Assembly (NCBI RefSeq): GCF_009900715.1
Contig: NZ_JAAAJC010000001.1
Coordinates: forward strand, 186,001-250,000
DNA from: Halococcus salsus
Lineage (GTDB): Archaea > Halobacteriota > Halobacteria > Halobacteriales > Halococcaceae
Length of the DNA: 64,000 nt
Direction of reading: 5' to 3'
Shown here: positions 1-64,000 of the stretch, piece by piece
How the letters are laid out: every line of letters starts with the position of its first letter
Numbering within the stretch: position 1 is the stretch's first letter
Position numbers and translations under genes: made by a program
Notes under the pieces: generated by a model
What the model was told of the DNA's origin: nothing
Seen by the model: only the letters and a program-made list of their open reading frames with translations
The model's database searches: none

Positions 1-2
1 TG

Positions 3-629
3 CTGGCGAACGCCGTCGACTCCGAGAACTACGTCCCGGCGTTCGACGGCGGCAGCCCACACATCGTCGCGATATCGAACCAGCTCCGCCGGAAGGGCAT
101 CGCCGAACTCGCCAACGCGATCGACCAGCTCACCGACCGCGACCTCGACTTTCGGGTGTCGCTGGCGGGGAAGGGTGCCCTCTCGAACCACTCCGAACGC
201 CTCGCGGCGGCCAACCCGAACGTCGAGTACTTCGGGTTCGTCTCGGAGGAACGAAAGCACGAGCTCCTCGGGTCGGGGTCGATCTTCGTGCTGCCCTCCC
301 ACGCCGAGGGACTGCCGATCGCGATCCTCGAAGCCATGGCGGCGGGCAACGCCATCGTCTCGACCACCGTGGGCGCGATCCCGGAGGTGATCGGGGAGGA
401 GAACGGCGTTCTGGTCGCCCCACGCGACGCAGACGCGCTCGCCGAGGCGCTCGCCGAGCTCATCGCCGACCCCGAACGGACCGCCGCGATGGGACGGACG
501 AACCGCGCCACCGTCGAGGAGCGCTACGAGTGGGCGACCGTCACCGAGGACCTCCTCGGGATCTACGACCGGCTGCTCGCCGACCCCGCCGACCACAAGA
601 GCGAAGCCGAGCGGGTGCGTGAGGACTGA
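3..629 (+). CDS. Glycosyltransferase, GT4 type, C-terminal part (cut by left edge)
   Basis: The frame is open from the left edge, so only the last 208 residues are visible. They form the C-terminal half of a GT-B glycosyltransferase. Clear signs are the donor-binding stretch FVLPSHAEGLPIAILEAMAA, with two glutamates eight residues apart, followed by AIVSTTVGAIPEVI and a helical tail. Such enzymes move a sugar from a nucleotide-sugar to a lipid-linked or surface glycan at the cytoplasmic face of the membrane. It lies 36 bases before another GT4-type gene on the same strand, so the two are probably co-transcribed in a surface-glycan cluster. The sugar donor and acceptor cannot be read from this fragment. 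Confidence 0.9.
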   Translation: MANAVDSENYVPAFDGGSPHIVAISNQLRRKGIAELANAIDQLTDRDLDFRVSLAGKGALSNHSERLAAANPNVEYFGFVSEERKHELLGSGSIFVLPSHAEGLPIAILEAMAAGNAIVSTTVGAIPEVIGEENGVLVAPRDADALAEALAELIADPERTAAMGRTNRATVEERYEWATVTEDLLGIYDRLLADPADHKSEAERVRED

Positions 630-665
630 CATTAACACCGTCCGCACGCGGGGAGGTCTGTAGCG

Positions 666-1925
666 ATGCACGTCTGTCTGCTCACGGCGGGTCGCTACCC
701 GCCGAACGGTCGGGTCCGACGCCACACCGAGGCGCTCCACCGGGCGGGCCACGCCGTGACGGTCTGTGCCCGTGGCGTGGACGAACCGGACCACGAACTC
801 CGCGGCGGGATCGACATCGAGCGGGTCGCCGACGACTCGCTCTACACCGGCGCTCGTGGGGTGCTCGACGGCGTGCGCTACGCGCTCCAGTTCGTCCACC
901 CCGCGTGGATTCGTGCCGCGAGCGCGGTGGACGACGAGGAGGAGATCGACGTCGTCTGTGTCTTCGACCTCTCGCTCGTGAAGACCGGGCTGGCGCTCGG
1001 CGAGCGGTTCGACGTCCCCGCCGTCTGTGACCTCCCCGGCCCGACGGCCGCGGTCGCCAGCGACCCGTCCCGCGGCGGGCGGCTTCGCGGGGTCGCGCGC
1101 CGTGTCTTCCAGCCGCGGTGGCGACGCGGTCGGCTCGTGAAGCGCCTCACCGACGCCGACTGGCTCGTCACGACCTGCGAGGAGGCCCGTGCGGCGTACG
1201 TTCGCGAGCGGGACGTCGACCCTCGGAAGCTATCGGTGGCCCGGGACACCGTCGCGCCGAGCGAGGCCGACCCCGCGACCGTATCCGAAGTCCGGGAGGA
1301 GCTGGGATTCGAGGAAGACGCGTTCGTCGTCGCCGCGCTCGCGGAGGGCTCGTCACGGGACTCCCTCGAAACCCTCGTCGAGGCCGCGGCGCGCGCCGCG
1401 GACGAGGCGGTCTCGCTTCGCGTGGTGGTCGTCGGCGATCCTGGAGAAGAGACGCTCGACGACCTCGAAACCCTCGCCCGGCGACGCCTCGCCGGGGGTC
1501 GGATCCGATTCCGGACGGAGGGTGACCTGACCGACTACGTCGCCGCGAGCGACGCGTGTGTGTTCCCGTCGGCACCGATCGGGCCCGAGACCGCGGTTCC
1601 GGCGGCGCTCTACGAGGCGATGGCGGCCGGCGTGCCGGTCGTCGCGCCCGACACGCCGCCGATCCGACGCGTGCTCGCCGAGACCGAGGCCGGCCGCGTC
1701 GTCGACGACGGAACGGGCCCGCTCGCCGATGCGCTCGTCGCGCTCGCCGACACCGAAACCCGGGCCGAAATCGGGGCGAACGGTCGGCACGCGGCCGGGA
1801 CCGCCTACGACCCGGCGATCGATGCGGCGCGGCTCCAGCGGGGTTACGAGTGGGTTCGGGCGCGACCCGAGAGCGACCCCGCGAGCAGGTTCGTGAGCGC
1901 CATCACGTACGAGCCGACCTCGTAG
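666..1925 (+). CDS. Glycosyltransferase, GT4 type
   Basis: A 419-residue GT-B fold protein. The N-terminus (MHVCLLTAGRYPPNGRVRRH) is the usual first strand with the glycine/proline turn of GT4 enzymes, and LYEAMAAGVPVVAPDTPP near residue 315 is the C-terminal donor site. The ATG follows a strong ribosome binding site (GGAGGT at 652-657), in contrast to the mostly leaderless genes of this window, which suits an internal operon gene. It resembles the protein at 6219-7469 in length and N-terminal motif, so the two may be paralogues with different sugar specificity. Its last 82 bases overlap the 3' end of the converging gene. Donor and acceptor are unknown. Confidence 0.9.
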   Translation: MHVCLLTAGRYPPNGRVRRHTEALHRAGHAVTVCARGVDEPDHELRGGIDIERVADDSLYTGARGVLDGVRYALQFVHPAWIRAASAVDDEEEIDVVCVFDLSLVKTGLALGERFDVPAVCDLPGPTAAVASDPSRGGRLRGVARRVFQPRWRRGRLVKRLTDADWLVTTCEEARAAYVRERDVDPRKLSVARDTVAPSEADPATVSEVREELGFEEDAFVVAALAEGSSRDSLETLVEAAARAADEAVSLRVVVVGDPGEETLDDLETLARRRLAGGRIRFRTEGDLTDYVAASDACVFPSAPIGPETAVPAALYEAMAAGVPVVAPDTPPIRRVLAETEAGRVVDDGTGPLADALVALADTETRAEIGANGRHAAGTAYDPAIDAARLQRGYEWVRARPESDPASRFVSAITYEPTS

Positions 1926-3634
1926 GAGCCCTTGTAGTTCTGGTCGGGGACGTCGAGCCGGCCGTCGGTCGTGAGGAACCGAAGGGGAACCCCGATACCG
2001 CTCGTCTCCACGAGATCGCCCCGAGCGCTCTCGCCGTAGACCCACGCCATCGCACGGGCGACCGCGTGGTCGAAGTCGCGCTCGCCGCCCGCCGCGGCGT
2101 ACTCCGCGACCGCGTTGACGAAGAAGGTCTGGTGACAGGAGTAGAGGAAGTCCCAGTGGGGCGGCCGGAAGCCGAGACGTTTGGTGGCGGCTCGGCGGGC
2201 GCGCTGGGCGGCCGGCACGTCCTCCCAGACGAACGCGCCGTCCGGGCGCATCCGCTCTTTCACTGTGCGTTCGAGCACCCGTCCGACGTTCTCGACGTAG
2301 CCCGTCTGGCCGGCGACGTCGGCCGCGCGGGCGAGCCCCCAGCAGACGTACATCTGGTTCTGGTGGCGGCGGGTGGTGTGGTTCTCGAAGACGAAGACCC
2401 CGTGGCCGGTGAGCCGGTCGTTTAGCTCCCAGACCGCGTCCGAGAGCGCCTCGTGTACGGTTGGGTCGTCGTCGCGCTCGGCGAGAAACGACCAGCCGTA
2501 GGCCAGCAGACCGTCCTCGGCGTGCGAGAAGTCGAACCGCTCGCGAGCGTGTTCGAAGAGGTCGCGTGCGACCGCGAGCCGGTCCCCGTCGAAGACGTCG
2601 TCGGCGAGCGCGAACGCGCAGGTCAGGGGGCCGATCCCGTAACTCGGCATCTCGTCGAGCGCCACCCCGATCTTCTCCTCGAAGTACGCGAGCGCGCGCC
2701 GGAGCTGCTCGTCGTAGCGTTCGTCGCCGATGGGTGAGGTGCGCCACTGGAGCGCGCCCATCAGCGCGAACGGCGCGTAGCGCCACTGCACGCCGTCGTC
2801 GCGCGACCACGCGAAGTCTCCTGGTCGAACTCCCTCGCCGACGAGGTCGTACTCCAGTCCGCGAACGAACTTCCCTTCCTTCGGGTCCCAGAAGCCGTTC
2901 TCCGTCGCGGGCCGAAACAGCGATTCGAGGCCGTCGTCGAGGTATCTCTGATACGTGAGCGGTTCGGCGGTGAGCACGAGGTAGGAGGCCAGGTCCTGAC
3001 GATCGAGGCGGGTGAGCTCGTCGCTCGCCCGCTCCGCGAACTCGACGAACGGCTCCTGATACTCCTCGGGAAGTCGATTGAGCCCCATGTGGACGTAGTA
3101 GGGGTACTGAAAGACCGAATCCGTGGCCGAAAGCCGCCAGTCGGGCGCGACCAGCGAGTGTGCCTCGGCGGGGTCGTAGTAGCGGTTCTCCGTCCAATCG
3201 TTGACGGCGTAGGGCGAGCGCGGCGTCGGCACCGAGAAGGTGAACCGGCCATCAGGACGGAGCACGCGGTGGACCTCGGCGGTGAGGCCCTCGACGTCGA
3301 GAAACCGCCAGTCGTACGGTCCGATCGATATCGCGGCGTCGAACGCGTCGCGCTCGAACGGGAGGTCTGGGTTCTCGGGGTCCGCGGTGTGGAACTCGAC
3401 GTCGTCCTCGACGACCTCCCTCGCGTACTCGCTCGCGGCGGGCGAGAAATCGACGCGCGCGACCGACTCGGCCTCGATCCCGCCGGTGACGCGTGCCTCG
3501 CTCGCGAGGTCGAGTACCCGCGCCCCGTCGAGGCGGGCGAGGGCGCGCCGGCGCTCCTCGTCGCGGAGGGACTGCATGATCGGGCTGGTCGGGGGCTGTG
3601 ACACCCACTTCCGGAGGGTGGCGTCGCGGGGCAT
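1844..3634 (-). CDS. SAM methyltransferase fused to a large helical domain
   Basis: A 596-residue protein. Residues about 30-200 look like a class I SAM-dependent methyltransferase: RVLDLASEARVTGG (residues 39-52) stands at motif I, and HRVLRPDGRFTFSVPTP is the typical post-motif strand. Motif I lacks the usual GxGxG, so SAM binding may be altered. Residues about 230-590 are rich in aromatic and paired acidic residues and look like an alpha/alpha toroid as in glycan-active or prenyl-chain enzymes, but I do not recognise the family. It sits between glycosyltransferases, so methylation or processing of a surface glycan is inferred. The ATG at 3634 is preferred because the upstream extension overlaps the promoter of the divergent gene. 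Confidence 0.75.
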   Translation of the reverse strand: MPRDATLRKWVSQPPTSPIMQSLRDEERRRALARLDGARVLDLASEARVTGGIEAESVARVDFSPAASEYAREVVEDDVEFHTADPENPDLPFERDAFDAAISIGPYDWRFLDVEGLTAEVHRVLRPDGRFTFSVPTPRSPYAVNDWTENRYYDPAEAHSLVAPDWRLSATDSVFQYPYYVHMGLNRLPEEYQEPFVEFAERASDELTRLDRQDLASYLVLTAEPLTYQRYLDDGLESLFRPATENGFWDPKEGKFVRGLEYDLVGEGVRPGDFAWSRDDGVQWRYAPFALMGALQWRTSPIGDERYDEQLRRALAYFEEKIGVALDEMPSYGIGPLTCAFALADDVFDGDRLAVARDLFEHARERFDFSHAEDGLLAYGWSFLAERDDDPTVHEALSDAVWELNDRLTGHGVFVFENHTTRRHQNQMYVCWGLARAADVAGQTGYVENVGRVLERTVKERMRPDGAFVWEDVPAAQRARRAATKRLGFRPPHWDFLYSCHQTFFVNAVAEYAAAGGERDFDHAVARAMAWVYGESARGDLVETSGIGVPLRFLTTDGRLDVPDQNYKGSYEVGSYVMALTNLLAGSLSGRARTHS

Positions 3635-3658
3635 GGCCGTGGTGCTCTCCCGGCACAC

Positions 3659-3666
3659 ATTTACCT
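3659..3666 (+). promoter_or_regulatory. TATA-like box of the GT2 gene at 3687
   Basis: ATTTACCT is centred about 25 bases before the ATG at 3687, the spacing of a leaderless haloarchaeal transcript. It supports that ATG over the longer upstream open frame. Confidence 0.5.
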
Positions 3667-3686
3667 ACTCCTTCGCTCCTCCCGGT

Positions 3687-4583
3687 ATGACCGCCGCGGA
3701 CCGACTGGTTTCGGTCGTGATACCCACCTACTTCCGCAACGACCGGCTCTCGGGAGCCATCGAGAGCGTCGCCGACCAGGACCACCCCACCGAGACCATC
3801 GTGGTCGACGACTCCGGCGAGGGCCACGCCGCGGAGGTGGTCGAAGCCCACGACGTGACCTCCGTCGAACTCGACGAGAACCTCGGGTCGAACCCCGCTC
3901 GGAGCGTCGGCGCGGACCGTGCTTCCGGCGAATTCGTCCAGTTCCTCGACGACGACGACCGCGTGTTGCCCGGGAAGTTCGCCCGGCAGGTCGACCTCCT
4001 CGAACGCACGGGCGCGGGCGTGGCCTACTGCGGGATGACCTACGAGACTGGTACTACTATCCTCCCGGATCCCGCCGTCCGCGGCGACGTCCTCCACCGC
4101 GCGCTCGAATTCGACGTCTCGCCGTGTCTGACTTCGACGATGCTCGTTTCTCGGGACGCGCTCGACGACGTGCTCCCGTTCCCCGACCGGCCGGGCGGCG
4201 ACGACCTCGGGTTCATGATCGACCTCGCGCGCGAGCACGACTTCGAGTTCGTCGACGACTCGCTGGTGCGGCGGGGCGTCATCGAGGGCTCCAGGGGGAA
4301 ATCCGACGGTCTCATCCGCGGCCGGAAGGAGATAATTCGGGAGTACGACGACCTCTATCGCGCCGCCCCGCCGTCCGTCCGCGCCAACGCGCTCGCCAAC
4401 ACTTATCGACTTCAGGGCCGGACGGAACTTCGAGAAGCCGAGTGGTCGGCGGCGACGGTCAAGGCGTTCGCGCTGGCGTGCTATCACGCACCATCGGTCC
4501 GAACCGCTATCCCACTGGGCGCGTCGCTGTTCGGTCGCCCGGGGATGGACGCCATGCAACGGGTCTACTCGCTCCTCGGATGA
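3687..4583 (+). CDS. Glycosyltransferase family 2
   Basis: A 298-residue GT-A fold enzyme. It begins with VSVVIPTYFRN, then SVADQDHP and IVVDDSGEG, the classic nucleotide-binding strand and first aspartates of GT2. FLDDDDRVLPGKFARQVDLL near residue 88 is the DxD-type metal and donor site. It should transfer a single sugar in the cytoplasm to a glycan intermediate. No membrane segment is evident, so it is probably soluble or peripheral. The open frame extends far upstream, but the TATA-like box at 3659-3666 and the GT2 N-terminal strand fix the start. It is divergent from the methyltransferase fusion and precedes the cupin gene. Confidence 0.9.
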   Translation: MTAADRLVSVVIPTYFRNDRLSGAIESVADQDHPTETIVVDDSGEGHAAEVVEAHDVTSVELDENLGSNPARSVGADRASGEFVQFLDDDDRVLPGKFARQVDLLERTGAGVAYCGMTYETGTTILPDPAVRGDVLHRALEFDVSPCLTSTMLVSRDALDDVLPFPDRPGGDDLGFMIDLAREHDFEFVDDSLVRRGVIEGSRGKSDGLIRGRKEIIREYDDLYRAAPPSVRANALANTYRLQGRTELREAEWSAATVKAFALACYHAPSVRTAIPLGASLFGRPGMDAMQRVYSLLG

Positions 4584-4641
4584 GCTTCGGGGCTATCGTG
4601 CCACGACGAACCCTTTTGCCCGTGCCTTGAAATCGCGAGTC

Positions 4642-5142
4642 ATGGAACGAACGTCGATTCGGGACGTCGAGGCCTCACGTACCGAAACCGGTGTCGACCG
4701 GCGGCGGATCGGGGACACACTCGAAACGACCGACGTCGCGGTCAATCGCTACGTTCTCGAACCGGGCGAGCGGTTCGCCGAGTCGCTCCACGCCCACATG
4801 GACCAAGAGGAGGTGTTCGTGGTCCTCGACGGCACGGCCACCTTCGAGACGCGGCGGTCCGGGGCCGGAACGAGTCGAGCGGTAACCGTGAGCGCGGGCG
4901 AGGTGATCCGATTCGAACCCGGCGAGTTTCAGTCCGGACGAAACGATTCGAGGGACCGAGTCACGGCGCTCGCGCTCGGTGCGCCACGCGAAACCGATGA
5001 TATCCGGATCGCGCGGATCCCCGGTGTCGGCGAGATAGCCTGTCCCGACTGTGGCCGCGGTGATATGCGAATCCCGGATACTGGCACCGACCTCGTCTGT
5101 CCTGACTGCGGCGGCGAACTCGTGGTCGAAGAAGAGACCTAA
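4642..5142 (+). CDS. Cupin domain protein with C-terminal zinc ribbon
   Basis: A 166-residue protein in two parts. Residues about 25-110 form a cupin beta-barrel: YVLEPGERFAESLHAHMDQE gives the His/Glu metal ligands and VSAGEVIRFEPGEFQSGRN the second cupin motif. Residues about 135-160 hold a zinc ribbon with two CPDCG knuckles. Cupins bind a metal and often a small sugar-like or organic ligand; the ribbon may serve protein contact or regulation. A short T-run (CTTTTG near 4612-4618) lies about 27 bases before the ATG, as in leaderless genes. It lies in the glycosyltransferase cluster, but a role in glycan synthesis is only inferred from position. Confidence 0.8.
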   Translation: MERTSIRDVEASRTETGVDRRRIGDTLETTDVAVNRYVLEPGERFAESLHAHMDQEEVFVVLDGTATFETRRSGAGTSRAVTVSAGEVIRFEPGEFQSGRNDSRDRVTALALGAPRETDDIRIARIPGVGEIACPDCGRGDMRIPDTGTDLVCPDCGGELVVEEET

Positions 5143-5157
5143 TCGATCCCCATCGAA

Positions 5158-6087
5158 TCACTCGTCTGCGGACGCCCGCCAGTTCATGGCGAGGTCGCGC
5201 GCCTTCCGCGCGGTCCCGAGCGCGCGCTGGCCCAGGACCGCGAAGAGGATGATGAAGGCGCTCTCGCTCGAAAACTCGTAGCCGAGCGCCCGGCGGGCGA
5301 ACCCGACGGCGTGGCGGCGTTCGCCGCGCGAGAGCGCGACGCGGGCGCGTGCCCGACACTGCTTCTCGCGGAGCCGCCGTTCGACGTCCGGATACTTCTC
5401 GATCTCGTCGTGGTACTTCTCCCAGATCAGTCGGTTGACTTCGACACCGTGGGTCGGCTGCTGGGAGATGTTGTCGGTGTGGAAGATCCGCTCGACGAGG
5501 CGTTCGTCGACGTACTCGAATTCGTATTCTTTGGCAAGTCGGATGCAGTGGTCCCAGTCCACCCCACGAGGGAAGTCCGGATCGAACCCCCCGAGATCGA
5601 AACACTCGGCCCGGAGCATGTGGCTCGAATGAGGGTGGAGGCCGAAGCGCGCGATCACGTCGGGGTAGATGTCCCCGCGCCGCTCGGGGTCGTAGACCTT
5701 GACCACCGAGTCGCCCTGGCGGACGACCCCGCCGGTGTAGACGACCCCGCAGCGGTCGCTCGCGCGCTCGAATCGTGCCAGTTGTTTCTCGACCTTCGTC
5801 TCGTGCCAGCGGTCGTCGTCGTTGAGCACGCAGACGAACTCGCCGTCGGCGACCTCGGCGGCGCGGTTCATGCTCGCGGAGATCCCCCGGTTCGCCTCGT
5901 TGTGGCGGACCCGCACCCGGTCGTCGTCGGCGTAGGCCGCGAGCCGTTCCCTCGTCCCGTCGGTCGAGCCGTCGTCGACGATCACGACCTCACACTCCTC
6001 GTGGGTCTGCTCCAGCACCGTCTCGATCGCGCCGTCGAGGTAGCCCGCACGGTTGTACGTGGGGAGGATCGCGGAGACGAGCGTCAT
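5158..6087 (-). CDS. Glycosyltransferase family 2
   Basis: A 309-residue GT2 enzyme. MTLVSAILPTYNRAGYLDGA is the standard opening, VVIVDDGSTDGT carries the first aspartates, and CVLNDDDRWHETKVEKQL is the DxD region. PRGVDWDHCIRLAKEYEFEY fits the acceptor-side motif of this family. The start at 6087 is chosen because the family motif begins immediately after it; the longer upstream frame has no family similarity. It converges on the cupin gene with 15 bases between stops, and is divergent from the GT4 gene that follows, in the same surface-glycan cluster. Confidence 0.9.
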   Translation of the reverse strand: MTLVSAILPTYNRAGYLDGAIETVLEQTHEECEVVIVDDGSTDGTRERLAAYADDDRVRVRHNEANRGISASMNRAAEVADGEFVCVLNDDDRWHETKVEKQLARFERASDRCGVVYTGGVVRQGDSVVKVYDPERRGDIYPDVIARFGLHPHSSHMLRAECFDLGGFDPDFPRGVDWDHCIRLAKEYEFEYVDERLVERIFHTDNISQQPTHGVEVNRLIWEKYHDEIEKYPDVERRLREKQCRARARVALSRGERRHAVGFARRALGYEFSSESAFIILFAVLGQRALGTARKARDLAMNWRASADE

Positions 6088-6218
6088 ATCCGACCCACTC
6101 CACCGGCCCGGATAAATGACGCCATGGGCGATGCGGATCACAAAGCGCATGACGGGTGGTCGAGAACGCCCCGTGTGACGAGCCGACAACCCGCCATGCC
6201 GCGACCGTCGAGGTAGTC

Positions 6219-7469
6219 GTGCACATCTGTATGCTCCTCCCGGAACGGTTTCCGCCCGATATCCGCGTCGAGAAGGAAGCCGCCGCGTTGACCCGCGCCG
6301 GCCACTCGATCACCCTGTTGTGTCGTGGCGACGCGAGCCAGCCGACCTTCGACCGCGTCGACGGTATCGACGTCGAACGCCTCCCCGCGAACGGGCTGTT
6401 CGACGGGATGTCGGGGCTGTTCGACGGCGTACGCTACGTCTCCACGCAGGTCCACCCGGCGTGGAAGCGGGCGGTGCTGGCCGTCGACGCCGGTCGCCCG
6501 ATCGACGCCATCCACGTCCACGACCTGCCGCTGGTTCGAACCGGCCTCGTCTGTGGCGAACGCCTGGACGTGCCGGTGGTCGCGGACCTCCACGAGAACT
6601 ACCCCGAGGCCGCCCGCCAGATCCAGCGGATGCGCGGCTGGCGCGAGATCGCCCGCGACCACGAGGCACTCTTCCAGCGCGTGTTCCTCTCGCCGTGGCG
6701 GCTGAAACGCGCCGAGCGCCACGCCGTCGAGAACGCCGACCGGGTGCTCACCGTCTGTGAGGAGGCCCGTGCCCACTACCTCCGGGACTGCGGCGGGGAC
6801 CCCGAACGGGTCGACGTGGTCTCGAACACCGTCGACCGCACTGCCTTCGACCCCGAGACCGCGACCGTCCCGGACCTGCCGTTCGACCCGGACGAGTCGT
6901 TCGTGGTCTCCTACATCGGGAACTTCACCGAACACCGCGGGCTCGACAGCCTGATCGAGGGGTTCGCGCGGCTGGTCGAAACCACGCCCGACGCCGAACT
7001 CCTGCTCGTCGGGACGGGCAACGCACGCTACGTCGCGCGGCTGAAATCGCTCGCCGCCTCGCTCGGCGTTCGCGACCGGGTTCGGTTCACCGGCTGGGTC
7101 CCGTTCGACGACGTCCCGGGCTACGTCGCCGCGAGCGACGTCTGTGTCGTGCCCCACGCCTCGACGCCACACACCGAAACCACGGTGCCCCACAAGCTCT
7201 TCCAGGCGATGGCGATGGGGGTTCCGGTGCTGGTGAGCGACGTCGCGCCGCTCGCGCGGGTCGTCACCCGAACCGAGAGCGGGCTGGTCGCCCCTGCCGG
7301 CGACGGCCCGGCGATGGGCGAGGCGCTGGTCGACCTCACCGATGTCGACCTCGCACACGAACTCGGGGCGAACGGACGGCGGGCCACCGAGCACGAGTAC
7401 AACTGGGAGCGTGACGGCGCGCATCTCCGGTCGGTCTACGACGAGCTTCGACCGTCGGCGGAAGAATAG
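6219..7469 (+). CDS. Glycosyltransferase, GT4 type
   Basis: A GT-B enzyme of about 416 residues. The N-terminal strand HICMLLPERFPPDIRVEKEA parallels that of the protein at 666-1925. VADLHENYPEAARQIQRMRG is typical of this subgroup, and VPHKLFQAMAMGVPVLVSD marks the donor site. I take the GTG at 6219 as start because it puts the first family strand at the N-terminus; an in-frame ATG at 6156 would add 21 residues with no family resemblance. It ends 11 bases from the converging ABC ATPase gene. Donor and acceptor are unknown. Confidence 0.85.
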   Translation: MHICMLLPERFPPDIRVEKEAAALTRAGHSITLLCRGDASQPTFDRVDGIDVERLPANGLFDGMSGLFDGVRYVSTQVHPAWKRAVLAVDAGRPIDAIHVHDLPLVRTGLVCGERLDVPVVADLHENYPEAARQIQRMRGWREIARDHEALFQRVFLSPWRLKRAERHAVENADRVLTVCEEARAHYLRDCGGDPERVDVVSNTVDRTAFDPETATVPDLPFDPDESFVVSYIGNFTEHRGLDSLIEGFARLVETTPDAELLLVGTGNARYVARLKSLAASLGVRDRVRFTGWVPFDDVPGYVAASDVCVVPHASTPHTETTVPHKLFQAMAMGVPVLVSDVAPLARVVTRTESGLVAPAGDGPAMGEALVDLTDVDLAHELGANGRRATEHEYNWERDGAHLRSVYDELRPSAEE

Positions 7470-7480
7470 GGCTGCGGCGG

Positions 7481-8668
7481 TTAGACCTGCGGTTCGACGA
7501 GTTCGGCGTTTTCGAGGCTCCGATTCCGGAGCGCCCGTCCGGTGTCGGAATCGAAGAGGTGGATCGCCTCCTCGGGGATCCGTGCGACCGCGGGCTGGCC
7601 CGCCTCGACGTGGCGAAGCCCGCCGATGGTGGCCACGAAGGTTCGGGATTCGCCCTCGATGTCGGCTTCGTCGAGGTCGAGTTCGGTTGTGTCGCCCTCC
7701 GTCCCCTCGAACGCGAGGTAGACGTTGTTCCCGCTGCCGACCGGTTCGACGACGTCCACCACGGTTCGGAAGTCGTGGTCGCCGTCGACTGTGTCGACGA
7801 GTTCGATGTCCTCGGGGCGGATCCCGAGCGTGACGTGGCCGGTGCCGCCGAGTTTCTCCTGCACGTCCTCGGTGAGCGGGTACTCGAAGTTGTCGTGGAC
7901 GAGCCGGTCGTTCTGGAACTCGGTCTCGAAGAAGTTCATCGAGGGCTCGCCGACGAAGCTCGCCACGAACTGGTTCGCGGGCTCGTGGTAGGCTTCGAGG
8001 GGCGTCGCGACCTGCTGGAGCTTCCCGTCGTTCAGGATCGCGACCCGGTCGCCCATCGTCATCGCCTCGGTCTGGTCGTGGGTGACGTAGACGGTCGTCA
8101 CGCCGAGGTCCTCTTGGATACGCTGGAGTTCGGTCCGCATTTGGGCGCGGAGTTTGGCGTCGAGGTTCGAGAGCGGCTCGTCCATCAGGAAGACGGAGGG
8201 GTCGCGAACGATCGCGCGCCCGAGCGCGACGCGCTGTTGCTGGCCGCCCGAAAGTTCGCCGGGTTTGCGGTCGAGGAGGTCGCCGATACCCATCATGTGG
8301 GCGGCGTCCTCGACGCGCTCCCTGATCTCGTCGTCCGGGAGGTCGGTCGACTCCTCCAGCCCGAAGCTCATGTTCTCCCGCACGGTCATGTGGGGGTAGA
8401 GCGCGTAGGACTGGAACACCATCGCGATGTCGCGGTCGGCCGGCTTTCGGTTGTTGATGGCCGCGCCATCGAGGCTGATGGTTCCCTCGGTCACCGATTC
8501 GAGCCCCGCGATCATCCGGAGGGTCGTGCTCTTCCCACAGCCCGAGGGGCCGACGAGGACGATGAACTCGCCGTCGTCGATGTCTATCGAGGCCTCGTCG
8601 ACCGCGACGATGTCGTCGCCGCCGTCGTTGAAGCGTTTCGTCACGTCCGTAAGCGTCAGTTTCGCCAT
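7481..8668 (-). CDS. Sugar ABC importer, ATP-binding subunit (MalK/UgpC family)
   Basis: A 395-residue ATPase that powers uptake through the two permeases encoded just upstream. Walker A is GPSGCGKSTTLRMIAG, the ABC signature LSGGQQQRVALGRA and Walker B VFLMDEPLSNLDAKLR, which is the form seen in carbohydrate importers. Residues from about 240 form the TOBE/regulatory domain of the MalK group (VTLGIRPEDIELVD). The ATG at 8668 is preceded by a good ribosome site (AGGAGA), as expected for a distal operon gene. It is last in a four-gene operon running from 12135 to 7481. Confidence 0.95.
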   Translation of the reverse strand: MAKLTLTDVTKRFNDGGDDIVAVDEASIDIDDGEFIVLVGPSGCGKSTTLRMIAGLESVTEGTISLDGAAINNRKPADRDIAMVFQSYALYPHMTVRENMSFGLEESTDLPDDEIRERVEDAAHMMGIGDLLDRKPGELSGGQQQRVALGRAIVRDPSVFLMDEPLSNLDAKLRAQMRTELQRIQEDLGVTTVYVTHDQTEAMTMGDRVAILNDGKLQQVATPLEAYHEPANQFVASFVGEPSMNFFETEFQNDRLVHDNFEYPLTEDVQEKLGGTGHVTLGIRPEDIELVDTVDGDHDFRTVVDVVEPVGSGNNVYLAFEGTEGDTTELDLDEADIEGESRTFVATIGGLRHVEAGQPAVARIPEEAIHLFDSDTGRALRNRSLENAELVEPQV

Positions 8669-8729
8669 CTGTGTTCTCCTTGGTGGTCGTTTATCGGTGG
8701 TCGTCTTGTGTGTGTGGTCGTCTCCACGG

Positions 8730-9692
8730 TCATGTTTGCCCCGCGACGCCCTGTGCGAACTGGTCGCCGAAGACGATGAACACCAGCAGCGTCGGGAGCG
8801 CGGTGAGGAACGCACCGGCCATCCGGAGGCCGAAGTTGATGCTCTCCATGCTCGCGCCGATACCCACAAGCGAGAGCGTGACGGGCGCGGAGGGCCCGCC
8901 CGCCCCGCCGATCAGGATCAGCGCGAACAGGAGGTCGTTCCAGATCTGGGTGAACTGGAAGATCAACACCACGGCGAACATCGGCCCCGACAGCGGCATC
9001 ACCACGCGCCGGTAGATCCGGGAGACGCTCGCGCCGTCGAGCCGCGCGGCCTCTATCATCTCGTTGGAGAGGCCCATGTAGTATCCCCGGAACAGGACCG
9101 TGCAGATCGGGACGCCGTAGGCCGCGTGGGTCACGATCAGCTCGATGATGTCGGCGTGGTACGGTTCGAGCAACGGTAGCGCCCACAGTGGCGAGAGCAG
9201 GCTCTCCAAATCGACCATCGACCAGAACTGCGACAGCGGTACGAGGACGGCCTGGTAGGGGATGAACACGCCCGCCACGAACAACATCAGGATCGGGAGC
9301 TGGCCGCGCCAGCTCAACTGCGTGAGGCCGTAGGCTGCGATCGACCCGAGCGCCGCACACAGGATCGTCGCGGGGATGGTCAACAGCGCGCTGTTGACCA
9401 TGCTCGGGCCGAGCAGGTCAATGGCGTTGCGCCAGTTCTCGAGCGTGAACCCGTCAGCCCCCGGTGGGAGGTACGGTGCGGTGTTCGCGACTGATTCGGT
9501 GGTCTTGAACGAGGTCACGATACCCGCCTCGATCGGAACGAGGAAGTAGATCGTAATCACCGCGAGTACGGCGTAGAGCGCGATCCGCCACCCATCGAGG
9601 TCGCCGAAGGAGCCGCCCGAACTGGAATCTCCGTTCGAGCCCGACTCCGCGGTGGCGACGCCGCCGTCGGTCATCACCTGGTCGTCAGTCAT
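8730..9692 (-). CDS. Sugar ABC importer permease, MalG type
   Basis: A 320-residue inner-membrane permease with an acidic tail of about 50 residues before the first membrane helix (WRIALYAVLAVITIYFLVP). About six membrane segments follow. The cytoplasmic EAA loop that docks on the ATPase is visible as IEAARLDGASVSRIYRRVVM. With the partner permease it forms the sugar channel. It lies 61 bases before the ATPase gene and 36 bases after the partner permease gene on the same strand. Confidence 0.93.
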   Translation of the reverse strand: MTDDQVMTDGGVATAESGSNGDSSSGGSFGDLDGWRIALYAVLAVITIYFLVPIEAGIVTSFKTTESVANTAPYLPPGADGFTLENWRNAIDLLGPSMVNSALLTIPATILCAALGSIAAYGLTQLSWRGQLPILMLFVAGVFIPYQAVLVPLSQFWSMVDLESLLSPLWALPLLEPYHADIIELIVTHAAYGVPICTVLFRGYYMGLSNEMIEAARLDGASVSRIYRRVVMPLSGPMFAVVLIFQFTQIWNDLLFALILIGGAGGPSAPVTLSLVGIGASMESINFGLRMAGAFLTALPTLLVFIVFGDQFAQGVAGQT

Positions 9693-9728
9693 CGATACAC
9701 CCTACCTGCGATATCGTGAATTCAAACG

Positions 9729-10730
9729 TCATAGCTCACCATTTCGGTACTGACCGTAGAGATACGGTGCGATCACGACGAGCGCGAGCGCGAACAACAC
9801 GATCGCGACCGCCGAGCCGTACGCCCAGTTCTGACTTGAGTACGCCTCGCGAACCATCAGGGTCGCGAGGATGTCGGCTCCCGCGGCGGGCCGATAGTTG
9901 CCGAACAGGGCATAGAGGAAGTCGAACGCCTTCAGCGCCGCGATCATCAGGACCACGAGCGCACTGATCAGTGAACCCCGAAGCTGGGGGATGATCACGC
10001 GCCAGTACATCTTGAGACTGCTCGCGCCGTCGATCCGGGCGGCCTCGAAGTGTTCGTCGGGGATCGTCTGAAGTCCCGCGAGGAAGACGACCATGGCGTA
10101 GCCGCTGAACTGCCAGATCATCGCGAATATCACCGCGCCCAGCACCAGTTGTGGGGTGCCGATCCAGTCGGGTCGGAGTCCGACCACCCCGAGGATCGAG
10201 TTGATGATCCCGTTGTCGATGTTGTACATCCAGAGCCAGAGCTGGGCGGTCACGACGAACGAGAGGCTGAACGGCAACAGGTAGAGCGTCCGGAAGCCGT
10301 CGCGAAAGCGCCACGCTCGGTCGAGCAGGATGGCGAGCACTAATCCGACCGCCACACTGATGGTGGTGAAACCGACCAGCAACACGATGGTGTTTCGGGT
10401 GGCGTCGATGAAGGCGGGGTCCTGAATCAGCTCGGCGTACTGCTGGAGGTTCAAAACCGTGTATTCGGGGTCGCCGTAGCCCTCGGCGTCGGTCAGCGAG
10501 ATCAGGAAGTTCCAGGCGATCGCGCCGTAGACGAACAGCCCCATCAGCAGGAAGGGCGGGAGCCAGAACGGCAACGAGCCGAGGAAGTCGCTGCGACCTC
10601 GCGACCGGAGCCAGCCGCCGAACCCGCTCGACGATCGCTCGACGGTACCGCCGTCGGTGACGACGTCGTCGCCGCGCCATCGTTCGCTGCGGTGGCGAGC
10701 GGCCTCGATCATGTCGTTGAGTCGAGACAC
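9729..10730 (-). CDS. Sugar ABC importer permease, MalF type
   Basis: A 333-residue permease, the partner of the MalG-type subunit. A cytoplasmic N-terminus of about 50 residues is followed by FWLPPFLLMGLFVYGAIAWN and five more membrane segments. The EAA loop reads FEAARIDGASSLKMYWRVII. The start is a GTG at 10730, one base after the stop codon of the binding-protein gene, which implies translational coupling; an ATG at 10712 is the alternative and costs six residues. Confidence 0.92.
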   Translation of the reverse strand: MSRLNDMIEAARHRSERWRGDDVVTDGGTVERSSSGFGGWLRSRGRSDFLGSLPFWLPPFLLMGLFVYGAIAWNFLISLTDAEGYGDPEYTVLNLQQYAELIQDPAFIDATRNTIVLLVGFTTISVAVGLVLAILLDRAWRFRDGFRTLYLLPFSLSFVVTAQLWLWMYNIDNGIINSILGVVGLRPDWIGTPQLVLGAVIFAMIWQFSGYAMVVFLAGLQTIPDEHFEAARIDGASSLKMYWRVIIPQLRGSLISALVVLMIAALKAFDFLYALFGNYRPAAGADILATLMVREAYSSQNWAYGSAVAIVLFALALVVIAPYLYGQYRNGEL

Positions 10731-10731
10731 G

Positions 10732-12135
10732 TCAGTTCGAGACGGCGTCGAGCATCCCCTGGGTCGAGCTGTCGAGGTCGCCGGAACCGAGGAAGTCGTT
10801 GGTGATCACGCCGTCGATGTCGCTGTGGACGTCGGGGGTGACCGCCAGCCCGTGGGCGATCGTCGGGGGCTTGTTCTCGACGTTCCCGTAGTCCTCGATC
10901 GTCTCGGTGAGGTACTCGTCGAACTGGTCGGTGGGGGCGTCCGTCCGTGGCGGGATCGATCCCTTGTACTGGTTGAACGCGACCTGGGCCTTGTTGGTGC
11001 CCACGAACGAGAGCCACGTCTTGGCGACGTCGGAGCCACCGGCCGGGAACGGGAACGAGTCGAGGTGCATCCCGTACATGTTGTCGGTACCCGGGAAGGA
11101 GACGTTGTCCCAGTCGTCACCGTAGTTGAAGTTCTGTTTGTTCCGGTAGGCTCCGGCCACCCAGTTGCCGTTGTGCATGAAGGCGGCGTCGCCGCTCATG
11201 ACGAGTTCGTTCGCCTCGGTGAAGCTGATCGAGGAGGCGTCGTCGTTGATGTAGTTGTAGTACTGCTGGACCGTTTCGAGAGCGGAGCGGACCGCGCTCT
11301 CATCGCCCTCGCCGTTGACGTAGTCCATGAACGGCTGGTAGCCCGCCTGCCCCTGCATCACGACCTCCCAGAGCTGGAGGGTGGTGAAGGGTGCCTGAAG
11401 GCCCTTCGCGAACGGCACGGCGTCGGTGTTGTTCTGGATCTTCTTGAACGCCGGGATGAGGTCCTGTGGTTTCGAGAACGAACTCGGGTCGACCCCGGCC
11501 TCCTCGACCACCGAGACGTTGTAGAAGAGGTCGTTCATCCGGTGGGTACCGAGCGGGACCGCCACGTAGGGACCGTCACCGATCGAATCTGGGTCCTCAC
11601 CGACCTGGGAGTAGGTCTTGGCCTCCGACGAGAAGTTCTGTCGGAGGTCCTTGGTCCAGACGTCGCTTCCGATGTCCCCCAGCAGGCCCGCCTCGGTGAA
11701 CTGGATGAGGTTCTTGCCGGGCCAGTCCGCCCAGGAACTCGGGAGGTTCTCGTTCTGTGCCCGGTTCGAGATCGTCGTATCGAGGTTGGTGTTCCCCCCG
11801 CCGCCGATCGCCTGAAAGTCGGTGTTGACGTTGGGGTGTTCGTCCTTGAACGCCTTGATGAGGCTGTTGACGGCTTTCTTGCCGTCACCCCCGGTCCAGC
11901 CGTGAAGAACGGTCAGCGTTCCACCGCCGCTGCCGCCGCTGCTCCCGCTGCCGTTGTTCCCGCCGCTACCGCCGCTGCCGTTGTTCCCCCCACTCCCGCC
12001 GCTTCCGTTGCTCCCGTTACCGCTTCCGCTGTTGTCGCTTCCACCGGTACAGCCGGCGACGCCCGCCATGCCGACGACGCTCGCTGCGGCTGCCCGCTTC
12101 AGATACGTCCGTCGCGAATAGTCAGAGTCTGCCAT
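10732..12135 (-). CDS. Sugar ABC importer, solute-binding lipoprotein
   Basis: A 467-residue extracellular binding protein, first gene of the operon. It starts with a Tat signal (SRRTYLKRAAAASVVGMAG) ending in a lipobox, AGC, so it is exported folded and lipid-anchored at the cysteine. A linker of about 40 residues made almost only of Gly, Ser and Asn separates the anchor from the binding domain. The body matches extracellular solute-binding family 1 (ugp/malE-like), for example LTVLHGWTGGDGKKAVNSLI and FMHNGNWVAGAYRN. The substrate is probably a sugar or oligosaccharide; which one cannot be seen. Confidence 0.93.
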   Translation of the reverse strand: MADSDYSRRTYLKRAAAASVVGMAGVAGCTGGSDNSGSGNGSNGSGGSGGNNGSGGSGGNNGSGSSGGSGGGTLTVLHGWTGGDGKKAVNSLIKAFKDEHPNVNTDFQAIGGGGNTNLDTTISNRAQNENLPSSWADWPGKNLIQFTEAGLLGDIGSDVWTKDLRQNFSSEAKTYSQVGEDPDSIGDGPYVAVPLGTHRMNDLFYNVSVVEEAGVDPSSFSKPQDLIPAFKKIQNNTDAVPFAKGLQAPFTTLQLWEVVMQGQAGYQPFMDYVNGEGDESAVRSALETVQQYYNYINDDASSISFTEANELVMSGDAAFMHNGNWVAGAYRNKQNFNYGDDWDNVSFPGTDNMYGMHLDSFPFPAGGSDVAKTWLSFVGTNKAQVAFNQYKGSIPPRTDAPTDQFDEYLTETIEDYGNVENKPPTIAHGLAVTPDVHSDIDGVITNDFLGSGDLDSSTQGMLDAVSN

Positions 12136-12230
12136 GATTCATCTTCTATTTGATAGTATGTCCTAAATGTCTTTCGTGATCATGTTTCCTTTCGTCGACG
12201 AACCTATGATATCAAGCATCTCGGTGGCTC

Positions 12231-12245
12231 GGAATTATTATTTCC
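12231..12245. promoter_or_regulatory. Imperfect palindrome upstream of the sugar importer operon
   Basis: GGAATTATTATTTCC matches its own reverse complement at 12 of 15 positions. It lies in a 200-base AT-rich gap, about 95 bases before the binding-protein start and beyond its TATA-like stretch (CATTTAGG near 12170). It could be an operator for a sugar-responsive regulator; nothing else supports that. Confidence 0.25.
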
Positions 12246-12335
12246 GCGAATAGCACGAGCAATTCTCAGTACCGCTCGTCTGCTTGGTACTGTCTCCGTA
12301 CATCCAGTCGAATCGAATCTACGGGTGCGTGTGCG

Positions 12336-13376
12336 CTATCGTTCGCTGTCGGGAACCACGACCACCTTCCCGAATCCCTCGCGCTCTTCGAGGAGTTCGT
12401 GGGCACGCGCGGCCTCGCTCATCGGCAGGGTCTCCCGGATCCGGGGTTCGAAGGTGCCGTCCCAGACCAGCGAGAGCACGTCGTCGACCTCGCCCAGCGT
12501 GGCCATCGTCGAGCCCAGGATGTCGATCTGCTTCCAGAACACCCGGTTGATGTTGGTCTCGGCGATCGGACCGGTAGTGGCCCCGCAGGTCACGAGTCGG
12601 CCGCCCTTCGCGAGACACTTCGTGGAGTCGTCCCAGGTCTCGGGCCCGACGTAGTCGACCACGACGTCGACGCCGCGGCCCCCAGTCATATCGCGCATCT
12701 CGCTCGCGAAGTCGGTCTCGGCGTAGTTGATGACGTGGTCGGCCCCGCACTCCTTCGCGTACTCCAACTTCTCGTCGGTGCTCGCGGTTGCGTAGACCTC
12801 TGCACCCGCGTAGTCGGCGATCTGCACCGCGGCCTGGCCGACGCCGCCCGATGCCCCGAGCACGAGGATCGATTCGCCGGCCTCGATCTCGGCGCGGCTC
12901 ATCAGCATTCGCCACGCGGTCTGGAAGACCAGCGGCGAGGCCGCGGCGGTCTCCCAGTCGACGTGGTCCGGTATCGGGACGAGGTTCGCGGCGGGCACGG
13001 CGGCGTACTCGGCGTGTACCCCGCGGACGTGCTCGCCGATGATGTGGTAGGACTCACACAGCGAGTGCTCGCCGTGGCGGCAGAACTCACACTCGCCACA
13101 GGAGACCCCCGCCGTGACGGCCACTCTATCGCCGGGGTCGACGCGGGTGACGCTCTCGCCGACTTCCCGTACCACGCCGGCCGCGTCGCTTCCCGGGATG
13201 TGTGGCATCTCCAAGTCGACGCCCGGCAGCCCGCGGCGGGTGAAGACGTCGAGGTGGTTCAGCGCGCCCGCCTTCACCTCGATGACCGCTTCGTCCGGCC
13301 CGGGGTCGGGGTCCGGGAACTCGCCGTACTCGATGACGTCGCGGTCGCCGTGTTCCGTGAACTGGACTGCCTGCAT
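12336..13376 (-). CDS. Zinc-type alcohol dehydrogenase / quinone oxidoreductase (MDR superfamily)
   Basis: A 346-residue NAD(P)-dependent medium-chain dehydrogenase. The structural zinc loop is complete (CGECEFCRHGEHSLC, four cysteines) and the Rossmann motif is LVLGASGGVGQAAVQIA. At the position of the first catalytic zinc ligand the sequence has GALNHLDVFTRR, with Asn instead of Cys, so it may be a reductase of the quinone/enoyl type rather than a classical alcohol dehydrogenase. The start at 13376 gives the normal N-terminus MQAVQFTEHGD. It stands alone on the minus strand. Confidence 0.88.
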   Translation of the reverse strand: MQAVQFTEHGDRDVIEYGEFPDPDPGPDEAVIEVKAGALNHLDVFTRRGLPGVDLEMPHIPGSDAAGVVREVGESVTRVDPGDRVAVTAGVSCGECEFCRHGEHSLCESYHIIGEHVRGVHAEYAAVPAANLVPIPDHVDWETAAASPLVFQTAWRMLMSRAEIEAGESILVLGASGGVGQAAVQIADYAGAEVYATASTDEKLEYAKECGADHVINYAETDFASEMRDMTGGRGVDVVVDYVGPETWDDSTKCLAKGGRLVTCGATTGPIAETNINRVFWKQIDILGSTMATLGEVDDVLSLVWDGTFEPRIRETLPMSEAARAHELLEEREGFGKVVVVPDSER

Positions 13377-13504
13377 GGCGCGCCGTTGGGTTCGACGTGG
13401 GGTAGTGGTTTCGGTAGCGTGTGTTACTGTGTCATGGGGAGTGTACGGACGCCACAGCAAGGACGGTCGGGAGCCACGCTCCACGTGCGCACGAGGAACC
13501 CACC

Positions 13505-13630
13505 ATGACATCCTGTCCGATCTGTAAGACGAGCGAGAACGTCCAGTTGAGTTGGATGACGGGCTACCAGCGCCGTTGTGGGGAGTGTGGCGTGTTGTTC
13601 AACGAGGACGGCGTCGGCGCGACGTTGTGA
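13505..13630 (+). CDS. Very small zinc-ribbon protein
   Basis: A 41-residue protein with two cysteine knuckles, CPIC near the N-terminus and CGEC about 25 residues later, enough for one zinc site. Haloarchaea carry many such one-ribbon proteins below 60 residues, several linked to stress or biofilm phenotypes. The start after CACC at 13501 is chosen because the cysteines follow at once. It is divergent from the dehydrogenase and lies 43 bases before the phosphoesterase gene. No function is claimed. Confidence 0.7.
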   Translation: MTSCPICKTSENVQLSWMTGYQRRCGECGVLFNEDGVGATL

Positions 13631-13673
13631 GCCACACAGTCACGTCCGAACGCCACGGGCGCTCACGCAACCG

Positions 13674-14669
13674 ATGAACGACGCCGTACGTGGCGAGGGG
13701 CTGGTGCTCGCACGATTCGCGCGCCCGACCGCCCGGTCGACCACGCTCGCCGTCGTCGCCGACCCGCACGTCACCCCCGTGGCCGAGGGGACCTGGAAGG
13801 TCTTCCACCGGACCGAGGCCCGCCTTCGGGGCGCGGTCGCGAGCGCCAACTGGCTCGGTGTGGACGCGGTCGTCTCGACCGGCGACCTCACGAAGGACGG
13901 CGCGCCCGCGGAGTTCGACCGGGTGGACTCGATCCTCGACGACCTCGACGCCCCGTTCGTCGCGGTTCCCGGCAACCACGACGTCCCGAAGGCGATGGAC
14001 GACCACGAGACGCCGCCGGTCGAACGGTTCGCGAAGCGGTACGGCGTGGGCACGTTGCCGTACGTCATCGGTGTCGGCGGGGTCGATCTCGTGGGGATCG
14101 ACACGGCCGCCGACGAGTCGCTGTTCGAGACCCACGAAGGCGCGGTCTCGGCGGACCAGCTGGCGTGGCTCGATTCGGTGCTCGACGGCTGCGAGACGCC
14201 GGTCGTGGTCTGTCACCATCCCGTGGGACGGGTGGCCGAACGCGTCGACGCGCTCGCACCGAGTTCGCACTACCGGCTCCGAAACGCCGACGCGCTCGTC
14301 GAGGTTCTGGCCGACCACGACGTCGGCCTCGTGCTCTCGGGGCACGTCCACTGGCCGGCGGTCGACCGGGTGGAAGGGGTTCGCCAGGTCATCGCGCCGG
14401 CGGCGTGTTCGTTCCCGCCCGCCGCGCTGCTCGTCCACGTCGAACCCCGCGGGACGACGGTCTCGCTGTTGCCGCTCGTCGGCCGGCGAGGGCTCGAAGA
14501 GGCTTACCGTCACGTCGGCGACCAGGGCCGTGGGGCGGCGTTCGTCGCCGCCGCGGAGGACGGCTACTTCCGAAGCTTCCCACAGGTCGACGAATCCGAC
14601 GACGGCACAGCGCTCCGCCCCCGGGACCCACCGGGTGCGCCGGCCCGCTCGCCGTCGCGCGGGTTATAG
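13674..14669 (+). CDS. Calcineurin-type metallophosphoesterase
   Basis: A 331-residue phosphoesterase. The dimetal motifs appear in order: VVADPHV (D-x-H), VSTGDLTKDG (GDxxxxG), VAVPGNHDVP (GNHD), VVVCHHPVG and LSGHVHWPAVD (GHxH). It should hydrolyse a phosphomonoester or phosphodiester in the cytoplasm; proteins of this shape include cAMP-phosphodiesterase-like enzymes, but substrate cannot be assigned. No signal peptide is present. Its last six bases overlap the stop of the converging DUF4010 gene. Confidence 0.9.
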   Translation: MNDAVRGEGLVLARFARPTARSTTLAVVADPHVTPVAEGTWKVFHRTEARLRGAVASANWLGVDAVVSTGDLTKDGAPAEFDRVDSILDDLDAPFVAVPGNHDVPKAMDDHETPPVERFAKRYGVGTLPYVIGVGGVDLVGIDTAADESLFETHEGAVSADQLAWLDSVLDGCETPVVVCHHPVGRVAERVDALAPSSHYRLRNADALVEVLADHDVGLVLSGHVHWPAVDRVEGVRQVIAPAACSFPPAALLVHVEPRGTTVSLLPLVGRRGLEEAYRHVGDQGRGAAFVAAAEDGYFRSFPQVDESDDGTALRPRDPPGAPARSPSRGL

Positions 14670-15926
14670 CGTCACGAGGACCGCCGCGACGAGCGCGGCC
14701 GCGAGCAGCACCCCGCTCCAGACCGCGACCCGGGTGGCGAACCGCCGGTTCGGGCTGGCGATCGTGAGGGCGACCTTGACCAGCACGCTCGACGCCGTCG
14801 CGAGCAGGACGGCGATCACCGCGGTCTCGTAGCCGAGGCTGCCGGTACGATAGAGCGACACGGTCGAGGCGGTCGCGCCGGCGCTCGAAACCACGCCCGA
14901 GAGGACGGCGGTGACGTAGAAACCGATCCGGCCGAACTCCGATTGGGCGATCCCGCCCGCGACCACCACCACCGCGAACATCACGCCGAAGGCGAGTGCG
15001 TTTCGGAGGGAGAACGGGCTGTCGAGGTTCATCTCGACGGACTCGCTCCAGTCGGCGGTGAGCGCGGCGACGGCGACGCTCCCGACCACGATGACGACCA
15101 GTGGGATCAGCGCGCCGACGAGCACCGTCGGGAAGGTGAACGCGAGCACGATGGCGAGGTTCCGGAGCGCCATCGCGGCGTCGGCGAGCAACACGGCGGC
15201 GACGGCGTAGGAGGCCGCCGAGGGGCGCTGGCGAACCGCGTCGAGCATCGACCCCACGACGGCGGTCGAGGAGGCGAGCCCACCGAAGAAGCCCGTGACG
15301 GCGATGCCCCGCCCCCCGTAGTTCTTCACGATGGCGTAGTTCACGATACCGATGGCGGCGACCGCGACCACCATCAGCCAGACCACCCGGGGTTCGATCT
15401 CGACCGCGAGCGGGCCCGACCCGAGGGTGACGTCGCCACCGGGGAGCAGCGGGTAGACCACGAACGCGAGGATAGCGAACTCGGTGGTCGAGCGGAGCTC
15501 CGCCCGCGAGAGCCCGCCGGCGAAGCTGTGGAGTTCGCGTTTGAGGACGAGGAGCAACGACGAAACCACCGCGACCGTCACGCCCTCGATGACGTAGCCC
15601 GCGGCGACCAGCGCGCCGACGCCGTAGGCCACCAGCATCGAGACCGAGGTGGTGAGCGAGAGCCCGAAATCCACGTCACGCAGTCCCCTGATGGCGAGCA
15701 CGGTTCCCAGAACGATGACCAGCAGCCCGCCGACCGCGACGAGCGCGGGGTAGTCGAGGATGGTGAAGACCGCTCCGAGGAGGCTGATCAGCGAGAACGT
15801 CCGGATGCCCGCGGGTTTGTCCGACCACTCGCGTTCGAGCCCGAGGAAGAGCCCGAGCGCCGCCGCGAGGACGAGATGCGCGACGGGGTTCGAGAGCGGG
15901 ACCGCGAACTGCGCGACGGGAGTCAC
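14664..15926 (-). CDS. MgtC/SapB and DUF4010 family membrane protein
   Basis: A polytopic protein of about 420 residues with roughly a dozen membrane segments. The first third is MgtC-like (AALGLFLGLEREWSDKPAGI, then RTFSLISLLGA); the rest matches the DUF4010 region (GLASSTAVVGSMLD; SSAGATASTVSLYRTG). The MgtC group is linked to magnesium stress and virulence in bacteria; the archaeal role is unknown. The start is a GTG at 15926, 29 bases from a strong TATA box, so the mRNA is leaderless; the open frame upstream runs into the divergent gene and is not used. Confidence 0.88.
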   Translation of the reverse strand: MTPVAQFAVPLSNPVAHLVLAAALGLFLGLEREWSDKPAGIRTFSLISLLGAVFTILDYPALVAVGGLLVIVLGTVLAIRGLRDVDFGLSLTTSVSMLVAYGVGALVAAGYVIEGVTVAVVSSLLLVLKRELHSFAGGLSRAELRSTTEFAILAFVVYPLLPGGDVTLGSGPLAVEIEPRVVWLMVVAVAAIGIVNYAIVKNYGGRGIAVTGFFGGLASSTAVVGSMLDAVRQRPSAASYAVAAVLLADAAMALRNLAIVLAFTFPTVLVGALIPLVVIVVGSVAVAALTADWSESVEMNLDSPFSLRNALAFGVMFAVVVVAGGIAQSEFGRIGFYVTAVLSGVVSSAGATASTVSLYRTGSLGYETAVIAVLLATASSVLVKVALTIASPNRRFATRVAVWSGVLLAAALVAAVLVTL

Positions 15927-15951
15927 TGTTGGTGTGATCGAACCTCGGTGG

Positions 15952-15959
15952 GATATAAA
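15952..15959 (-). promoter_or_regulatory. TATA box of the DUF4010 gene
   Basis: Read on the minus strand this is TTTATATC, centred 29 bases before the GTG at 15926. It is one of the best TATA boxes in the window and fixes that start. Confidence 0.65.
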
Positions 15960-16017
15960 CCTCCGTCGACGCTCCGTCGTCCTATCCCGTCGGGTCCCGC
16001 CCTCCCCGTCCCCGCCG

Positions 16018-16914
16018 TCACCGCTCGGCTCGCTTCCCGGGGGGCACGTTCGTCGCGACCAATTCGTCGACCTCGTCCCGATTGTCGGCGTCGCTGTTGA
16101 TCGCGCGCGTCGCACCCACGAGCGCCACGTCGAACCCCCGTCGTTCGTACCGCTCGGCCAGCACGCCGCTGTTGCTCAGGACGACGTGCACACCGCGCTC
16201 GTCGAGCGCCGCCGCGGTGTCGAGGAGCCGGTCCTGGTCGTCCCGCCCGAACCCGCTCGCGCTGTAGTCGGTGAACGACGCGGTTGGGCTCATCGGTTCG
16301 TAGGGAGGATCGAAGTAGACCAGATCGCCCGGCTCGGCCGCGTCGAGCACGTACTCGAAGTCCTCGTTTCGAACCTCGGTGTCGGCGAGCACGCGACTCG
16401 CCGCGTGGATCGCCTCGCGCCGCACCCAGTCGGGGTTGGCGTACCGCCCGATCGGGACGTTGAACCTCCCACTACGGTTCTCCCGGTAGAGCCCGTTGTA
16501 GCCCGTTCGGTTGAGATAACACAGCAGGGCGGCCTCCTCCAGCGGGTCGAACGCCTCGCCCGCCGGCCGGCGGTTGAACTGCGCGCGTTTCTGGTAGTAG
16601 TAGTTCTCGATCGCCTTTCCTTTTCGATCGGTCTCCGCGAACGGTTCGTCCGGGACGGGGTCGGCCTCCGGATCGTCGAACGATTCGAGCCGCGCGACGA
16701 GCCCGTCCGGTCTGTCCCGGACCTGCCGATAGAAGTTGACGAGCCGGGGGTTGGTGTCGTTGACCGTTCCGCCCTCGGGCGTGAGGTCGAAGAAGAGCGC
16801 GCCACCGCCGAGGAACGGCTCGTGGTAGCGGTCGTAGCCCCGCGGGAACCGGTCGTAGATCGCATCGAGGAGCTGCCGTTTCCCGCCGGCCCACTTCAGG
16901 ATCGGTCTCGCCAT
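16018..16914 (-). CDS. dam: D12-class DNA adenine N6-methyltransferase (Dam type)
   Basis: A 298-residue enzyme that methylates adenine in DNA using SAM. ILKWAGGKRQLLDAI and YHEPFLGGGALFFDL are the N-terminal and SAM motifs of the D12 class; LVYFDPPYEPMSPTASF carries the catalytic DPPY. LCYLNRTGYNGLYRENRSG is the central Dam motif. Length is normal for the family. There is no restriction endonuclease gene beside it, so it is an orphan methylase. The recognition sequence is often GATC in this class, but that is not shown here. Neighbours are the DUF4010 and enolase-superfamily genes. Confidence 0.92.
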   Translation of the reverse strand: MARPILKWAGGKRQLLDAIYDRFPRGYDRYHEPFLGGGALFFDLTPEGGTVNDTNPRLVNFYRQVRDRPDGLVARLESFDDPEADPVPDEPFAETDRKGKAIENYYYQKRAQFNRRPAGEAFDPLEEAALLCYLNRTGYNGLYRENRSGRFNVPIGRYANPDWVRREAIHAASRVLADTEVRNEDFEYVLDAAEPGDLVYFDPPYEPMSPTASFTDYSASGFGRDDQDRLLDTAAALDERGVHVVLSNSGVLAERYERRGFDVALVGATRAINSDADNRDEVDELVATNVPPGKRAER

Positions 16915-16982
16915 TCGATGTCGGATCTGCTCCGCTCCGCCTCATAAACGACCCGCTCGACCGCGCCGAACGGATCCGGGTC

Positions 16983-18050
16983 TCAGGGCTCGTCCTCGTC
17001 GACGAACCCGAGCCCCGCGGGTGCGGCGGGGGCGACGAGCGGGCTCTCGGGCAGCCCCGTCTGGGGTTCCGGCGCGTTGTAACCGCCGGGCGCGACGTCG
17101 TTCGGGCCGTCGGGGTAGAACAGCGACGCCATCGTCTGGATGTGCTCGCGGCCCACGTCGAGCTCGAACTGGCCGCCGCCGTAACACTGGATGTCGCGTT
17201 CGAGGGCGTACTCGATGCTGTCGAACAGCGACTCCACGGTGCCGAACCGGGACGGTTTAACGTTGAGCCAGCGCGGCTCGAACGGCAGCGACTCGATGGA
17301 CGCCACACCCGTGATGGGATGGTCCCAGCTCACCCTGCCCTCCTCGCCGTCGAAGAGCTCGCGGGTCTCCTCGGTGAGTCGCGGATCCTCGATCACCCCC
17401 TCGGGGAAGCCGTCGAGCACGCGCCGGTAGTTCTCGCGGTCGACCGGGTTGTCCACCGCCGTCCCCTCGTAGTCGCCTTTCAGGTCGAGGATGCGGACCG
17501 CGCCGGTGGCCGCGAGGCTCTCGATCAGGTCGTCGGTCCAGTCCGGTGTCGGATCGAGTTTGAACTCCGCGTCGGGCTGGATCTCGAGCCACCGTTCGAC
17601 GCGCTCGGTGGTCGGTGGATCGCTGAGCCGGGTGCTGATGACGAACCGAACGGGGTTGTACCGCCGGTCGAGCGCGCTCCCGAGGTCCGTTTCGGCCTGG
17701 CGGAGCGCCAAGTCGAGCGCGGCGCTTTCGAGCCCCCACCGGCGGTAGTACTGGAAGTCCGCCCGCTCGGGCTCGCGACCGACGAACAGGTCGCGCTCGT
17801 CGAGCGCGTCCGAGAACGAATCCAGCGTGTACTCGCCGGCGAGGTTCCAGGTGGGATTGGCCTCGGCCAGCGCGTCGTGTTCGTCGGTCTCGTAGGTCAC
17901 GTCCTCGCCGCGACCCACGTGACCGTCGCCGGCGAGCGAGAACACCGTCGTCGCGCGGGCGAACCCGCTCGACGTTTCGCGCTCGCGGCGCTCGAACGAA
18001 CTCTCCTCGACCGACAGCGGGAGGTCGGCGACCCGGTCGTAGAACGACAT
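16983..18050 (-). CDS. Enolase superfamily enzyme (mandelate racemase/muconate lactonizing type)
   Basis: A 355-residue protein with the capping domain followed by a TIM barrel. Along the barrel I see AEFKLDPTPDW (lysine strand), ILDLKGDYEG (first metal aspartate), GVIEDPRL (metal glutamate), VSWDHPITG and LNVKPSRFG (far-side lysine). It should abstract a proton next to a carboxylate, as in dipeptide epimerases, OSB synthase or sugar-acid dehydratases; the substrate cannot be chosen. The start MSFYDRVADLPLSVEESSF at 18050 gives the usual N-terminal strand. It is 68 bases upstream of dam on the same strand. Confidence 0.85.
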   Translation of the reverse strand: MSFYDRVADLPLSVEESSFERRERETSSGFARATTVFSLAGDGHVGRGEDVTYETDEHDALAEANPTWNLAGEYTLDSFSDALDERDLFVGREPERADFQYYRRWGLESAALDLALRQAETDLGSALDRRYNPVRFVISTRLSDPPTTERVERWLEIQPDAEFKLDPTPDWTDDLIESLAATGAVRILDLKGDYEGTAVDNPVDRENYRRVLDGFPEGVIEDPRLTEETRELFDGEEGRVSWDHPITGVASIESLPFEPRWLNVKPSRFGTVESLFDSIEYALERDIQCYGGGQFELDVGREHIQTMASLFYPDGPNDVAPGGYNAPEPQTGLPESPLVAPAAPAGLGFVDEDEP

Positions 18051-18152
18051 GGGAGTGGGTTCGCGGTACCGAAGCATGACGGTTCCGGCGGCTTCAGGCC
18101 CTCGTCACGACCACCGCCCTCCGGGTCGAACCGGTTCAGGAGCGCTCCCGAC

Positions 18153-18812
18153 TCACACCGGCCAGGATTCTCGGGTGTAGGCCATCTCCCAGAAGGCGGC
18201 TTCGAGCCGGGCACTCCGCTCGAACGCCGTCCGCATCGCGTCGCGTTCGCCCGGGTACTCCTCGGCACACTCGTTCACGAACGCCCGCATCCACGCGACC
18301 GTCTCGCGGAACTCGTCGCTCGTGTACTTCTCGATGAAGGGCGTGTAGCGGTGGTCGTCGGTCGCGATCGTGGCCATGTGGTCGGCGATATCGAGGTAGC
18401 CCTGGCCGCAGGGGTAGACCGCCGCGCTGATCTCGGCGAACGAACCCTGGTGGGCGACCCGGAGGAGGTAGTTCGTGTACGCGACGCAGGTCGGCGTCTT
18501 CTCGACCGTTTCGAGGTCACCGGGAGCGAGTCCGTAGTCGGCGGCGAACTCCCGGTGGAGGTCGAGTTCGGTCGCGAGAGTGGTGTGTGCGATCCCGAGC
18601 AGTCGGGTCATCGTCGTCTCGTCGCGGGCCCGGACACCCGCGATGGCGAACGTACGGGCGTAGTCGAGGAGGTACCGGTAGTCCTGTTCGACCCAGTGTC
18701 GGAAGGCGGCCTCGTCGAGGCTCCCCTCGGCGAGTTCGCCCACGAACGGATGGGCCTTCTGTGCGTCCCAGAGCGCCGCGTGCGAATCGAGGAGGTCGTC
18801 GCTGAACGCCAT
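18153..18812 (-). CDS. tenA: TenA family aminopyrimidine aminohydrolase / thiaminase II
   Basis: A 219-residue all-helical protein. TenA enzymes salvage thiamin by hydrolysing aminopyrimidine breakdown products. The catalytic cysteine of the TenA_C group lies in AVYPCGQGYLDIA; WVEQDYRYLLDYAR and the C-terminal ARLEAAFWEMAYTRESWP supply the expected aromatic and acidic active-site residues. The ATG at 18812 gives the normal family N-terminus. No TPP riboswitch consensus was seen upstream. It is divergent from the small membrane-anchored protein at 18960. Confidence 0.9.
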   Translation of the reverse strand: MAFSDDLLDSHAALWDAQKAHPFVGELAEGSLDEAAFRHWVEQDYRYLLDYARTFAIAGVRARDETTMTRLLGIAHTTLATELDLHREFAADYGLAPGDLETVEKTPTCVAYTNYLLRVAHQGSFAEISAAVYPCGQGYLDIADHMATIATDDHRYTPFIEKYTSDEFRETVAWMRAFVNECAEEYPGERDAMRTAFERSARLEAAFWEMAYTRESWPV

Positions 18813-18907
18813 ACGCGCACCTCGTTGTCGACCCACATATGCTTTGATGGTACCACCAGATAATAACAGCTTGAAGTGTCGCGATATGCCTGAAAGTACG
18901 TGATCCT

Positions 18908-18919
18908 CGGCACGTGCCG
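18908..18919. promoter_or_regulatory. Perfect 12-bp palindrome in the divergent tenA promoter region
   Basis: CGGCACGTGCCG is its own reverse complement. It ends eight bases before the TATA-like box of the 18960 gene, in the space shared with tenA, where a repressor or activator dimer could bind. GC-rich palindromes of this length can arise by chance, so support is modest. Confidence 0.35.
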
Positions 18920-18926
18920 GCGAAAT

Positions 18927-18934
18927 CTTTAGTA
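18927..18934 (+). promoter_or_regulatory. TATA-like box of the gene at 18960
   Basis: CTTTAGTA is centred 29 bases before the ATG at 18960, consistent with a leaderless mRNA and with that start rather than an upstream one. Confidence 0.5.
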
Positions 18935-18959
18935 GTTGGCGGGGGACAACTGTGGTGTC

Positions 18960-19421
18960 ATGACGGACTCATCTGAGACGGCGGACGAGACCGATCCGGT
19001 CACGATCGACGTCGAGACGGGCGAGAGCGAGCACGACGAGCCGGTCGCCGAGGAATCCGAAGGAGAATCGGAGGAGGGACCGCGAGCGATCGCCTTCGAG
19101 AAGGCGGTCGAAAAACTGGCACCCGACTTCGAGATCGACGGTCGGAAGGGCGAGACCATCACGGACCTCGAAACCACCGAAACCGAGGACGGTCGCCAGG
19201 TCGTCGCCACGGTCGAGACGTCGCGCTCGACCATGCTGAGCCACCGGGTGGCGAGCGCGAAACGAACGGGCCGACGCGTCGGCATCCGTGCCGCCTTCCT
19301 CGGGGCGCTGGCCGCGGTCGTGTACGCCGTGTTCGCCGGCCGACGGCGGGTCGGCGGGAGCGACACCGACGACGCCCCGTTCGACGACCCGGTGGACGAC
19401 GACGACGTCTCCATCGAGTAA
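18960..19421 (+). CDS. Acidic protein with one C-terminal membrane helix, unknown function
   Basis: A 153-residue protein I do not recognise. The first 45 residues are almost only Asp, Glu, Ser and Thr and should be disordered. Residues about 45-95 form a compact domain (AFEKAVEKLAPDFEIDGRKG, then TITDLETTETEDGRQVVATV). After a basic stretch (ASAKRTGRRVGIR) comes a membrane helix (AAFLGALAAVVYAVFAG) and an acidic tail. This suggests a cytoplasmic domain tethered by a tail helix. It stands between tenA and the cobalamin adenosyltransferase gene, without clear co-transcription. Confidence 0.7.
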   Translation: MTDSSETADETDPVTIDVETGESEHDEPVAEESEGESEEGPRAIAFEKAVEKLAPDFEIDGRKGETITDLETTETEDGRQVVATVETSRSTMLSHRVASAKRTGRRVGIRAAFLGALAAVVYAVFAGRRRVGGSDTDDAPFDDPVDDDDVSIE

Positions 19422-19607
19422 TCGAACGGTCTCGATCGACCGAGTACGCCTCTTTTCGAGCGGGACAACGAACGACGGGAAGTGAGTAACACGGACCGGG
19501 TGACTGGATCAGCCTCACTCCCCACCGAACCTCCACTGTTCTTCATAATAAAACCATCGTGGATACGGTAGCAATCAAGTCCGGCCGTCGCCCGCCGGGG
19601 TCGGCCG

Positions 19608-19616
19608 AGATATAAG
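19608..19616 (+). promoter_or_regulatory. TATA box of the cobalamin adenosyltransferase gene
   Basis: AGATATAAG is centred 28 bases before the ATG at 19640, with no leader expected. Confidence 0.6.
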
Positions 19617-19639
19617 TCGTCGTCGACCGTGGGTGGGGT

Positions 19640-20173
19640 ATGCCGATCTATACGGGCCGTGGCGACGAGGGGCTGACCGACCTCCGAACCATGGACCGCG
19701 TCCCGAAGACGAGCCCTCGGATCGAGAGCTACGGCACCGTTGACGAGGTGAACGCCCTCGTCGGGCGGGTGCGCCCGACGGCCTACGAGGACGTCGACGA
19801 CCACCTTCGCGCGGTCCAGAACCACCTCCACGTCGTCCAGGCCGACTTCGCGAACCCCGACCCCGACGACGGCGACCCGCAGATGGACGGGGACCGGGTC
19901 GAGGCGCTGGAGATCTGGATGGACGCCTACGACGACGAACTCGAACCGCTCCGGTCGTTCATCCTCCCCGGCGGCGGGGACAACGGCGCGCGACTCCACC
20001 ACGCCCGGGCGGTCTGCCGGCGGGCCGAACGCCGCGCGGTCGCGCTCGCCGAGGAGGAACCCGTCAACGAGCACGCGCTGGTCTACCTCAACCGGCTCTC
20101 GGACCTCCTGTTCACCCTCGCGCGCGTCGTGAACCAGCGCGACGGGGTGAGCGAGGAAGCGCCCGACTACTGA
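19640..20173 (+). CDS. pduO: Cob(I)alamin adenosyltransferase, PduO type
   Basis: A 177-residue trimeric-type enzyme that moves the adenosyl group of ATP to cob(I)alamin to make coenzyme B12. The ATP site is MPIYTGRGDEGLTDLRTMDR with the neighbouring RIESYGTVDEVNALVG; the second half has FILPGGGDNGARLHHARAVC and RRAERRAV, which form the subunit-interface active site, and YLNRLSDLLFTLARVVNQR. Length is normal. It is a single gene with its own TATA box, and the tRNA-Val gene follows 40 bases later. Confidence 0.93.
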   Translation: MPIYTGRGDEGLTDLRTMDRVPKTSPRIESYGTVDEVNALVGRVRPTAYEDVDDHLRAVQNHLHVVQADFANPDPDDGDPQMDGDRVEALEIWMDAYDDELEPLRSFILPGGGDNGARLHHARAVCRRAERRAVALAEEEPVNEHALVYLNRLSDLLFTLARVVNQRDGVSEEAPDY

Positions 20174-20180
20174 AGACAAC

Positions 20181-20188
20181 GCTTATGA
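20181..20188 (+). promoter_or_regulatory. TATA-like box of tRNA-Val
   Basis: GCTTATGA is centred about 29 bases before the first base of the tRNA, the normal distance for an archaeal promoter when the mature 5' end is near the start site. Confidence 0.45.
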
Positions 20189-20213
20189 TTCGCGGTCGGA
20201 AAGGGCGGGTGAA

Positions 20214-20288
20214 GGGTCGGTGATCTAGGCTGGTTATGATACCTCCTTCACACGGAGGAAGTCGGCGGTTCAAATCCGCCCCGACCCA
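20214..20288 (+). tRNA. tRNA-Val (anticodon CAC)
   Basis: The 75 bases fold as a full cloverleaf without an intron. The acceptor stem pairs GGGTCGG with CCGACCC, the anticodon stem CCTCC with GGAGG around the loop TTCACAC (anticodon CAC), and the T stem GGCGG with CCGCC around TTCAAAT. The discriminator base is A and no CCA is encoded. The last bases are repeated exactly 122 bp downstream (20389-20408), as at integration sites. Confidence 0.95.
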
Positions 20289-20408
20289 TGAGCATTTTCG
20301 CGGTGCGCAGCGGAGCGAAAACGCGCAACGGGGAGGAAGGATTTGAACCTAGGAGCGGGAGGTAAGCGAAGCGAACGGGAGCGACTGTGGTTCAAATCCG
20401 CCCCGACC
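20267..20408 (+). repeat. 20-bp direct repeat of the tRNA-Val 3' end (att-like)
   Basis: GGTTCAAATCCGCCCCGACC occurs at 20267-20286, inside the tRNA T arm and acceptor stem, and again at 20389-20408. The copies are 122 bases apart. Such 3' tail copies are left by integrases that use tRNA genes, but the 102 bases between contain no gene. The spacer also holds GGATTTGAACC (20339-20349), an exact inverted copy of the T-arm sequence, so the second tail can pair with it as a hairpin with AGCGAAGCGA in its loop. Confidence 0.7.
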
Positions 20409-20559
20409 GGTCCTGCACTGTCTCCGCGGTATTGTGGATAGGTTCCTCGATAAGAGTCAGCGGTCGCCGCTCCTTGACAATAACTGGTTCAAAAGTTTTC
20501 CTCTCGCGATTGCGCCACGCTCTCTCGAATTCATCCACTCGATCACCCGGCACCACTGA

Positions 20560-20577
20560 TTTTGTATCGCAACAAAA
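20560..20577. promoter_or_regulatory. Small inverted repeat beside the epoxide hydrolase TATA box
   Basis: TTTTGT and ACAAAA are exact inverted arms separated by six bases, ending one base before the TATA-like box. The place overlaps where TFB would bind, so a regulator here would repress. The remaining gap 20409-20559 shows nothing else I can name. Confidence 0.3.
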
Positions 20578-20578
20578 C

Positions 20579-20586
20579 GTTTATCG
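20579..20586 (+). promoter_or_regulatory. TATA-like box of the epoxide hydrolase gene
   Basis: GTTTATCG is centred about 27 bases before the ATG at 20609, supporting that start over a longer open frame that begins inside the tRNA-tail repeat. Confidence 0.55.
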
Positions 20587-20608
20587 ATCGCTCGCTAGTG
20601 GCGGTCGC

Positions 20609-21496
20609 ATGGACGAAACGCACGGCTACGCCCACCTCTCGGAGGTCGTCCTCCACTACGTCGAGGCGGGCGACCCCACGGACCCGCTCGTCGTCCTCCT
20701 CCACGGCTTTCCGGAGTTCTGGTACGCTTGGCGACACCAGATCGACCACCTCGCCGCCGCGGGCTATCACGTCCTCGCGCCCGACATGCGGGGCTACAAC
20801 CGCTCGTCGAAACCACCCGGCATCGAGCCGTATCGCCTGACCCACCTCACGCGGGACGTGGTCGAACTGATCCGAGGTACGGAGCACGAGCGCGCCACGG
20901 TGGTCGGGCACGACTGGGGCGGTGTCGTAGCCTGGGAACTCGCCCATCGCCATCCCGACGTTCTCGACCGGCTCGCCGTCTGCAACGCGCCGCACCTCGA
21001 TGCCCTCGCGCGCGAACTCCGCTCGCCGCGACAGATCCGGCGCTCGTGGTACGCCGGGGCCTTCCAGATCCCGAAGCTTCCCGAACTCTTCCTCGAACGA
21101 GGCGAGTACGGCTGGCTCCGGCGGCTCCTCGAAACCGGCCCGACGAACCCCGAGGCGTTCTCGACGGGCGACGTCCAGCGCTATCGCCGCGCGATAGCCC
21201 GACCGGGGGCGCTCCGGGCGGCGCTCAACTACTACCGCGCGCTCGTCCGAACGCGACTTCGCCGTCGTCTCGGCCGGCTCGACCCGCCCGACCGGACCAC
21301 GCGAACGGACGTGCCGACGCTACTGATCTGGGGCGACCGCGACGCCGCGCTCGGGGTCGGTCTGACGCGCGGGCTCGACCGCTGGGTCTCGAACCTCCGC
21401 ATCGAGCACCTCCCGGACGCGAGCCACTGGGTCCAGAACGACGCGCCGGACCGGGTGAACGAGCTCTTGTGCGAGTTCCTCGAAGAGGACGTATGA
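20609..21496 (+). CDS. Alpha/beta hydrolase, epoxide hydrolase-like
   Basis: A 295-residue alpha/beta hydrolase. LLHGFPEFWYAWRHQIDHLA supplies the HGFP oxyanion motif typical of epoxide hydrolases, VVGHDWGGVVAWELA has aspartate as nucleophile (an esterase would have serine), and DASHWVQNDAPDRV carries the catalytic histidine. It should open an epoxide, or possibly a haloalkane, by a covalent ester intermediate. The stop overlaps the start of the Nudix gene by four bases (ATGA), so the two are translationally coupled. Confidence 0.88.
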   Translation: MDETHGYAHLSEVVLHYVEAGDPTDPLVVLLHGFPEFWYAWRHQIDHLAAAGYHVLAPDMRGYNRSSKPPGIEPYRLTHLTRDVVELIRGTEHERATVVGHDWGGVVAWELAHRHPDVLDRLAVCNAPHLDALARELRSPRQIRRSWYAGAFQIPKLPELFLERGEYGWLRRLLETGPTNPEAFSTGDVQRYRRAIARPGALRAALNYYRALVRTRLRRRLGRLDPPDRTTRTDVPTLLIWGDRDAALGVGLTRGLDRWVSNLRIEHLPDASHWVQNDAPDRVNELLCEFLEEDV

Positions 21497-22056
21497 GCGA
21501 CGAGGACGGCGATCCGCAGGCGTGGGAGACGTTGAGCACCGAGACGGCCTACGACTGCCCGGCGTTCGAGGTCGTCCACGAGTCGGTCCGACTGCCGGAC
21601 GGCACCGAGACGGGGTTCGACACCGTTCGTGAACCCGAGGCGGTCGTGATGCTGGCGTTCACGCCGGCGGGCGAGGTCGTCGTCATCGAGGAGTGGCGGC
21701 AGGCGGTCGGACGAATCAATCGCGGTCTGCCGGCGGGCACCGTCGAACCCGGTGAGGACCCCGAGGTCGCGGCGCAACGCGAACTCGAAGAGGAGACGGG
21801 CTACGTCGCCGAGCGTGTCGAACGGCTCACCACCGTCGAGCCGCTGAACGGGCTCGCGAACTCCGTCCACCACCACTTCGTCGCCCACGACTGTCGGTCG
21901 ACGGGCGAGCGAAACCTCGACGACGACGAATCGATCCGGGTCGAGACCGCCGACTACGACGACCTGCTGTCGGCGCTCGCGACCGACGACCTCCGGGACG
22001 GCCGGAGCGCGCTCTGTTTGCTCTACTACAACCGGTTCGACGAATCAGAGCGGTAG
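21493..22056 (+). CDS. Nudix hydrolase, ADP-ribose pyrophosphatase-like
   Basis: A 187-residue Nudix enzyme. The Nudix box is complete: it begins GTVEPGEDPEVAAQREL and continues EEETGYV, with the metal-binding REL..EE. The flanking strands (VVVIEEWRQAVGRINRGLPA) are those of the ADP-ribose/NDP-sugar group rather than of mRNA-decapping or MutT enzymes. It would split a nucleoside diphosphate linked to another group into two phosphates. It is coupled to the epoxide hydrolase upstream and lies 30 bases before tgtA. Confidence 0.88.
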   Translation: MSDEDGDPQAWETLSTETAYDCPAFEVVHESVRLPDGTETGFDTVREPEAVVMLAFTPAGEVVVIEEWRQAVGRINRGLPAGTVEPGEDPEVAAQRELEEETGYVAERVERLTTVEPLNGLANSVHHHFVAHDCRSTGERNLDDDESIRVETADYDDLLSALATDDLRDGRSALCLLYYNRFDESER

Positions 22057-22086
22057 CCTTAGACCGCGCGGCGGTCGAACCCGGGC

Positions 22087-23589
22087 ATGAACGACGTTTT
22101 CGAACTCCGACGCACCGACGTCGGGGGGCGCATCGGCGAACTCCGGGTTCCCCGGTCGGATACAACCGTCGAGACGCCCGCGCTGATGCCGGTCATCAAC
22201 CCCAACCTCCAGACCGTCTCCCCCAACCGACTCGAAACCGAGTTCGGCGCGGAGATATGTATCACTAACGGCTATATCATTTCGAAGAACGACGACCTCC
22301 GCGAGGCCGCTCTCGACGTCGGGCTCCACGAACTCCTCGATTTTTCTGGCGCGATCATGACCGATTCGGGCTCGTTTCAGCTGGCGGAATACGGCGAGAT
22401 AGACACCACCAGCACCGAGATCCTCGACTTCCAGCACCGGATCGGATCAGACATCGGAACTCCGGTGGACCTCCCGACGCCGCCCGACGCCGACCGCGAG
22501 CGCGCCGAGGCCGACCTCGCGACGACCCAGTCGCGGCTCGAATCCGTTGGCGAAGTCGACACCGGCGAGATGTTGGTGAACGCGCCCGTTCAGGGCTCGA
22601 CCTATCCGGACCTCCGCGAGGCGGCGGGTCGCGACGCCGTCGCGACCGGTCTCGACCTGTTTCCGGTGGGAGCCGTGGTCCCCCTCCTGAACGGCTACCG
22701 TTACGACGACATGGTGGACGTGGTCGCGGCCGCGAAGCGCGGGCTCTGTGCGGACTCCCCCGTCCACCTCTTCGGCGCGGGCCACCCAATGATGTTCGCG
22801 CTCGCGGTCGCGCTCGGCTGTGACCTCTTCGATTCGGCAGCCTACGCGCTCTACGCACGCGACGACCGCTACCTGACCGTGCGGGGCACCGAACGGCTCG
22901 CCGACCTCGACTACCTCCCGTGTGAGTGCCCGGTGTGCGTCGAACACACTGCCGACGAGATCGAGGAACTGGACGACGACGAACGCGAGACCCGCCTCGC
23001 CGAGCACAACCTCCACGTGAGCTTCGGCGAACTCCGGCGGATCAAGCAGGCGATCCGCCGTGGGAACCTCCTCGAACTCGTCGAGACCCGCGCGCGCGGT
23101 CACCCCGCGATGCTCGACGGCTACCGCGCGCTGCTCGACCACGCCGACCAGCTCGAAGCGTCCGATCCGGCCTCGAAGGACGCCTTCTTCTACCTCTCGG
23201 GCGAGAGCGCCCGCCGGCCCGAAGTTCGCCGCCACCACGACCGCCTCTCGCGGCTCTCGGTCGAGGGGTCAGTCTTACTGACCGAGGGTGACGAGAACGA
23301 CGCGTTCGACGACTCCTGGCGGGTGGTGCCGCCGTTCGGCCCGTTCCCCCGCGCGCTCTCGGAGAGCTACCCGCTCACCGCCGAGGTCCCCGAGCGGCTC
23401 GACGACGCGGCCTACGAGCAGGCGGCGCGCGGAGTCGCGAAACTCGTCGCGGCGAATCCGGCGGTCGAGTTCACGCTCGCCCACCACGGCTGGCCGGCGC
23501 GTGCGCTCTCACGGGTTCCGGACCGCGTCGCGGTCGAGCGGCTGGGATCGACGGACGAATACGACGCGGAGGGTGAGACGGAATTATGA
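22087..23589 (+). CDS. tgtA: Archaeal tRNA-guanine transglycosylase (preQ0 inserting)
   Basis: A 500-residue enzyme that swaps guanine-15 in the D-loop of tRNAs for 7-cyano-7-deazaguanine, first step of archaeosine synthesis on t[19 protein letters not shown] holds the catalytic aspartate of Tgt proteins and [20 protein letters not shown] the neighbouring barrel strand. The zinc site is [12 protein letters not shown] plus a later histidine (EHNLH). The archaeal C-terminal domain is present, but the final PUA domain is not obvious and sits instead on ArcS. It overlaps arcS by four bases. Confidence 0.95.
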
Positions 23590-25328
23590 CTACCTTCTTC
23601 GAGGTTCACGAGCGCGACGGCGCGGCCCGGATCGGCGAACTCCGGCTCACCGAGCCGCTGACGACGCCCGCGCTCTGTGACGAGGTCGTGGCGGATGCGG
23701 GGAGCCTCTGGTCGACGGAGCGCGACGCTCCCGAAGGCGACCCAGGCGAGCTCACGGTACTTCCCCACCGGGCCGCGCCAGCTGGCACCCCCGAGGAGGT
23801 CGAAACGGCCTTCGACACGGACCCGACCGACGTCGACGGGCCGAGCGCCGCGGTGGTCTCGACCCACACTGCGAGCGACCGCGGCACCGACGCCTACGTC
23901 CTCTCGGACGCGCCGGGTCTCGTCGGCCACGCGCGCGCGTTCGTCGAGGGGATCGTCGGGGTAAAGGACGCGACCCCCGCCGACACGGCGCTCTACTGCT
24001 CGGGGGTGGCGACGCCCGCGAACGCCGCGCTGCTGGCCTACGCCGGCGTCGACCTCCTTGACACCACGCGCGCCGAAGTGAAGGGAACCGAAGGAAAATA
24101 TCTCACCCGCGAGGGCGAACACTTCCTCGAAGACCTCACCGAACTCCCGTGTGCGTGCCCGGCGTGTCGGGGTCCGAGAGACGAGTTCGACCGGGCCGAC
24201 TGTGCCGCGCACAACGTCAACGCCCTCCGGGCCGAGCTCGGGGTGGTCCGCGAGCGGATCCGCCGCGGGCGGCTCCGGGACTATCTGGAGGGACAGGCGC
24301 GCCACGCGGCGTGGCTCACCGCCGCGTTCAGACGCCTCGACCAGCAGTACGCCTACCTCGAGGAGCGCACGCCGGTGATCCGTCGTGCCGACCTGCTGGC
24401 GGCCTCGGAGGAGAGCCTCCGGCGGGTCGAGATCCAGCGTTTCGCCGACCGGGTGACGACCCGCTACGAGAATCGCTTCTCGAACCCCCTCGTTCTCGTG
24501 CCGTGTTCGGCGACGAAACCCTACTCCGAGTCCCAGAGCCACGGTCAGTTCCACGACGCGACGCAGTTTCGTGCCCACACCGTCTCGATGACCTCGCCCA
24601 TCGGGGTGGTGCCCCAGGAGCTCGAAACCACCTACCCCGCCCAGCACTACGACTCGGTGGTCACGGGCGAGTGGACCGCGGGCGAGGTCGAGTTCGTGGC
24701 CTCGGTGCTCGAAGCCTACCTCGCTCGCAACGACTATCCCCGCGTCATCGCCCACGTCCCCGACGACTACCGTCAGATCACCGAGAAAGTCGAAGAATCC
24801 CTGAATACCGAGTTCGAGTACACCGTCGAGGCCCATCCCACGACGGCCGACTCGCTCGCGAACCTCGCGAGCACGTTGGAGGGCGAGCCCAAGTTCGGCA
24901 AGCGCGAACGCGAGCACAACACCGTGCGCGCGCTCGCGGACTACCAGTTCGGCGCGGGGGCGGGCGACGCGCTCTTTGGTGAGATAACCACCGAAGGCCG
25001 CTACCCGAAACTCCGCGTCAGCGAGGACGACCACCTCGCCACGATGGTGCCCCAGTACGGCGTGCTCGCGCTCACGCTCGCCGGTGGCCGCCGCTGGGTC
25101 GAGAGCGAGGTCGAGACGCGAACCGTCGAGATCGACGGCTTCGTCCCGCACGGCAGCGTGCTCGCGCCGGGTATCGTCGACGCCAGCGACGCGATTCGCG
25201 TCGGCGACGAGGTGGTGGTCTCGGGCCCGAAGGCGTTCGCGGTCGGGCGCGCGGAGATGAGCGGCCCCGAGATGGCCGAGAGCACGCGGGGAATCGCCGT
25301 CGAGGTGCGCCACGTCGAGGAGCGCTGA
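23586..25328 (+). CDS. arcS: Archaeosine synthase ArcS (TgtA2)
   Basis: A 580-residue TgtA paralogue that converts the preQ0 nitrile in tRNA to the archaeosine formamidine. The Tgt-like barrel has lost the catalytic motif, but a cysteine cluster ([10 protein letters not shown]) remains. The ArcS signature [20 protein letters not shown] lies mid-protein, and the last 75 residues are a PUA RNA-binding domain ([20 protein letters not shown]). Overlap with tgtA by ATGA means both proteins are made from one message and act in sequence on the same tRNA base. Confidence 0.95.
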
Positions 25329-25350
25329 CGCGACCCGCGTCCGCCGCCGC

Positions 25351-26742
25351 TTAGTTGGTCCCCTCGCGGACGGTCGCGTCGGTCGAGGCGCGCGAGATCG
25401 AGTAGAGGACGAGCCCGAAGATCGCCCAGACCAGCACGATCGCCCAGTCCTTCGGCCAGACCAGCGCGGAGGGTGCACCCGGGAGGTAGAGCGCGAAGAA
25501 GGCGACCGACCCGACCAGCGCGAGGCCGCCGAACAGGTAACCGGCGGGGAGTTCGAACGGTCGGTCCATCCCGGGTTCGTTGTAGCGCAAGTAGAGGAAG
25601 GAGGCGCTGACGAGGATCCACGCGAAGACGATCCCGAGCGAGTTGGCGTTGATGATCGAGGAGATCATCTGGGACCCGAGCCACGGCGCAAGCGCGGTGA
25701 CCCCGCCGATGAGGAGCACCGCACGCGACGGGGTGTTGTACTCCGGGTGGATAGTCGCGAGCGAGGTGGGAAGCATCCCCGAGTCGGCCATCGCGAAGAT
25801 CACTCGGCTCGCACCGATCAGGAACGCGCTCCAGCTCGTCAGGAGGGCGGCGATGCCCGCGAGCGTCATGAGCTTCCCGGCGAGCGGGTTGTCGAACACC
25901 GCGGTCATCGCGGCGGCGGCGGGGACCGGACTCTCGCCGAGCACGGCCGCCGGGAGGACCTGCCCCGCCGACCAGATGCTGACGATGTAGAACACGCCGA
26001 CCGTGACCACCGTGAGCAACACCACGATGGCGAGCGAGCGCGGCGAGGTGTCGGCCTCCTCGGCGGCCTGTGGGATCACGTCGAAGCCGACGAACAGCCC
26101 CGGGACCTGGATCGCCACCACCGAGGCTCCGGCGAGCCCGACGCCCGCGAAGGGCGGGTTCGAGACCTGTGGCGCGATCGTGAGCGAGCCGGTGACGAGC
26201 ACCAGTCCGGCGAACGCGACGACCGCCGCGAGTACGAGCTGGAGCTGGGCGGTCGGCCGGACGCCTCGGTAGTTGAGGGCGGTGACGCCGACGACCCCGA
26301 GCAGTCCGACCGCGACCACGCTGCCGTAGACCGGCTGACCGAGGATCGTCCAGAGTTCGAACATCCGAAAGTCCGGGATCAGATACGAGACCGCGACGCC
26401 GAGGGCGATCGATTGGAAGGCGACGACCCCGACGTAGCCGAGGAGCAGCCCCCAGCTACACGCGAACGAGACCTTCGGGCCGAACGCCCGGAGGCTGTAG
26501 TGGTGTTCGCCGCCCGCGTACGGCATCGCCGAGACCAGCTCCGCGTAGACGAGGCTCACGAACACGACGAGCAGACCGCCGCCGGCGAACGCCAGCGTCG
26601 CACCCACCGGTCCGGCCGCGTCGATCCAGTAGCCCATCTGGATGATCCAACCCCACCCGACGATAGCTCCGAACCCGATGGCGAACAGCTGCCATCGGGA
26701 GAGAACACCCTGCAAAACGTCTTCCGTGAGTTCGTCCGACAC
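25351..26742 (-). CDS. APC superfamily amino acid permease
   Basis: A 463-residue transporter with about twelve membrane helices. The first helix reads FAIGFGAIVGWGWIIQMGYW, with the unwound GAIVGWG of the APC fold; VPGLFVGFDVIPQAAEE and SRVIFAMADSGMLPTSLA are also typical. It probably imports an amino acid or amine with ions; which one is unclear. The start is a GTG at 26742 with a TATA-like box 26 bases before it. It converges with arcS, 22 bases between stops, and no partner gene is close. Confidence 0.9.
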   Translation of the reverse strand: MSDELTEDVLQGVLSRWQLFAIGFGAIVGWGWIIQMGYWIDAAGPVGATLAFAGGGLLVVFVSLVYAELVSAMPYAGGEHHYSLRAFGPKVSFACSWGLLLGYVGVVAFQSIALGVAVSYLIPDFRMFELWTILGQPVYGSVVAVGLLGVVGVTALNYRGVRPTAQLQLVLAAVVAFAGLVLVTGSLTIAPQVSNPPFAGVGLAGASVVAIQVPGLFVGFDVIPQAAEEADTSPRSLAIVVLLTVVTVGVFYIVSIWSAGQVLPAAVLGESPVPAAAAMTAVFDNPLAGKLMTLAGIAALLTSWSAFLIGASRVIFAMADSGMLPTSLATIHPEYNTPSRAVLLIGGVTALAPWLGSQMISSIINANSLGIVFAWILVSASFLYLRYNEPGMDRPFELPAGYLFGGLALVGSVAFFALYLPGAPSALVWPKDWAIVLVWAIFGLVLYSISRASTDATVREGTN

Positions 26743-26763
26743 GAACGTCGATTCGCCCGACAG

Positions 26764-26771
26764 TCGCTTAG
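26764..26771 (-). promoter_or_regulatory. TATA-like box of the amino acid permease gene
   Basis: On the minus strand GACTAAGC is centred about 26 bases before the GTG at 26742, which supports that unusual start codon. Confidence 0.45.
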
Positions 26772-26907
26772 TCTTTCGCCGACGAAACGGTCGTCGAAGT
26801 CACGCGTAGAGGAACTGGGACGGTTCCTGGGACGCGTTCGGTCGCATCCCTCGTAAGCAGTCTCCGACGGCACACTGGAAATACCCTCGAAAGAGTGGCG
26901 GGTTGTG

Positions 26908-27171
26908 CTAGCTCTCTGCAGACCTGTAGTAGAAACGGTCCTCGTCCTCTATATATCGAGCTTCGATATCTCCACTGTTCAACAACAGCTCGACTCTGAC
27001 CGTGATATACTCCCGCTCGGGAAAGTCGCTGTTCTTCTCCTTGAACTCCACCATTATGTCACTGATGCTATGCGCTCTCGGGTGATCGTTTTCCAAGAAT
27101 CCCAAGATCTTTCCGACGATGGAGTTTCTTTTCACTCCGTCCTCCTCCCAATCTTGTCCACTGACCGGCAT
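26908..27171 (-). CDS. Small winged-helix-like protein, AT-rich
   Basis: An 87-residue protein. Residues about 15-75 have the pattern of a winged helix-turn-helix: SIVGKILGFLENDHP, then SISDIMVEFKEKN, then ITVRVELLLNSGDIEARYIE and a C-terminal strand (EDRFYYRS). It could be a small DNA-binding regulator or a toxin-antitoxin-like control protein, though no partner is seen. The gene is much richer in A and T than its neighbours and uses codons such as ATA and AAG freely, which points to recent transfer. It lies between the permease gene and the att-like site at tRNA-Arg. Confidence 0.65.
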   Translation of the reverse strand: MPVSGQDWEEDGVKRNSIVGKILGFLENDHPRAHSISDIMVEFKEKNSDFPEREYITVRVELLLNSGDIEARYIEDEDRFYYRSAES

Positions 27172-27454
27172 ATCGGTGATACTATTACGATAGCTAAAAG
27201 TCTACCTTTCGGAGCGTGGTTCCGCTGCGCTTCCACGGGGTGAACCCGGCCGATCGAAGAGAGAGAGGACGAGGAAACGGGTTGAGACGATAGTTAGGCT
27301 GCAGTGTATCGATACTCGAATCCTCGAACTCGTGGAACGCACGACAACGACGAAGGGGCCGTTCTGCTACGGGTCCGAATCTATGTTCGGGCTACTGGTA
27401 GATTCATCGGTACCCCTGCACCGTCCGGTGAATCCGAAGTGACTCGCAGGATCA
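27172..27454. other. Gene-free AT-richer stretch next to the tRNA-Arg tail copy
   Basis: No gene with haloarchaeal coding character is seen here. The first 50 bases carry the probable promoter of the small winged-helix gene (minus strand CTTTTAGC near 27195). The remainder has lower GC than the chromosome around it and may be the eroded end of an integrated element whose att-like tail begins at 27455. Confidence 0.4.
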
Positions 27455-27598
27455 TGGGCGCTGCAGGATTTGAACCGGAGCCGGACGGTCGCCTCGCTTC
27501 GCTCGGCGCTGCGACCGGCAGGATGCAAATCCCTCGCGGTTCAGTTGCCACTCCTCACTGTCGTTCGGAGGACAACTGGGCGCTGCAGGATTTGAACC
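27455..27598 (-). repeat. 22-bp direct repeat of the tRNA-Arg 3' end (att-like)
   Basis: A 22-base sequence, starting TGGGCGCTGCAGG on the plus strand and ending TTGAACC, occurs at 27455-27476 and at 27577-27598. The second copy is the 3' end of tRNA-Arg including the discriminator base. The copies are 122 bases apart. On the tRNA strand the spacer holds GGATTTGCATCC (27521-27532), a near inverted copy of the T arm, and a 7-bp stem CGGTCGC/GCGACCG around AGCGAAGCGA. A second complete tRNA is not present. Confidence 0.7.
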
Positions 27599-27651
27599 CG
27601 CGACAGCTTGGTCCGAAGCCAAGTACTCTGTCCAAACTGAGCTAAGCGCCC
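27577..27651 (-). tRNA. tRNA-Arg (anticodon TCG)
   Basis: On the minus strand the 75 bases fold as an intron-free cloverleaf. The acceptor stem pairs GGGCGCT with AGCGCCC, the anticodon stem CTTGG with CCAAG around CTTCGGA (anticodon TCG, reading CGA), and the T loop is TTCAAAT. The discriminator is A and no CCA is encoded. The 3' end is copied 122 bp downstream. Confidence 0.95.
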
Positions 27652-27675
27652 TCACCAGCCGTATCCACGAGCCGT

Positions 27676-27683
27676 AGTTAAAT
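27676..27683 (-). promoter_or_regulatory. TATA-like box of tRNA-Arg
   Basis: On the minus strand ATTTAACT is centred about 29 bases before the tRNA 5' end. The same 86-base gap also holds the promoter of the divergent prenyltransferase gene. Confidence 0.5.
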
Positions 27684-27707
27684 CCCGCGGTCGGCGCGTT
27701 CCGGGTG

Positions 27708-27715
27708 GTTTATTC
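27708..27715 (+). promoter_or_regulatory. TATA-like box of the UbiA-type prenyltransferase gene
   Basis: GTTTATTC is centred about 27 bases before the ATG at 27738, so the message is leaderless. Confidence 0.55.
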
Positions 27716-27737
27716 GGCCACCGGCGGGACTCCTCGT

Positions 27738-28577
27738 ATGACCGGCGAGCGGGTTCGTGGCTTCGTCGAGATCACGCGTCCGATCAACGCCGTCGCGGCG
27801 GGCGCGCTGACGTTCGTCGGTGCGTTCGTCGCGAGCGGGCTCGGAACCTGGGGGGCAGTCGGGGCGGCGGCCGGCGCGACCGTGCTCGCCACCGCCGCGG
27901 GCAACACCATCAACGACTACTTCGACCGGGAGATCGACCGGATCAACCAGCCCGACAGACCGATCCCCCGCGGTGCGGTCACGGCCCGCGAAGCGCTCGG
28001 GTTCAGTCTCCTCCTGTTCGTCGGCGCGGTCGTCCTCGCGCTCACGCTCCCGCCGCTCGCCATCGCCATCGCGGTGATCAACCTCGTCGCGCTCGTCGCG
28101 TACACGGAGTTCTTCAAGGGATTACCGGGGGTCGGCAACGTCGTCGTCGGCTACCTCGGCGGGAGCACCTTCCTGTTCGGCGCGGCGGCGGTCGGACGGG
28201 TCACGAGCGCGGTCGTCGTGCTGTTCGCGCTCGCGGCGCTTTCAACTGTGGCCCGCGAGATAATCAAGGACGTCGAGGACGTCGCGGGCGACCGCCGCGA
28301 GGGGCTCAACACCCTCCCGATCGCAGTGGGCGAACGACCGGCGCTCTGGGTCGCCGTCCTCCTGCTCGCGGTCGCGCTCCTCGCCAGTCCCCTGCCCTAC
28401 CTCCAGGGCACCCTCGGCTGGCCGTATCTCGCGGTGGTCGCGGTCGCGGACCTCGTGATGGCTATCGCCGCCGTCAACAGCTTCACCGACCCGACGACGG
28501 GTCAAGAACGGCTGAGCTACGCGATGTTCCTCGCGGGCGGCGCGTTCGTAGTCGGGCGGCTCGCGGTGGCGTTGTAG
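27738..28577 (+). CDS. ubiA: Geranylgeranylglycerol-phosphate geranylgeranyltransferase (DGGGP synthase)
   Basis: A 279-residue UbiA-family membrane enzyme with about eight helices. In archaea it adds the second geranylgeranyl chain to GGGP, making the core of ether lipids. Two aspartate-rich loops bind the prenyl diphosphate: NTINDYFDREIDRINQPDRP (residues about 57-76) and REIIKDVEDVAGDRREGLNT. Length and motifs match the archaeal DGGGP synthase branch rather than ubiquinone or heme enzymes, though other UbiA roles cannot be wholly excluded. A geranylgeranyl reductase gene for the next pathway stage lies at 39277. Confidence 0.88.
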   Translation: MTGERVRGFVEITRPINAVAAGALTFVGAFVASGLGTWGAVGAAAGATVLATAAGNTINDYFDREIDRINQPDRPIPRGAVTAREALGFSLLLFVGAVVLALTLPPLAIAIAVINLVALVAYTEFFKGLPGVGNVVVGYLGGSTFLFGAAAVGRVTSAVVVLFALAALSTVAREIIKDVEDVAGDRREGLNTLPIAVGERPALWVAVLLLAVALLASPLPYLQGTLGWPYLAVVAVADLVMAIAAVNSFTDPTTGQERLSYAMFLAGGAFVVGRLAVAL

Positions 28578-28613
28578 GGGGTCTTTTTGTCGTCGCCGCG
28601 CGTAGGGAAGGGT

Positions 28614-29021
28614 ATGCCAATCACGGACGACGACGAACTCGCGGCGATCCTCGACCTCGACACCGTGGCGGTCGTCGGCTGCTCGTCGACGCCCGGCAAG
28701 GACGCCCACGAGATCCCACGGTATCTCCTCGACCACGGCTACGACGTGATCCCCGTCAATCCCACCGCCGACGAGGTACTCGACCGTCGGGCCTACGACT
28801 CGCTCGCGGACGTCGAGGAGGCGATCGACATCGTGAACGTGTTTCGGCCGAGCGACGAGGTGAGCGGGATCGTGGACGACGCGCTCGACCGCGACGACGC
28901 GGGCGTCATCTGGACCCAGCTCGGCATCCGCGACCCCGAGGCCACCCAGCGCGCCGAGGACGCGGGTCGGCAAGTGGTCGAGGACAAGTGCATGAAGGTC
29001 GAACACCAGCGGCTCGGCTAA
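28614..29021 (+). CDS. CoA-binding domain protein (YccU type)
   Basis: A 135-residue single-domain protein with the Rossmann-like CoA-binding fold found in succinyl-CoA synthetase: VAVVGCSSTPGKDAHEIPRY, then VIPVNPTADEVLDRRAYDSL and VNVFRPSDEV. The C-terminal AGVIWTQLGIRD and DKCMKVEHQRL are standard for this family. It binds a CoA-type nucleotide; the physiological role is unknown. A T-rich TATA-like stretch lies about 28 bases before the start. It is close behind the prenyltransferase gene but has its own promoter. Confidence 0.85.
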   Translation: MPITDDDELAAILDLDTVAVVGCSSTPGKDAHEIPRYLLDHGYDVIPVNPTADEVLDRRAYDSLADVEEAIDIVNVFRPSDEVSGIVDDALDRDDAGVIWTQLGIRDPEATQRAEDAGRQVVEDKCMKVEHQRLG

Positions 29022-29027
29022 GGAAAA

Positions 29028-29363
29028 CTACTCGGCGGTGGCGGTGTCGTCGGACGTCGGTGCGTCGTCGGTCGTGCCGTCCGTCGCTTCGGCGTCGGCC
29101 ACCGTCTTTCCGGGTTCGGCCTCCTCGATCGCCGCCGAGGCCGCGACCGCGTCGACGTCGATCCCCTGTTCGCGTGCGAGGGCGTCGAGCACCGCGCGCT
29201 GGTCGTCGAGGTCGCGTTCGATCCGCTCGACGCGCTGGCTCGTGGCCTCGACGTGCTCTCTGACCTCGTTGACCTGGCTCCGGAGTTCGTCGATCTTCTG
29301 ATAGAGCGTCTCGGCCATGTCGACGACGCGCTGGAGTTTCTTCGCGGTGTTTCCGAGTCCCAT
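29028..29363 (-). CDS. Coiled-coil haloarchaeal protein with acidic tail
   Basis: A 111-residue protein. Residues about 5-65 form one long coiled coil (VVDMAETLYQKIDELRSQVN, then VEATSQRVERIERDLDD), followed by a short helix (AVLDALAREQGIDVDAVAA) and a Thr/Asp-rich tail. It resembles small haloarchaeal proteins of unknown function (possibly the DUF5798 group, not certain). It probably oligomerises; no catalytic residue is evident. It converges with the CoA-binding gene, six bases between stops. Confidence 0.7.
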   Translation of the reverse strand: MGLGNTAKKLQRVVDMAETLYQKIDELRSQVNEVREHVEATSQRVERIERDLDDQRAVLDALAREQGIDVDAVAASAAIEEAEPGKTVADAEATDGTTDDAPTSDDTATAE

Positions 29364-29449
29364 GCCCCTTTCTTGGGGTGGAGTTACCTGTGTGTTGTGT
29401 TCGCCCGTCGAACGCGCCGATTAAGACGCCGCCCGCCGGAATCGACCCC

Positions 29450-29860
29450 ATGAATGCCTCGCGGGTCGCCCCGGTCGTCGGGATCGTCGGCTGTCTCACG
29501 GTGCTGGTCGCGCTCGTCGTCCCGTACCTCACCACCGAGGCGGGGGCCGCCGGCACCTACTACGCCACGGGTGCGATAAACCCGCTCATCGGCGGGCTCT
29601 TCGCCGCCGTCGCCGTGGTCGTCTTCGCCGCCGGTCGGGCCGGTCGAACCGACCCCGCGACCGCCGCCGGCGTGGCACTCGTCTTCGGTATCGTGGTCGC
29701 GCTCGTCTCGCTGGTCTGGGCGCTCACGGTCCCGGAGGCCGTCGTCTTCCAACTCTCGACCGACTCCGCCCTCGAATATCACCGCTGGGTGCTGGCGCTG
29801 TGTTCGTCGATGATCCCCGTGAGCGGGGCGTGGTATGCCCGTGGACTCGGCCTGGTGTAG
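29450..29860 (+). CDS. Small four-helix membrane protein, unknown function
   Basis: A 136-residue hydrophobic protein with four predicted membrane helices: VVGIVGCLTVLVALVVPYL, LIGGLFAAVAVVVFAAG, VALVFGIVVALVSLVWALT and a last one near VLALCSSMIPVSGAWY. I recognise no catalytic motif; similar proteins occur in haloarchaea under DUF names. The ATG at 29450 follows a weak TATA-like ATTAAG about 28 bases upstream. Repeat element A1 begins about 110 bases after its stop. Confidence 0.65.
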   Translation: MNASRVAPVVGIVGCLTVLVALVVPYLTTEAGAAGTYYATGAINPLIGGLFAAVAVVVFAAGRAGRTDPATAAGVALVFGIVVALVSLVWALTVPEAVVFQLSTDSALEYHRWVLALCSSMIPVSGAWYARGLGLV

Positions 29861-29968
29861 TCGGGTGGTGCGGTCGCCGCCAGGCGGCTGCGGTGCGGGG
29901 GTGGGTGCGGGCCTGGCGTCTCGGTGAGCGCCGCAGGCGCGAACCGAGGCTCAGGAGGGCTGTGCTCT

Positions 29969-30263
29969 CCTGGTGGATGAAGGGCGAAGCCCGCGAACGG
30001 AGTGAGTGGGCTGAGGGCTTCGGCGGAGGCGGTGCTGTGCGGGGCGGTTGCGGTCGCAGAGGTTTTTGTGATCTCACCGCGAGCGAACGGAGTGAGCGAG
30101 CGGGTGCGAGGGTGACTGCAAGGAACCCGACGCGCTTTTGATCCACATTTTGCGAGCGTCATCAGAACTGCTCCGCAGTTCTGATTGGCACACAAAATCG
30201 CTACGCGATTTTGGGACGAAGGAGCGAGCGCTAGCGATGCGACTGAACGTAGCAAAAGGTGGG
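29969..30263 (+). repeat. Repeat element A1 (family A, plus orientation)
   Basis: First of three family A copies. It begins CCTGGTGGATGAAGGGCGAA, contains the 20-base blocks GCGGTGCTGTGCGGGGCGGT (30029-30048) and GCTTTTGATCCACATTTTGC (30134-30153), both identical in A2 and A3, and ends AGCAAAAGGTGGG. The last part is enlarged by two perfect hairpins: arms of 11 bases at 30161-30185 (loop TCC) and of 9 bases at 30193-30213 (loop TAC). TTTTGC near 30148 and GCAAAA near 30252 can close the whole end as one long stem. It fills most of the gap 29861-30282 and stops 20 bases from the SRP RNA 3' end. Confidence 0.8.
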
Positions 30264-30282
30264 TATGTAGAAGGTGGGAAGT

Positions 30283-30588
30283 GGACGGGCCGGGATTGCC
30301 CGGCGTTCCGGCGCGGGGAAGCCCGCGTGCCTCCTCCACCCCGCGATCCGGCGAGCGACGGCTGTCCGGCGGTCCGCTGCTCACTTCCGTGCCTGACGGG
30401 CTGCCGCCGATTAACCGCGGCGGGTCGTCCCTGCAGACGAACAGCCGCGGACCGCCGCCCCCGACGGACGAGGCTTCGACGTTGGCTTGCGGGGCCCGCG
30501 CCGGTCGGCGCGGACGCACCCGGAATTCGGCCCCCGCTGAAGACCGTAGTGCGGGTTGCGAGCAGGGCCTAACTGCCCGACCTAGTCC
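30283..30588 (-). ncRNA. ffs: 7S signal recognition particle RNA
   Basis: About 306 bases on the minus strand, close to the 304 known for Halobacterium. Helix 8, the binding site of SRP54, is plain at 30372-30400: on the minus strand GTCAGGCACGGAAG is followed by TGAGCAGCGGAC, with the conserved GGAAG and AGCAGC loops. The ends pair as helix 1 (5' GGAC..GTCGGG with 3' CCCGGCCCGTCC), which set my limits; each may be off by a few bases. With SRP54 and SRP19 it targets nascent membrane and secreted proteins to the translocon. Open frames across it are spurious. Confidence 0.92.
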
Positions 30589-30610
30589 GATTTCAGGATA
30601 GCCGAGTCGA

Positions 30611-30618
30611 CCATAAGG
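30611..30618 (-). promoter_or_regulatory. TATA-like box of the SRP RNA gene
   Basis: On the minus strand CCTTATGG is centred 26-27 bases before the proposed 5' end at 30588, in agreement with the end predicted from helix 1 pairing. Element A2 begins 26 bases upstream of it. Confidence 0.6.
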
Positions 30619-30643
30619 ACCTTTCGAAACCCGCCTTTTGCGT

Positions 30644-30884
30644 CCCCACCTTTTGCTGCGCTCGTTCGCTCGCGATGCTCACTCACTCGCTGGCAAAATG
30701 TGGATCAAAAGCCAGCGTCACCCCCTGCGGGGGTTCCTCGGCCCGCTCACTCGCCTTCGGCTCGTTCGCGGTAGGATCACAAAGGCCCCCGCGACCGTCG
30801 TCGCAACCGCCCCGCACAGCACCGCTTCCGCCGAAGCCCTCAGCCCACTCACTCCGTTCGCGGGCTTCGCCCTTCATCCGCCAG
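30644..30884 (-). repeat. Repeat element A2 (family A, minus orientation)
   Basis: Second family A copy, inverted relative to A1, so the pair flanks the SRP RNA gene. It carries the two invariant blocks at 30806-30825 and 30693-30712. Its end, minus-strand AGCAAAAGGTGGGG, lies 26 bases upstream of the SRP TATA box. The variable hairpin between TTTTGC and GCAAAA is made of GAGTGAGTGAGC and GAGCGAACGAGC runs. It fills most of the gap 30619-30949; the last 65 bases before the ATPase gene stop are GC-rich without features. Confidence 0.8.
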
Positions 30885-30949
30885 GCACCGCACCGCTGCC
30901 GCGGACCGCACCGCGGCCGCAACGCGGCGTGACTCACTCCCGTACCGGA

Positions 30950-32821
30950 TTACGACGGCGCGACCGTGACCTGGCGATTCCGGTCGATGGCGGCTTCGAG
31001 CTCCTCCGCGATGGCGCTCCCCCGGGAGACCTGCACCTCGCCACCGCGCGAGACGGTCGCGGTGAAGAGGTACTCGCCGTCGGCCTGGACTTCGACGGTG
31101 TTGCCCGCGTGGCCCTCCATCGGAATCACGACGTGGCGGCCGGTGATCTCGGGGGTGACGATCTCACCCGACGCGCTGCCGTTGGCGTTGCCATCACTAC
31201 TGCTCCCGCCACCGGAGCCGCCCGATCCTCCCGACCGTCCGCCGGGGCGCTCGTCGAAGGTCCGAACGTCGATGTCGATCCCCAACCGATTCTCGATGTC
31301 GGTGATCCGACCGCCACCCTTGCCGATCACGGTCGCGATGTCCGACTCCTCGACGTAGACCACGGCGGTGTTCGACCCACGGAGTTCGACCTCGCAGTTC
31401 CCGCGCGCCGCCGACCGGATCTCCCGTTCGATCTCCTGTTTCGCGATCCGGTCCACTCCGGAGTCGTCGGTCTCCTCGCCGACCGGCACCGTGACGACCT
31501 GCCGGTTGAAGCTGTAGATCTCGTAGGCCGGCTCGCCGGTCTCGGCGTCCGTCACCCGGATCACGGGTCGCGCGAGGTCCTCCTCGACCAGCCCCTCGGG
31601 GACCTTGACCTCGGTCTCGATGTCGTAGATCGTGGCGATCTCCCCGGCCTCGACGTAGACGACCGTGTCGACGACCTGCGGGATCATCCCCAACTCGACC
31701 CGCCCCACGAGTCGCCCGACGGCGTCGATCGCGCGCGTGGCGTGGACCACGCCGACCATCCCGACGCCCGCGAGCCGCATGTCCGCGAAGACCGAGAAGT
31801 CCTCGGTCTTCCGGACCTCGTCGTAGATGGTGTAGTCGGGCCGGACCATCAGCAGTGCATCCGCCGTATTCTCCATCCGGCCGTCGAGCGCGGTGTACTG
31901 CGTCACGTCGGGGCCAACTTGCAGGTCCCGGGGCTTCTCCATCGTCTTCACCGAGAAGTCCGAGTCGGCGAGGAAGCCCGCGACGGCCCCGGCGAGCGTG
32001 GACTTCCCCGCACCGGGCGCACCCGCGACGAGCACGCCGCGCTGGTGGTCGAGCAGGCGCTCGCGGAGGTCGTCGGCGTACTGGTAGTCGTCGAGTTCGG
32101 TCGCCGCGATCGGCCGGACGGTGGTGATCTCGATCCCGTCGGCGAACGGCGGTCGCGCCACCGCGATCCGGTAGTCGCGGTACTGCACGATCGTCATGCC
32201 GTGTCTGTCGAGTTCGGTGAACCCCTCGCTCGACGTTCGCGCCGCGAGTTCGATCTCCTCGACCCACTCGGACAGCTGGGCTTCGGAAAGCGGCTCCTCG
32301 CCCACGGCCTCGAAGCGCATCCCGCCGATCGACCCTCGCTTCGCCATCGGCACCACCCCCGTCTTGAGGTGGACGCTCATCGTCTCGTCGTCGAAGAAGC
32401 GCTCGATGTCGAGGCCCTCCACCGTCCGAACCTCGGGTTCGAGGTACTCGACGGTCAGCCCCTTCGCCCGCGCGACCTCGCTCTGGACGCGGTCGCTCGT
32501 GAGCAGCGTGGCGTCGTGCTCGGCGGCGAGGTCGCGGATCAGCGCGTCGACGGCCCCCTCGCCGGCGCTCGCGCGCTCGGTCTCGGCGGGCCGCCGACCG
32601 ACGTATTCGAGCTCGATCCGGTCGTCGGCCGCGAGCTCGACGAGGGCTTCGAGCTCCGCGAGGCCGTTCCACCCCGTCTCGATCCCGTCGTTCGCCTGGG
32701 ATTCGAGTTCGGCCACGACCGCCTCGGGGACCAGCACCGTCGCGCCGTCGGCCGCCCCGCTCTCGACGCGGTCGGACACGCGGCCGTCGATGACCGCGCT
32801 CGTGTCCGGGACGATAGTCAT
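30950..32821 (-). CDS. PIN-ATPase-KH protein (PINA family)
   Basis: A 623-residue archaeal protein in four parts. Residues 1-120 are a PIN domain (VPDTSAVIDGRVSD; the aspartates bind metal in nucleases). Residues about 220-460 are a PilT/VirB11-like ATPase with Walker A GAPGAGKST at 267-275 and YTIYDEVRKTEDFSVFADMR. A KH RNA/DNA-binding domain follows (DIATVIGKGGGRITDIENRL), then a Gly/Ser linker and a small C-terminal domain. The Sulfolobus homologue PINA promotes Holliday junction migration; that role is likely here. The ATG at 32821 has a TATA-like CCTTATCC about 30 bases upstream, directly at the edge of element B1. Confidence 0.9.
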   Translation of the reverse strand: MTIVPDTSAVIDGRVSDRVESGAADGATVLVPEAVVAELESQANDGIETGWNGLAELEALVELAADDRIELEYVGRRPAETERASAGEGAVDALIRDLAAEHDATLLTSDRVQSEVARAKGLTVEYLEPEVRTVEGLDIERFFDDETMSVHLKTGVVPMAKRGSIGGMRFEAVGEEPLSEAQLSEWVEEIELAARTSSEGFTELDRHGMTIVQYRDYRIAVARPPFADGIEITTVRPIAATELDDYQYADDLRERLLDHQRGVLVAGAPGAGKSTLAGAVAGFLADSDFSVKTMEKPRDLQVGPDVTQYTALDGRMENTADALLMVRPDYTIYDEVRKTEDFSVFADMRLAGVGMVGVVHATRAIDAVGRLVGRVELGMIPQVVDTVVYVEAGEIATIYDIETEVKVPEGLVEEDLARPVIRVTDAETGEPAYEIYSFNRQVVTVPVGEETDDSGVDRIAKQEIEREIRSAARGNCEVELRGSNTAVVYVEESDIATVIGKGGGRITDIENRLGIDIDVRTFDERPGGRSGGSGGSGGGSSSDGNANGSASGEIVTPEITGRHVVIPMEGHAGNTVEVQADGEYLFTATVSRGGEVQVSRGSAIAEELEAAIDRNRQVTVAPS

Positions 32822-32860
32822 GCCCGCACATCGGCCCGCAGAACGGATAAGGATGTTCAA

Positions 32861-33175
32861 CCACTTTTTTCCTCCTCGGGTTGGCTCACTCCGTTCGCCA
32901 ACCTCTCGTCGCAAAAACCTGGACTAAAAACGGCCGCTCACTCGCGCTTCGCGCTCGTTCGCGGTACAATCACTACCGGCCACCGCCCCGCGCACCCGCC
33001 ACACGCCTCCCCAGCCGATTCACTCCGTTCGCTTCACTCACTTCGCTCATCCCTCGCACAGTGTTCGCGGTCGGCGTTCGCTATCGCTCACGCACGACCG
33101 CGAGCGCGCGCCAACCGCTTACGGCCGCAACCGCGACCGCACCACCTCCGACCGCAATCGCGACCGCACCCGCCG
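32861..33175 (-). repeat. Repeat element B1 (family B, minus orientation)
   Basis: About 315 bases in the gap 32822-33242 between the divergent ATPase and M20 genes. Minus-strand blocks shared exactly with B2 are TGTGCGAGGGATGAGC (33045-33060) and GGGGAGGCGTGTGGCGG (32996-33012). The end has TTTTTAGTCCAGGTTTTTGC (32911-32930), a hairpin with perfect arms GGTTGGC/GCCAACC, then AAAAAAGTGG. It stops a few bases before the TATA-like box of the PIN-ATPase gene. The outer boundary toward 33175 is approximate because the sequence fades into GCGGTTGCGGT runs. Confidence 0.75.
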
Positions 33176-33210
33176 CGGCGGATGAACGGGGTCGCTTCGC
33201 TCGACAGTAG

Positions 33211-33218
33211 CCTTATCA
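33211..33218 (+). promoter_or_regulatory. TATA-like box of the M20 peptidase gene
   Basis: CCTTATCA is centred about 28 bases before the ATG at 33243, between the outer end of element B1 and the gene. Confidence 0.55.
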
Positions 33219-33242
33219 CGTCGCTCGCCGACTCTCGACGGG

Positions 33243-34313
33243 ATGGACGTCGCCGCCCTCACCCGCGATTTGGTCTCGATCCCGAGCCACGACGACGAGA
33301 CCGCTGCGGGCGATTTCGTCGAGGACTGGCTCCGCGCGGAAACCGATGCCGACGTGCGGCGGGACGCGGTCGGGAACGTCATCGCCCGCTACGGCGAGGC
33401 AGATGCCCTCGCGCTCGTCGGCCACCACGACGTCGTTCCGCCGGACGAATCCCAGGTCGACGGCGACGAGTACGTCCTCGAAACCACCGACGACCGACTC
33501 TACGGCCGCGGCGCGGCGGACATGAAGGGTGCGGTCGCGGCGGCGATGCTGGCCTTCCGCGATACCCCGGAGGACGGACTCGTCTTCGCGAGCTTCGTCG
33601 GCGAGGAACTCGGTGGCGTCGGCGCGCGCCACGCCATCGACGAGGGATTCGCGCCCGACTGCGCGGTGGTCGGCGAGGGCTCGACGGGCTACACCACCCC
33701 CGGCGTGACGGACGTCGTGGTCGCCCACAAGGGTCGGCGCGCGAGCACCGTCACCGCCCACGGCACCGCCGCTCACGCCAGCGAACCCCACATGGGTGAA
33801 AACGCGGTCTACCGGGCCTGCGACGCCGTCGACCTCATCAGAGATATCGACCCGCCGAGCGCGACGGTGCTCGACGAACGCGTCACCGGCAGCCTCGCCG
33901 TCACCGGGATCGACGGCGGCTCGGCCTGGAACGTCGTCCCCGAATCGTGCGCCATCACCGTCGACGAGCGCACGGTCCCTGGCGAGCGCGCAGCCCTCGG
34001 GACCGTCGAGGAGGTCGAGGGAGTCGAGTGGACGGTCGACCAGGACCTCCCGCCGATGGCGTGCGACGACGAGGACTTCGCCGAGACGGTTCGAACGGTA
34101 GCCGACGAGTGCCAGAACGGAAATCCGGAACTCGTGACGAAGCCCGCCGCGACCGACGGCGGCTGGCTCGCGGCGGCGGGCGTGACCTGCGTGGTCTGCG
34201 GACCGTCGGAGCTCGGCGAGGCCCACACCAAGGACGAGAGTGTCTCGCTCGCCGCCCTCGAGCGCTGCTATCGGATCTACTCCGAGCTGGCCGACACCGT
34301 AGGGGAGAATTGA
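33243..34313 (+). CDS. M20 family metallohydrolase (ArgE/DapE type)
   Basis: A 356-residue di-zinc hydrolase that removes acyl groups from amino acids or cleaves small peptides. Motifs in order: ALVGHHDVVP (first zinc His), LYGRGAADMKGAVAAAM (bridging Asp), FVGEELGGVGARHAIDEG (catalytic Glu-Glu), the dimerisation domain with AHASEPHMGEN, and EAHTKDESVSL (last His). The exact substrate is open: N-acetylornithine, N-succinyl-diaminopimelate or acetyl-lysine carriers are options. It is followed after 25 bases by the M32 carboxypeptidase gene and may be co-transcribed with it. Confidence 0.88.
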   Translation: MDVAALTRDLVSIPSHDDETAAGDFVEDWLRAETDADVRRDAVGNVIARYGEADALALVGHHDVVPPDESQVDGDEYVLETTDDRLYGRGAADMKGAVAAAMLAFRDTPEDGLVFASFVGEELGGVGARHAIDEGFAPDCAVVGEGSTGYTTPGVTDVVVAHKGRRASTVTAHGTAAHASEPHMGENAVYRACDAVDLIRDIDPPSATVLDERVTGSLAVTGIDGGSAWNVVPESCAITVDERTVPGERAALGTVEEVEGVEWTVDQDLPPMACDDEDFAETVRTVADECQNGNPELVTKPAATDGGWLAAAGVTCVVCGPSELGEAHTKDESVSLAALERCYRIYSELADTVGEN

Positions 34314-34338
34314 TAGGTCGGCGACCCGGGTTTTCGGT

Positions 34339-35841
34339 ATGGCAGCCGACGCCACGGACGACGCCTACGACGACCTCACGCGACGCTACGAACGCATCAC
34401 CAACGTCGGAAACGCGGCGGGCATCCTCAGCTGGGACCAGGAGGTCATGATGCCCGAGGGCGGCACACCGGCCCGCTCCGGGCAGCTCTCGGCGCTCTCG
34501 GCGGTGAGCCACGACCTCCTCACCGACGAGGGGATGGGCGAAGCGCTCGACGCGCTCGAAAGCAACGACCTCGACGACCGCGAGGCGGCCGTCGTTCGCG
34601 AGATCCGCCGGCAGTACGAGCGCTCGACACGCGTCCCCACCGAACTGGTCGAGGAGATCTCGCGGACGACCAGCGAGGCGCTCCCGGTCTGGAAGGAGGC
34701 GAGGGCGGAAGACGACTTCTCGACGTTCGCTCCGGTCGTCGAGGAGCTCGTCGACCTCAAACGCGAGTACGCCGAACACATCGACCCCGACAGACCCGCC
34801 TACGAGGTGCTCTTCGAGGACTACGAACCCTACCTCGGGCTCGACACCACCGAGCGGGTCCTCGAACGCCTCCGCGAGGAACTCGTCCCGCTCATCGACG
34901 AGATCCGCGAGAGCGACGTCGACCTCGCCACGCCCTTCTCGGGAACCTTCGACACCGACACCCAGGAGGAACTTTCACGCGACGCGCTCGATACCCTCGG
35001 TTACGACTGGGACCGTGGCCGGCTCGACGTCGCGCCGCATCCCTTCTCGATGGGGACGACGTTCGATGCGCGGGTCACGACGCGCTACGACGAGGCGGAC
35101 ATGTTGGGGGCACTCACGAGCACCGTCCACGAGTTCGGCCACGCGACCTACACCCTCGGCCTGCCGGACGAGGAGTACGGGACGCCGCTTGGCGAGAATC
35201 GAAACCTCTCGGTCCACGAGTCCCAGTCGAGACTCTGGGAGAACCACGTCGCCCGCTCGCAGCCGTTCTGGGAGCTGTTCCTCCCCCAGGTCAAAGAGCG
35301 CTTTTCGAGCCTCGACGACGTGACCCCGCGGGACGCCTACGAGGCCGCGAACACCGTCCACGAGGACAACCTCATTCGCGTCGAGGCGGACGAGCTCACC
35401 TACCACATGCACATCGTGATCCGCTTCGAGATCGAGCGCGAACTCATCGAGGGCGACCTCGACGTCGCGGAGATCCCACGGGTCTGGAACGACAAGATGG
35501 AGGAGTACCTCGGCGTGCGACCGGAGACGGACGCCGAGGGCTGTCTCCAGGACATCCACTGGTCGCACGGCACGTTCGGCTACTTCCCGACCTATTCGTT
35601 GGGAAGCGTGCTCGCCGCCCAGCTCTACGCCAGCGCCGACGAGGCGATCGACGACCTCGATGGATCGATCGAGTCCGGGGACTTCGACCCGCTCCACGAC
35701 TGGCTCACCGAGCACGTCCACCGCCACGGCAAGCGCTACACCACCCCCGACCTGGTCGAGGAAGCCACCGGCAAACCGTTCGCCGCCGACGACTTCCTCG
35801 ACTACGTCACCGCGAAGTACGGCGCGCTCTACGACCTCTGA
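34339..35841 (+). CDS. M32 family metallocarboxypeptidase (Taq type)
   Basis: A 500-residue zinc carboxypeptidase acting in the cytoplasm on C-terminal residues of peptides. The zinc motif HEFGH begins at residue 264 (STVHEFGHATYTLGLPDEEY), followed by NLSVHESQSRLWENHVARSQ, which supplies the third ligand. DIHWSHGTFGYFPTYSLGSV near the C-terminus is another M32 signature. Length equals the family norm. Together with the M20 enzyme upstream it may form a peptide-degradation pair. Confidence 0.93.
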   Translation: MAADATDDAYDDLTRRYERITNVGNAAGILSWDQEVMMPEGGTPARSGQLSALSAVSHDLLTDEGMGEALDALESNDLDDREAAVVREIRRQYERSTRVPTELVEEISRTTSEALPVWKEARAEDDFSTFAPVVEELVDLKREYAEHIDPDRPAYEVLFEDYEPYLGLDTTERVLERLREELVPLIDEIRESDVDLATPFSGTFDTDTQEELSRDALDTLGYDWDRGRLDVAPHPFSMGTTFDARVTTRYDEADMLGALTSTVHEFGHATYTLGLPDEEYGTPLGENRNLSVHESQSRLWENHVARSQPFWELFLPQVKERFSSLDDVTPRDAYEAANTVHEDNLIRVEADELTYHMHIVIRFEIERELIEGDLDVAEIPRVWNDKMEEYLGVRPETDAEGCLQDIHWSHGTFGYFPTYSLGSVLAAQLYASADEAIDDLDGSIESGDFDPLHDWLTEHVHRHGKRYTTPDLVEEATGKPFAADDFLDYVTAKYGALYDL

Positions 35842-35923
35842 GCCGGCCGAAGAAGTTCTGTTCATAATATCAAGACTGTACTAATCGGCGATTCCTGTAA
35901 CCACCAATAGACCTATGTCGTGG

Positions 35924-35948
35924 CGTGCCATACCGTGGCACGTATGGC
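35924..35948 (+). promoter_or_regulatory. Two overlapping inverted repeats at the start of the zinc-ribbon gene
   Basis: CGTGCCA and TGGCACG (35924-35942) are perfect 7-base arms five bases apart. GCCATAC and GTATGGC (35927-35948) are a second perfect pair that uses part of the first and includes the ATG at 35944. The two hairpins exclude each other, and the second would hide the start codon. They could be a DNA operator or an RNA switch. Confidence 0.4.
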
Positions 35949-36120
35949 AACCACACCGACCGAACCCGACATCGACGAGTTCCTCGCAGAACGCGGTCAC
36001 GAGACGGAGTCACCGGGGTGGGAAGCAAGTTACAACAAGAAGCAGTGTCCCGACTGCGGCGCGCTGCACGCGACCGACGCCAGCATCTGCTCGGTGTGTG
36101 GCTGGTCGCCACGGCCATAG
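35944..36120 (+). CDS. Small zinc-ribbon protein
   Basis: A 58-residue protein: an acidic helical N-terminus (EPDIDEFLAERGHETE) followed by one zinc ribbon with knuckles CPDC and CSVC eleven residues apart and a C-terminal WSPRP. It belongs with the one-ribbon haloarchaeal mini-proteins. The start is picked at 35944 since the cysteines and the conserved acidic helix follow, and because two overlapping hairpins lie exactly there. It precedes the two-helix membrane protein gene by 22 bases. Confidence 0.75.
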   Translation: MATTPTEPDIDEFLAERGHETESPGWEASYNKKQCPDCGALHATDASICSVCGWSPRP

Positions 36121-36142
36121 GTCGGGCGAGCGAAGCGAGTAA

Positions 36143-36400
36143 GTGAACGCGCGCTCCAGACAGCCCGTGGGCATCCTCAACACGCTCGGGCTCGTGGCGA
36201 CGCTGGCGCTCGCGCTCCCGGTAGCGCTGCTCGGGGTCAACCTCCTCGTTACCGGGCGCACCACGATGGGCGCAGCACTGTGTGTCGTCGCCGGGCTGAT
36301 GATCCTGCTCAAGCAGTACGTCACGACCCCCGACGACGTGCCGACGGCGGCGGCCGAGAAGGCGGTCGGTGCGGTGGCGAAAGAGGAGGAGAAGGACTAG
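36143..36400 (+). CDS. Small two-helix membrane protein
   Basis: An 85-residue protein starting at a GTG. Two membrane helices are clear: LGLVATLALALPVALLGVNLL and, after a short turn, MGAALCVVAGLMILLKQYV. The C-terminus is a soluble Ala/Glu/Lys tail. Function is unknown; it resembles haloarchaeal DUF-type proteins of the same size. Four bases of its 3' end overlap the converging helicase gene. Confidence 0.65.
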   Translation: MNARSRQPVGILNTLGLVATLALALPVALLGVNLLVTGRTTMGAALCVVAGLMILLKQYVTTPDDVPTAAAEKAVGAVAKEEEKD

Positions 36401-38220
36401 TCGGCGGCGGGGACTTCGGCCTCGGCGAGGACGTCCTCGACGGTGGTCCCCGAGGATTCGTTATCGAGGAGGACGTCGACCGGGAGCGTCGGCGCGCCGC
36501 TCACGAGGTTTTCGAGTATCACGAGCCGTTCGCGCGCCCGGCTCATCCCGACGTAGAACACCCGGCGCTCGTTGTCCGTCAGCAGGGGGACCGGGTCGGT
36601 GGTCTCTTCGAACGCCGCGGCGTCGGCCGAGCCCTCCTCGACGGAGGCGGCCATCTGTTCGACCACCTTCTCGGTGTGGTCGGTCGCCACGAAGACGTGG
36701 TCGGCCTCGCGCCCCTTCGCGGAGTGGATCGTCCCCACTCGAACCCGGTCGCGGTCGACGTCCTGGTAGTCGCCCCCGAAGTAGGCCTTCACCGACTTCT
36801 TCTGGAACTGCGAGGTCTTTCTGAGCATGTCCTCGGCGGAGGCGGGGCCGGGCATGAACGGTGCGTGCTCCTTGACGAGGTCGGGTTCGATCGTGAGGTC
36901 GACGAACTCCTCGGCCCCAGCCTCCTCCTTCAGGTCGTCGAGCGTCTCGTAGAGCGCGTCGCGGCTGTTGGTCCCGAAGGCGGTGTTCATCAGCATGTCC
37001 GCGAGCCGGCGGGCTTCGAGCCCGGTGATGGACTCGCCGGCGGCGACCTTCTCGACGGCGTTGACGTAGTCGTTGAGCCGGTCGGTCCACATCCGTTGGT
37101 CGGTGAGCGCCTGGAACGGGATCCCCTCGCCGATGAACTCGTCCATGAACTGGAAGAGCTGGTAGCGCGCCCGGAAGAGCACCATCACGGTCTCGTCGGT
37201 GTTCTCGACCGTGGCCCGGACGTTGCGCACGAGGTCGAGCATCGTGGGGCTCTCGACGGCCTCGACGCTCCCGCCCTCGGTCCGGGGTCGGAGGTTCTTC
37301 TCCTGGCGTTTCTCGATGTGGCGAACCTCCCGATTCACGACCGAGAGCACTCGCGATGGCAGCCGGTAGGACGTGTCGAGGATCACGTCCTCGCCGCCCT
37401 CGTCGAGGAGGAGCTGTGGGTCGGCCCCCTGCCAGGCGTAGACCACCTGGTCGTCGTCGCCCGCGATCAGGACGCGTTCGACGTGGGGTTTCCACTCCTC
37501 GTAGACGCGGTACTGGAGCGTGGTGATGTCCTGAAACTCGTCGATCACGAGGTAGTCGACGCTCGGGATCAGCGAGCGCTGCTCGACGCGTTCGAGCATG
37601 TCCGCGAAGCCCACGAGCCCCTCGTCGCCCTTGTAGGCCCGCCAGGCCCGGATCGCCTCGGGGATGTCGAGGCGGTCGTCGTCGCTCGGCCACGTCGGGG
37701 TGTACTTGTTGCCCTGCTGGGCGTTGTCGTCGATCTCGGGCGGCAACCGGACCTCCTCGTCGTTCCACTGGAAGGGGACGTCGTACCAGTCAGCCACGTC
37801 CCTGGTGGTGCGCTGGAGCCACTGGCTCGTCGCGATGACCTTGTTGCCGATGGTGGTCGAGCGGGCGCTCCGGCGGCGCGACCCCTCGTACTCGTCCTCG
37901 AACTCGAGGCCGAAGTCCTCGCAGAACCCCTCCTTGTCGCGTTCGCCGACGACGTCGCCACGCGAGAGGTCGAGGAGTTCGTAGGCCTTCGCGTGCATCG
38001 TGGCGACGTTCCCGCGGAGCGAGCGCGGACTGACGTCGAGACGCTCGGCCAGTCGTTCGCGGATCTCGGTGGCCGCCGCCCGGGTGTACGAGACGACGAG
38101 GACGTCGTTGACGTCGACGCCCGGCTGGTCGAGGATCTCCTCGACCCGGTCGAGCAGCGCCGTCGTCTTCCCGCTTCCCGGGCCGCCGAACAGCCGCGTC
38201 ACGTGGGAATCCGTGGACAT
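36397..38220 (-). CDS. UvrD/Rep-family superfamily 1 DNA helicase
   Basis: A 607-residue ATP-driven 3'-5' helicase. Motif I is FGGPGSGKTTALLDRV (residues 11-26), motif II YLVIDEFQDIT, motif III GDDDQVVYAWQGADPQ, motif V VGTIHSAKGREADHVFVATD and motif VI VFYVGMSRARERL. It should unwind DNA during repair or replication restart. It is shorter than bacterial UvrD (about 720), mainly in the 1B and 2B domains. The ATG at 38220 puts motif I at its usual distance from the N-terminus. It is divergent from riboflavin synthase. Confidence 0.92.
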   Translation of the reverse strand: MSTDSHVTRLFGGPGSGKTTALLDRVEEILDQPGVDVNDVLVVSYTRAAATEIRERLAERLDVSPRSLRGNVATMHAKAYELLDLSRGDVVGERDKEGFCEDFGLEFEDEYEGSRRRSARSTTIGNKVIATSQWLQRTTRDVADWYDVPFQWNDEEVRLPPEIDDNAQQGNKYTPTWPSDDDRLDIPEAIRAWRAYKGDEGLVGFADMLERVEQRSLIPSVDYLVIDEFQDITTLQYRVYEEWKPHVERVLIAGDDDQVVYAWQGADPQLLLDEGGEDVILDTSYRLPSRVLSVVNREVRHIEKRQEKNLRPRTEGGSVEAVESPTMLDLVRNVRATVENTDETVMVLFRARYQLFQFMDEFIGEGIPFQALTDQRMWTDRLNDYVNAVEKVAAGESITGLEARRLADMLMNTAFGTNSRDALYETLDDLKEEAGAEEFVDLTIEPDLVKEHAPFMPGPASAEDMLRKTSQFQKKSVKAYFGGDYQDVDRDRVRVGTIHSAKGREADHVFVATDHTEKVVEQMAASVEEGSADAAAFEETTDPVPLLTDNERRVFYVGMSRARERLVILENLVSGAPTLPVDVLLDNESSGTTVEDVLAEAEVPAAD

Positions 38221-38308
38221 TGCCCACAGCAGGGACCGGTCCACTATAAACGACGTGGCTCCCGGGCGCGAACGCCAGCCTCATTCGACGAGCCCTCGTA
38301 TTCGGCTC

Positions 38309-38896
38309 ATGTTCACCGGCATCGTCGAGACCACGGGGGAAGTCACGACCGTTCGCGACGAGGAGGGCGGGCGGCGGATCGTCGTCGAGTGCGACCTCGA
38401 AGGGCTCACTCACGGCGCGAGTATCGCGGTCGACGGCGCGTGTCTCACCGTCGAGGAAGTCCGAGAAACGGGTTTCGAGCTGTTCTGCTCGACCGAGACG
38501 CTCGACCGGACGACGCTCTCGGAGATCGAGGACGGTTTCGAAGTGAACCTCGAACGCGCGCTCCCCGCCGACGGCCGGCTCGACGGCCACTTCGTGCAGG
38601 GCCACGTCGATGCCACGGCGGAGGTCGTGGGAGTCGAGCAGGTGGACGACGACTGGGAGTTCGAGTTCTCGGTGCCCGAGAGCGTCGCGCGCTACGTGGT
38701 CGAGAAGGGGTCGATAGCCCTCGATGGGGTGAGCCTCACGGTCGCCGAACGGCGGGAGGACACGATCACCGTGGCGGTGATCCCGACGACCTACGAGCTG
38801 ACGACGATGCACGACCTCGACCCCGGTGACGAGGTGAACGTCGAGGTCGACGTGATCGCGAAGTACGTCGAACGGCTGCTCGACGGCCACCGCTGA
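38309..38896 (+). CDS. ribE: Riboflavin synthase, bacterial (alpha-chain) type
   Basis: A 195-residue enzyme that dismutates two 6,7-dimethyl-8-ribityllumazine molecules into riboflavin. Its two lumazine-binding barrels repeat: MFTGIVETTGEVTTV with ASIAVDGACLTVEEVRETGF, then LDGHFVQGHVDATAEVVGVE with GSIALDGVSLTVAERREDTI. This is the bacterial form; most archaea use an unrelated riboflavin synthase, while haloarchaea are among the exceptions. Start at the MFTGIVE motif. Repeat element B2 begins about 15 bases after the stop. Confidence 0.95.
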   Translation: MFTGIVETTGEVTTVRDEEGGRRIVVECDLEGLTHGASIAVDGACLTVEEVRETGFELFCSTETLDRTTLSEIEDGFEVNLERALPADGRLDGHFVQGHVDATAEVVGVEQVDDDWEFEFSVPESVARYVVEKGSIALDGVSLTVAERREDTITVAVIPTTYELTTMHDLDPGDEVNVEVDVIAKYVERLLDGHR

Positions 38897-38910
38897 CGAC
38901 AAACGGGAAG

Positions 38911-39239
38911 TGGGTGGGGCGGTTGCGGTCGTGGCCGTGCAGTGCGGTTGCGGTCGGAGTGGTCGGAGCGGTTGGCGCGCGCTGGCGAGCGGTGACGAGC
39001 GACAGCGAGCACCGCTCGCGAACATTGTGCGAGGGATGAGCACCGGAGTGAGCCGAAGGCGAACGAGGAGCGCAGTCGGTTGGGGAGGCGTGTGGCGGTT
39101 GCGGGATGGAGGCGGTAGCCAGTAGTGGCTGTACTGCGAGCGACCGCAGGGAGCGAGCAGCCCTTTTTAGTCCAGGTTTTTGGGCGGGGGTTGAGCGCGA
39201 GCGAAGCGAGCGCGATTCCCCCGTCTAAAAAAGTGGGTT
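38911..39239 (+). repeat. Repeat element B2 (family B, plus orientation)
   Basis: About 329 bases filling the gap 38897-39276. It shares exact blocks with B1 (TGTGCGAGGGATGAGC at 39026-39041; GGGGAGGCGTGTGGCGG at 39084-39100) and the end TTTTTAGTCCAGGTTTTTGG (39164-39183). The hairpin here is different from that of B1: GGGGG and CCCCC arms around a nested GCGCGAGCGAAGCGAGCGCG, closed by TTTTT and AAAAA tracts, then AAGTGGGTTA. It ends eight bases before the TATA-like box of the reductase gene. Confidence 0.75.
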
Positions 39240-39246
39240 AGCAAGA

Positions 39247-39254
39247 TTCTTAGA
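39247..39254 (+). promoter_or_regulatory. TATA-like box of the geranylgeranyl reductase gene
   Basis: TTCTTAGA is centred about 27 bases before the ATG at 39277, directly behind the A-tract end of element B2, so the element sits where upstream activator sites would be. Confidence 0.5.
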
Positions 39255-39276
39255 CGAACGCCCATAGGATACCCCA

Positions 39277-40362
39277 ATGTACGATTTCGTCGTCAGCGGC
39301 GCGGGCCCCGCGGGCTGTCGGTTCTCCCGGCGCGCCGCGGAGGCGGGTCACGACGTGCTGGTGCTCGAACGCGGCGAGGTCGGCACGCCGCTCGCGTGCT
39401 CGGGCCACGTCAGCACCGACATCTGGCAGTTCACGCCCGAGGGCGCGCGCGAGGAGCTGCTCCAGAACGAGATCTCGGGCGCGCGATTCCACGTCGGCGG
39501 GCCGGGCGGCGACGGCCACCTGTTCTACAAGGACGAGACCATCTCGAACGTCATCAATCGGGTCGAGCTCGACCGGACGCTCGCCCGCGCCGCGCGCGAG
39601 GCCGGGGCGGATATTCGGGAGAATCACAGCGTGACCGGCGTCGAGGAGGGCGCGCGCTCGGCGACGGTGACCGCCCGAACACCCGAGGGAACCGAGACGT
39701 TCGAGACCCGGCTGGTGGCGGGCTGTGACGGGCCTGTTTCACGAGTTCGGCGCGAACTCGGGATACCGGAGCCGGGCGAGAAGCTCCAGGGCGTGCTCGG
39801 CTTCTCGACGGAGGACGACCCCGGTGACCACGTCGACGTCCACCTGACGGTTCCGGAGTTCTTCGCGTGGCGCATCCCTCGGGGGTCGGCGGGCGTCGAG
39901 TACGGACTCGCGGCCGCACCGGGCGAGAACGCGACCCAACTCTTCGACGAGTTCGTCGCTGACTACGGGGTCGAGACCGGCGAGACCCACGCCGGGATGA
40001 TCCCGATCGGGCCGGCCGACCGCGTCACGAGCTACCGTGGCTTCCTCGTGGGGGATGCGGCCGCCCAGACCAAGCCGTTCACCGGCGGCGGGCTCGTCTA
40101 CGGGATGACCGCCGCCGACCACGCCGCTCGCGAGATCGACCCCCACGACCCGGGGACGCTGAAGAACTACGAGAAGGCGTGGCGGGCTGACCTCGCGCGC
40201 GACATCCAGCTGGGTCACTGGGTCCGCCGGGCGTACTCGCTGCCCGAACCCGTCAAGCAGGCCGGCCTCGCGGCGTTTTCGGGCGAGATCGGGGTTCACA
40301 TGGACAAACCCACCACGCTGTTCTCGCCGGAGAGCCTGAAGACGCTCCTCTCGCGCTCCTGA
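39277..40362 (+). CDS. Geranylgeranyl reductase family FAD-dependent oxidoreductase
   Basis: A 361-residue flavoprotein. FAD binds at YDFVVSGAGPAGCRFSRRAA (N-terminal Rossmann fold) and at YRGFLVGDAAAQTKPFTGGG near residue 255, a motif of geranylgeranyl reductases; PLACSGHVSTD is the substrate-side loop. In archaea such enzymes saturate the isoprenoid chains of ether lipids or menaquinone side chains; this may be one of several paralogues. It acts at the membrane face. It converges with the GcvT-like gene, six bases between stops. Confidence 0.88.
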   Translation: MYDFVVSGAGPAGCRFSRRAAEAGHDVLVLERGEVGTPLACSGHVSTDIWQFTPEGAREELLQNEISGARFHVGGPGGDGHLFYKDETISNVINRVELDRTLARAAREAGADIRENHSVTGVEEGARSATVTARTPEGTETFETRLVAGCDGPVSRVRRELGIPEPGEKLQGVLGFSTEDDPGDHVDVHLTVPEFFAWRIPRGSAGVEYGLAAAPGENATQLFDEFVADYGVETGETHAGMIPIGPADRVTSYRGFLVGDAAAQTKPFTGGGLVYGMTAADHAAREIDPHDPGTLKNYEKAWRADLARDIQLGHWVRRAYSLPEPVKQAGLAAFSGEIGVHMDKPTTLFSPESLKTLLSRS

Positions 40363-40368
40363 ACGGAC

Positions 40369-41454
40369 TTACTCGTAGGTCGGCAGTCGGGCCGACCGGT
40401 CGCTGCCCTCGACGAACGGGAGCGACTCGACACGCGCCGCCCGTTCCTCGCCGTCGATCCTGACCATCAGGTCGTCGGTATCGAGACCGAACTCCACGAG
40501 TGCGAGCGCGAGTGGTTCGTCGCGGGTCGGGCTCTCGACCGCGCGGGTGACCTCACCGACCGTCGAATCGCCGGCGAAGACCGCCGCGCCGGCGTCGGGG
40601 AGCGCCTCACAGGCGAGTCCCACTAACCGGCGGCTCGGCTGCCCTCGGTTCTCGACGCGCGAGACGACCTCCTGGCCGACGTAACAGCCCTTCTCGAAGT
40701 CCAGCGCGTTCCGGAGCCCGAGGACGTTCGGGATCTCGTCGCGGAGTTCGGAATCGAACAGCGGCGTCCCAGCCTCCAGGGTGAGGCTCTCCCAGGTTCG
40801 CACGCCGAAGGGGGCGGCGTTGAGCCCGTTGTTGATCAGGGCGTCGAACACCGACTCGGCCACGTCCGCAGCGCAGACCACCTCGTAGCCCTCCTCGCCG
40901 GTCAATCCGTCGCCTCGGATCACGGTGACGCCGGCCTCGTCGATCGAGCCCCGGACGAACGAGAGGTGGGCCTCGGACGGCGTCGCGTTCGTGAGCACGC
41001 TCGCGACCTTCTCGGTCGCCTGCGCACCGTGGACGCCGAAGACGCCGAACGACTCGGTCGCGTTCTCGATCTGGACGTCCTGGATGAACGTCTTCTCGGA
41101 CCACTCGCTCGCGACCGCCGCGGCGCGGTCCGGTGGGGTGAACACCAGCAAGCGGTCGGTGGTCGTGTAGATGTAGAGGTCGGTCTCCACCCGGCCCTGG
41201 GGGTCGAGGAGGAGCGCGTAGCAGCCCCGGCCGTCCTCGGCGGGTACCCGGTTGGTGACGGCGTTGTCGACGAAGTCTATCCTGTCCTCGCCGGTGATCG
41301 TGAGTACGCCGTAGGCCATCTCGGTGACGCCGGCGACGTTCCTGACCGCCCGGTGGGCGGTCTCGGGGCGGCCGTAGTGGTCGGCGACGCGCGTGCCGCC
41401 GCGCTCTGCGAACGTCGCGCCGTGGGTCTCGTGGACGGCTTCGACCAACGTCAT
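40369..41454 (-). CDS. GcvT/YgfZ-like folate-binding protein
   Basis: A 361-residue protein with the aminomethyltransferase fold. The signature EKGCYVGQEVVSRVENRGQP marks the YgfZ branch, where a conserved cysteine and tetrahydrofolate serve iron-sulfur cluster assembly; true GcvT proteins lack this loop. LTGEEGYEVVC is the folate-binding strand. No other glycine-cleavage genes are adjacent, in line with an Fe-S role, though it is often labelled as aminomethyltransferase. A TATA-like CTTTAT on the minus strand lies about 30 bases upstream. Confidence 0.85.
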   Translation of the reverse strand: MTLVEAVHETHGATFAERGGTRVADHYGRPETAHRAVRNVAGVTEMAYGVLTITGEDRIDFVDNAVTNRVPAEDGRGCYALLLDPQGRVETDLYIYTTTDRLLVFTPPDRAAAVASEWSEKTFIQDVQIENATESFGVFGVHGAQATEKVASVLTNATPSEAHLSFVRGSIDEAGVTVIRGDGLTGEEGYEVVCAADVAESVFDALINNGLNAAPFGVRTWESLTLEAGTPLFDSELRDEIPNVLGLRNALDFEKGCYVGQEVVSRVENRGQPSRRLVGLACEALPDAGAAVFAGDSTVGEVTRAVESPTRDEPLALALVEFGLDTDDLMVRIDGEERAARVESLPFVEGSDRSARLPTYE

Positions 41455-41605
41455 TGTGGAATTTCGGGTGCGGCGGCGGATAAAGCGTGTCCTCTACGGA
41501 TACCGTTCCGGAACCAAACCCGAGAACCACTCGAAAAACGTCCTCTCATGGCTGCTCTTCCGCGACCCGTTCATCGAATCGCCACCGCCCCGCTCCACAC
41601 GACTG

Positions 41606-41613
41606 GTTTTTAT
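41606..41613 (+). promoter_or_regulatory. TATA-like box of the CrtI-like gene
   Basis: GTTTTTAT is centred about 27 bases before the ATG at 41637. Confidence 0.55.
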
Positions 41614-41636
41614 CCCGACAGCTTATTTCTTGAGAT

Positions 41637-43121
41637 ATGCCCTCCAACGAGTACGACGTCGCGGTCGTCGGTGGCGGCATCGGCGGGATGTGTACCGCGG
41701 CGCTGGCGGAGTCCGAGGGGTTCTCGACGGTGGTGCTCGAACAGCACCACCAGGTCGGCGGTTGTGCAGGATTCTACCATCGGAACGGGTTCACGTTCGA
41801 CGTCGGCGCGACGACGCTCGTCGACTTTCACCCGGAGGGTATCGGCGGGCAGTTGCTGGACCGACTCGGGTTCGATCCGCCACCGATCGACGTGCAGGAC
41901 GCCTACCAGGTGTGGCTCCCCGACCGAACGGTGACCCTCTATCACGACCAGCACCGCTGGCGGGACGAACTCCGGCGAACGTTCGGCGACGACGAAACCC
42001 ATCGACGGTTCTACGCGTTCCTCGAACGCACGGCCGCGGCGCTTTGGGAGGTCACTCGGAGCGACGTGAGACTCCCGATGCAGAACGTTAGAGACGTCTT
42101 GCGGAACGCGAAAACGGTCGGACTGGGAGACATTCGACTGGTCAGATATCTCCGGTGGACGATGAAGGACGCGCTCGTGCATTTCGACGTGTTCGACGAC
42201 GTCGCCCTTCGGACGATGATCGCTATGTTGGTCGAGGACACCGTCCACTCGACGCTCGCGGAGGCACCCCTTCTCAACGCGATTCTCGGGATATCCATCA
42301 GACGGGCGGGGATCGGGCGAGCGACCGGCGGCATGTATAGGTTCTGGAAGACCTTCGAGCGCCAGTACGCCGACATGGGCGGGACGGTCGAGACGAGCGA
42401 AACGGTACGAGAGATAACCGGTTCGAAGGGTGCGTTCCGACTCGCCACCGACCGGGGCCAGTATCGAAGCGATCAGGTCGTGAGTGCGGTCCCGATCGAC
42501 CTGACGAAGCGGATCGCTCCCGCCGTCATCGGTGATCGGCTCGACGACGAGACCGAACGGCTCCGTGAACACACGGGTGGTGCGGCCGTCGTCTTTCTCG
42601 GCGTACCGGAGGAGCGCGTTGCGGATCGGAAGGTGACGCACCATCAGGTCCTGCGTGGATACGACGACCCGCTCGGCGACGGCAACAACATGTTCGTCTC
42701 GGTTTCGGCACCGGAGGATACGATCAGCGCACCGGCCGGTCACCGTGCGGTCATCCTCTCCACACACTGTGACCTCTCACCGTGGCAGGACCTCGACGAG
42801 GCGATGTATCGGCGAAAAAAGAACGCGATCGGAAACCGACTGGTCGACGGTGCCCGAACGGTCTACCCCGAACTCGGTACGGACCCGCTGGTCTACGAGG
42901 TCGGGACACCCAAAACATACGAAGAGTTCACCAATAGACCGAACGGCGCGGTCGGGGGCTATCGACAGACGGTGGGGAACGCGAACCAGAACGCGGTACC
43001 GCAGGACATCGGGATCGATGGGTTCTACCTCGCCGGGGATACGACGTGGCCAGGACTCGGCACCGTCGCCTGCGTGAAGGGAAGTTCGATCGCGGCCGAG
43101 CACGTCGTGCGGACGGGGTGA
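41637..43121 (+). CDS. Phytoene desaturase-like FAD oxidoreductase (CrtI/CrtISO family)
   Basis: A 494-residue flavoprotein. The dinucleotide motif VAVVGGGIGGMCTAALAESE is followed by VVLEQHHQVGGCAGFYHRNG, as in phytoene desaturases and carotenoid isomerases; the C-terminal FAD motif is IDGFYLAGDTTWPGLGTVAC. The middle (LLNAILGISIRRAGIGRATG, GGMYRFWKTFERQYADMGG) is family-typical. It may desaturate, isomerise or saturate an isoprenoid. No other carotenoid gene is nearby, so the pathway cannot be named. GC is slightly lower than in flanking genes. Confidence 0.85.
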   Translation: MPSNEYDVAVVGGGIGGMCTAALAESEGFSTVVLEQHHQVGGCAGFYHRNGFTFDVGATTLVDFHPEGIGGQLLDRLGFDPPPIDVQDAYQVWLPDRTVTLYHDQHRWRDELRRTFGDDETHRRFYAFLERTAAALWEVTRSDVRLPMQNVRDVLRNAKTVGLGDIRLVRYLRWTMKDALVHFDVFDDVALRTMIAMLVEDTVHSTLAEAPLLNAILGISIRRAGIGRATGGMYRFWKTFERQYADMGGTVETSETVREITGSKGAFRLATDRGQYRSDQVVSAVPIDLTKRIAPAVIGDRLDDETERLREHTGGAAVVFLGVPEERVADRKVTHHQVLRGYDDPLGDGNNMFVSVSAPEDTISAPAGHRAVILSTHCDLSPWQDLDEAMYRRKKNAIGNRLVDGARTVYPELGTDPLVYEVGTPKTYEEFTNRPNGAVGGYRQTVGNANQNAVPQDIGIDGFYLAGDTTWPGLGTVACVKGSSIAAEHVVRTG

Positions 43122-43234
43122 TGGTGCGAGCTTCGACTGCCCGCTTCCCCTTTCGACATCGGTTCCGCTCGCTGTGCGTCACTGTACCGGCTACCGTTTC
43201 GGCGAATTCCAATCGTCGTCGCTTTCTTTCCCTT

Positions 43235-43528
43235 CTACCGTCCGAATCGGTCACGGAGACGCTCGAAGAACGACTCGTCGGTCTCGTTCTCGGGTTCGTC
43301 GGGGACGACACGGTCGTCGGGGAGGATATGCAGTCGTCCGCTCTCGGTCTCGGTTTCGATGAGGTCGTCCTCCTTGAGCGCTGCGAGGGCGTCTTCGAGG
43401 GCGTCGATGCCGATGTCGGCGTGGGTCCGGAGTTCGAACACCGTCATCCCGTCAGGATGCTCCACCAGCGCGTCGAGCACCGCCACCTCCGTGGGGTTGC
43501 GGTCCCGGAACGCCCGCTTCGCTTTCAT
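43235..43528 (-). CDS. Small winged-helix protein, probable transcription regulator
   Basis: A 97-residue protein with a winged helix: VAVLDALVEHPDGMTVFELR, then DIGIDALEDALAALKEDDLI and a wing ETESGRLHILPD. A Glu/Asp-rich tail ends FFERLRDRFGR. It is likely a DNA-binding regulator of the haloarchaeal mini-HTH type. The ATG at 43528 has an excellent TATA box 28 bases upstream. It is divergent from the zinc-ribbon protein gene at 43652, which it might control; that is inferred only from position. Confidence 0.75.
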   Translation of the reverse strand: MKAKRAFRDRNPTEVAVLDALVEHPDGMTVFELRTHADIGIDALEDALAALKEDDLIETETESGRLHILPDDRVVPDEPENETDESFFERLRDRFGR

Positions 43529-43552
43529 GTTTGCCCGTTCGCTCGGATCGGT

Positions 43553-43560
43553 CTTATACT
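43553..43560 (-). promoter_or_regulatory. TATA box of the winged-helix gene
   Basis: AGTATAAG on the minus strand, centred 28 bases before the ATG at 43528. Confidence 0.6.
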
Positions 43561-43620
43561 GTCGGTCGGGGTCCGTGGTACCTGGCCGTTCGGGCAAGTA
43601 TCGCCGCTCGAACACGGACG

Positions 43621-43628
43621 TTTATATC
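43621..43628 (+). promoter_or_regulatory. TATA box of the gene at 43652
   Basis: TTTATATC, centred 28 bases before the ATG, a near-consensus archaeal box. Confidence 0.65.
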
Positions 43629-43651
43629 GACCGCTATAGAAGTACGTCCCG

Positions 43652-44575
43652 ATGGGAGTCATGTGTTCGTTGCTCGGGCACGATTACGACGACCCCGAGG
43701 TCGAGCGCGAGCGCGTCGAGAACGGCGACGAAGTGGTGTTGACCGCCAAACGCGTCGAGCGGTGTCGGAGCTGCGGACACGAACGCGTCATCTCCGAGAA
43801 CACCGAGGTCACGGCGCTCTCGGCCGCCGCCGGCGTGGTTCGCGAACCCGACGGCACCGTCGTCATCGCGCCGGACGGCTCGGAGGCGGGGACCGACGAC
43901 ACCGCCGACGACCCGGACCGAACGGTGACGGCCGTCGAAACGATGGAGGACGACCCCGCCGACGCGGAGCCCGAACCGACCGTGCGAAACGGTGGCCCGC
44001 GGGGGGTCGTCGAGGCCGAGCCCGACGAAACCGAGCCAACCGACGCCACGGAACCGACGGACGGGACCGAGCGAGCGATCCGTGACGACGGGGCCGCCGA
44101 CGACGACCCCGCACCCGACCCGGCCGGGTCGGGAAGCGTCGAGATCGCGGAGTCGGTGGTGGCCACGAGCGCGCTCGACCGGTCGACGGGCGGGGGCGAA
44201 CCGGCGGACGACCAAGGCGACGATACCGGATCGATCGACCGCATCGGCGACGAGCCGACGCGCCGCGACCCCTCGGAGCGCGCGCCCGGCGAGTGGCCGT
44301 CCGAGCCGTCCGGCCCGGTGACCACCGAGGCGGCACGGTCGGACGGGAGCGCCGCCTCGACGGCTCAGTGGCCCGACGGTTCCGGTCGCGACGGCGAATC
44401 GGCGGATGAGGGGTCGGATGAGGAGCCCGACCAGCCCGACCGGCTCACCGGTGGCTCGTTCGTCTGCACGTCGTGTGGGTTCGACGCCGCGGTGATCGAC
44501 TCGCCCCACCGGGCGGGTGACATCTGTCCGAACTGTCACCGCGGCTATCTGGCGTGGGAAACGCGAAAGGGCTAA
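43652..44575 (+). CDS. Two-ended zinc-ribbon protein with long acidic linker
   Basis: A 307-residue protein. The first 50 residues contain one zinc site (MGVMCSLLGHDYDDP and VERCRSCGHERVI), and the last 45 another (FVCTSCGFDAAVIDSPHR, then ICPNCHRGYLAWE). About 190 residues between are almost only Asp, Glu, Thr, Ser, Pro and Ala and should be disordered. It looks like a haloarchaeal family (possibly DUF7093, not certain). The ribbons may bind nucleic acid or protein, with the linker as spacer. The gene at 44602 follows after 26 bases and could be co-transcribed. Confidence 0.75.
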   Translation: MGVMCSLLGHDYDDPEVERERVENGDEVVLTAKRVERCRSCGHERVISENTEVTALSAAAGVVREPDGTVVIAPDGSEAGTDDTADDPDRTVTAVETMEDDPADAEPEPTVRNGGPRGVVEAEPDETEPTDATEPTDGTERAIRDDGAADDDPAPDPAGSGSVEIAESVVATSALDRSTGGGEPADDQGDDTGSIDRIGDEPTRRDPSERAPGEWPSEPSGPVTTEAARSDGSAASTAQWPDGSGRDGESADEGSDEEPDQPDRLTGGSFVCTSCGFDAAVIDSPHRAGDICPNCHRGYLAWETRKG

Positions 44576-44601
44576 CCCTCCGGCTCGCAAACGAGCGCCC
44601 C

Positions 44602-44994
44602 ATGCGCGAATACAAGATGCGCCGTGGAGAGCACTTGGAGGACCGGATCCCCGACATGGAGGGCACCATCGAGTCCTACTTCGGGTCGCCGACCGCGACC
44701 GAGAGCTACAACGGGAGCGACCTCTACGTGGTCGAGGAACCCGAGAACCCGGTCTTCGAGCGCGTGGTCGCCGGCGCGGTCGACTACGGGTCGAAGAAGG
44801 ACACCTTAGCGGTGGACTTCACCGAGCGCCCCGCCGAGGAGGTCATCGCCGAGGGCAACGCCGACGCCGCCGCCGACGCGGTCGACGCGAAGAACGAGTT
44901 CCTGCTCGAAGCCACGGGCCGCGACGCCAAGAGCCGTCGTGAATCGATGAAGCGCACTGTCGAAGACGACGCCGAAACGCCCGACGGCGTCTGA
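44602..44994 (+). CDS. Archaeal DUF5611-like protein
   Basis: A 130-residue soluble protein. Its compact N-terminal domain (MREYKMRRGEHLEDRIPDME, then YFGSPTATESYNGSDLYVVE) resembles a small euryarchaeal family of unknown function; the C-terminal third is a charged helix (AADAVDAKNEFLLEATGRD). No catalytic residues can be named. It converges with sepF, with three bases between stops. Confidence 0.7.
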   Translation: MREYKMRRGEHLEDRIPDMEGTIESYFGSPTATESYNGSDLYVVEEPENPVFERVVAGAVDYGSKKDTLAVDFTERPAEEVIAEGNADAAADAVDAKNEFLLEATGRDAKSRRESMKRTVEDDAETPDGV

Positions 44995-44997
44995 GAA

Positions 44998-45369
44998 CTA
45001 CTGCCCGAGTTTGGTGCGGCTGATGCCGACCGAACCGGGGGTGATGATGAGCTGGTCGTCGGCCTTCTGAACGATGTCCCCACCGACCTCGCGGACGATC
45101 CCCTGGAGGTCCTGGGTGATGCGATCCATCGTGCGGTCGGTCGTCGAGTGGCGGGTGATATCGGCGACCACGATGTCGCCGTCGTAGATCGCGTTCTTGA
45201 TGTCTATCACGTCGCGCTGGCCCTCGATCTGGGCGATATGTACCTTCGTCGCCGGCTCGTCCGCCGAGGCCTCGATGTCGTCGGGGCCGAGTTCGACGTA
45301 GTCGCCGCCGGGCCCCGGTCGGCGGCTGCGCGACCCGCCACCGCCGAGGATGTCGTCCATCAATCCCAT
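44998..45369 (-). CDS. sepF: SepF, membrane anchor of archaeal FtsZ
   Basis: A 123-residue protein. The N-terminus MGLMDDILGGGG is the short amphipathic helix that holds SepF on the membrane; a Gly/Arg/Pro linker follows, then the SepF core (VIDIKNAIYDGDIVVADITR, QDLQGIVREVGGDIVQK, ITPGSVGISR). In haloarchaea SepF recruits FtsZ2 to the division site and is essential. The core lies at residues 40-123, of normal size. It has its own promoter, with a TATA-like GATATACC about 34 bases upstream. Confidence 0.93.
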   Translation of the reverse strand: MGLMDDILGGGGSRSRRPGPGGDYVELGPDDIEASADEPATKVHIAQIEGQRDVIDIKNAIYDGDIVVADITRHSTTDRTMDRITQDLQGIVREVGGDIVQKADDQLIITPGSVGISRTKLGQ

Positions 45370-45450
45370 GCGGCCACGCCGGTCGGACCCGGTATATCTC
45401 TTACGGCAAGGCCGTCCGTCGAGTTCCGGGTACTGATTTTTACTTGGCGT

Positions 45451-45951
45451 TCACCGGGAGTAGTAGGGTAGTTCTCTTACCGACTCCGAGAACCAAGACA
45501 ATCCCAGAGCGCACGGCACGCCGACCACGATGCCAATGAGTGAATTGATGATCGAAAGCACTGCACCGAGGGTGAGGAACGTGGTCGGGACTTGTGTTGG
45601 GAGAAGAACGAGTATCACGCCGAGTAGTATCGATACCTCGATGACGATGCATAAGACTGGAAAAAACAGCACGGACCACCAGAACTGTCGTTCGAGCTTT
45701 CGCCGATACGTGTCGTGACTGAAGTGGCGGTCGGCTACCGGTCCGCCAAACACCGGATAGAGCGCGACGATGATCAACCCGGACGAGACGGGCCCCAACC
45801 AAACCGGAAGGTAGACGTGGTATTGTTCCGCGATCGGAGTGCGCGCTGCTTGAAGGACCACGAGCGTTGCCGCTGAACCCACTACGTAGAGAACGACGCC
45901 AGTGAGGAGCCACAGCGGACCGCTCCGTTTCCGAACCGCTCCACTGCCCAT
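45451..45951 (-). CDS. Four-helix membrane protein, unknown function
   Basis: A 166-residue protein. Helices are seen at residues about 13-34 (LWLLTGVVLYVVGSAATLVV), 47-68 (VWLGPVSSGLIIVALYPVFG), 90-118 (WWSVLFFPVLCIVIEVSILL) and 123-150 (FLTLGAVLSIINSLIGIVVG). No motif is recognised. Base composition is lower in GC than neighbours, though not extreme, and few other genomes may carry it. It stands alone between sepF and the dehydrogenase gene. Confidence 0.65.
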   Translation of the reverse strand: MGSGAVRKRSGPLWLLTGVVLYVVGSAATLVVLQAARTPIAEQYHVYLPVWLGPVSSGLIIVALYPVFGGPVADRHFSHDTYRRKLERQFWWSVLFFPVLCIVIEVSILLGVILVLLPTQVPTTFLTLGAVLSIINSLIGIVVGVPCALGLSWFSESVRELPYYSR

Positions 45952-46042
45952 ACGGGACTACACAGTCCGATCGTGAAATAAACTCGCTAACTCGCTTTCG
46001 GTCGTGGGGTGACTTTTTCCGCTCACCGCCCGATGTGGGGAC

Positions 46043-47101
46043 ATGGCAGACGACGTACTCATCTACGGGTCGTACGGTTACACCGGCGCGCTGATCACCG
46101 AACGCGCCGCCGAGGAAGGACTGTCGCCGACGCTCGCGGGTCGACGCGCCGAACCGCTCGAACGCCAGGCCACCGACCGCGACCTCGACTATCGCGTCTT
46201 CACCCTCGACCATCCCTCGGTCGTCGCGAACCGGATCGCAGAGTTCGACGCGGTGTTGAACTGCGCGGGGCCGTTCTCCGCGACCGCCGACGCGCTGGTG
46301 GCGGCCTGCCTCGAGACGGGGACCGACTACCTCGACATCACCGGCGAGATCGACGCCTTCGAGGCGACCGCCGAGCGCGACCGCGACGCCGAGAAGGCCG
46401 ACGTGACCCTCTTACCGGGGGTGGGATTCGACGTGGTTCCCACCGACTGTCTCGCGGCGCACCTCGCCGGGAAACTCCACGACCCGACCCACCTCCGGCT
46501 CGCGATCGACGGGCTCAGCACGTTCTCGCCGGGTACGCTGAAGTCGATGGTCGAGGGGCTCTCAGGGGGTGGAGCGGCCCGGATCGATGGTCAGATCGAG
46601 GCTGTACCGCCGGCGTGGAAGACCCGCCGGATCGACCTCGGGACGGGCCCGAAACCCGCGGTGACGATCCCGTGGGGTGACGTCTCGACCGCCTACTACT
46701 CGACGGGGATCGGGAACATCGAGACCTACGCCGCCGTGCCGGGGTTCGCGGCGCGGATGATGCGCCGGACCGACCGTCTCGCGCCGCTGCTCGGGACCCA
46801 ACCGATTCAGACCCTCCTGAAGGAGCTCGTGGACGCGACCGTCACCGGACCCACCGCCGCCCAGCGCGCCCTGAGCACCACTCGGGTCTGGGGCGAAGTG
46901 GAGAACGACGACGGCGAGCGGGCTGCGGCACGGCTCGAACTCCCCGACACCTACGGCTTCACCGCGCGGACGGCCTGTGAAGTCGTCCGGCGGGTGCTCG
47001 ACGGCGACGTCGAGTCGGGATTCCAGACGCCGGCGTCGGCCTTCGGGCCGGATTTCGTGCTCGACTTCGACGGGGTCCTCCGGACGGATATCGACGGCTG
47101 A
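46043..47101 (+). CDS. Saccharopine dehydrogenase-like oxidoreductase
   Basis: A 352-residue NAD(P)-binding protein. VLIYGSYGYTGALITERAAE is the N-terminal Rossmann motif, FDAVLNCAGPFSATADALVA and CLETGTDYLDITGEIDAFEA are diagnostic for the saccharopine dehydrogenase-like group, which includes mycobacterial trans-acting enoyl reductases. VTLLPGVGFDVVPTDCLAAH follows. The true substrate is unknown; lysine metabolism is unlikely without partner genes. It is 62 bases before the Tat-secreted protein gene. Confidence 0.85.
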   Translation: MADDVLIYGSYGYTGALITERAAEEGLSPTLAGRRAEPLERQATDRDLDYRVFTLDHPSVVANRIAEFDAVLNCAGPFSATADALVAACLETGTDYLDITGEIDAFEATAERDRDAEKADVTLLPGVGFDVVPTDCLAAHLAGKLHDPTHLRLAIDGLSTFSPGTLKSMVEGLSGGGAARIDGQIEAVPPAWKTRRIDLGTGPKPAVTIPWGDVSTAYYSTGIGNIETYAAVPGFAARMMRRTDRLAPLLGTQPIQTLLKELVDATVTGPTAAQRALSTTRVWGEVENDDGERAAARLELPDTYGFTARTACEVVRRVLDGDVESGFQTPASAFGPDFVLDFDGVLRTDIDG

Positions 47102-47163
47102 CGAAGCCGGCGGCCAGTCAAAAGACCCATGCTCCTCCTCCGAAAAGTCCGAGGAGATCATCG

Positions 47164-48075
47164 ATGGCTTCGCGTTCCGGCAGCCGACCGAACACCGACA
47201 GACGGTCGTTTCTGGTGGCCACCGGCGCGGCGCTCGCCGGCGGCGCGCTCGCGACCGGCACGGCCAGCGCGGTGGAGTCGGCTCCGTACCACCTCTCACA
47301 GGGCGACCAGTGCGTTCCGCTCCAGCCGCTCCAGGGCGACGACCCGGTGGAGGCCTTCTACGACTACCGGCGGGACCGCGATAGCTCGTACGGGACCCGC
47401 TCGCTCCAGCAGCCGAACACCAGCGTTCTGTTCCTCTACGAGGGTCCTGACGGCGTGAGCCTCGTGGCCGTCCACGGCGCGCTCGGCGGCAACGGCGACG
47501 GCGGCTCGATCACCTTCGATATCTCGGGGCTGCCCTCGTCGGGCGACTGGATCGTCCGGGACGACAGCTACGACGGCCCGAACCGCTACGACCGGTGGGA
47601 GATCGACGGGGACTCGGCCACGGTGGACTGGACCTGGGACGGCCGGCGGGCCGACGGCGCGGTCTACGGCCCGCTCGGCGACGACGTCTCGGTCGAGATC
47701 GACCCGGCGTTCAACGAACGGGCGGCGCTCTACGGCGACCACTACGAGGGCAACGTTTCGAACTGGCAGGCGCTCTCGGGCGACCTCGACGACCCGACGC
47801 GGACCTCGCTCGACCGCTCGACGCCCCTCCGGATCGAGTCCGGGTCGTGCCCGACGACGAGCACTATGGCGACGTCCAGCACCACCAGCGAGACCACGAC
47901 GGCGCGCCCGTCGTCGGGGGAGTCGACGACCGCCACGGGGATGGAAACGACGGGGGGCGAGAGTTCGGGGAACGAAGACGACCTTCAGCGGATCCTCGAC
48001 GGCCTCTCGCGGTTCTTCGACTGGCTGTCACAGCTCTTCGACCGATTCGCGCGATTCGCCGAACGCTACCTCTGA
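47164..48075 (+). CDS. Tat-exported protein with Thr/Ser-rich stalk
   Basis: A 303-residue protein of unknown function. The Tat signal is DRRSFLVATGAALAGGALAT, with likely cleavage after GTASA. Residues about 40-205 form a beta-rich domain (YHLSQGDQCVPLQPLQGDDP; TSVLFLYEGPDGVSLVAVHG). Then about 60 residues of Thr, Ser and Gly make a stalk suited to glycosylation, and the end is an amphipathic helix (LSRFFDWLSQLFDRFARFAE) that may lie on the membrane. It is likely displayed at the cell surface, in place of a classic PGF anchor. No enzyme motif is seen. Confidence 0.75.
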   Translation: MASRSGSRPNTDRRSFLVATGAALAGGALATGTASAVESAPYHLSQGDQCVPLQPLQGDDPVEAFYDYRRDRDSSYGTRSLQQPNTSVLFLYEGPDGVSLVAVHGALGGNGDGGSITFDISGLPSSGDWIVRDDSYDGPNRYDRWEIDGDSATVDWTWDGRRADGAVYGPLGDDVSVEIDPAFNERAALYGDHYEGNVSNWQALSGDLDDPTRTSLDRSTPLRIESGSCPTTSTMATSSTTSETTTARPSSGESTTATGMETTGGESSGNEDDLQRILDGLSRFFDWLSQLFDRFARFAERYL

Positions 48076-48127
48076 CGGCCGTCTCGGACGGATTCGAGCG
48101 GCGACGCGGCCCGCCGCGTGCCGCGTA

Positions 48128-48135
48128 GTTTTATG
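48128..48135 (+). promoter_or_regulatory. TATA-like box of the acyl-CoA dehydrogenase gene
   Basis: GTTTTATG is centred about 27 bases before the ATG at 48158. Confidence 0.55.
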
Positions 48136-48157
48136 CCCTTGGTCACGTATCAGGTGT

Positions 48158-49297
48158 ATGGATTTCGACCTGCCGGACGAGCACCGGATGATGCGCGAGA
48201 CGGTGCGGGAGTTCTGTGAGGCGGAGATCGCGCCGCTCGCCCAGGATATCGAGGACGAGCACCGCTACCCCGCCGAGGTCTTCGACCAGCTCGCCGGCCT
48301 CGATATGATGGGTGTGCCGGTGACGGAGGAGTACGGGGGACTGGGCGGGGATCAGTTGCTCTACGCGCTCGTTACCGAGGAGCTCGGCCGGGTCTCGGGA
48401 TCGATCGGGCTCTCGTACGCCGCCCACATCAGCCTCGCCTCGAAACCCATCGAGAACTTCGGCACCCACGAACAGAAGGAGGAGTGGCTCCGGCCCCTCG
48501 CGGAGGGTGAACACATCGGGGCGTGGGCGCTCACGGAGCCCGGCAGCGGCTCTGACGCCTCGCACATGGACACCACAGCCGAGAAGGACGGCGACGAGTG
48601 GGTGCTCAACGGGACGAAGCAGTTCATCACCAACGCCAGCGAGGCGGGGTCGGTGCTCGTGAAGGCCGTCACGGACCCGGACGCGGGCTACGGCGGGATC
48701 TCGACCTTCATCGTCGACCCCGCGGACGACGGCTTCGAGATCTCAACGATCTGGGAGAAGATGGGGCTCAACGCCTCGCCGACGTGTGAGATCCAGCTCG
48801 ACGACGTTCGACTATCCGAGGACCGACTGCTCGGCAACGAGGGTGAGGGCTGGGAGCAGACCAAGAAGACGCTCGACGGGGGTCGGATCTCGATCGCGGC
48901 GCTCTCGGTCGGGCTCGGACAGGGGGCCTACGAGGCCGCCAAATCCTACGCGACCGAGCGCGAGCAGTTCGGCCAGCCCATCTCGGAGTTCGACGCGGTG
49001 CGGAACAAGATCGTCGACATGGACCGGAAGTTGGAGCGGGCCCGCCTCCTGACCCACAAGGCCGCGACGACCTACGACGCGGGCGAGGACGTCACTCGAC
49101 TGAGCGCGCTCGCGAAGCTCGACGCCAGCGAGGCCAGCCGCGAGATCGCAGAGGACGCGGTGCAGGTCTTGGGTGGCTACGGCTACACCACGGACTTCGC
49201 GCCCCAGCGGTTCTACCGCGACGCGAAGCTGATGGAGATCGGTGAGGGAACGAGTGAAATTCAGCACCTCGTGATCGGGCGGGAACTAGGCTTGTAA
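48158..49297 (+). CDS. Acyl-CoA dehydrogenase
   Basis: A 379-residue flavoprotein that makes the first double bond in acyl-CoA or branched-chain acyl-CoA oxidation. FAD and substrate motifs are GAWALTEPGSGSDASHMDTT and QFITNASEAGSVLVKAVT; the C-terminal helices carry YATEREQFGQPISEFDAVRN and VQVLGGYGYTTDFAPQRFYR. The catalytic glutamate is in LMEIGEGTSEIQHLVIGREL. Chain-length preference cannot be told. Twelve bases of the 3' end overlap the converging acetyltransferase gene. Confidence 0.94.
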   Translation: MDFDLPDEHRMMRETVREFCEAEIAPLAQDIEDEHRYPAEVFDQLAGLDMMGVPVTEEYGGLGGDQLLYALVTEELGRVSGSIGLSYAAHISLASKPIENFGTHEQKEEWLRPLAEGEHIGAWALTEPGSGSDASHMDTTAEKDGDEWVLNGTKQFITNASEAGSVLVKAVTDPDAGYGGISTFIVDPADDGFEISTIWEKMGLNASPTCEIQLDDVRLSEDRLLGNEGEGWEQTKKTLDGGRISIAALSVGLGQGAYEAAKSYATEREQFGQPISEFDAVRNKIVDMDRKLERARLLTHKAATTYDAGEDVTRLSALAKLDASEASREIAEDAVQVLGGYGYTTDFAPQRFYRDAKLMEIGEGTSEIQHLVIGRELGL

Positions 49298-49822
49298 TTC
49301 ACGCCACTCGTCTTCGAGCAGGCCGTAGCGGTGGACGTCGACGTACTCGCCGTCGACGAACGCTTCCTCGCGGTCGACGCCTTCCCCGGTGAAGCCAACT
49401 TTTTCGAGCACGCGCTGTGAGCCCGTGTTGTAGTCGAAGACCTTCGCGCTGACCTTGTGGAGGCGGCGCTGGTCGAAGGCGTGCCCCACGAGGAGTCGCG
49501 TCGCCGCGGTGGCGTAGCCCTCGCCCCACGCGTCGGGCGCTATCCAGTAGCCGAGCTCGCCGAAGCCGTGGTCCGCGTTGATATCCATGAGGCTGATGGT
49601 CCCCACGGTATCGCCGTCGGCACAGACCAGGAGCGAGACGTCGTCGCCCTCGCTCATCGACTCGAACCACTCGCGTTCGTCGGTCGCGTTGACCGGGGTC
49701 GTCGCGCCGATCGGTGTGCGGACGGCCGGGTCGTTGATGTGGCGCTGGAGGAAGTCGAGGTCCTCCTCTTCGATGGTTCTGAGCGTGACGTCTTCGCCGT
49801 CGAGGAAGACTGAACCGGGCAT
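49286..49822 (-). CDS. GNAT acetyltransferase, RimJ/RimL type
   Basis: A 178-residue N-acetyltransferase using acetyl-CoA. The fold is clear: VTLRTIEEEDLDFLQRHIND, GELGYWIAPDAWGEGYATAA (the CoA-binding loop), and KVSAKVFDYNTGSQRVLEKV with FTGEGVDREEAFVDGEYVD, typical of RimJ/RimL proteins acting on N-termini or small substrates. The start at 49822 is used because the frame upstream runs through repeat element A3 and loses any family similarity. Confidence 0.9.
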   Translation of the reverse strand: MPGSVFLDGEDVTLRTIEEEDLDFLQRHINDPAVRTPIGATTPVNATDEREWFESMSEGDDVSLLVCADGDTVGTISLMDINADHGFGELGYWIAPDAWGEGYATAATRLLVGHAFDQRRLHKVSAKVFDYNTGSQRVLEKVGFTGEGVDREEAFVDGEYVDVHRYGLLEDEWRELQA

Positions 49823-49935
49823 GAAACGACCAATTCCACGCGCCGTAATCAGGATTGTGCCACGGGGGCTGCGGTGCGGCGCGGCCGCCGCGCGGTTGCG
49901 GTACGGATGTGGGGCGGTGGCGGTAGCAGTGTAGT

Positions 49936-50156
49936 CCTGGTGGATGAAGGGCGAGGCCCGAACGGAGTGGGTGGCCGAGGGCTTCAGCGGAGGCGGTGCT
50001 GTGCGGGGCGGTAGAGGTAGTGATGTACCGTGAGCGAGGCGGGGCCGAGCGAGCGGGCCAAGGAACCCCCGAGCGAAGCGAGTGGGGTGACGCAGGCTTT
50101 TGATCCACATTTTGCCAGGGAGCGAACGAAGTGAGCGACCGCAGCAAAAGGTGGGG
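49936..50156 (+). repeat. Repeat element A3 (family A, plus orientation)
   Basis: Third family A copy, in the gap 49823-50158. The invariant blocks lie at 49993-50012 and 50096-50115. Between TTTTGC and GCAAAA the variable part is short, made of GGGAGCGAACG and AAGTGAGCGACC, giving the simplest form of the terminal hairpin. It ends AGCAAAAGGTGGGG, two bases before the stop codon of the minus-strand gene at 50159, so the junction is very tight. Confidence 0.8.
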
Positions 50157-50158
50157 CC

Positions 50159-50488
50159 TTAGTACTGATACCGCCGGACGTCGTCCTGGTTTGCCTGGGG
50201 CTGGTAGCTCCCACCGGTCATCTCGTCGTAGGTCATCCCCGAGAGGTACTCGTCGTAGGTCACGTCGTAGCCGCTCCGGAGGTGGAAGTCCAGTCGACCG
50301 GTCTCGACAGTGGTCTGGAAGAACTGGTGGAGCGCCCGCCGGAGGATCTCACCTGTTTCGTCGGGGTCGAGCGCGCTCCGGAGGAGCGCGAGCTCGTTGC
50401 GGGTCTCGCGGTCGAGCGCGAGGGTGAGCTCGTCGCCGAGGTCGGCGTAGCGCGCGTCGACGTCGTCCGAGAGGTCGTCGAGGCTCAT
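50159..50488 (-). CDS. Haloarchaeal protein of unknown function
   Basis: A 109-residue acidic protein. An N-terminal helical half (DLSDDVDARYADLGDELTLA, ELALLRSALDPDETGEILRR) is followed by HQFFQTTVETGRLDFHLRSG and a Tyr-rich, polar end (YDVTYDEYLSGMTYDEMTGG). It has the feel of a small DNA- or protein-binding factor, but I recognise no family. It is divergent from mutY with an 84-base gap; both promoters must lie there. Confidence 0.65.
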   Translation of the reverse strand: MSLDDLSDDVDARYADLGDELTLALDRETRNELALLRSALDPDETGEILRRALHQFFQTTVETGRLDFHLRSGYDVTYDEYLSGMTYDEMTGGSYQPQANQDDVRRYQY

Positions 50489-50572
50489 GGCGCGGGGTCT
50501 GGGACGTGCGCGCAAACCCCTTTCGGCTCCGCGACCGCCACGCGTATGGTCCGCAGGCGGTTCCCTCCGGCA

Positions 50573-51505
50573 ATGAGTTCCTCCGAGTCTGATGCCGAGT
50601 TCTCGCTCTCCGAAGATCTCGATACTGAGGCGGTTCGTCGGGCGCTCGTCGAGTGGTACGAGGCCGACCATCGCGCCTATCCGTGGCGCGAGACCACCGA
50701 CCCCTACGCGATCTGGGTCTCGGAGGTGATGAGCCAGCAGACCCAGCTCGACCGGGTGGTCCGGGCGTTCGAGGCGTTCGTCGAACGCTGGCCCGACGTC
50801 CACGCGCTCGCGGCGGCCGACCGCTCGGATGTGGTGGGGTTCTGGAGTTCTCACAGTCTGGGCTACAACAACCGCGCGCGCTACCTCCACGAGGCGGCGG
50901 GGCAGGTCGTCGAGGAGTTCGACGGAAGCTTTCCCGAAACCCCCGACGAGCTTCAGGAACTCCAGGGCGTCGGGCCGTACACCGCGAACGCGGTGGCGAG
51001 CTTCGCGTTCAACAACGGCGACGCGGTCGTGGACACCAACGTCAAGCGCGTGCTCTATCGCGCCTTCTCGGTGCCCGACGACGACGCGGCCTTCGAGGAG
51101 ATAGCAGGTACACTCATGCCGGATGGCGAGTCGCGGGTCTGGAACAACGCGGTGATGGAACTCGGCGGCGTGGCCTGCGAGAAGACGCCCGCGTGCGATA
51201 CGGCCGAGTGCCCGTGGCGCGAGTGGTGTGACGCCTACGCGACCGGCGACTTCAGCGCGCCCGACGTCCCAGCCCAGTCGGCCTTCGAGGGCAGTCGCCG
51301 GCAGTTCCGGGGTCGCGTGGTCCGGGTACTCGGCGAGTACGACTCCCTCCCGCTCTCGGAGCTCGGCCCCCGGATCCGTGTGGATTACACCCCCGACGGC
51401 GAGCACGGCCGCGAGTGGCTCTCGGGCCTCCTGTCGGACCTCGCGGACGACGGCCTCGTGGCGCTCGACACCGACGGCGAGACCACCGCTCGGCTCCAGC
51501 GGTAG
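50573..51505 (+). CDS. mutY: A/G-specific adenine glycosylase MutY
   Basis: A 310-residue base-excision repair enzyme that removes adenine opposite 8-oxoguanine. YPWRETTDPYAIWVSEVMSQ and QTQLDRVVRAFEAFVERWPD match the MutY core; LQGVGPYTANAVASFAF is the helix-hairpin-helix and VVDTNVKRVLYRAF holds the catalytic aspartate. The iron-sulfur loop has four cysteines between CEKTPAC and WREWC. The C-terminal Nudix-like 8-oxoG reader of bacterial MutY is missing; a short winged-helix-like tail stands in its place. An ATG at 50546 is an alternative start. Confidence 0.9.
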   Translation: MSSSESDAEFSLSEDLDTEAVRRALVEWYEADHRAYPWRETTDPYAIWVSEVMSQQTQLDRVVRAFEAFVERWPDVHALAAADRSDVVGFWSSHSLGYNNRARYLHEAAGQVVEEFDGSFPETPDELQELQGVGPYTANAVASFAFNNGDAVVDTNVKRVLYRAFSVPDDDAAFEEIAGTLMPDGESRVWNNAVMELGGVACEKTPACDTAECPWREWCDAYATGDFSAPDVPAQSAFEGSRRQFRGRVVRVLGEYDSLPLSELGPRIRVDYTPDGEHGREWLSGLLSDLADDGLVALDTDGETTARLQR

Positions 51506-51534
51506 TCCGCTTTTCCGGACACCGAACCAGCGCG

Positions 51535-51542
51535 ACTTTAGT
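51535..51542 (+). promoter_or_regulatory. TATA-like box of the FMN reductase gene
   Basis: ACTTTAGT is centred about 27 bases before the ATG at 51566. Confidence 0.5.
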
Positions 51543-51565
51543 TTCCGGGCGTCTCCGGGTCACCA

Positions 51566-52147
51566 ATGACCGATCCTCCACACGTCGTCGCGCTCTGTGG
51601 CAGCCTCCGGGAGGCGAGCTACACCCGGATCGCGCTCGAACACGCGCTCGCGGAGGCCGAACGGCTCGGCGCGACCACGGACCTCGTCGACCTCCGAGCA
51701 CTCGATCTCCCGATCTTCGACGCCGACGACCGTGAGGCCGGCGACGCGCTCGCGATGAAGGAACGGATCCGCCGGGCCGACACCGTGCTCCTCGGCACGC
51801 CCTCCTACCACGGCTCGTACTCCTCGGTGCTGAAGGCCGCCCTCGATTACTGTGGCTTCGACGAGTTCGAACACACAACGGTAGGATTGCTGAGCGTCGC
51901 CGGCGGCGCGTTCCCGATCACGCCGCTCGACCACCTCCGGTCGGTCGCCCGGGCGCTCAACGCGTGGGTGATCCCCCATCACGCCGCGGTGCCGAAGGCC
52001 CGCACCAAGTTCGAGAACGGCGAACTCGTCGACGAGGCCTCGTGCGAGCGCGTGGCGACGCTCGGCCGGCGGGCGGTGGAGTACGCGACCATCGAACCCG
52101 ACCCGCCGAGCATCGAGAGCACCGAGAACCCCGGCGCGGACGACTAG
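51566..52147 (+). CDS. NADPH-dependent FMN reductase / quinone reductase
   Basis: A 193-residue flavodoxin-fold protein. VVALCGSLREASYTRIALEH gives the phosphate-binding loop (GSLREASYT), VLLGTPSYHGSYSSVLKAAL the second FMN loop and LLSVAGGAFPITPLDHLRSV the third. It should reduce FMN, quinones or other acceptors with NAD(P)H in the cytoplasm. It lies 60 bases after mutY, but its own TATA-like box argues for separate transcription. Confidence 0.9.
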   Translation: MTDPPHVVALCGSLREASYTRIALEHALAEAERLGATTDLVDLRALDLPIFDADDREAGDALAMKERIRRADTVLLGTPSYHGSYSSVLKAALDYCGFDEFEHTTVGLLSVAGGAFPITPLDHLRSVARALNAWVIPHHAAVPKARTKFENGELVDEASCERVATLGRRAVEYATIEPDPPSIESTENPGADD

Positions 52148-52193
52148 CTCGCCCATCGAAACCCGGATACCGACGGGTGCGCAACTCCCGTGG

Positions 52194-52787
52194 ATGACGC
52201 AGTGGGTCGAGAACCCGACCGGCGGGCGCGACAGGGGGCCGGGAGCGATCGCGCGCGCGTGGCTCGAAGTCCTCGTCCGTCCTCGGCGGTTCTTCGCCAC
52301 GGGGGTTGCGCCCGGTGACCAGGCCCCCGGACTCGTCTTCGTCGGCGCGGTCGTCGCGGTCGAAGAACTTTCGCGATTCCTCCTCGTTCCCGGTGCGCTC
52401 CCGGTGATAGCGGACCAGCGTGTCGCCTCGCTCGTGCTCGTCCTCGTGCTCGCGGTGGGTCTGATCGCGCCGCTCGCCCTCCACTTCGCGGCCGCGCTCT
52501 GTACCCTCGGGCTCGCGCTCCTCGTCTCCGAGCGCGGCGGGATCAGCGAGACGGTGCAGGTCATCGCCTACGCCACTGCCCCCTGTCTCCTCGCGGGGCC
52601 ACCGATCCCTGCCCTCAGAGTCGTCTGTGCGGTCTACGGCGCGGTGTTGCTCGTCGTCGGCATCAGTGAGATCCACGACACCGGTCTCCCGCGGGCCGCG
52701 CTCGCCGCGGCGGTCCCTGCGGCCTTCGTCTTCGGCTACGCCTTCCGCGGCTTCGCGGCCGCTGGAGCCCTGCTCGGACTCAGTTGA
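52194..52787 (+). CDS. YIP1 family membrane protein
   Basis: A 197-residue protein. A soluble N-terminus ends in the family motif ARAWLEVLVRPRRFFATGVA; five membrane helices follow, with the YIP1-like helix LRVVCAVYGAVLLVVGISEI near the end. Function in archaea is unknown. The start lies 46 bases after the FMN reductase stop with no clear TATA box, so co-transcription is possible. It converges with the ABC exporter gene, six bases between stops. Confidence 0.82.
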   Translation: MTQWVENPTGGRDRGPGAIARAWLEVLVRPRRFFATGVAPGDQAPGLVFVGAVVAVEELSRFLLVPGALPVIADQRVASLVLVLVLAVGLIAPLALHFAAALCTLGLALLVSERGGISETVQVIAYATAPCLLAGPPIPALRVVCAVYGAVLLVVGISEIHDTGLPRAALAAAVPAAFVFGYAFRGFAAAGALLGLS

Positions 52788-52793
52788 TAGAAA

Positions 52794-54665
52794 TCAGTCG
52801 AGCGCGCTGCCGACCGCGCCGCCGGACTGGGCACGCCAGAGCCGGGCGTACGACCCCTCGGCGTCGAGGAGGTCGTCGTGACTCCCACGTTCTTCGATCT
52901 GCCCGTCACGGAGCACGAACACCCGGTCGGCGTCCGTCACGGTCGAGAGCCGGTGGGCGATCACGAACGTCGTGCGGTCCTCGGTGAGACGTTCGAGCGA
53001 GCGCTGGATCGCGGCCTCCGTCTCGGTGTCGACGTCAGAGGTCGCCTCGTCGAGCACGAGTACCGGCGGGTCCTGGAGCATCGCCCGTGCGATCGCGAGG
53101 CGTTGGCGCTGTCCACCCGAGAGTTTGACCCCGCGCTCGCCCACGCGTGTGTCGTAACCCTCCGGGAGCGCGGTGATGAACGCGTGTGACTCGGCGGCTT
53201 TGGCGGCCTCGACCATCTCTTCCTCGGTCGCGTCGAACGCGCCATATCGGAGGTTCTCGGCGATGGTGCCATCGAAGAGGTAGGTATCCTGGGCGACGTA
53301 CCCGATCGCCTCGCGGAGCGATTCGAGGGTCAGGCCCCGAATATCGTGGCCGTCGAGCGCTATCGAGCCCTCGTCCACGTCGTAGAGCCGCAGCAGGAGT
53401 TTGAGCAGGGTGGACTTGCCCGCACCCGTCGGCCCGACGAGCGCGATGGTCTCGCCGGGGTCGGCACTGAACGAGACGTCGTCGATCACGACCTCCTCGT
53501 CGTAGCCGAAGGTGACGTCCTCGTAGCTCACTTCGCCCGCCGGGTCGCGGAGGGTGATCGCATCGTCGGCGTCGGTGATGCTCGCGGGGATGCGCATGAG
53601 ACCGAAGACGCGCTCGCTCGACGCCCGCGCGTTCTCGTACTGGTCGATGATCGTCGAGACCTCGGAGAGAGGGGTGACGAACCGCTGGCTCATCAGGAGG
53701 AAAGTTACGAAGGTCCCGGTCGTCAGACTTCCCGTGAGGAAGAGGGGCGCTTCGCCCGTGGCGAGCCACCATCCCCCGACGACGAACGTCGCGCCGAAGG
53801 AGAGGCCGGCGAGGAGCTCCATTCCCGGGCGGTAGAGGTAGTTGAGCCGGAGCATCGCCATCGTCCGCTTGAAGTAGGTGTAGGAGGCGTCGGTGACGCG
53901 CTCGGTCTCGTAGTCCTCGGTGCCTGTGGTCTTGACGAGGCCGATCCCACTGAGACTGTTTTCGAGCCTCGTGTTGAGCGCGCCGACGGCCTTTCGCTGG
54001 GCGACGTAGCGGGGCTCGACCGCGCGCATGAACCACCGGGTGAGCAGCGCCATCGCGGGCACCGCCACGAGGGTGACGAGCGCGAGCTGGGGGTTCATCC
54101 AGACCAATATCGCGGCGATACCGCCGATCATCACTACCAATCGAGCCGAATCGTGGAGCGCGTCGTCAAGGAACCGTTCGAGGTTGGTGGCGTCGTTGTT
54201 GAGTATCGCCATCACCTCGCCCGTCTGCTTGTCGTCGAAGAAGGGCATGTCGAGGTTCTGCATCTTCGCGTAGCAGTCGGTCCGGACGTCGTGCATCACG
54301 CGGTGGGCGAAGTTGTTCGCGGTCACACCGTAGACCCAGGTGAACACCGCCGTCACGAGGAAGGCCCCGACGATCAGGCCGACCGAGAGCGCGAACTGGC
54401 CGCCGTCGGTGGTCGGCAGCCACGTCTGGGGCACGAACGGGAGTTCGTAGGGCGCGCCGGAGCCCGCGGTCGGGAACACCGCGTCGATGGCGACCCCGAG
54501 AACCAGTGGGGGCAGGAGGCTCGCACCGCGGGCGATCACGTTCGCGGTCATGCCCGTGGCAAACCAGCGACGGTGGTCGAGACCGTAGTCGGCGAACAAC
54601 CGGTAGATCGGCCGGTCGACGGCCTCGCGATACTCGTCGAAGACGCTCTCCCCACCCGTCGACAT
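52794..54665 (-). CDS. ABC exporter, fused membrane and ATPase domains
   Basis: A 623-residue half-transporter of the MsbA/MDR type, which works as a dimer. Six membrane helices span residues about 30-340 ([40 protein letters not shown]). The ATPase has Walker [18 protein letters not shown], signature [20 protein letters not shown] and Walker [18 protein letters not shown] with H-loop VIAHRLST. It may export lipids, glycans or drugs. It is divergent from the glycerophosphodiesterase gene, so a link to envelope assembly is possible but not shown. Confidence 0.93.
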
Positions 54666-54761
54666 TCGTCGGTCCCTACCCGCCGAACGAGCAAAAACAC
54701 CCGACATTCACCCCGTTCGGCCGACCCCTCGAAACGGGACGCACGGACGTCTATGTAGCAC

Positions 54762-54769
54762 AATATATA
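54762..54769 (+). promoter_or_regulatory. TATA box between the ABC exporter and the glycerophosphodiesterase gene
   Basis: AATATATA is a strong box in an AT-rich stretch. It is 48 bases before the ATG at 54814, so transcription would start near 54792 with a short leader. The motif is nearly symmetric, and it might serve the exporter gene also. Confidence 0.5.
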
Positions 54770-54813
54770 GTCGAGAGGAAGAATTGATAGTCCCCCGTGA
54801 ATTCCGAGCCGGT

Positions 54814-55737
54814 ATGGAACGCGGTCCCGCCGAGCGAGTCCCTCCGACGACGCAGCGCTCGGACGACCTCCTCTCGATCGCCCACCGAGGCTTCGCGGGC
54901 GTCGCCCCGGAGAACACCCTCGCCGCGATGCGGGCGGCCTGTGAGAACCCGGGGACCGACATGGTCGAGATCGACGTCCAGCCAGCGGCGAACGGCGAGC
55001 CGGTGGTCTTCCACGACCTCACGCTGGGCCGACTCACCAACGTCCCGCCCGCCGAACGACGCCGACGGGTGTCGGAGACCTCCCTCGAAACCCTCCGAAA
55101 CTGCTCGGTGCTCGGGAGCGACGAGCGGGTGGCGACGTTCGCCGAGGTGCTCGACGCGCTTCCCGCGGATGTCGGGGTGAACGTCGAGCTCAAGCACCCG
55201 GGAACCGGTCAGCCGCGCCGTGAACTCGACCCCCGCGACCGGAGCCGGGGCCGCGATCGCTGGAGCCCGCTCGTCGAACGGGTCGTTCGGGCGCTCGACG
55301 ACCAGGGCAACAGGGCGCTCGTCTCGTCGTCCTACGAGGGCGCGCTCGTGGCGATGCGGGAGGTCGCCCCGGAGATCCCGCTCGCCTACCTCTTCTGGAA
55401 CTCGATCGAGGGCGGGCTCGAAGTAACCGACCGCTACGACTGCGAGGCCGTCCACCCCTCGCTGGACATGGTTCGGGGGGCGGACCTCTTCAACTCGGGT
55501 TACGTCCCGACCGGGCCGTTCGCCGACATCGACCTCGTCGAGCGGGCGCACGAGACCGGCCGGCCGGTCAACGTTTGGACCGTCACGGACTGGCACCAGG
55601 CCAGCCAGCTCCGCGCCGCCGGCGTCGACGGTCTCATCGCCGACTACCCGGGGCTCGCGCGGGTCACGCCACCCCGAACCGCGGCCGACGCCGGCCCGTC
55701 GACCGCCGACGCGTCGGCGGCGGTGTCGGACGACTGA
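54814..55737 (+). CDS. Glycerophosphodiester phosphodiesterase (GlpQ/UgpQ family)
   Basis: A 307-residue TIM-barrel enzyme that splits glycerophosphodiesters into glycerol phosphate and an alcohol. LLSIAHRGFAGVAPENTLAA carries the catalytic His-Arg-Gly and the metal Glu; MVEIDVQPAANGEPVVFHDL gives the E-x-D metal pair and second His; VNVELKHPG the next Glu. There is no signal peptide, so it is cytoplasmic. An in-frame TTG at 54784 would add ten residues. Its position next to a TagB/TagF-like gene suggests turnover of a glycerol-phosphate polymer or lipid head groups. Confidence 0.88.
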   Translation: MERGPAERVPPTTQRSDDLLSIAHRGFAGVAPENTLAAMRAACENPGTDMVEIDVQPAANGEPVVFHDLTLGRLTNVPPAERRRRVSETSLETLRNCSVLGSDERVATFAEVLDALPADVGVNVELKHPGTGQPRRELDPRDRSRGRDRWSPLVERVVRALDDQGNRALVSSSYEGALVAMREVAPEIPLAYLFWNSIEGGLEVTDRYDCEAVHPSLDMVRGADLFNSGYVPTGPFADIDLVERAHETGRPVNVWTVTDWHQASQLRAAGVDGLIADYPGLARVTPPRTAADAGPSTADASAAVSDD

Positions 55738-57264
55738 TCACAGGAAGTCATCGAGGTCGGCGACGCTTTCGGCCACCAGCGTCGGTGAAAGCGGACTCTC
55801 CTCGACCGCCTCCCGCGTGGCGTCGCCGGTGAGCACGCAGACCGACTCGCAGCCGAGGCGGTCGGCGAGGCGGATCTCGGTTTCGAGCCGGTCGCCGACC
55901 ACCGCGACGTCGGCGGGTGTGAGGTCGTGTTCGTCGAGCACGTGGTCGAGCATTCTCGGGTCGGGTTTCCCGAACACCCGGTCGGGCTCCTCGCCGGTCG
56001 CGGCGGCGACGAACGCGCCGATCGAGCCGCAGTCGGGGATCGGGCCGTCCGGCGTCGGACAGACCATGTCCGGGTGGGCGAGCAGGAACTCCGCGCCGTC
56101 CTGGATCGCGAGCGAGGCGCGCTCCGCCTTCTCGTAGGTGAGTTCGGTGTCGAAGCCCACCACTACCGCGTCCGGGTCGTCGGCCTCGGTCGCGAGACCG
56201 GCATCGGTCATCGCGCCGCGCATCGCGCGCGTGCCGACGACGTAGGCGTTCGCGTCCTCCTCGTCGAGGTACTCGATCACGCCGTCGGTCGAGAGCACGA
56301 TGTCGGCCTCGTCGGCGGGGATCCCGAGCCGGTCCAGTTTCTCGGCGTAGGCGGTCTTCCAGCCCGAGGAGTTGTTCGAGAGGAAGTAGACGGCGACACC
56401 GGCCTCGCGTAGCGACTCGACGACCGCTTTCGCACCCGGAAGGAGGTCGTCGCCGAGGTAGAGCGTACCATCGAGGTCGAAGAAGACCGCGCCCTTCTCG
56501 GAGAGCGACGACAAGGGCGAGAACACCCGATCGGCCCGGTGGAGGTCGTCGAAGTCGTCGACCTCGACCCACCGCGCGCCCGCGATGTCGAGGGGTTCGA
56601 CGTCGTGGTCGCCGGGCCCGAGCAGCGCGTCGATGGCGACCTCGGTCCAGTCGCCGGTCTCGGCCGCGAGTCGGTCCTCGATCTCCGCGAAGAGCCGGGT
56701 CGAGAAGTCGGCGGAGAACCGGTAGACGTCGATGCTCGTGGCATCGGCCTCGGCCGCGGCGACGTCCTTCGAGAGGTGTTCGACCCGATCCCGACCGTCG
56801 AGGGTGAGCTTCATCGACTCTTCGTCGTAGGTCTCCATGTCGCACGCGATAGCGCTGCCGGAGCCCGTGGCGAGCTCGGCGGCGACGCGCGGGTCGAACA
56901 CCACGTCGCCGTTCGAGAGGCAGAACGCCTCGCCGTCGACCGCCTCGCGGGCGAGCGACAGCGAGTACATGTTGTTGGTGGTGTCGTAGTCCTCGTTCTC
57001 GATCACCGTGATCTCGAGTTCGGGGCGCTCCGCCGCGACCGCCGAACACAGTTCGCGGACGTCGTCGGCGAGGTAGCCCGCGACGACGACTATCTCGACG
57101 ATGCCGGCGTCGGCGTAGGCGTGGAGCTGGTGGGCGAGGATCGGTCGCGGGCCGACCGTCACGCAGGGTTTCGGTTGGTCGGCGGTCACGGGGCGGAGTC
57201 GGGAACCGACCCCGGCCGCGAGCACCACTGCCGTGCCTATCGGGGTGGATACTGCAGCAGTCAT
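55738..57264 (-). CDS. Nucleotidyltransferase fused to HAD phosphatase
   Basis: A 508-residue two-domain protein. Residues about 10-235 are a GT-A-like nucleotidyltransferase: VVLAAGVGSRLRPVTADQPK binds the NTP, and YDTTNNMYSLSLAREAV followed by CLSNGDVVFDP is the LicC/inositol-phosphate cytidylyltransferase pattern. Residues about 250-508 are a NagD-like HAD phosphatase: AVFFDLDGTLYLGDDLLPGA, VYFLSNNSSGWKTAYAEKLD and VFGKPDPRMLDHVL. It may make a CDP-activated alcohol from a phosphate and control the precursor pool. It lies 70 bases downstream of the TagB/TagF-like gene on the same strand. Confidence 0.85.
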   Translation of the reverse strand: MTAAVSTPIGTAVVLAAGVGSRLRPVTADQPKPCVTVGPRPILAHQLHAYADAGIVEIVVVAGYLADDVRELCSAVAAERPELEITVIENEDYDTTNNMYSLSLAREAVDGEAFCLSNGDVVFDPRVAAELATGSGSAIACDMETYDEESMKLTLDGRDRVEHLSKDVAAAEADATSIDVYRFSADFSTRLFAEIEDRLAAETGDWTEVAIDALLGPGDHDVEPLDIAGARWVEVDDFDDLHRADRVFSPLSSLSEKGAVFFDLDGTLYLGDDLLPGAKAVVESLREAGVAVYFLSNNSSGWKTAYAEKLDRLGIPADEADIVLSTDGVIEYLDEEDANAYVVGTRAMRGAMTDAGLATEADDPDAVVVGFDTELTYEKAERASLAIQDGAEFLLAHPDMVCPTPDGPIPDCGSIGAFVAAATGEEPDRVFGKPDPRMLDHVLDEHDLTPADVAVVGDRLETEIRLADRLGCESVCVLTGDATREAVEESPLSPTLVAESVADLDDFL

Positions 57265-57334
57265 ACCGACGATTTCGGGTCATTCGTTGTAGCTGTTCGC
57301 CCTGAGAGTGAAAGCAATGGATTTTTCGACCGTT

Positions 57335-58543
57335 CTATGGAGATTTTCGAACCTTTTTGTTTTCGTGGTCTCGGATGGTTCGGAAAACCCGTTCCGCGCG
57401 GTCGGGGCGGGTATCACAGAACCGTTCGCGGACCCGGGCGCGCTCGGCGGCGAACCCGTCCGCCTCGGGCCCGAGGATCCGGTCGAGGGCCGTGATGAGT
57501 TCCGGGTTCGTTCGGGCGATCGGGCCGGGCGTGACCTCGTCGTAGTCGAAGTAGAAACCCCGCTCGGCTCGGTAGCGTTCGAGGTCGGGTGCATAGAACA
57601 CGACGGGTCTATCGAGCAGGAGGTAATCGAAGAACACCGAGGAGTAGTCGGTGAGCAGCGCGTCGGCGAGCGGCAACAGCGCGTGGCTGTCGACGGACGC
57701 GGGGAGCCCGCGGATCCGGTCGCCGGCGAGCGTACCGGGTTCGAGCGGTTCGTTCGGGTGGGGTTTGACGAGGAGGTACGCGTCGTGACGTTCGAGGAGT
57801 TCGTCGAGGGCGGCGGTGTCGAGCATTTCGAGCGCGCTCTCACCCGCGTCCCGAAAGGTCGGGAGCGAGAGAACGAGCCGGTGGTCGTCGGCGAGCTCCT
57901 CGACCGCCCGGAGGCTGGCACCGTCGAGACCGATGTCGCCGTCGGCTATCGACCCGACCAGTGCGTCGTTGCGCGGATAGCCCGTGATGGCGAGGACGTC
58001 GGGATCGACGCGGAGCCCCGAGACGAAGGCAGGGGTCATGGCCTCCGCGGGGATCGTGATGTGGTCGAGCACGTCGTGGGCGTAGGCGTGGGCGAGGCGA
58101 ACGGGGAGGGGTTCCCCGGGGAAGTGCGAATCCCACGAGATGTGCTTCAGCGGCGTGCCGTGCCAGAGCAACACCGCACGCGCACCGCCCGAGAGCCAGA
58201 GGTTCACGTCCCGGAGGCCGTGGGTGAAGAGCACGACGCCCGCCCGGAGATTCAAGTGGAGGCCGCGCGGCGAACGGGCGTGGTGGGCCTCGTAGCCCCG
58301 GGCGCGAAGTGTGTCGACGACCTCGGGGTCGGTCGAGAGCCAGACCGCCCGGACCTCGGGGTGGTTCGCCGCGACGTGGAGGAAGAGGTACTTCGCGTTG
58401 TCCGCGAACCCCTGACCGCTCCGGGTGCCGAACACCCACAGGTCCGGGTCGCGGGCGAGCGGGAGGCGTGCGACGAGCCAGTGGAGGAGACAGCCGACGA
58501 CGAGAAACGCGCGGTCGAGAACCGCACGGAGACGTTGCTGCAT
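57335..58543 (-). CDS. CDP-glycerol glycerophosphotransferase-like protein (TagB/TagF family)
   Basis: A 402-residue GT-B type enzyme. After an N-terminal helix (FLVVGCLLHWLVARLPLA) come WVFGTRSGQGFADNAKYLFL, AVLLWHGTPLKHI (catalytic-loop His) and ITGYPRNDALVG, then LLTDYSSVFFDYLLLDRPVV with FYAPDLERYRAERGFYFDYD. These are the standard motifs of bacterial teichoic-acid polymerases, which transfer glycerol phosphate or ribitol phosphate from CDP-alcohols. The bacterial membrane-binding N-terminal domain is reduced. In this archaeon the product is unknown; a phosphate-linked surface polymer is plausible. The ATG at 58543 starts the family helix. Confidence 0.9.
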   Translation of the reverse strand: MQQRLRAVLDRAFLVVGCLLHWLVARLPLARDPDLWVFGTRSGQGFADNAKYLFLHVAANHPEVRAVWLSTDPEVVDTLRARGYEAHHARSPRGLHLNLRAGVVLFTHGLRDVNLWLSGGARAVLLWHGTPLKHISWDSHFPGEPLPVRLAHAYAHDVLDHITIPAEAMTPAFVSGLRVDPDVLAITGYPRNDALVGSIADGDIGLDGASLRAVEELADDHRLVLSLPTFRDAGESALEMLDTAALDELLERHDAYLLVKPHPNEPLEPGTLAGDRIRGLPASVDSHALLPLADALLTDYSSVFFDYLLLDRPVVFYAPDLERYRAERGFYFDYDEVTPGPIARTNPELITALDRILGPEADGFAAERARVRERFCDTRPDRAERVFRTIRDHENKKVRKSP

Positions 58544-58619
58544 CGTGTAAATCCGTGGCGGTCCAGCCCAAAGCCCCACCGATCGGGGCTTGCGGGCGGT
58601 CCGTTCGGCGCGGCGCTTC

Positions 58620-59399
58620 TCAGGCGATCCGGGATCCGCCGTCGACCCAGACCTGCTCGCCGGTGACGTAGTCGGCTCCCTCGCTCGCGAGGTAGAGATA
58701 CGCGCCCGCCAGGTCCGCCGGGCGGCCCGCCCGCGTCGGTGGGGACCGACCGTCGCCGCCCACCGACTCCTCGGCGCGCTCGGACCAGCCCTCGGTGATC
58801 TCGGTGGCGACCGGGCCCGGCGCGACGCTGTTGACCCTGATATCGTACTGGGCGAGCTCGAGCGCCGCGCTGCGGGTGATCATCCGGATCGCGCCCTTCG
58901 TCGCGGCGTAGTGGGCGTGTTCCCAGTCGGGCATGGTCGACGTCGAGGAGGCGGTGTTGACGATACTTCCCTGTGCGCCGCGCTCGATCATGTCGTTCGC
59001 GGCGGCCTGGGTCCCGAAGAAGGTCCCCACGGTGTTGACCTGATGGACCTTCTCGAGATCCTCGGGGCTGACCTCCCGGAAGAGGCGGCTGACGTGGACC
59101 CCGGCGTTGTTGACCATCACGTCCACACCGCCGAACTCGTGGGCGGCCTCGACGACCGACTCGATCTCGTCGGGGTCCGAGACGTCCGTCTCGACGTATT
59201 CACTCTCGCCGCCGGCCTCGCGGATCGCCTCGTGGGTCGGCCGTTCGGCGTCGCGGTCCTTCGGCTCCGCTCGAACGTCGGCGTTGACGACGGTCGCGCC
59301 GGCCTCGCCGAACGCGAGCGCCACCGCGCGGCCGATGCCCGAACTCGCGCCGGTGACGATGACCGTCTCGTCGGTGAAGTCGCCGGTGATGGTACCCAT
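58620..59399 (-). CDS. Short-chain dehydrogenase/reductase (SDR)
   Basis: A 259-residue classical SDR. Cofactor motif VIVTGASSGIGRAVALAF at residues about 13-30, MVNNAGVHVS, catalytic Ser in VNTASSTSTMP and YAATKGAIRM with the Tyr-Lys pair, and the C-terminal GEQVWVDGGSRI. It oxidises or reduces a small alcohol or keto compound; which one is open. It is upstream of the TagB/TagF-like gene on the same strand with a 76-base gap, and divergent from the zinc dehydrogenase gene. Confidence 0.9.
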   Translation of the reverse strand: MGTITGDFTDETVIVTGASSGIGRAVALAFGEAGATVVNADVRAEPKDRDAERPTHEAIREAGGESEYVETDVSDPDEIESVVEAAHEFGGVDVMVNNAGVHVSRLFREVSPEDLEKVHQVNTVGTFFGTQAAANDMIERGAQGSIVNTASSTSTMPDWEHAHYAATKGAIRMITRSAALELAQYDIRVNSVAPGPVATEITEGWSERAEESVGGDGRSPPTRAGRPADLAGAYLYLASEGADYVTGEQVWVDGGSRIA

Positions 59400-59483
59400 A
59401 TCTGAACCAGCGGGTCCGACGGGTTAAGCGGCCGCGTTGGGGCTGGTGGGTCGGCGTGGGTGTCGAGTTGCCGGTAGCTTGGG

Positions 59484-59491
59484 GCTTTTAG
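59484..59491 (+). promoter_or_regulatory. TATA-like box of the zinc alcohol dehydrogenase gene
   Basis: GCTTTTAG is centred about 28 bases before the ATG at 59516. Confidence 0.55.
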
Positions 59492-59515
59492 CCCGGGGTC
59501 CATCACTCCGCGGTG

Positions 59516-60559
59516 ATGCACGCAGCAATCTACCACGGGCCGGGCGACATCCGTGTCGAGGAGGTCGACGACCCCGAGATCGAGGAACCGACGGACGCCG
59601 TGGTCCGGATCACTCATACGGCAGTTTGTGGCTCGGACCTCTGGTTCTACCGTGGCCACCGCGAGGAGATGCCCGAGGGCGCGGGGGTCGGCCACGAACC
59701 GATGGGGATCGTCGAGGAAGTCGGCGACGCTGTTCGGAACGTCGAACCCGGCGACCGGGTGCTCTCGCCGTTCTCGATCTCCTGCGGCGAGTGCGAGTTC
59801 TGCCGGAAGGGCCTCCAGACCTCGTGTGTCAACGGCTACGGCTGGGGTGGTGACCTGACTGGGGCGCAGGGCGAGAAGGTCCGCGCGCCGCACGCCAACG
59901 GCACGCTCGTGAAAGTCCCCGAACGCTACGCCGACGACGAGGACGTCCTCGAATCGCTCCTCCCACTGACGGACGTGATGTGTACGGGCCACCACGCGGC
60001 CGTCAGCGCGGGCGTCGAGGCGGGCGAGACGGCCATCGTCGTTGGCGACGGCGCGGTCGGGCTGTGTGGCGTGCTCGCCGCGAAACGCCTCGGGGCCGAG
60101 CGCGTCATCGCGATGGGCCACCACGAGGATCGGTTGGAAATCGCCGAGGAGTTCGGTGCAACGGAGGTCATCTCCTCGGAGGGCGAGGAGGCCATCGAAG
60201 AAGCCACGGAGACGACCTACGGCGGGGCGAACCACGTTCTCGAATGTGTGGGGATGGAGTCCTCGATGGAGACCGCGGCGGAGGTCGCGCGTCCGGGGGG
60301 CACCATCGGCTACGTCGGCGTGCCGGCCGGTGTGGAGACCACCGACTTCGTCGCCACCATGTTCGGGAAGAACGTGGGCCTCGAAGGCGGCGTCGCGCCG
60401 GTGCGCCACTACGTCGACGACCTGATGGCCGACGTGCTCCAGGGCACCCTCGACCCCTCGCCGGTCTTTACGAAGACCGTCGACATCGAGAGCGTGCCCG
60501 AGGGCTACGAGGCGATGGACGAGCGCGAGGCGGTGAAGGTGCTGGTCAAGAACGAATAG
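59516..60559 (+). CDS. Zinc-dependent alcohol dehydrogenase (MDR superfamily)
   Basis: A 347-residue enzyme with both zinc sites. Catalytic ligands are in AVCGSDLWFYRGHREEMPE and GVGHEPMGIVEEVG; the structural loop CGECEFCRKGLQTSC has four cysteines. The Rossmann motif is AIVVGDGAVGLCGVLAAKRL. Unlike the MDR protein at 12336 it keeps the catalytic cysteine, so it should be a true alcohol or polyol dehydrogenase. A GTG immediately before the ATG is an alternative start. The AT-rich orphan gene follows after 55 bases. Confidence 0.92.
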   Translation: MHAAIYHGPGDIRVEEVDDPEIEEPTDAVVRITHTAVCGSDLWFYRGHREEMPEGAGVGHEPMGIVEEVGDAVRNVEPGDRVLSPFSISCGECEFCRKGLQTSCVNGYGWGGDLTGAQGEKVRAPHANGTLVKVPERYADDEDVLESLLPLTDVMCTGHHAAVSAGVEAGETAIVVGDGAVGLCGVLAAKRLGAERVIAMGHHEDRLEIAEEFGATEVISSEGEEAIEEATETTYGGANHVLECVGMESSMETAAEVARPGGTIGYVGVPAGVETTDFVATMFGKNVGLEGGVAPVRHYVDDLMADVLQGTLDPSPVFTKTVDIESVPEGYEAMDEREAVKVLVKNE

Positions 60560-60614
60560 AGCCAGAAAGTCGTTTATCTATCTCCAGACCTTGATTTATT
60601 GATGTTAGCACAGC

Positions 60615-61526
60615 ATGAACCTTCAGCGGATAGCCGACGAAGTTATCTCGTGGCTCATCGCCCACGGTTTTCAGCCTAACAATCGAGAGTGGGTGGGGCT
60701 AATCCTACTCGTGGCGTTTGCAGCATTCATTATCTGGAACACTCAATCACGTTCAGCACTGCTTTCGGCAATTAAGACGGCCACTGGCCGCAAATTGCTC
60801 GCCCTTTGGGCGATCTACACTCTGTGGATAGTATTGTTCGTGCTGGTAGCAGATGTGGTTGGTATCTGGGATCCAGTATTGACAAAGGATACCTTTGTCT
60901 GGGGAGTGTCCTCTGGTCTTGTACTACTGGGGAGTTTTACCGACGCTACAAAGGTTAGCTATCTCAAGGCCAAAGCCACGGAAATTGTCGGAGGAATCGT
61001 GGTAATCGAATATTTCATGAATTTGTCGCCCTTCTCGATTCCGATCGAGCTTGTTCTGCAAGTTGTACTGCTAATCGCCATTGCTCTTCCGGCCGGTGCA
61101 AGCAATTCTCAGGAAGAAGAGATCGCATCTAAAGTAAGACTATGGACTTTGACCATCGTATCGGCTGTCGTGGTGATCCATACCTTACGAACTGCCGACG
61201 TGTCGTGGGGTGCGGTAGATTGGCAGCTATCTGTCGTCAAGATGGTTCTGCCTATGTTGTTGGGTCTGTGGATCTTGATACTCACATTTCCACTCTCGAT
61301 CTACGCAGCCTACGAAGAAGTATTTCTTCGGATAGATATCTGTAGGAGTGATAACTCAAAAGCGTGGAGAGCAAAAATTGGCGTCGTGTTAGCGTTAGGT
61401 ATCCGGCTCGGACTAATACGAGAAGCAGCGAAGGGAGGGGGTATGGCGTACGATGTAGCTCACACGAACTCCGTTGGCGCTGCTTACGAGGAGGCTAAAC
61501 GCCACAGGTTAGAAAATGAGCGCTGA
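60615..61526 (+). CDS. AT-rich orphan membrane protein
   Basis: A 303-residue protein with about seven membrane helices, among them WVGLILLVAFAAFIIW, LLALWAIYTLWIVLFVLVAD, ELVLQVVLLIAIALP and MVLPMLLGLWILILTFPLSI, and a soluble C-terminus ending YEEAKRHRLENER. I recognise no family. GC is roughly half, against about two thirds around it, and codons such as TTA, ATA and AGA, rare in the neighbours, are common. This suggests recent transfer, perhaps from a virus or plasmid. No mobile gene or partner is seen. It converges with the aldolase gene. Confidence 0.75.
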   Translation: MNLQRIADEVISWLIAHGFQPNNREWVGLILLVAFAAFIIWNTQSRSALLSAIKTATGRKLLALWAIYTLWIVLFVLVADVVGIWDPVLTKDTFVWGVSSGLVLLGSFTDATKVSYLKAKATEIVGGIVVIEYFMNLSPFSIPIELVLQVVLLIAIALPAGASNSQEEEIASKVRLWTLTIVSAVVVIHTLRTADVSWGAVDWQLSVVKMVLPMLLGLWILILTFPLSIYAAYEEVFLRIDICRSDNSKAWRAKIGVVLALGIRLGLIREAAKGGGMAYDVAHTNSVGAAYEEAKRHRLENER

Positions 61527-61558
61527 GCAAAATTCACTCGAAGAAGTAACTATTCTGG

Positions 61559-62431
61559 TCAGTCAGCGTGCCCGTCGAGCGCCTCGTCGACCAGCGCGGT
61601 GACTTCCTCAACGACATCTTCGTCCGCGGGCTGATGCGGAAAGCGAACGTGCCCGGCCGGCACGCCGCGGTGGGCCATCGCGGCCTTGAGACCCGGAACC
61701 CCGTGCTTCGCGGTGATCGCCTGATTGAGCGCGACCAACTCAGAATTGAGCGCGCGGGCGGCGGCGCTGTCGTCGGCTCGCTGGTGATACACTTCCACGA
61801 GGAGGTCCGGGACCACGTTGGCGAGCGCCATGACGCCGCCGTCGCCCCCGGCGTCGAGCGCCGGTGCGAGGAGCGCGCCAGTTCCAACGAGAAGGTCGAA
61901 GTCCGACCCAGCTAAACGGCGCTCGCGCTGGAACGCGATCATGTCGCCGGTCGAGTCCTTCATCCCGGCGACGTTCTCGTGGTCGGCCACCGCCCCGACC
62001 GTCTCCGGGTCGAGCGAGACGCCCGTCTTCGCCGGCACGTTGTAGAGGTAGATCGGGGGCGGGCTCTCGTCCGCGAGCCGACCGTAGTACGCCGCCAGCG
62101 CCGCCTGGTCGTGGTCGAAGTAGTAGGGTGTGACGACCAGCGCGGCGTCGGCTCCAGCCTCGGCCGCCCGCCGTGTCTGTTCGCGCGTCTCCTCGAGGCC
62201 CGGATGGCCGGTCCCGGCGAGCACGGGCACCGAGACCTCGTCGACGACGATCTCGGTCACTTCCGCCCGCTCGTCGAGGGTCATGAGCTCCGATTCGCCG
62301 TTCGAGCCACACGGCACGACGAAGTCCACGCCGCACTCGACCACCCACGACGCGACCGCTCGAAGTTTCGATTCGTCGATCCCTCCGTCCTCGTCGAACG
62401 GCGTCACCAGCGGGACACCTACACCTTCCAT
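61559..62431 (-). CDS. DapA/NanA family aldolase (dihydrodipicolinate synthase-like)
   Basis: A 290-residue TIM-barrel class I aldolase. GVGVPLVTPFDEDGGID opens the barrel, FVVPCGSNGESELMTLDERA contains the GxxGE substrate loop, IYLYNVPAKTGVSLD the catalytic tyrosine and ENVAGMKDSTGDM the Schiff-base lysine. True DapA, 2-keto-3-deoxy-sugar-acid aldolase and N-acetylneuraminate lyase share this plan. Several paralogues occur in haloarchaea, and no lysine gene is adjacent, so a sugar-acid substrate is as likely as diaminopimelate synthesis. Confidence 0.88.
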   Translation of the reverse strand: MEGVGVPLVTPFDEDGGIDESKLRAVASWVVECGVDFVVPCGSNGESELMTLDERAEVTEIVVDEVSVPVLAGTGHPGLEETREQTRRAAEAGADAALVVTPYYFDHDQAALAAYYGRLADESPPPIYLYNVPAKTGVSLDPETVGAVADHENVAGMKDSTGDMIAFQRERRLAGSDFDLLVGTGALLAPALDAGGDGGVMALANVVPDLLVEVYHQRADDSAAARALNSELVALNQAITAKHGVPGLKAAMAHRGVPAGHVRFPHQPADEDVVEEVTALVDEALDGHAD

Positions 62432-62486
62432 ATTTCACCCCTCGTCCGCCCCCGCTATAGCACTCGTGGCTGATCCTCCCTCGAAA

Positions 62487-64000
62487 TCACTCCCCGTCGT
62501 CGTCGTTCTGCTCTACGGCCGGATCGTGCTTCTCGTACCACTCGGTGAGCTGTTCGAGCCGGTGGAGCGCGCGGTCCGGGTGGGTGACGTTGTGGTGTTC
62601 GTCGGGATAGACCACGAGCTTCGCCTCGACGCCCTGCTTGCGGGCGCTGACGTAGAGCTGTTCGGACTGGCTGGGCGGACACCGCCAGTCCTGCCCGCCG
62701 GCCATCACCAGCAGGGGTGTGTCGATGTTTCCGGCGTCCCGGATGGCGGAGGCGGCGTCGTAGGTCTCCTTGGCCTCCCACGGCAGCCCGAACTCGTTGA
62801 CGAGCCCGACCTGGGTGTCGTCGGTCCCGAAGACCGACCGGAGGTCGTAGATACCGTGTTCCGGCGCGGCGGCGGTCAGGCAGTCGGTCTGGGTCACGAG
62901 GAACCCCTGTGCGATGCCCCCGTAGGAGACCCCGCGGCCGAACACCCTGTCCGGATCGGCCCAGCCCCGCTCGCAGAGCGCCTCGATACCGGCGGCGATG
63001 TCCTCGACCTCGACGGTGCCCCACTGCCCACGGAGCTCCTCGGCGAACGCCCGCCCGTAGGAGGCCCCGCCGCGGTAGTTCGGACAGACCACGACGTAGC
63101 CCCGGCTCGTCCACGCCGCGTACTCGAAGCTGAACTCCGGCGTGTCGTAGTGGACCGGTCCACCGTGGATCGAGACGACCAGCGGATGGGGCTCGGGGTC
63201 CTCGGGATCGAAATCCGATGGCAGGTAGGTGATCGCGTCGATGTCGTGCCCGGCGCTCTCGTAGCGAACCCGCTCGCAGTCGGGGAGCGGGTGTTCGTCG
63301 AGCAGCTCCTCGTTCACCGCGGTGAGCGCCTCGAAGGCGTCCCTACCATCGTTTTCGAGGGCCGAGAGGCTCGCGGCGTGGAGATCCGCGCCCTGGGAGG
63401 GATGTGTCGACAGCGCGACCAGCGTTCCCGCGGCGAGGTCGAACGTCTGGAGGGTCCGGTGCTCGACCGAGTCGGGGAAGACCCGTTCGGCGGGCGTACC
63501 GTCGGGGTGGGCTCGAACGAACCGGACGTCGGCCTCGTCGGCGATGGCCGCCAGCACCGTCCCGTCGTCCCACCGGAGCGGCGCTTGCCGGGTGGGTCGC
63601 CGGTCCAGGTCGGTGGTCAGCGAGTCGTAGTCGTCGCCGTCCCACACGTAGATCTGACCGGGAACGGCGCTGTTCTCGGGGTCGCCCCCGACGAACGCGA
63701 GCCGGTCGCCGTCGGGGTGCCACTCCGCGCCGCCGACGACCAGGTCGCGCTCGGTGAGACGGCCGAGGTCGGTGCCGTCGGGCGCGACGGTGTAGAGGTC
63801 CAGCACCGCGTTGTCGTCGGGCCGTTCGGTCCGATTCGAGAGGAAGGCGATCCGGTCGCCCGCGGGGCTCCACGTCGGCTGGAGGCCGCTCATGGGTTCG
63901 TAGGCCCCACCGCCGTAGGCGTCGTCGAGGCGCGTCGACTCGCGGGTCTCGACGTCGACCACGAAGAGGTAGCTCGTCACCGAATCCAGCCAGCCCGCGC
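62487..64000 (-). CDS. S9 family (prolyl oligopeptidase-like) peptidase, cut by right edge
   Basis: The frame continues past the right edge, so the N-terminus is missing; at least 504 residues are visible. The first part is a beta-propeller with TolB-like repeats (LQPTWSPAGDRIAFLSNRTE; GAEWHPDGDRLAFVGG). The C-terminal alpha/beta hydrolase has HGGPVHYDTPEF, the nucleophile serine in RGVSYGGIAQGFLVT, the aspartate in MAGGQDWRCPPSQSEQLYVS and the histidine in PDEHHNVTHPDR. It cleaves acyl-aminoacyl or small peptide bonds. It lies 55 bases upstream of the aldolase gene on the same strand. Confidence 0.92.
   Translation of the reverse strand, partial: AGWLDSVTSYLFVVDVETRESTRLDDAYGGGAYEPMSGLQPTWSPAGDRIAFLSNRTERPDDNAVLDLYTVAPDGTDLGRLTERDLVVGGAEWHPDGDRLAFVGGDPENSAVPGQIYVWDGDDYDSLTTDLDRRPTRQAPLRWDDGTVLAAIADEADVRFVRAHPDGTPAERVFPDSVEHRTLQTFDLAAGTLVALSTHPSQGADLHAASLSALENDGRDAFEALTAVNEELLDEHPLPDCERVRYESAGHDIDAITYLPSDFDPEDPEPHPLVVSIHGGPVHYDTPEFSFEYAAWTSRGYVVVCPNYRGGASYGRAFAEELRGQWGTVEVEDIAAGIEALCERGWADPDRVFGRGVSYGGIAQGFLVTQTDCLTAAAPEHGIYDLRSVFGTDDTQVGLVNEFGLPWEAKETYDAASAIRDAGNIDTPLLVMAGGQDWRCPPSQSEQLYVSARKQGVEAKLVVYPDEHHNVTHPDRALHRLEQLTEWYEKHDPAVEQNDDDGE

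Follow-up and report, generated by a model that had tools for sequence, protein, structure and literature searches.

REP/BIME repeats, which occur with RAYT, are hairpins scattered between genes, close to gene 3′ ends; their foot is short and conserved, and their stems vary. Fungal mitochondria harbor double-hairpin elements that are non-coding, intergenic, and mobile-looking, and integron attC sites are sequence-variable hairpins, located right after stop codons, for which the folded strand is decisive. Among haloarchaea, Haloquadratum has PATEs, which lack a transposase, bear palindromes close to their ends, and serve as targets for small invading repeats (PMC3119063). In Haloferax, intergenic 3′ ends coincide with T-stretches, some of them preceded by a hairpin, and 95% termination was obtained with a T5C insert (PMC7237163).

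The tail described here comprises a T-tract, a core, a second T-tract, a variable hairpin, an A-tract, and GTGG. It was found in a 64,000-nt stretch of a Halococcus genome (the window), and the genome as a whole (3.52 Mb, 30 contigs; nearest named relative, judged by the PIN/ATPase gene, H. thailandensis) holds ∼80 copies. Like REP/BIME repeats, the tails are dispersed intergenic hairpins with a conserved foot and variable stems, but they need no RAYT or other Y1 gene, and neither a T/A-tract stem nor tandem-GA ladders are, to our knowledge, REP features. They share the look of the fungal mitochondrial elements in a different lineage, and neither a T-tract core nor a GA ladder nor a boundary spacing is known to us from those elements. 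The comparison with attC concerns only how such a hairpin works; neither cassette arrays nor attC-type core sites were seen here.

The PATEs and SMRs of Haloquadratum walsbyi (PMC3119063) are, like the tails, haloarchaeal, dispersed, and transposase-free, with terminal palindromes and nested hairpin inserts. PATEs are, however, related to IS605 ends and form strain-specific insertions (PMC3119063), whereas the tail elements have no IS605 link, occupy sites shared between species, carry hypervariable hairpins, and abut gene boundaries. With the haloarchaeal T-stretch terminators the tails share a hairpin and T-tract at intergenic 3′ ends; the cited portion of that work describes T-stretch motifs, without a module in which T-tract, hairpin, and A-tract combine with a covarying triplet (PMC7237163). 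Nor did the tail find a counterpart in Rfam, plasmid annotations, or the open-access papers searched. Rfam returned only SRP and tRNAs for the window at the gathering threshold and only SRP for four element loci at E values up to 5, and the ladder sequences match nothing in the open-access papers covered by the search. The tail module is apparently undescribed so far.

Results

A- and B-Type Tails Are Alternative Ends of One Element Class

The window contains three A-type and two B-type tails, all as a prior, sequence-only reading had described them (Table 1); the chance expectation for matches to either core in the window is zero. The A-tract/GTGG halves of the A copies lie at 30253–30262, 30646–30655, and 50145–50154. 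The common terminal design proposed for A and B is borne out, with the two behaving as alternative tails that swap at the same sites; a minor correction is that the A copy at 30136 ends in GTGGGTATG rather than GTGGGG. This tail stops 17 nt short of the SRP RNA gene 3′ end, and its body contains GGATGA...GGGGCGGTTGCGG, with a GA-ladder hairpin immediately 5′ of the T-tract. The GTGG end of the B-type tail at 39164 lies 40 nt upstream of the start codon of the gene at 39277.

Table 1. Tails, Bodies, and the Neighboring SRP RNA Gene in the Window
Feature	Position	Strand	Remarks
A-type tail (locus of the original observation)	30136..30262	+	core TTTTGATCCACATTTTGC 30136-30153; multi-hairpin insert within the variable inner hairpin
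Terminal half of this tail, GCAAAAGGTGG	30252-30262	+	
Body of tail 30136..30262	29957..30135	+	left boundary uncertain
Archaeal SRP (7S) RNA gene	30279..30592	-	neighbor between two inverted A elements; outside element
A-type tail, SRP RNA gene promoter side	30646..30710	-	core 30693-30710
Body of tail 30646..30710	30711..30949	-	downstream of PIN/ATPase gene
B-type tail (TTTTTAGTCCAGGTTTTTG ... AAAAAAGTGG)	32861..32930	-	divergent genes either side; core 32912-32929
Body of tail 32861..32930	32931..33200	-	left boundary approximate
B-type tail	39164..39236	+	core 39165-39182
Body of tail 39164..39236	38899..39163	+	
A-type tail, simple inner hairpin	50098..50154	+	core 50098-50115
Body of tail 50098..50154	49823..50097	+	left boundary approximate

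Genomic copies were gathered as loci and stretches. Genome-wide, there are 45 exact copies of the 18-base A core and just six with one to three mismatches (45/51 exact); for the B core, the numbers are 25 exact and seven mismatched. Such exactness does not fit old copies that decay neutrally.

Several further features of the copies can be described. The two inverted A elements bracket the SRP RNA gene (window 29957–30949), with an 84-nt arm in the body 30711..30949 that is 98% complementary to 29969–30052, so that recombination between the arms could invert the gene. In several congeners, a different sequence follows the PIN/ATPase gene. The 3′ end GCAAAAGGTGGGG is often in tandem duplicate, with units of ∼15 nt (window 30625–30655; L202, L203, and L218), and the copy at 30646 has one GCAAAAGGTGGGG-type unit more than its counterpart in a sister species (G007). 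Insert modules of two hairpins with fixed linkers, such as GTGGTTCG-stem-TCATCACG-stem-CGAACGACAG and ACCGTGCGA...GAGCAGAGAG, recur at hairpin tips (window 30150–30240; L018, L031, L043, L047, L052, L121, and L226). These modules are shared across genera, are found in both orientations in L047, and resemble small repeats that target palindromes.

Base Pairing Is Kept while the Letters Change

The T- and A-tracts pair to close a hairpin, as had been proposed, and the pairing extends outward beyond that claim into the core triplet, which itself pairs with the tail end (CCAC-A-TTTTGC / GCAAAA-G-GTGG; CCA-GG-TTTTT / AAAAA-AG-TGG). T5-type tails were picked by their T tract, A tract, and the G after the A-tract, with the triplets not used. 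With two registers permitted, giving a chance of ∼1 in 32 per tail, the closing triplet is complementary in 105 of 108 distinct tails, which use seven different triplets: CCA/TGG (76), GTA/TAC (12), CGA/TCG (5), and GGA/TCC (5), and the rarer GCA/TGC (4), GAA/TTC (2), and CTA/TAG (1). It is likewise complementary in 68 of 69 A-type tails, CGA/TCG and GCA/TGC variants included, and this set holds two perfect CGAAA/TTTCG palindromes.

The inner hairpin was said to differ between copies yet always fold, and across genera its pairing is indeed preserved while its letters are replaced. When arms were permuted among copies, pairing with the own partner was beaten in 0 of 2000 swaps for A and 0 of 2000 for B. 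An alignment of 35 tails (A1) has 95.2% paired cells, compared with 86.6% after shuffling, and its covariation score was reached in 0 of 500 shuffles. Pairing is therefore better conserved than in shuffled sequence, the opposite of the outcome that the sequence-only reading had named as its refutation. The further claim that this marks selection on structure carries a caveat: template switching, which creates and maintains hairpins, can also make and keep pairing (PMC8794818). Since one architecture recurs in 49 genera, selection on the fold is still the better reading.

The Stems Contain Tandem G-A Ladders

Stems consist of Watson-Crick segments alternating with tandem G-A mismatches, as in GA GC GA AC [GAA] GT GA GC GA. 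The conserved inner part, CGAGGAG-N-GG...CC-CGACGAG, can be read from the alignment as a C-G pair, GA/GA, G-C, GA/GA, G-C, one bulged base, and then Watson-Crick pairs. The middle pair of the ladder is G-C in 34 cases, C-G in 16, T-A in one, and T-G in one, and is never mispaired; the bulged base varies in identity (T 37, C 11, A 4). Hairpins in element loci with two identical 2 × 2 mismatch steps number 40 for GA/GA and, on the other strand, 49 for TC/TC. No other single mismatch type is seen more than once, and such hairpins are absent from shuffles.

Elements contain 3.11 GA/GA loops each, compared with 0.14 in dinucleotide shuffles, and the folding Z score is −2.28 on the + strand of the element versus −1.43 on the − strand. 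Folding energy is also better on the + strand in 74 of 74 elements. This energy gap is mostly composition (−17.9 observed versus −14.6 shuffled), so we use only the GA/GA loop excess and the Z scores as structural signals.

Tails Abut Gene Boundaries

A simple gene finder based on codon usage, with ten genes of the window as its training set, places nearly all tails in the host genome outside predicted genes. Where a tail faces a neighbor's stop codon or tRNA 3′ end, its end is 2–7 nt away in most such copies. Of 11 B tails that precede a gene start, 8 end 38–41 nt ahead of the start codon, a spacing that would place them directly against the promoter. No promoter was obvious in the GC-rich bodies on inspection by eye.

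The T-tract is enriched 3′ of genes both in other genera and in the host genome. The gene context of 32 tails from outside Halococcus is convergent for 20, tandem for 12, and divergent for none. In Halococcus, by contrast, 12 of 73 copies (7 A, 5 B) lie between divergent genes, so that the element there is probably not a terminator only. The upstream gene points into the Halococcus element for 25 of 45 A copies and 13 of 28 B copies.

In a more distant congener, G004, gene pairs that flank A or B elements are adjacent in 3 of 33 mapped cases and those that flank long element-free gaps in 9 of 16; with less than one-third of G004 sampled, this is only suggestive of a tendency for elements to coincide with rearrangement breakpoints.

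Elements Stay at the Same Sites while Hairpins Turn Over

Every tail of the sister species G007 with two placeable flanks (∼93% identical) has an element at the same site of the host genome (G000). This includes two G007 sites that appear empty in G000, where altered but still pairing tails are present. In L322, the T-tract is broken and its partner compensated (TTTCTT/AAGAAA). The inner hairpins at shared sites almost always differ. At L203/L059, L211/L052, and L214/L050, one species has an A tail and the other a B tail; the L085/L200 site has CGA/TCG versus CCA/TGG; and between L235 and L023 a compensatory double change is the sole inner difference. At the L023 site in G004 (∼72% identity), the body is the same and a B tail replaces the A tail.

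Hairpin turnover exceeds the pace of point mutation, with sequence swapped faster than in the surrounding genes. Loops in both orientations occur in 12 stems, compared with 12.3 expected after shuffling of loops among stems. The 5′ arm of L065 is the exact complement of its own 3′ arm, which looks like a template-switching event.

Copies are gained or lost, slowly, on the time scale of the genus. Seven congeners lack the B element of 32861–33200 at the corresponding site and retain a 15-bp stretch that it replaces, and G003 has an apparently separate body insertion ∼15 bp from this site. The L047 element is absent from G004, and A copy numbers differ widely among congeners. Two window stretches, 41490–43234 (∼1.7 kb) and 45414–46006 (∼0.6 kb), are missing at the same place in G007.

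Tails Occur across the Halobacteriales, Independently of Y1 Genes

We searched 146 sampled Halobacteriales genomes with a covariance model of the tail, scoring at most 34 candidates per genome; per-genome counts are lower bounds. The tail was found in 128 of these genomes and in 49 of 56 genera, and elsewhere in the phylum only four genomes gave matches, all marginal. Copies are also present on seven haloarchaeal plasmids, all outside annotated genes, and halovirus and phage records contain no tail match. The AT-rich repeats of HF1-type haloviruses, which carry promoters, are unrelated.

An association with IS200/IS605-type or RAYT transposases, suggested by the sequence-only reading, is unsupported. 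The copies do have terminal hairpins, the near-terminal palindromes of IS200/IS605 elements or PATEs. However, a Y1 gene is present in only 77 of the 146 genomes and absent from 69, and the Halococcus genomes G003, G006, and G008 have at least 22–33 tail matches each and no Y1 gene. The search for a Y1-type transposase or RAYT gene in the host genome yielded a single Y1 gene (L089, G000:C1:1346449), beside a TnpB gene in an IS605-type element with ends unrelated to the tail. Eleven further TnpB-type matches are present. Neither the Y1 locus nor any of the 12 TnpB matches has a tail motif within 1.5 kb, and no RAYT-type single-copy Y1 gene flanked by repeats was found. The lack of tails at TnpB loci also speaks against a TnpB-type guide RNA at a transposon end.

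Discussion

The reading that we prefer, at about an even chance of being right, is that the tail is a bidirectional, terminator-like 3′-end module, which in Halococcus ends a dispersed element that exchanges its hairpins. Position, the two-way T-tracts, the gene context in other genera, and the Haloferax data on termination at T-stretches and hairpins (PMC7237163) favor it, and position likewise favors RNA as the putative acting molecule. In the module, a GC-rich hairpin and a T-tract precede a second hairpin, in which base pairing holds the closing triplet, the stem of T- and A-tracts, and the tandem-GA ladder. The T-tracts, facing both ways, most likely halt transcription arriving from either side, and the folded strand may protect or fix the 3′ end of read-through RNA.

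Halococcus tails end a ∼330-nt dispersed element that fills intergenic space. Since it would supply its own terminators, such a carrier of body and tail might do no harm next to stop codons. Copies would keep swapping tails and hairpin tips by gene conversion with one another and probably also by template switching. Exchange among many copies best explains the turnover; a second source would be template switching (PMC8794818).

This reading has weak points. The upstream gene enters the Halococcus element only about half of the time, divergent copies are not predicted by a pure terminator, and the A-type T-tracts are just four T long. Moreover, complete termination at the T-tract would leave the second hairpin untranscribed, so its conservation needs either read-through or a role at the DNA level.

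More tentatively, the tails may be a clade-wide class of structured gene-boundary elements, hypervariable in sequence through cassette exchange, whose fold is recognized by a conserved haloarchaeal factor. The recognized fold would be the closing triplet, the T/A stem, and the tandem-GA ladder with its one bulge. If this is true, the same boundary in sister species carries different hairpins and one fold.

The main rival, which we think unlikely, makes the tail a terminus of a non-autonomous transposon, recognized as folded single-stranded DNA by a putative transposase or recombinase, with the strand-specific tandem-GA hairpins as the signal. Presence and absence at two sites, the apparently independent body insertion in G003, the large differences in A copy number, the structural preference for one strand, and an orientation in Halococcus that is nearly independent of the upstream gene are all consistent with this. 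Against it, no autonomous partner was found at the Y1 and TnpB loci, elements persist at shared sites in different species instead of coming and going as insertions do, and copies in other genera avoid divergent regions. A fixed transposase also predicts conserved hairpins, whereas these are hypervariable.

Somewhat less probable still, the tails could be old repeats without function, whose palindromes are made and kept by quasi-palindrome template switching and gene conversion with no selection on the fold. The activity of template switching at hairpins (PMC8794818), the L065 arms, and turnover faster than point mutation agree with this, as do loops in both orientations, although shuffling the loops among stems yields these just as often. 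Unexplained would be the recurrence in 49 genera of one architecture with its GA-ladder positions and closing stem, the exact cores, the fixed spacing to stops and promoters, and retention at all compared sites. In addition, perfecting by template switching would erase the G-A mismatches, yet these are kept.

Improbable, in our view, is a hairpin that serves RNA stability or processing only, as a barrier to 3′–5′ exonucleases or a cleavage site, with the T-tracts incidental. A conserved single-strand fold with a bulged base of variable identity would fit such a role, as would the compensation in L322, where pairing seems to outweigh the T-run, but about half of the Halococcus copies have no gene transcribing in from upstream and their bodies have no promoter obvious by eye. 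An origin as Y1 elements, either PATE or IS200/IS605 derivatives or REP/RAYT-type repeats, is largely refuted by the single Y1 gene with different ends, the Y1-free but tail-rich genomes, and the tail-free TnpB loci, even though the hairpin inserts recall the small-repeat invasion of PATEs (PMC3119063).

Haloarchaeal gene ends are poorly understood, and a covarying module present in 128 of 146 genomes is a testable candidate for a general 3′-end signal. The Halococcus sites are also a natural experiment in hairpin evolution, in which flanks remain ∼93% identical while the hairpin between them is replaced outright and still folds. Since replacement with folding occurs at the same sites, selection on structure and template switching should be separable experimentally.
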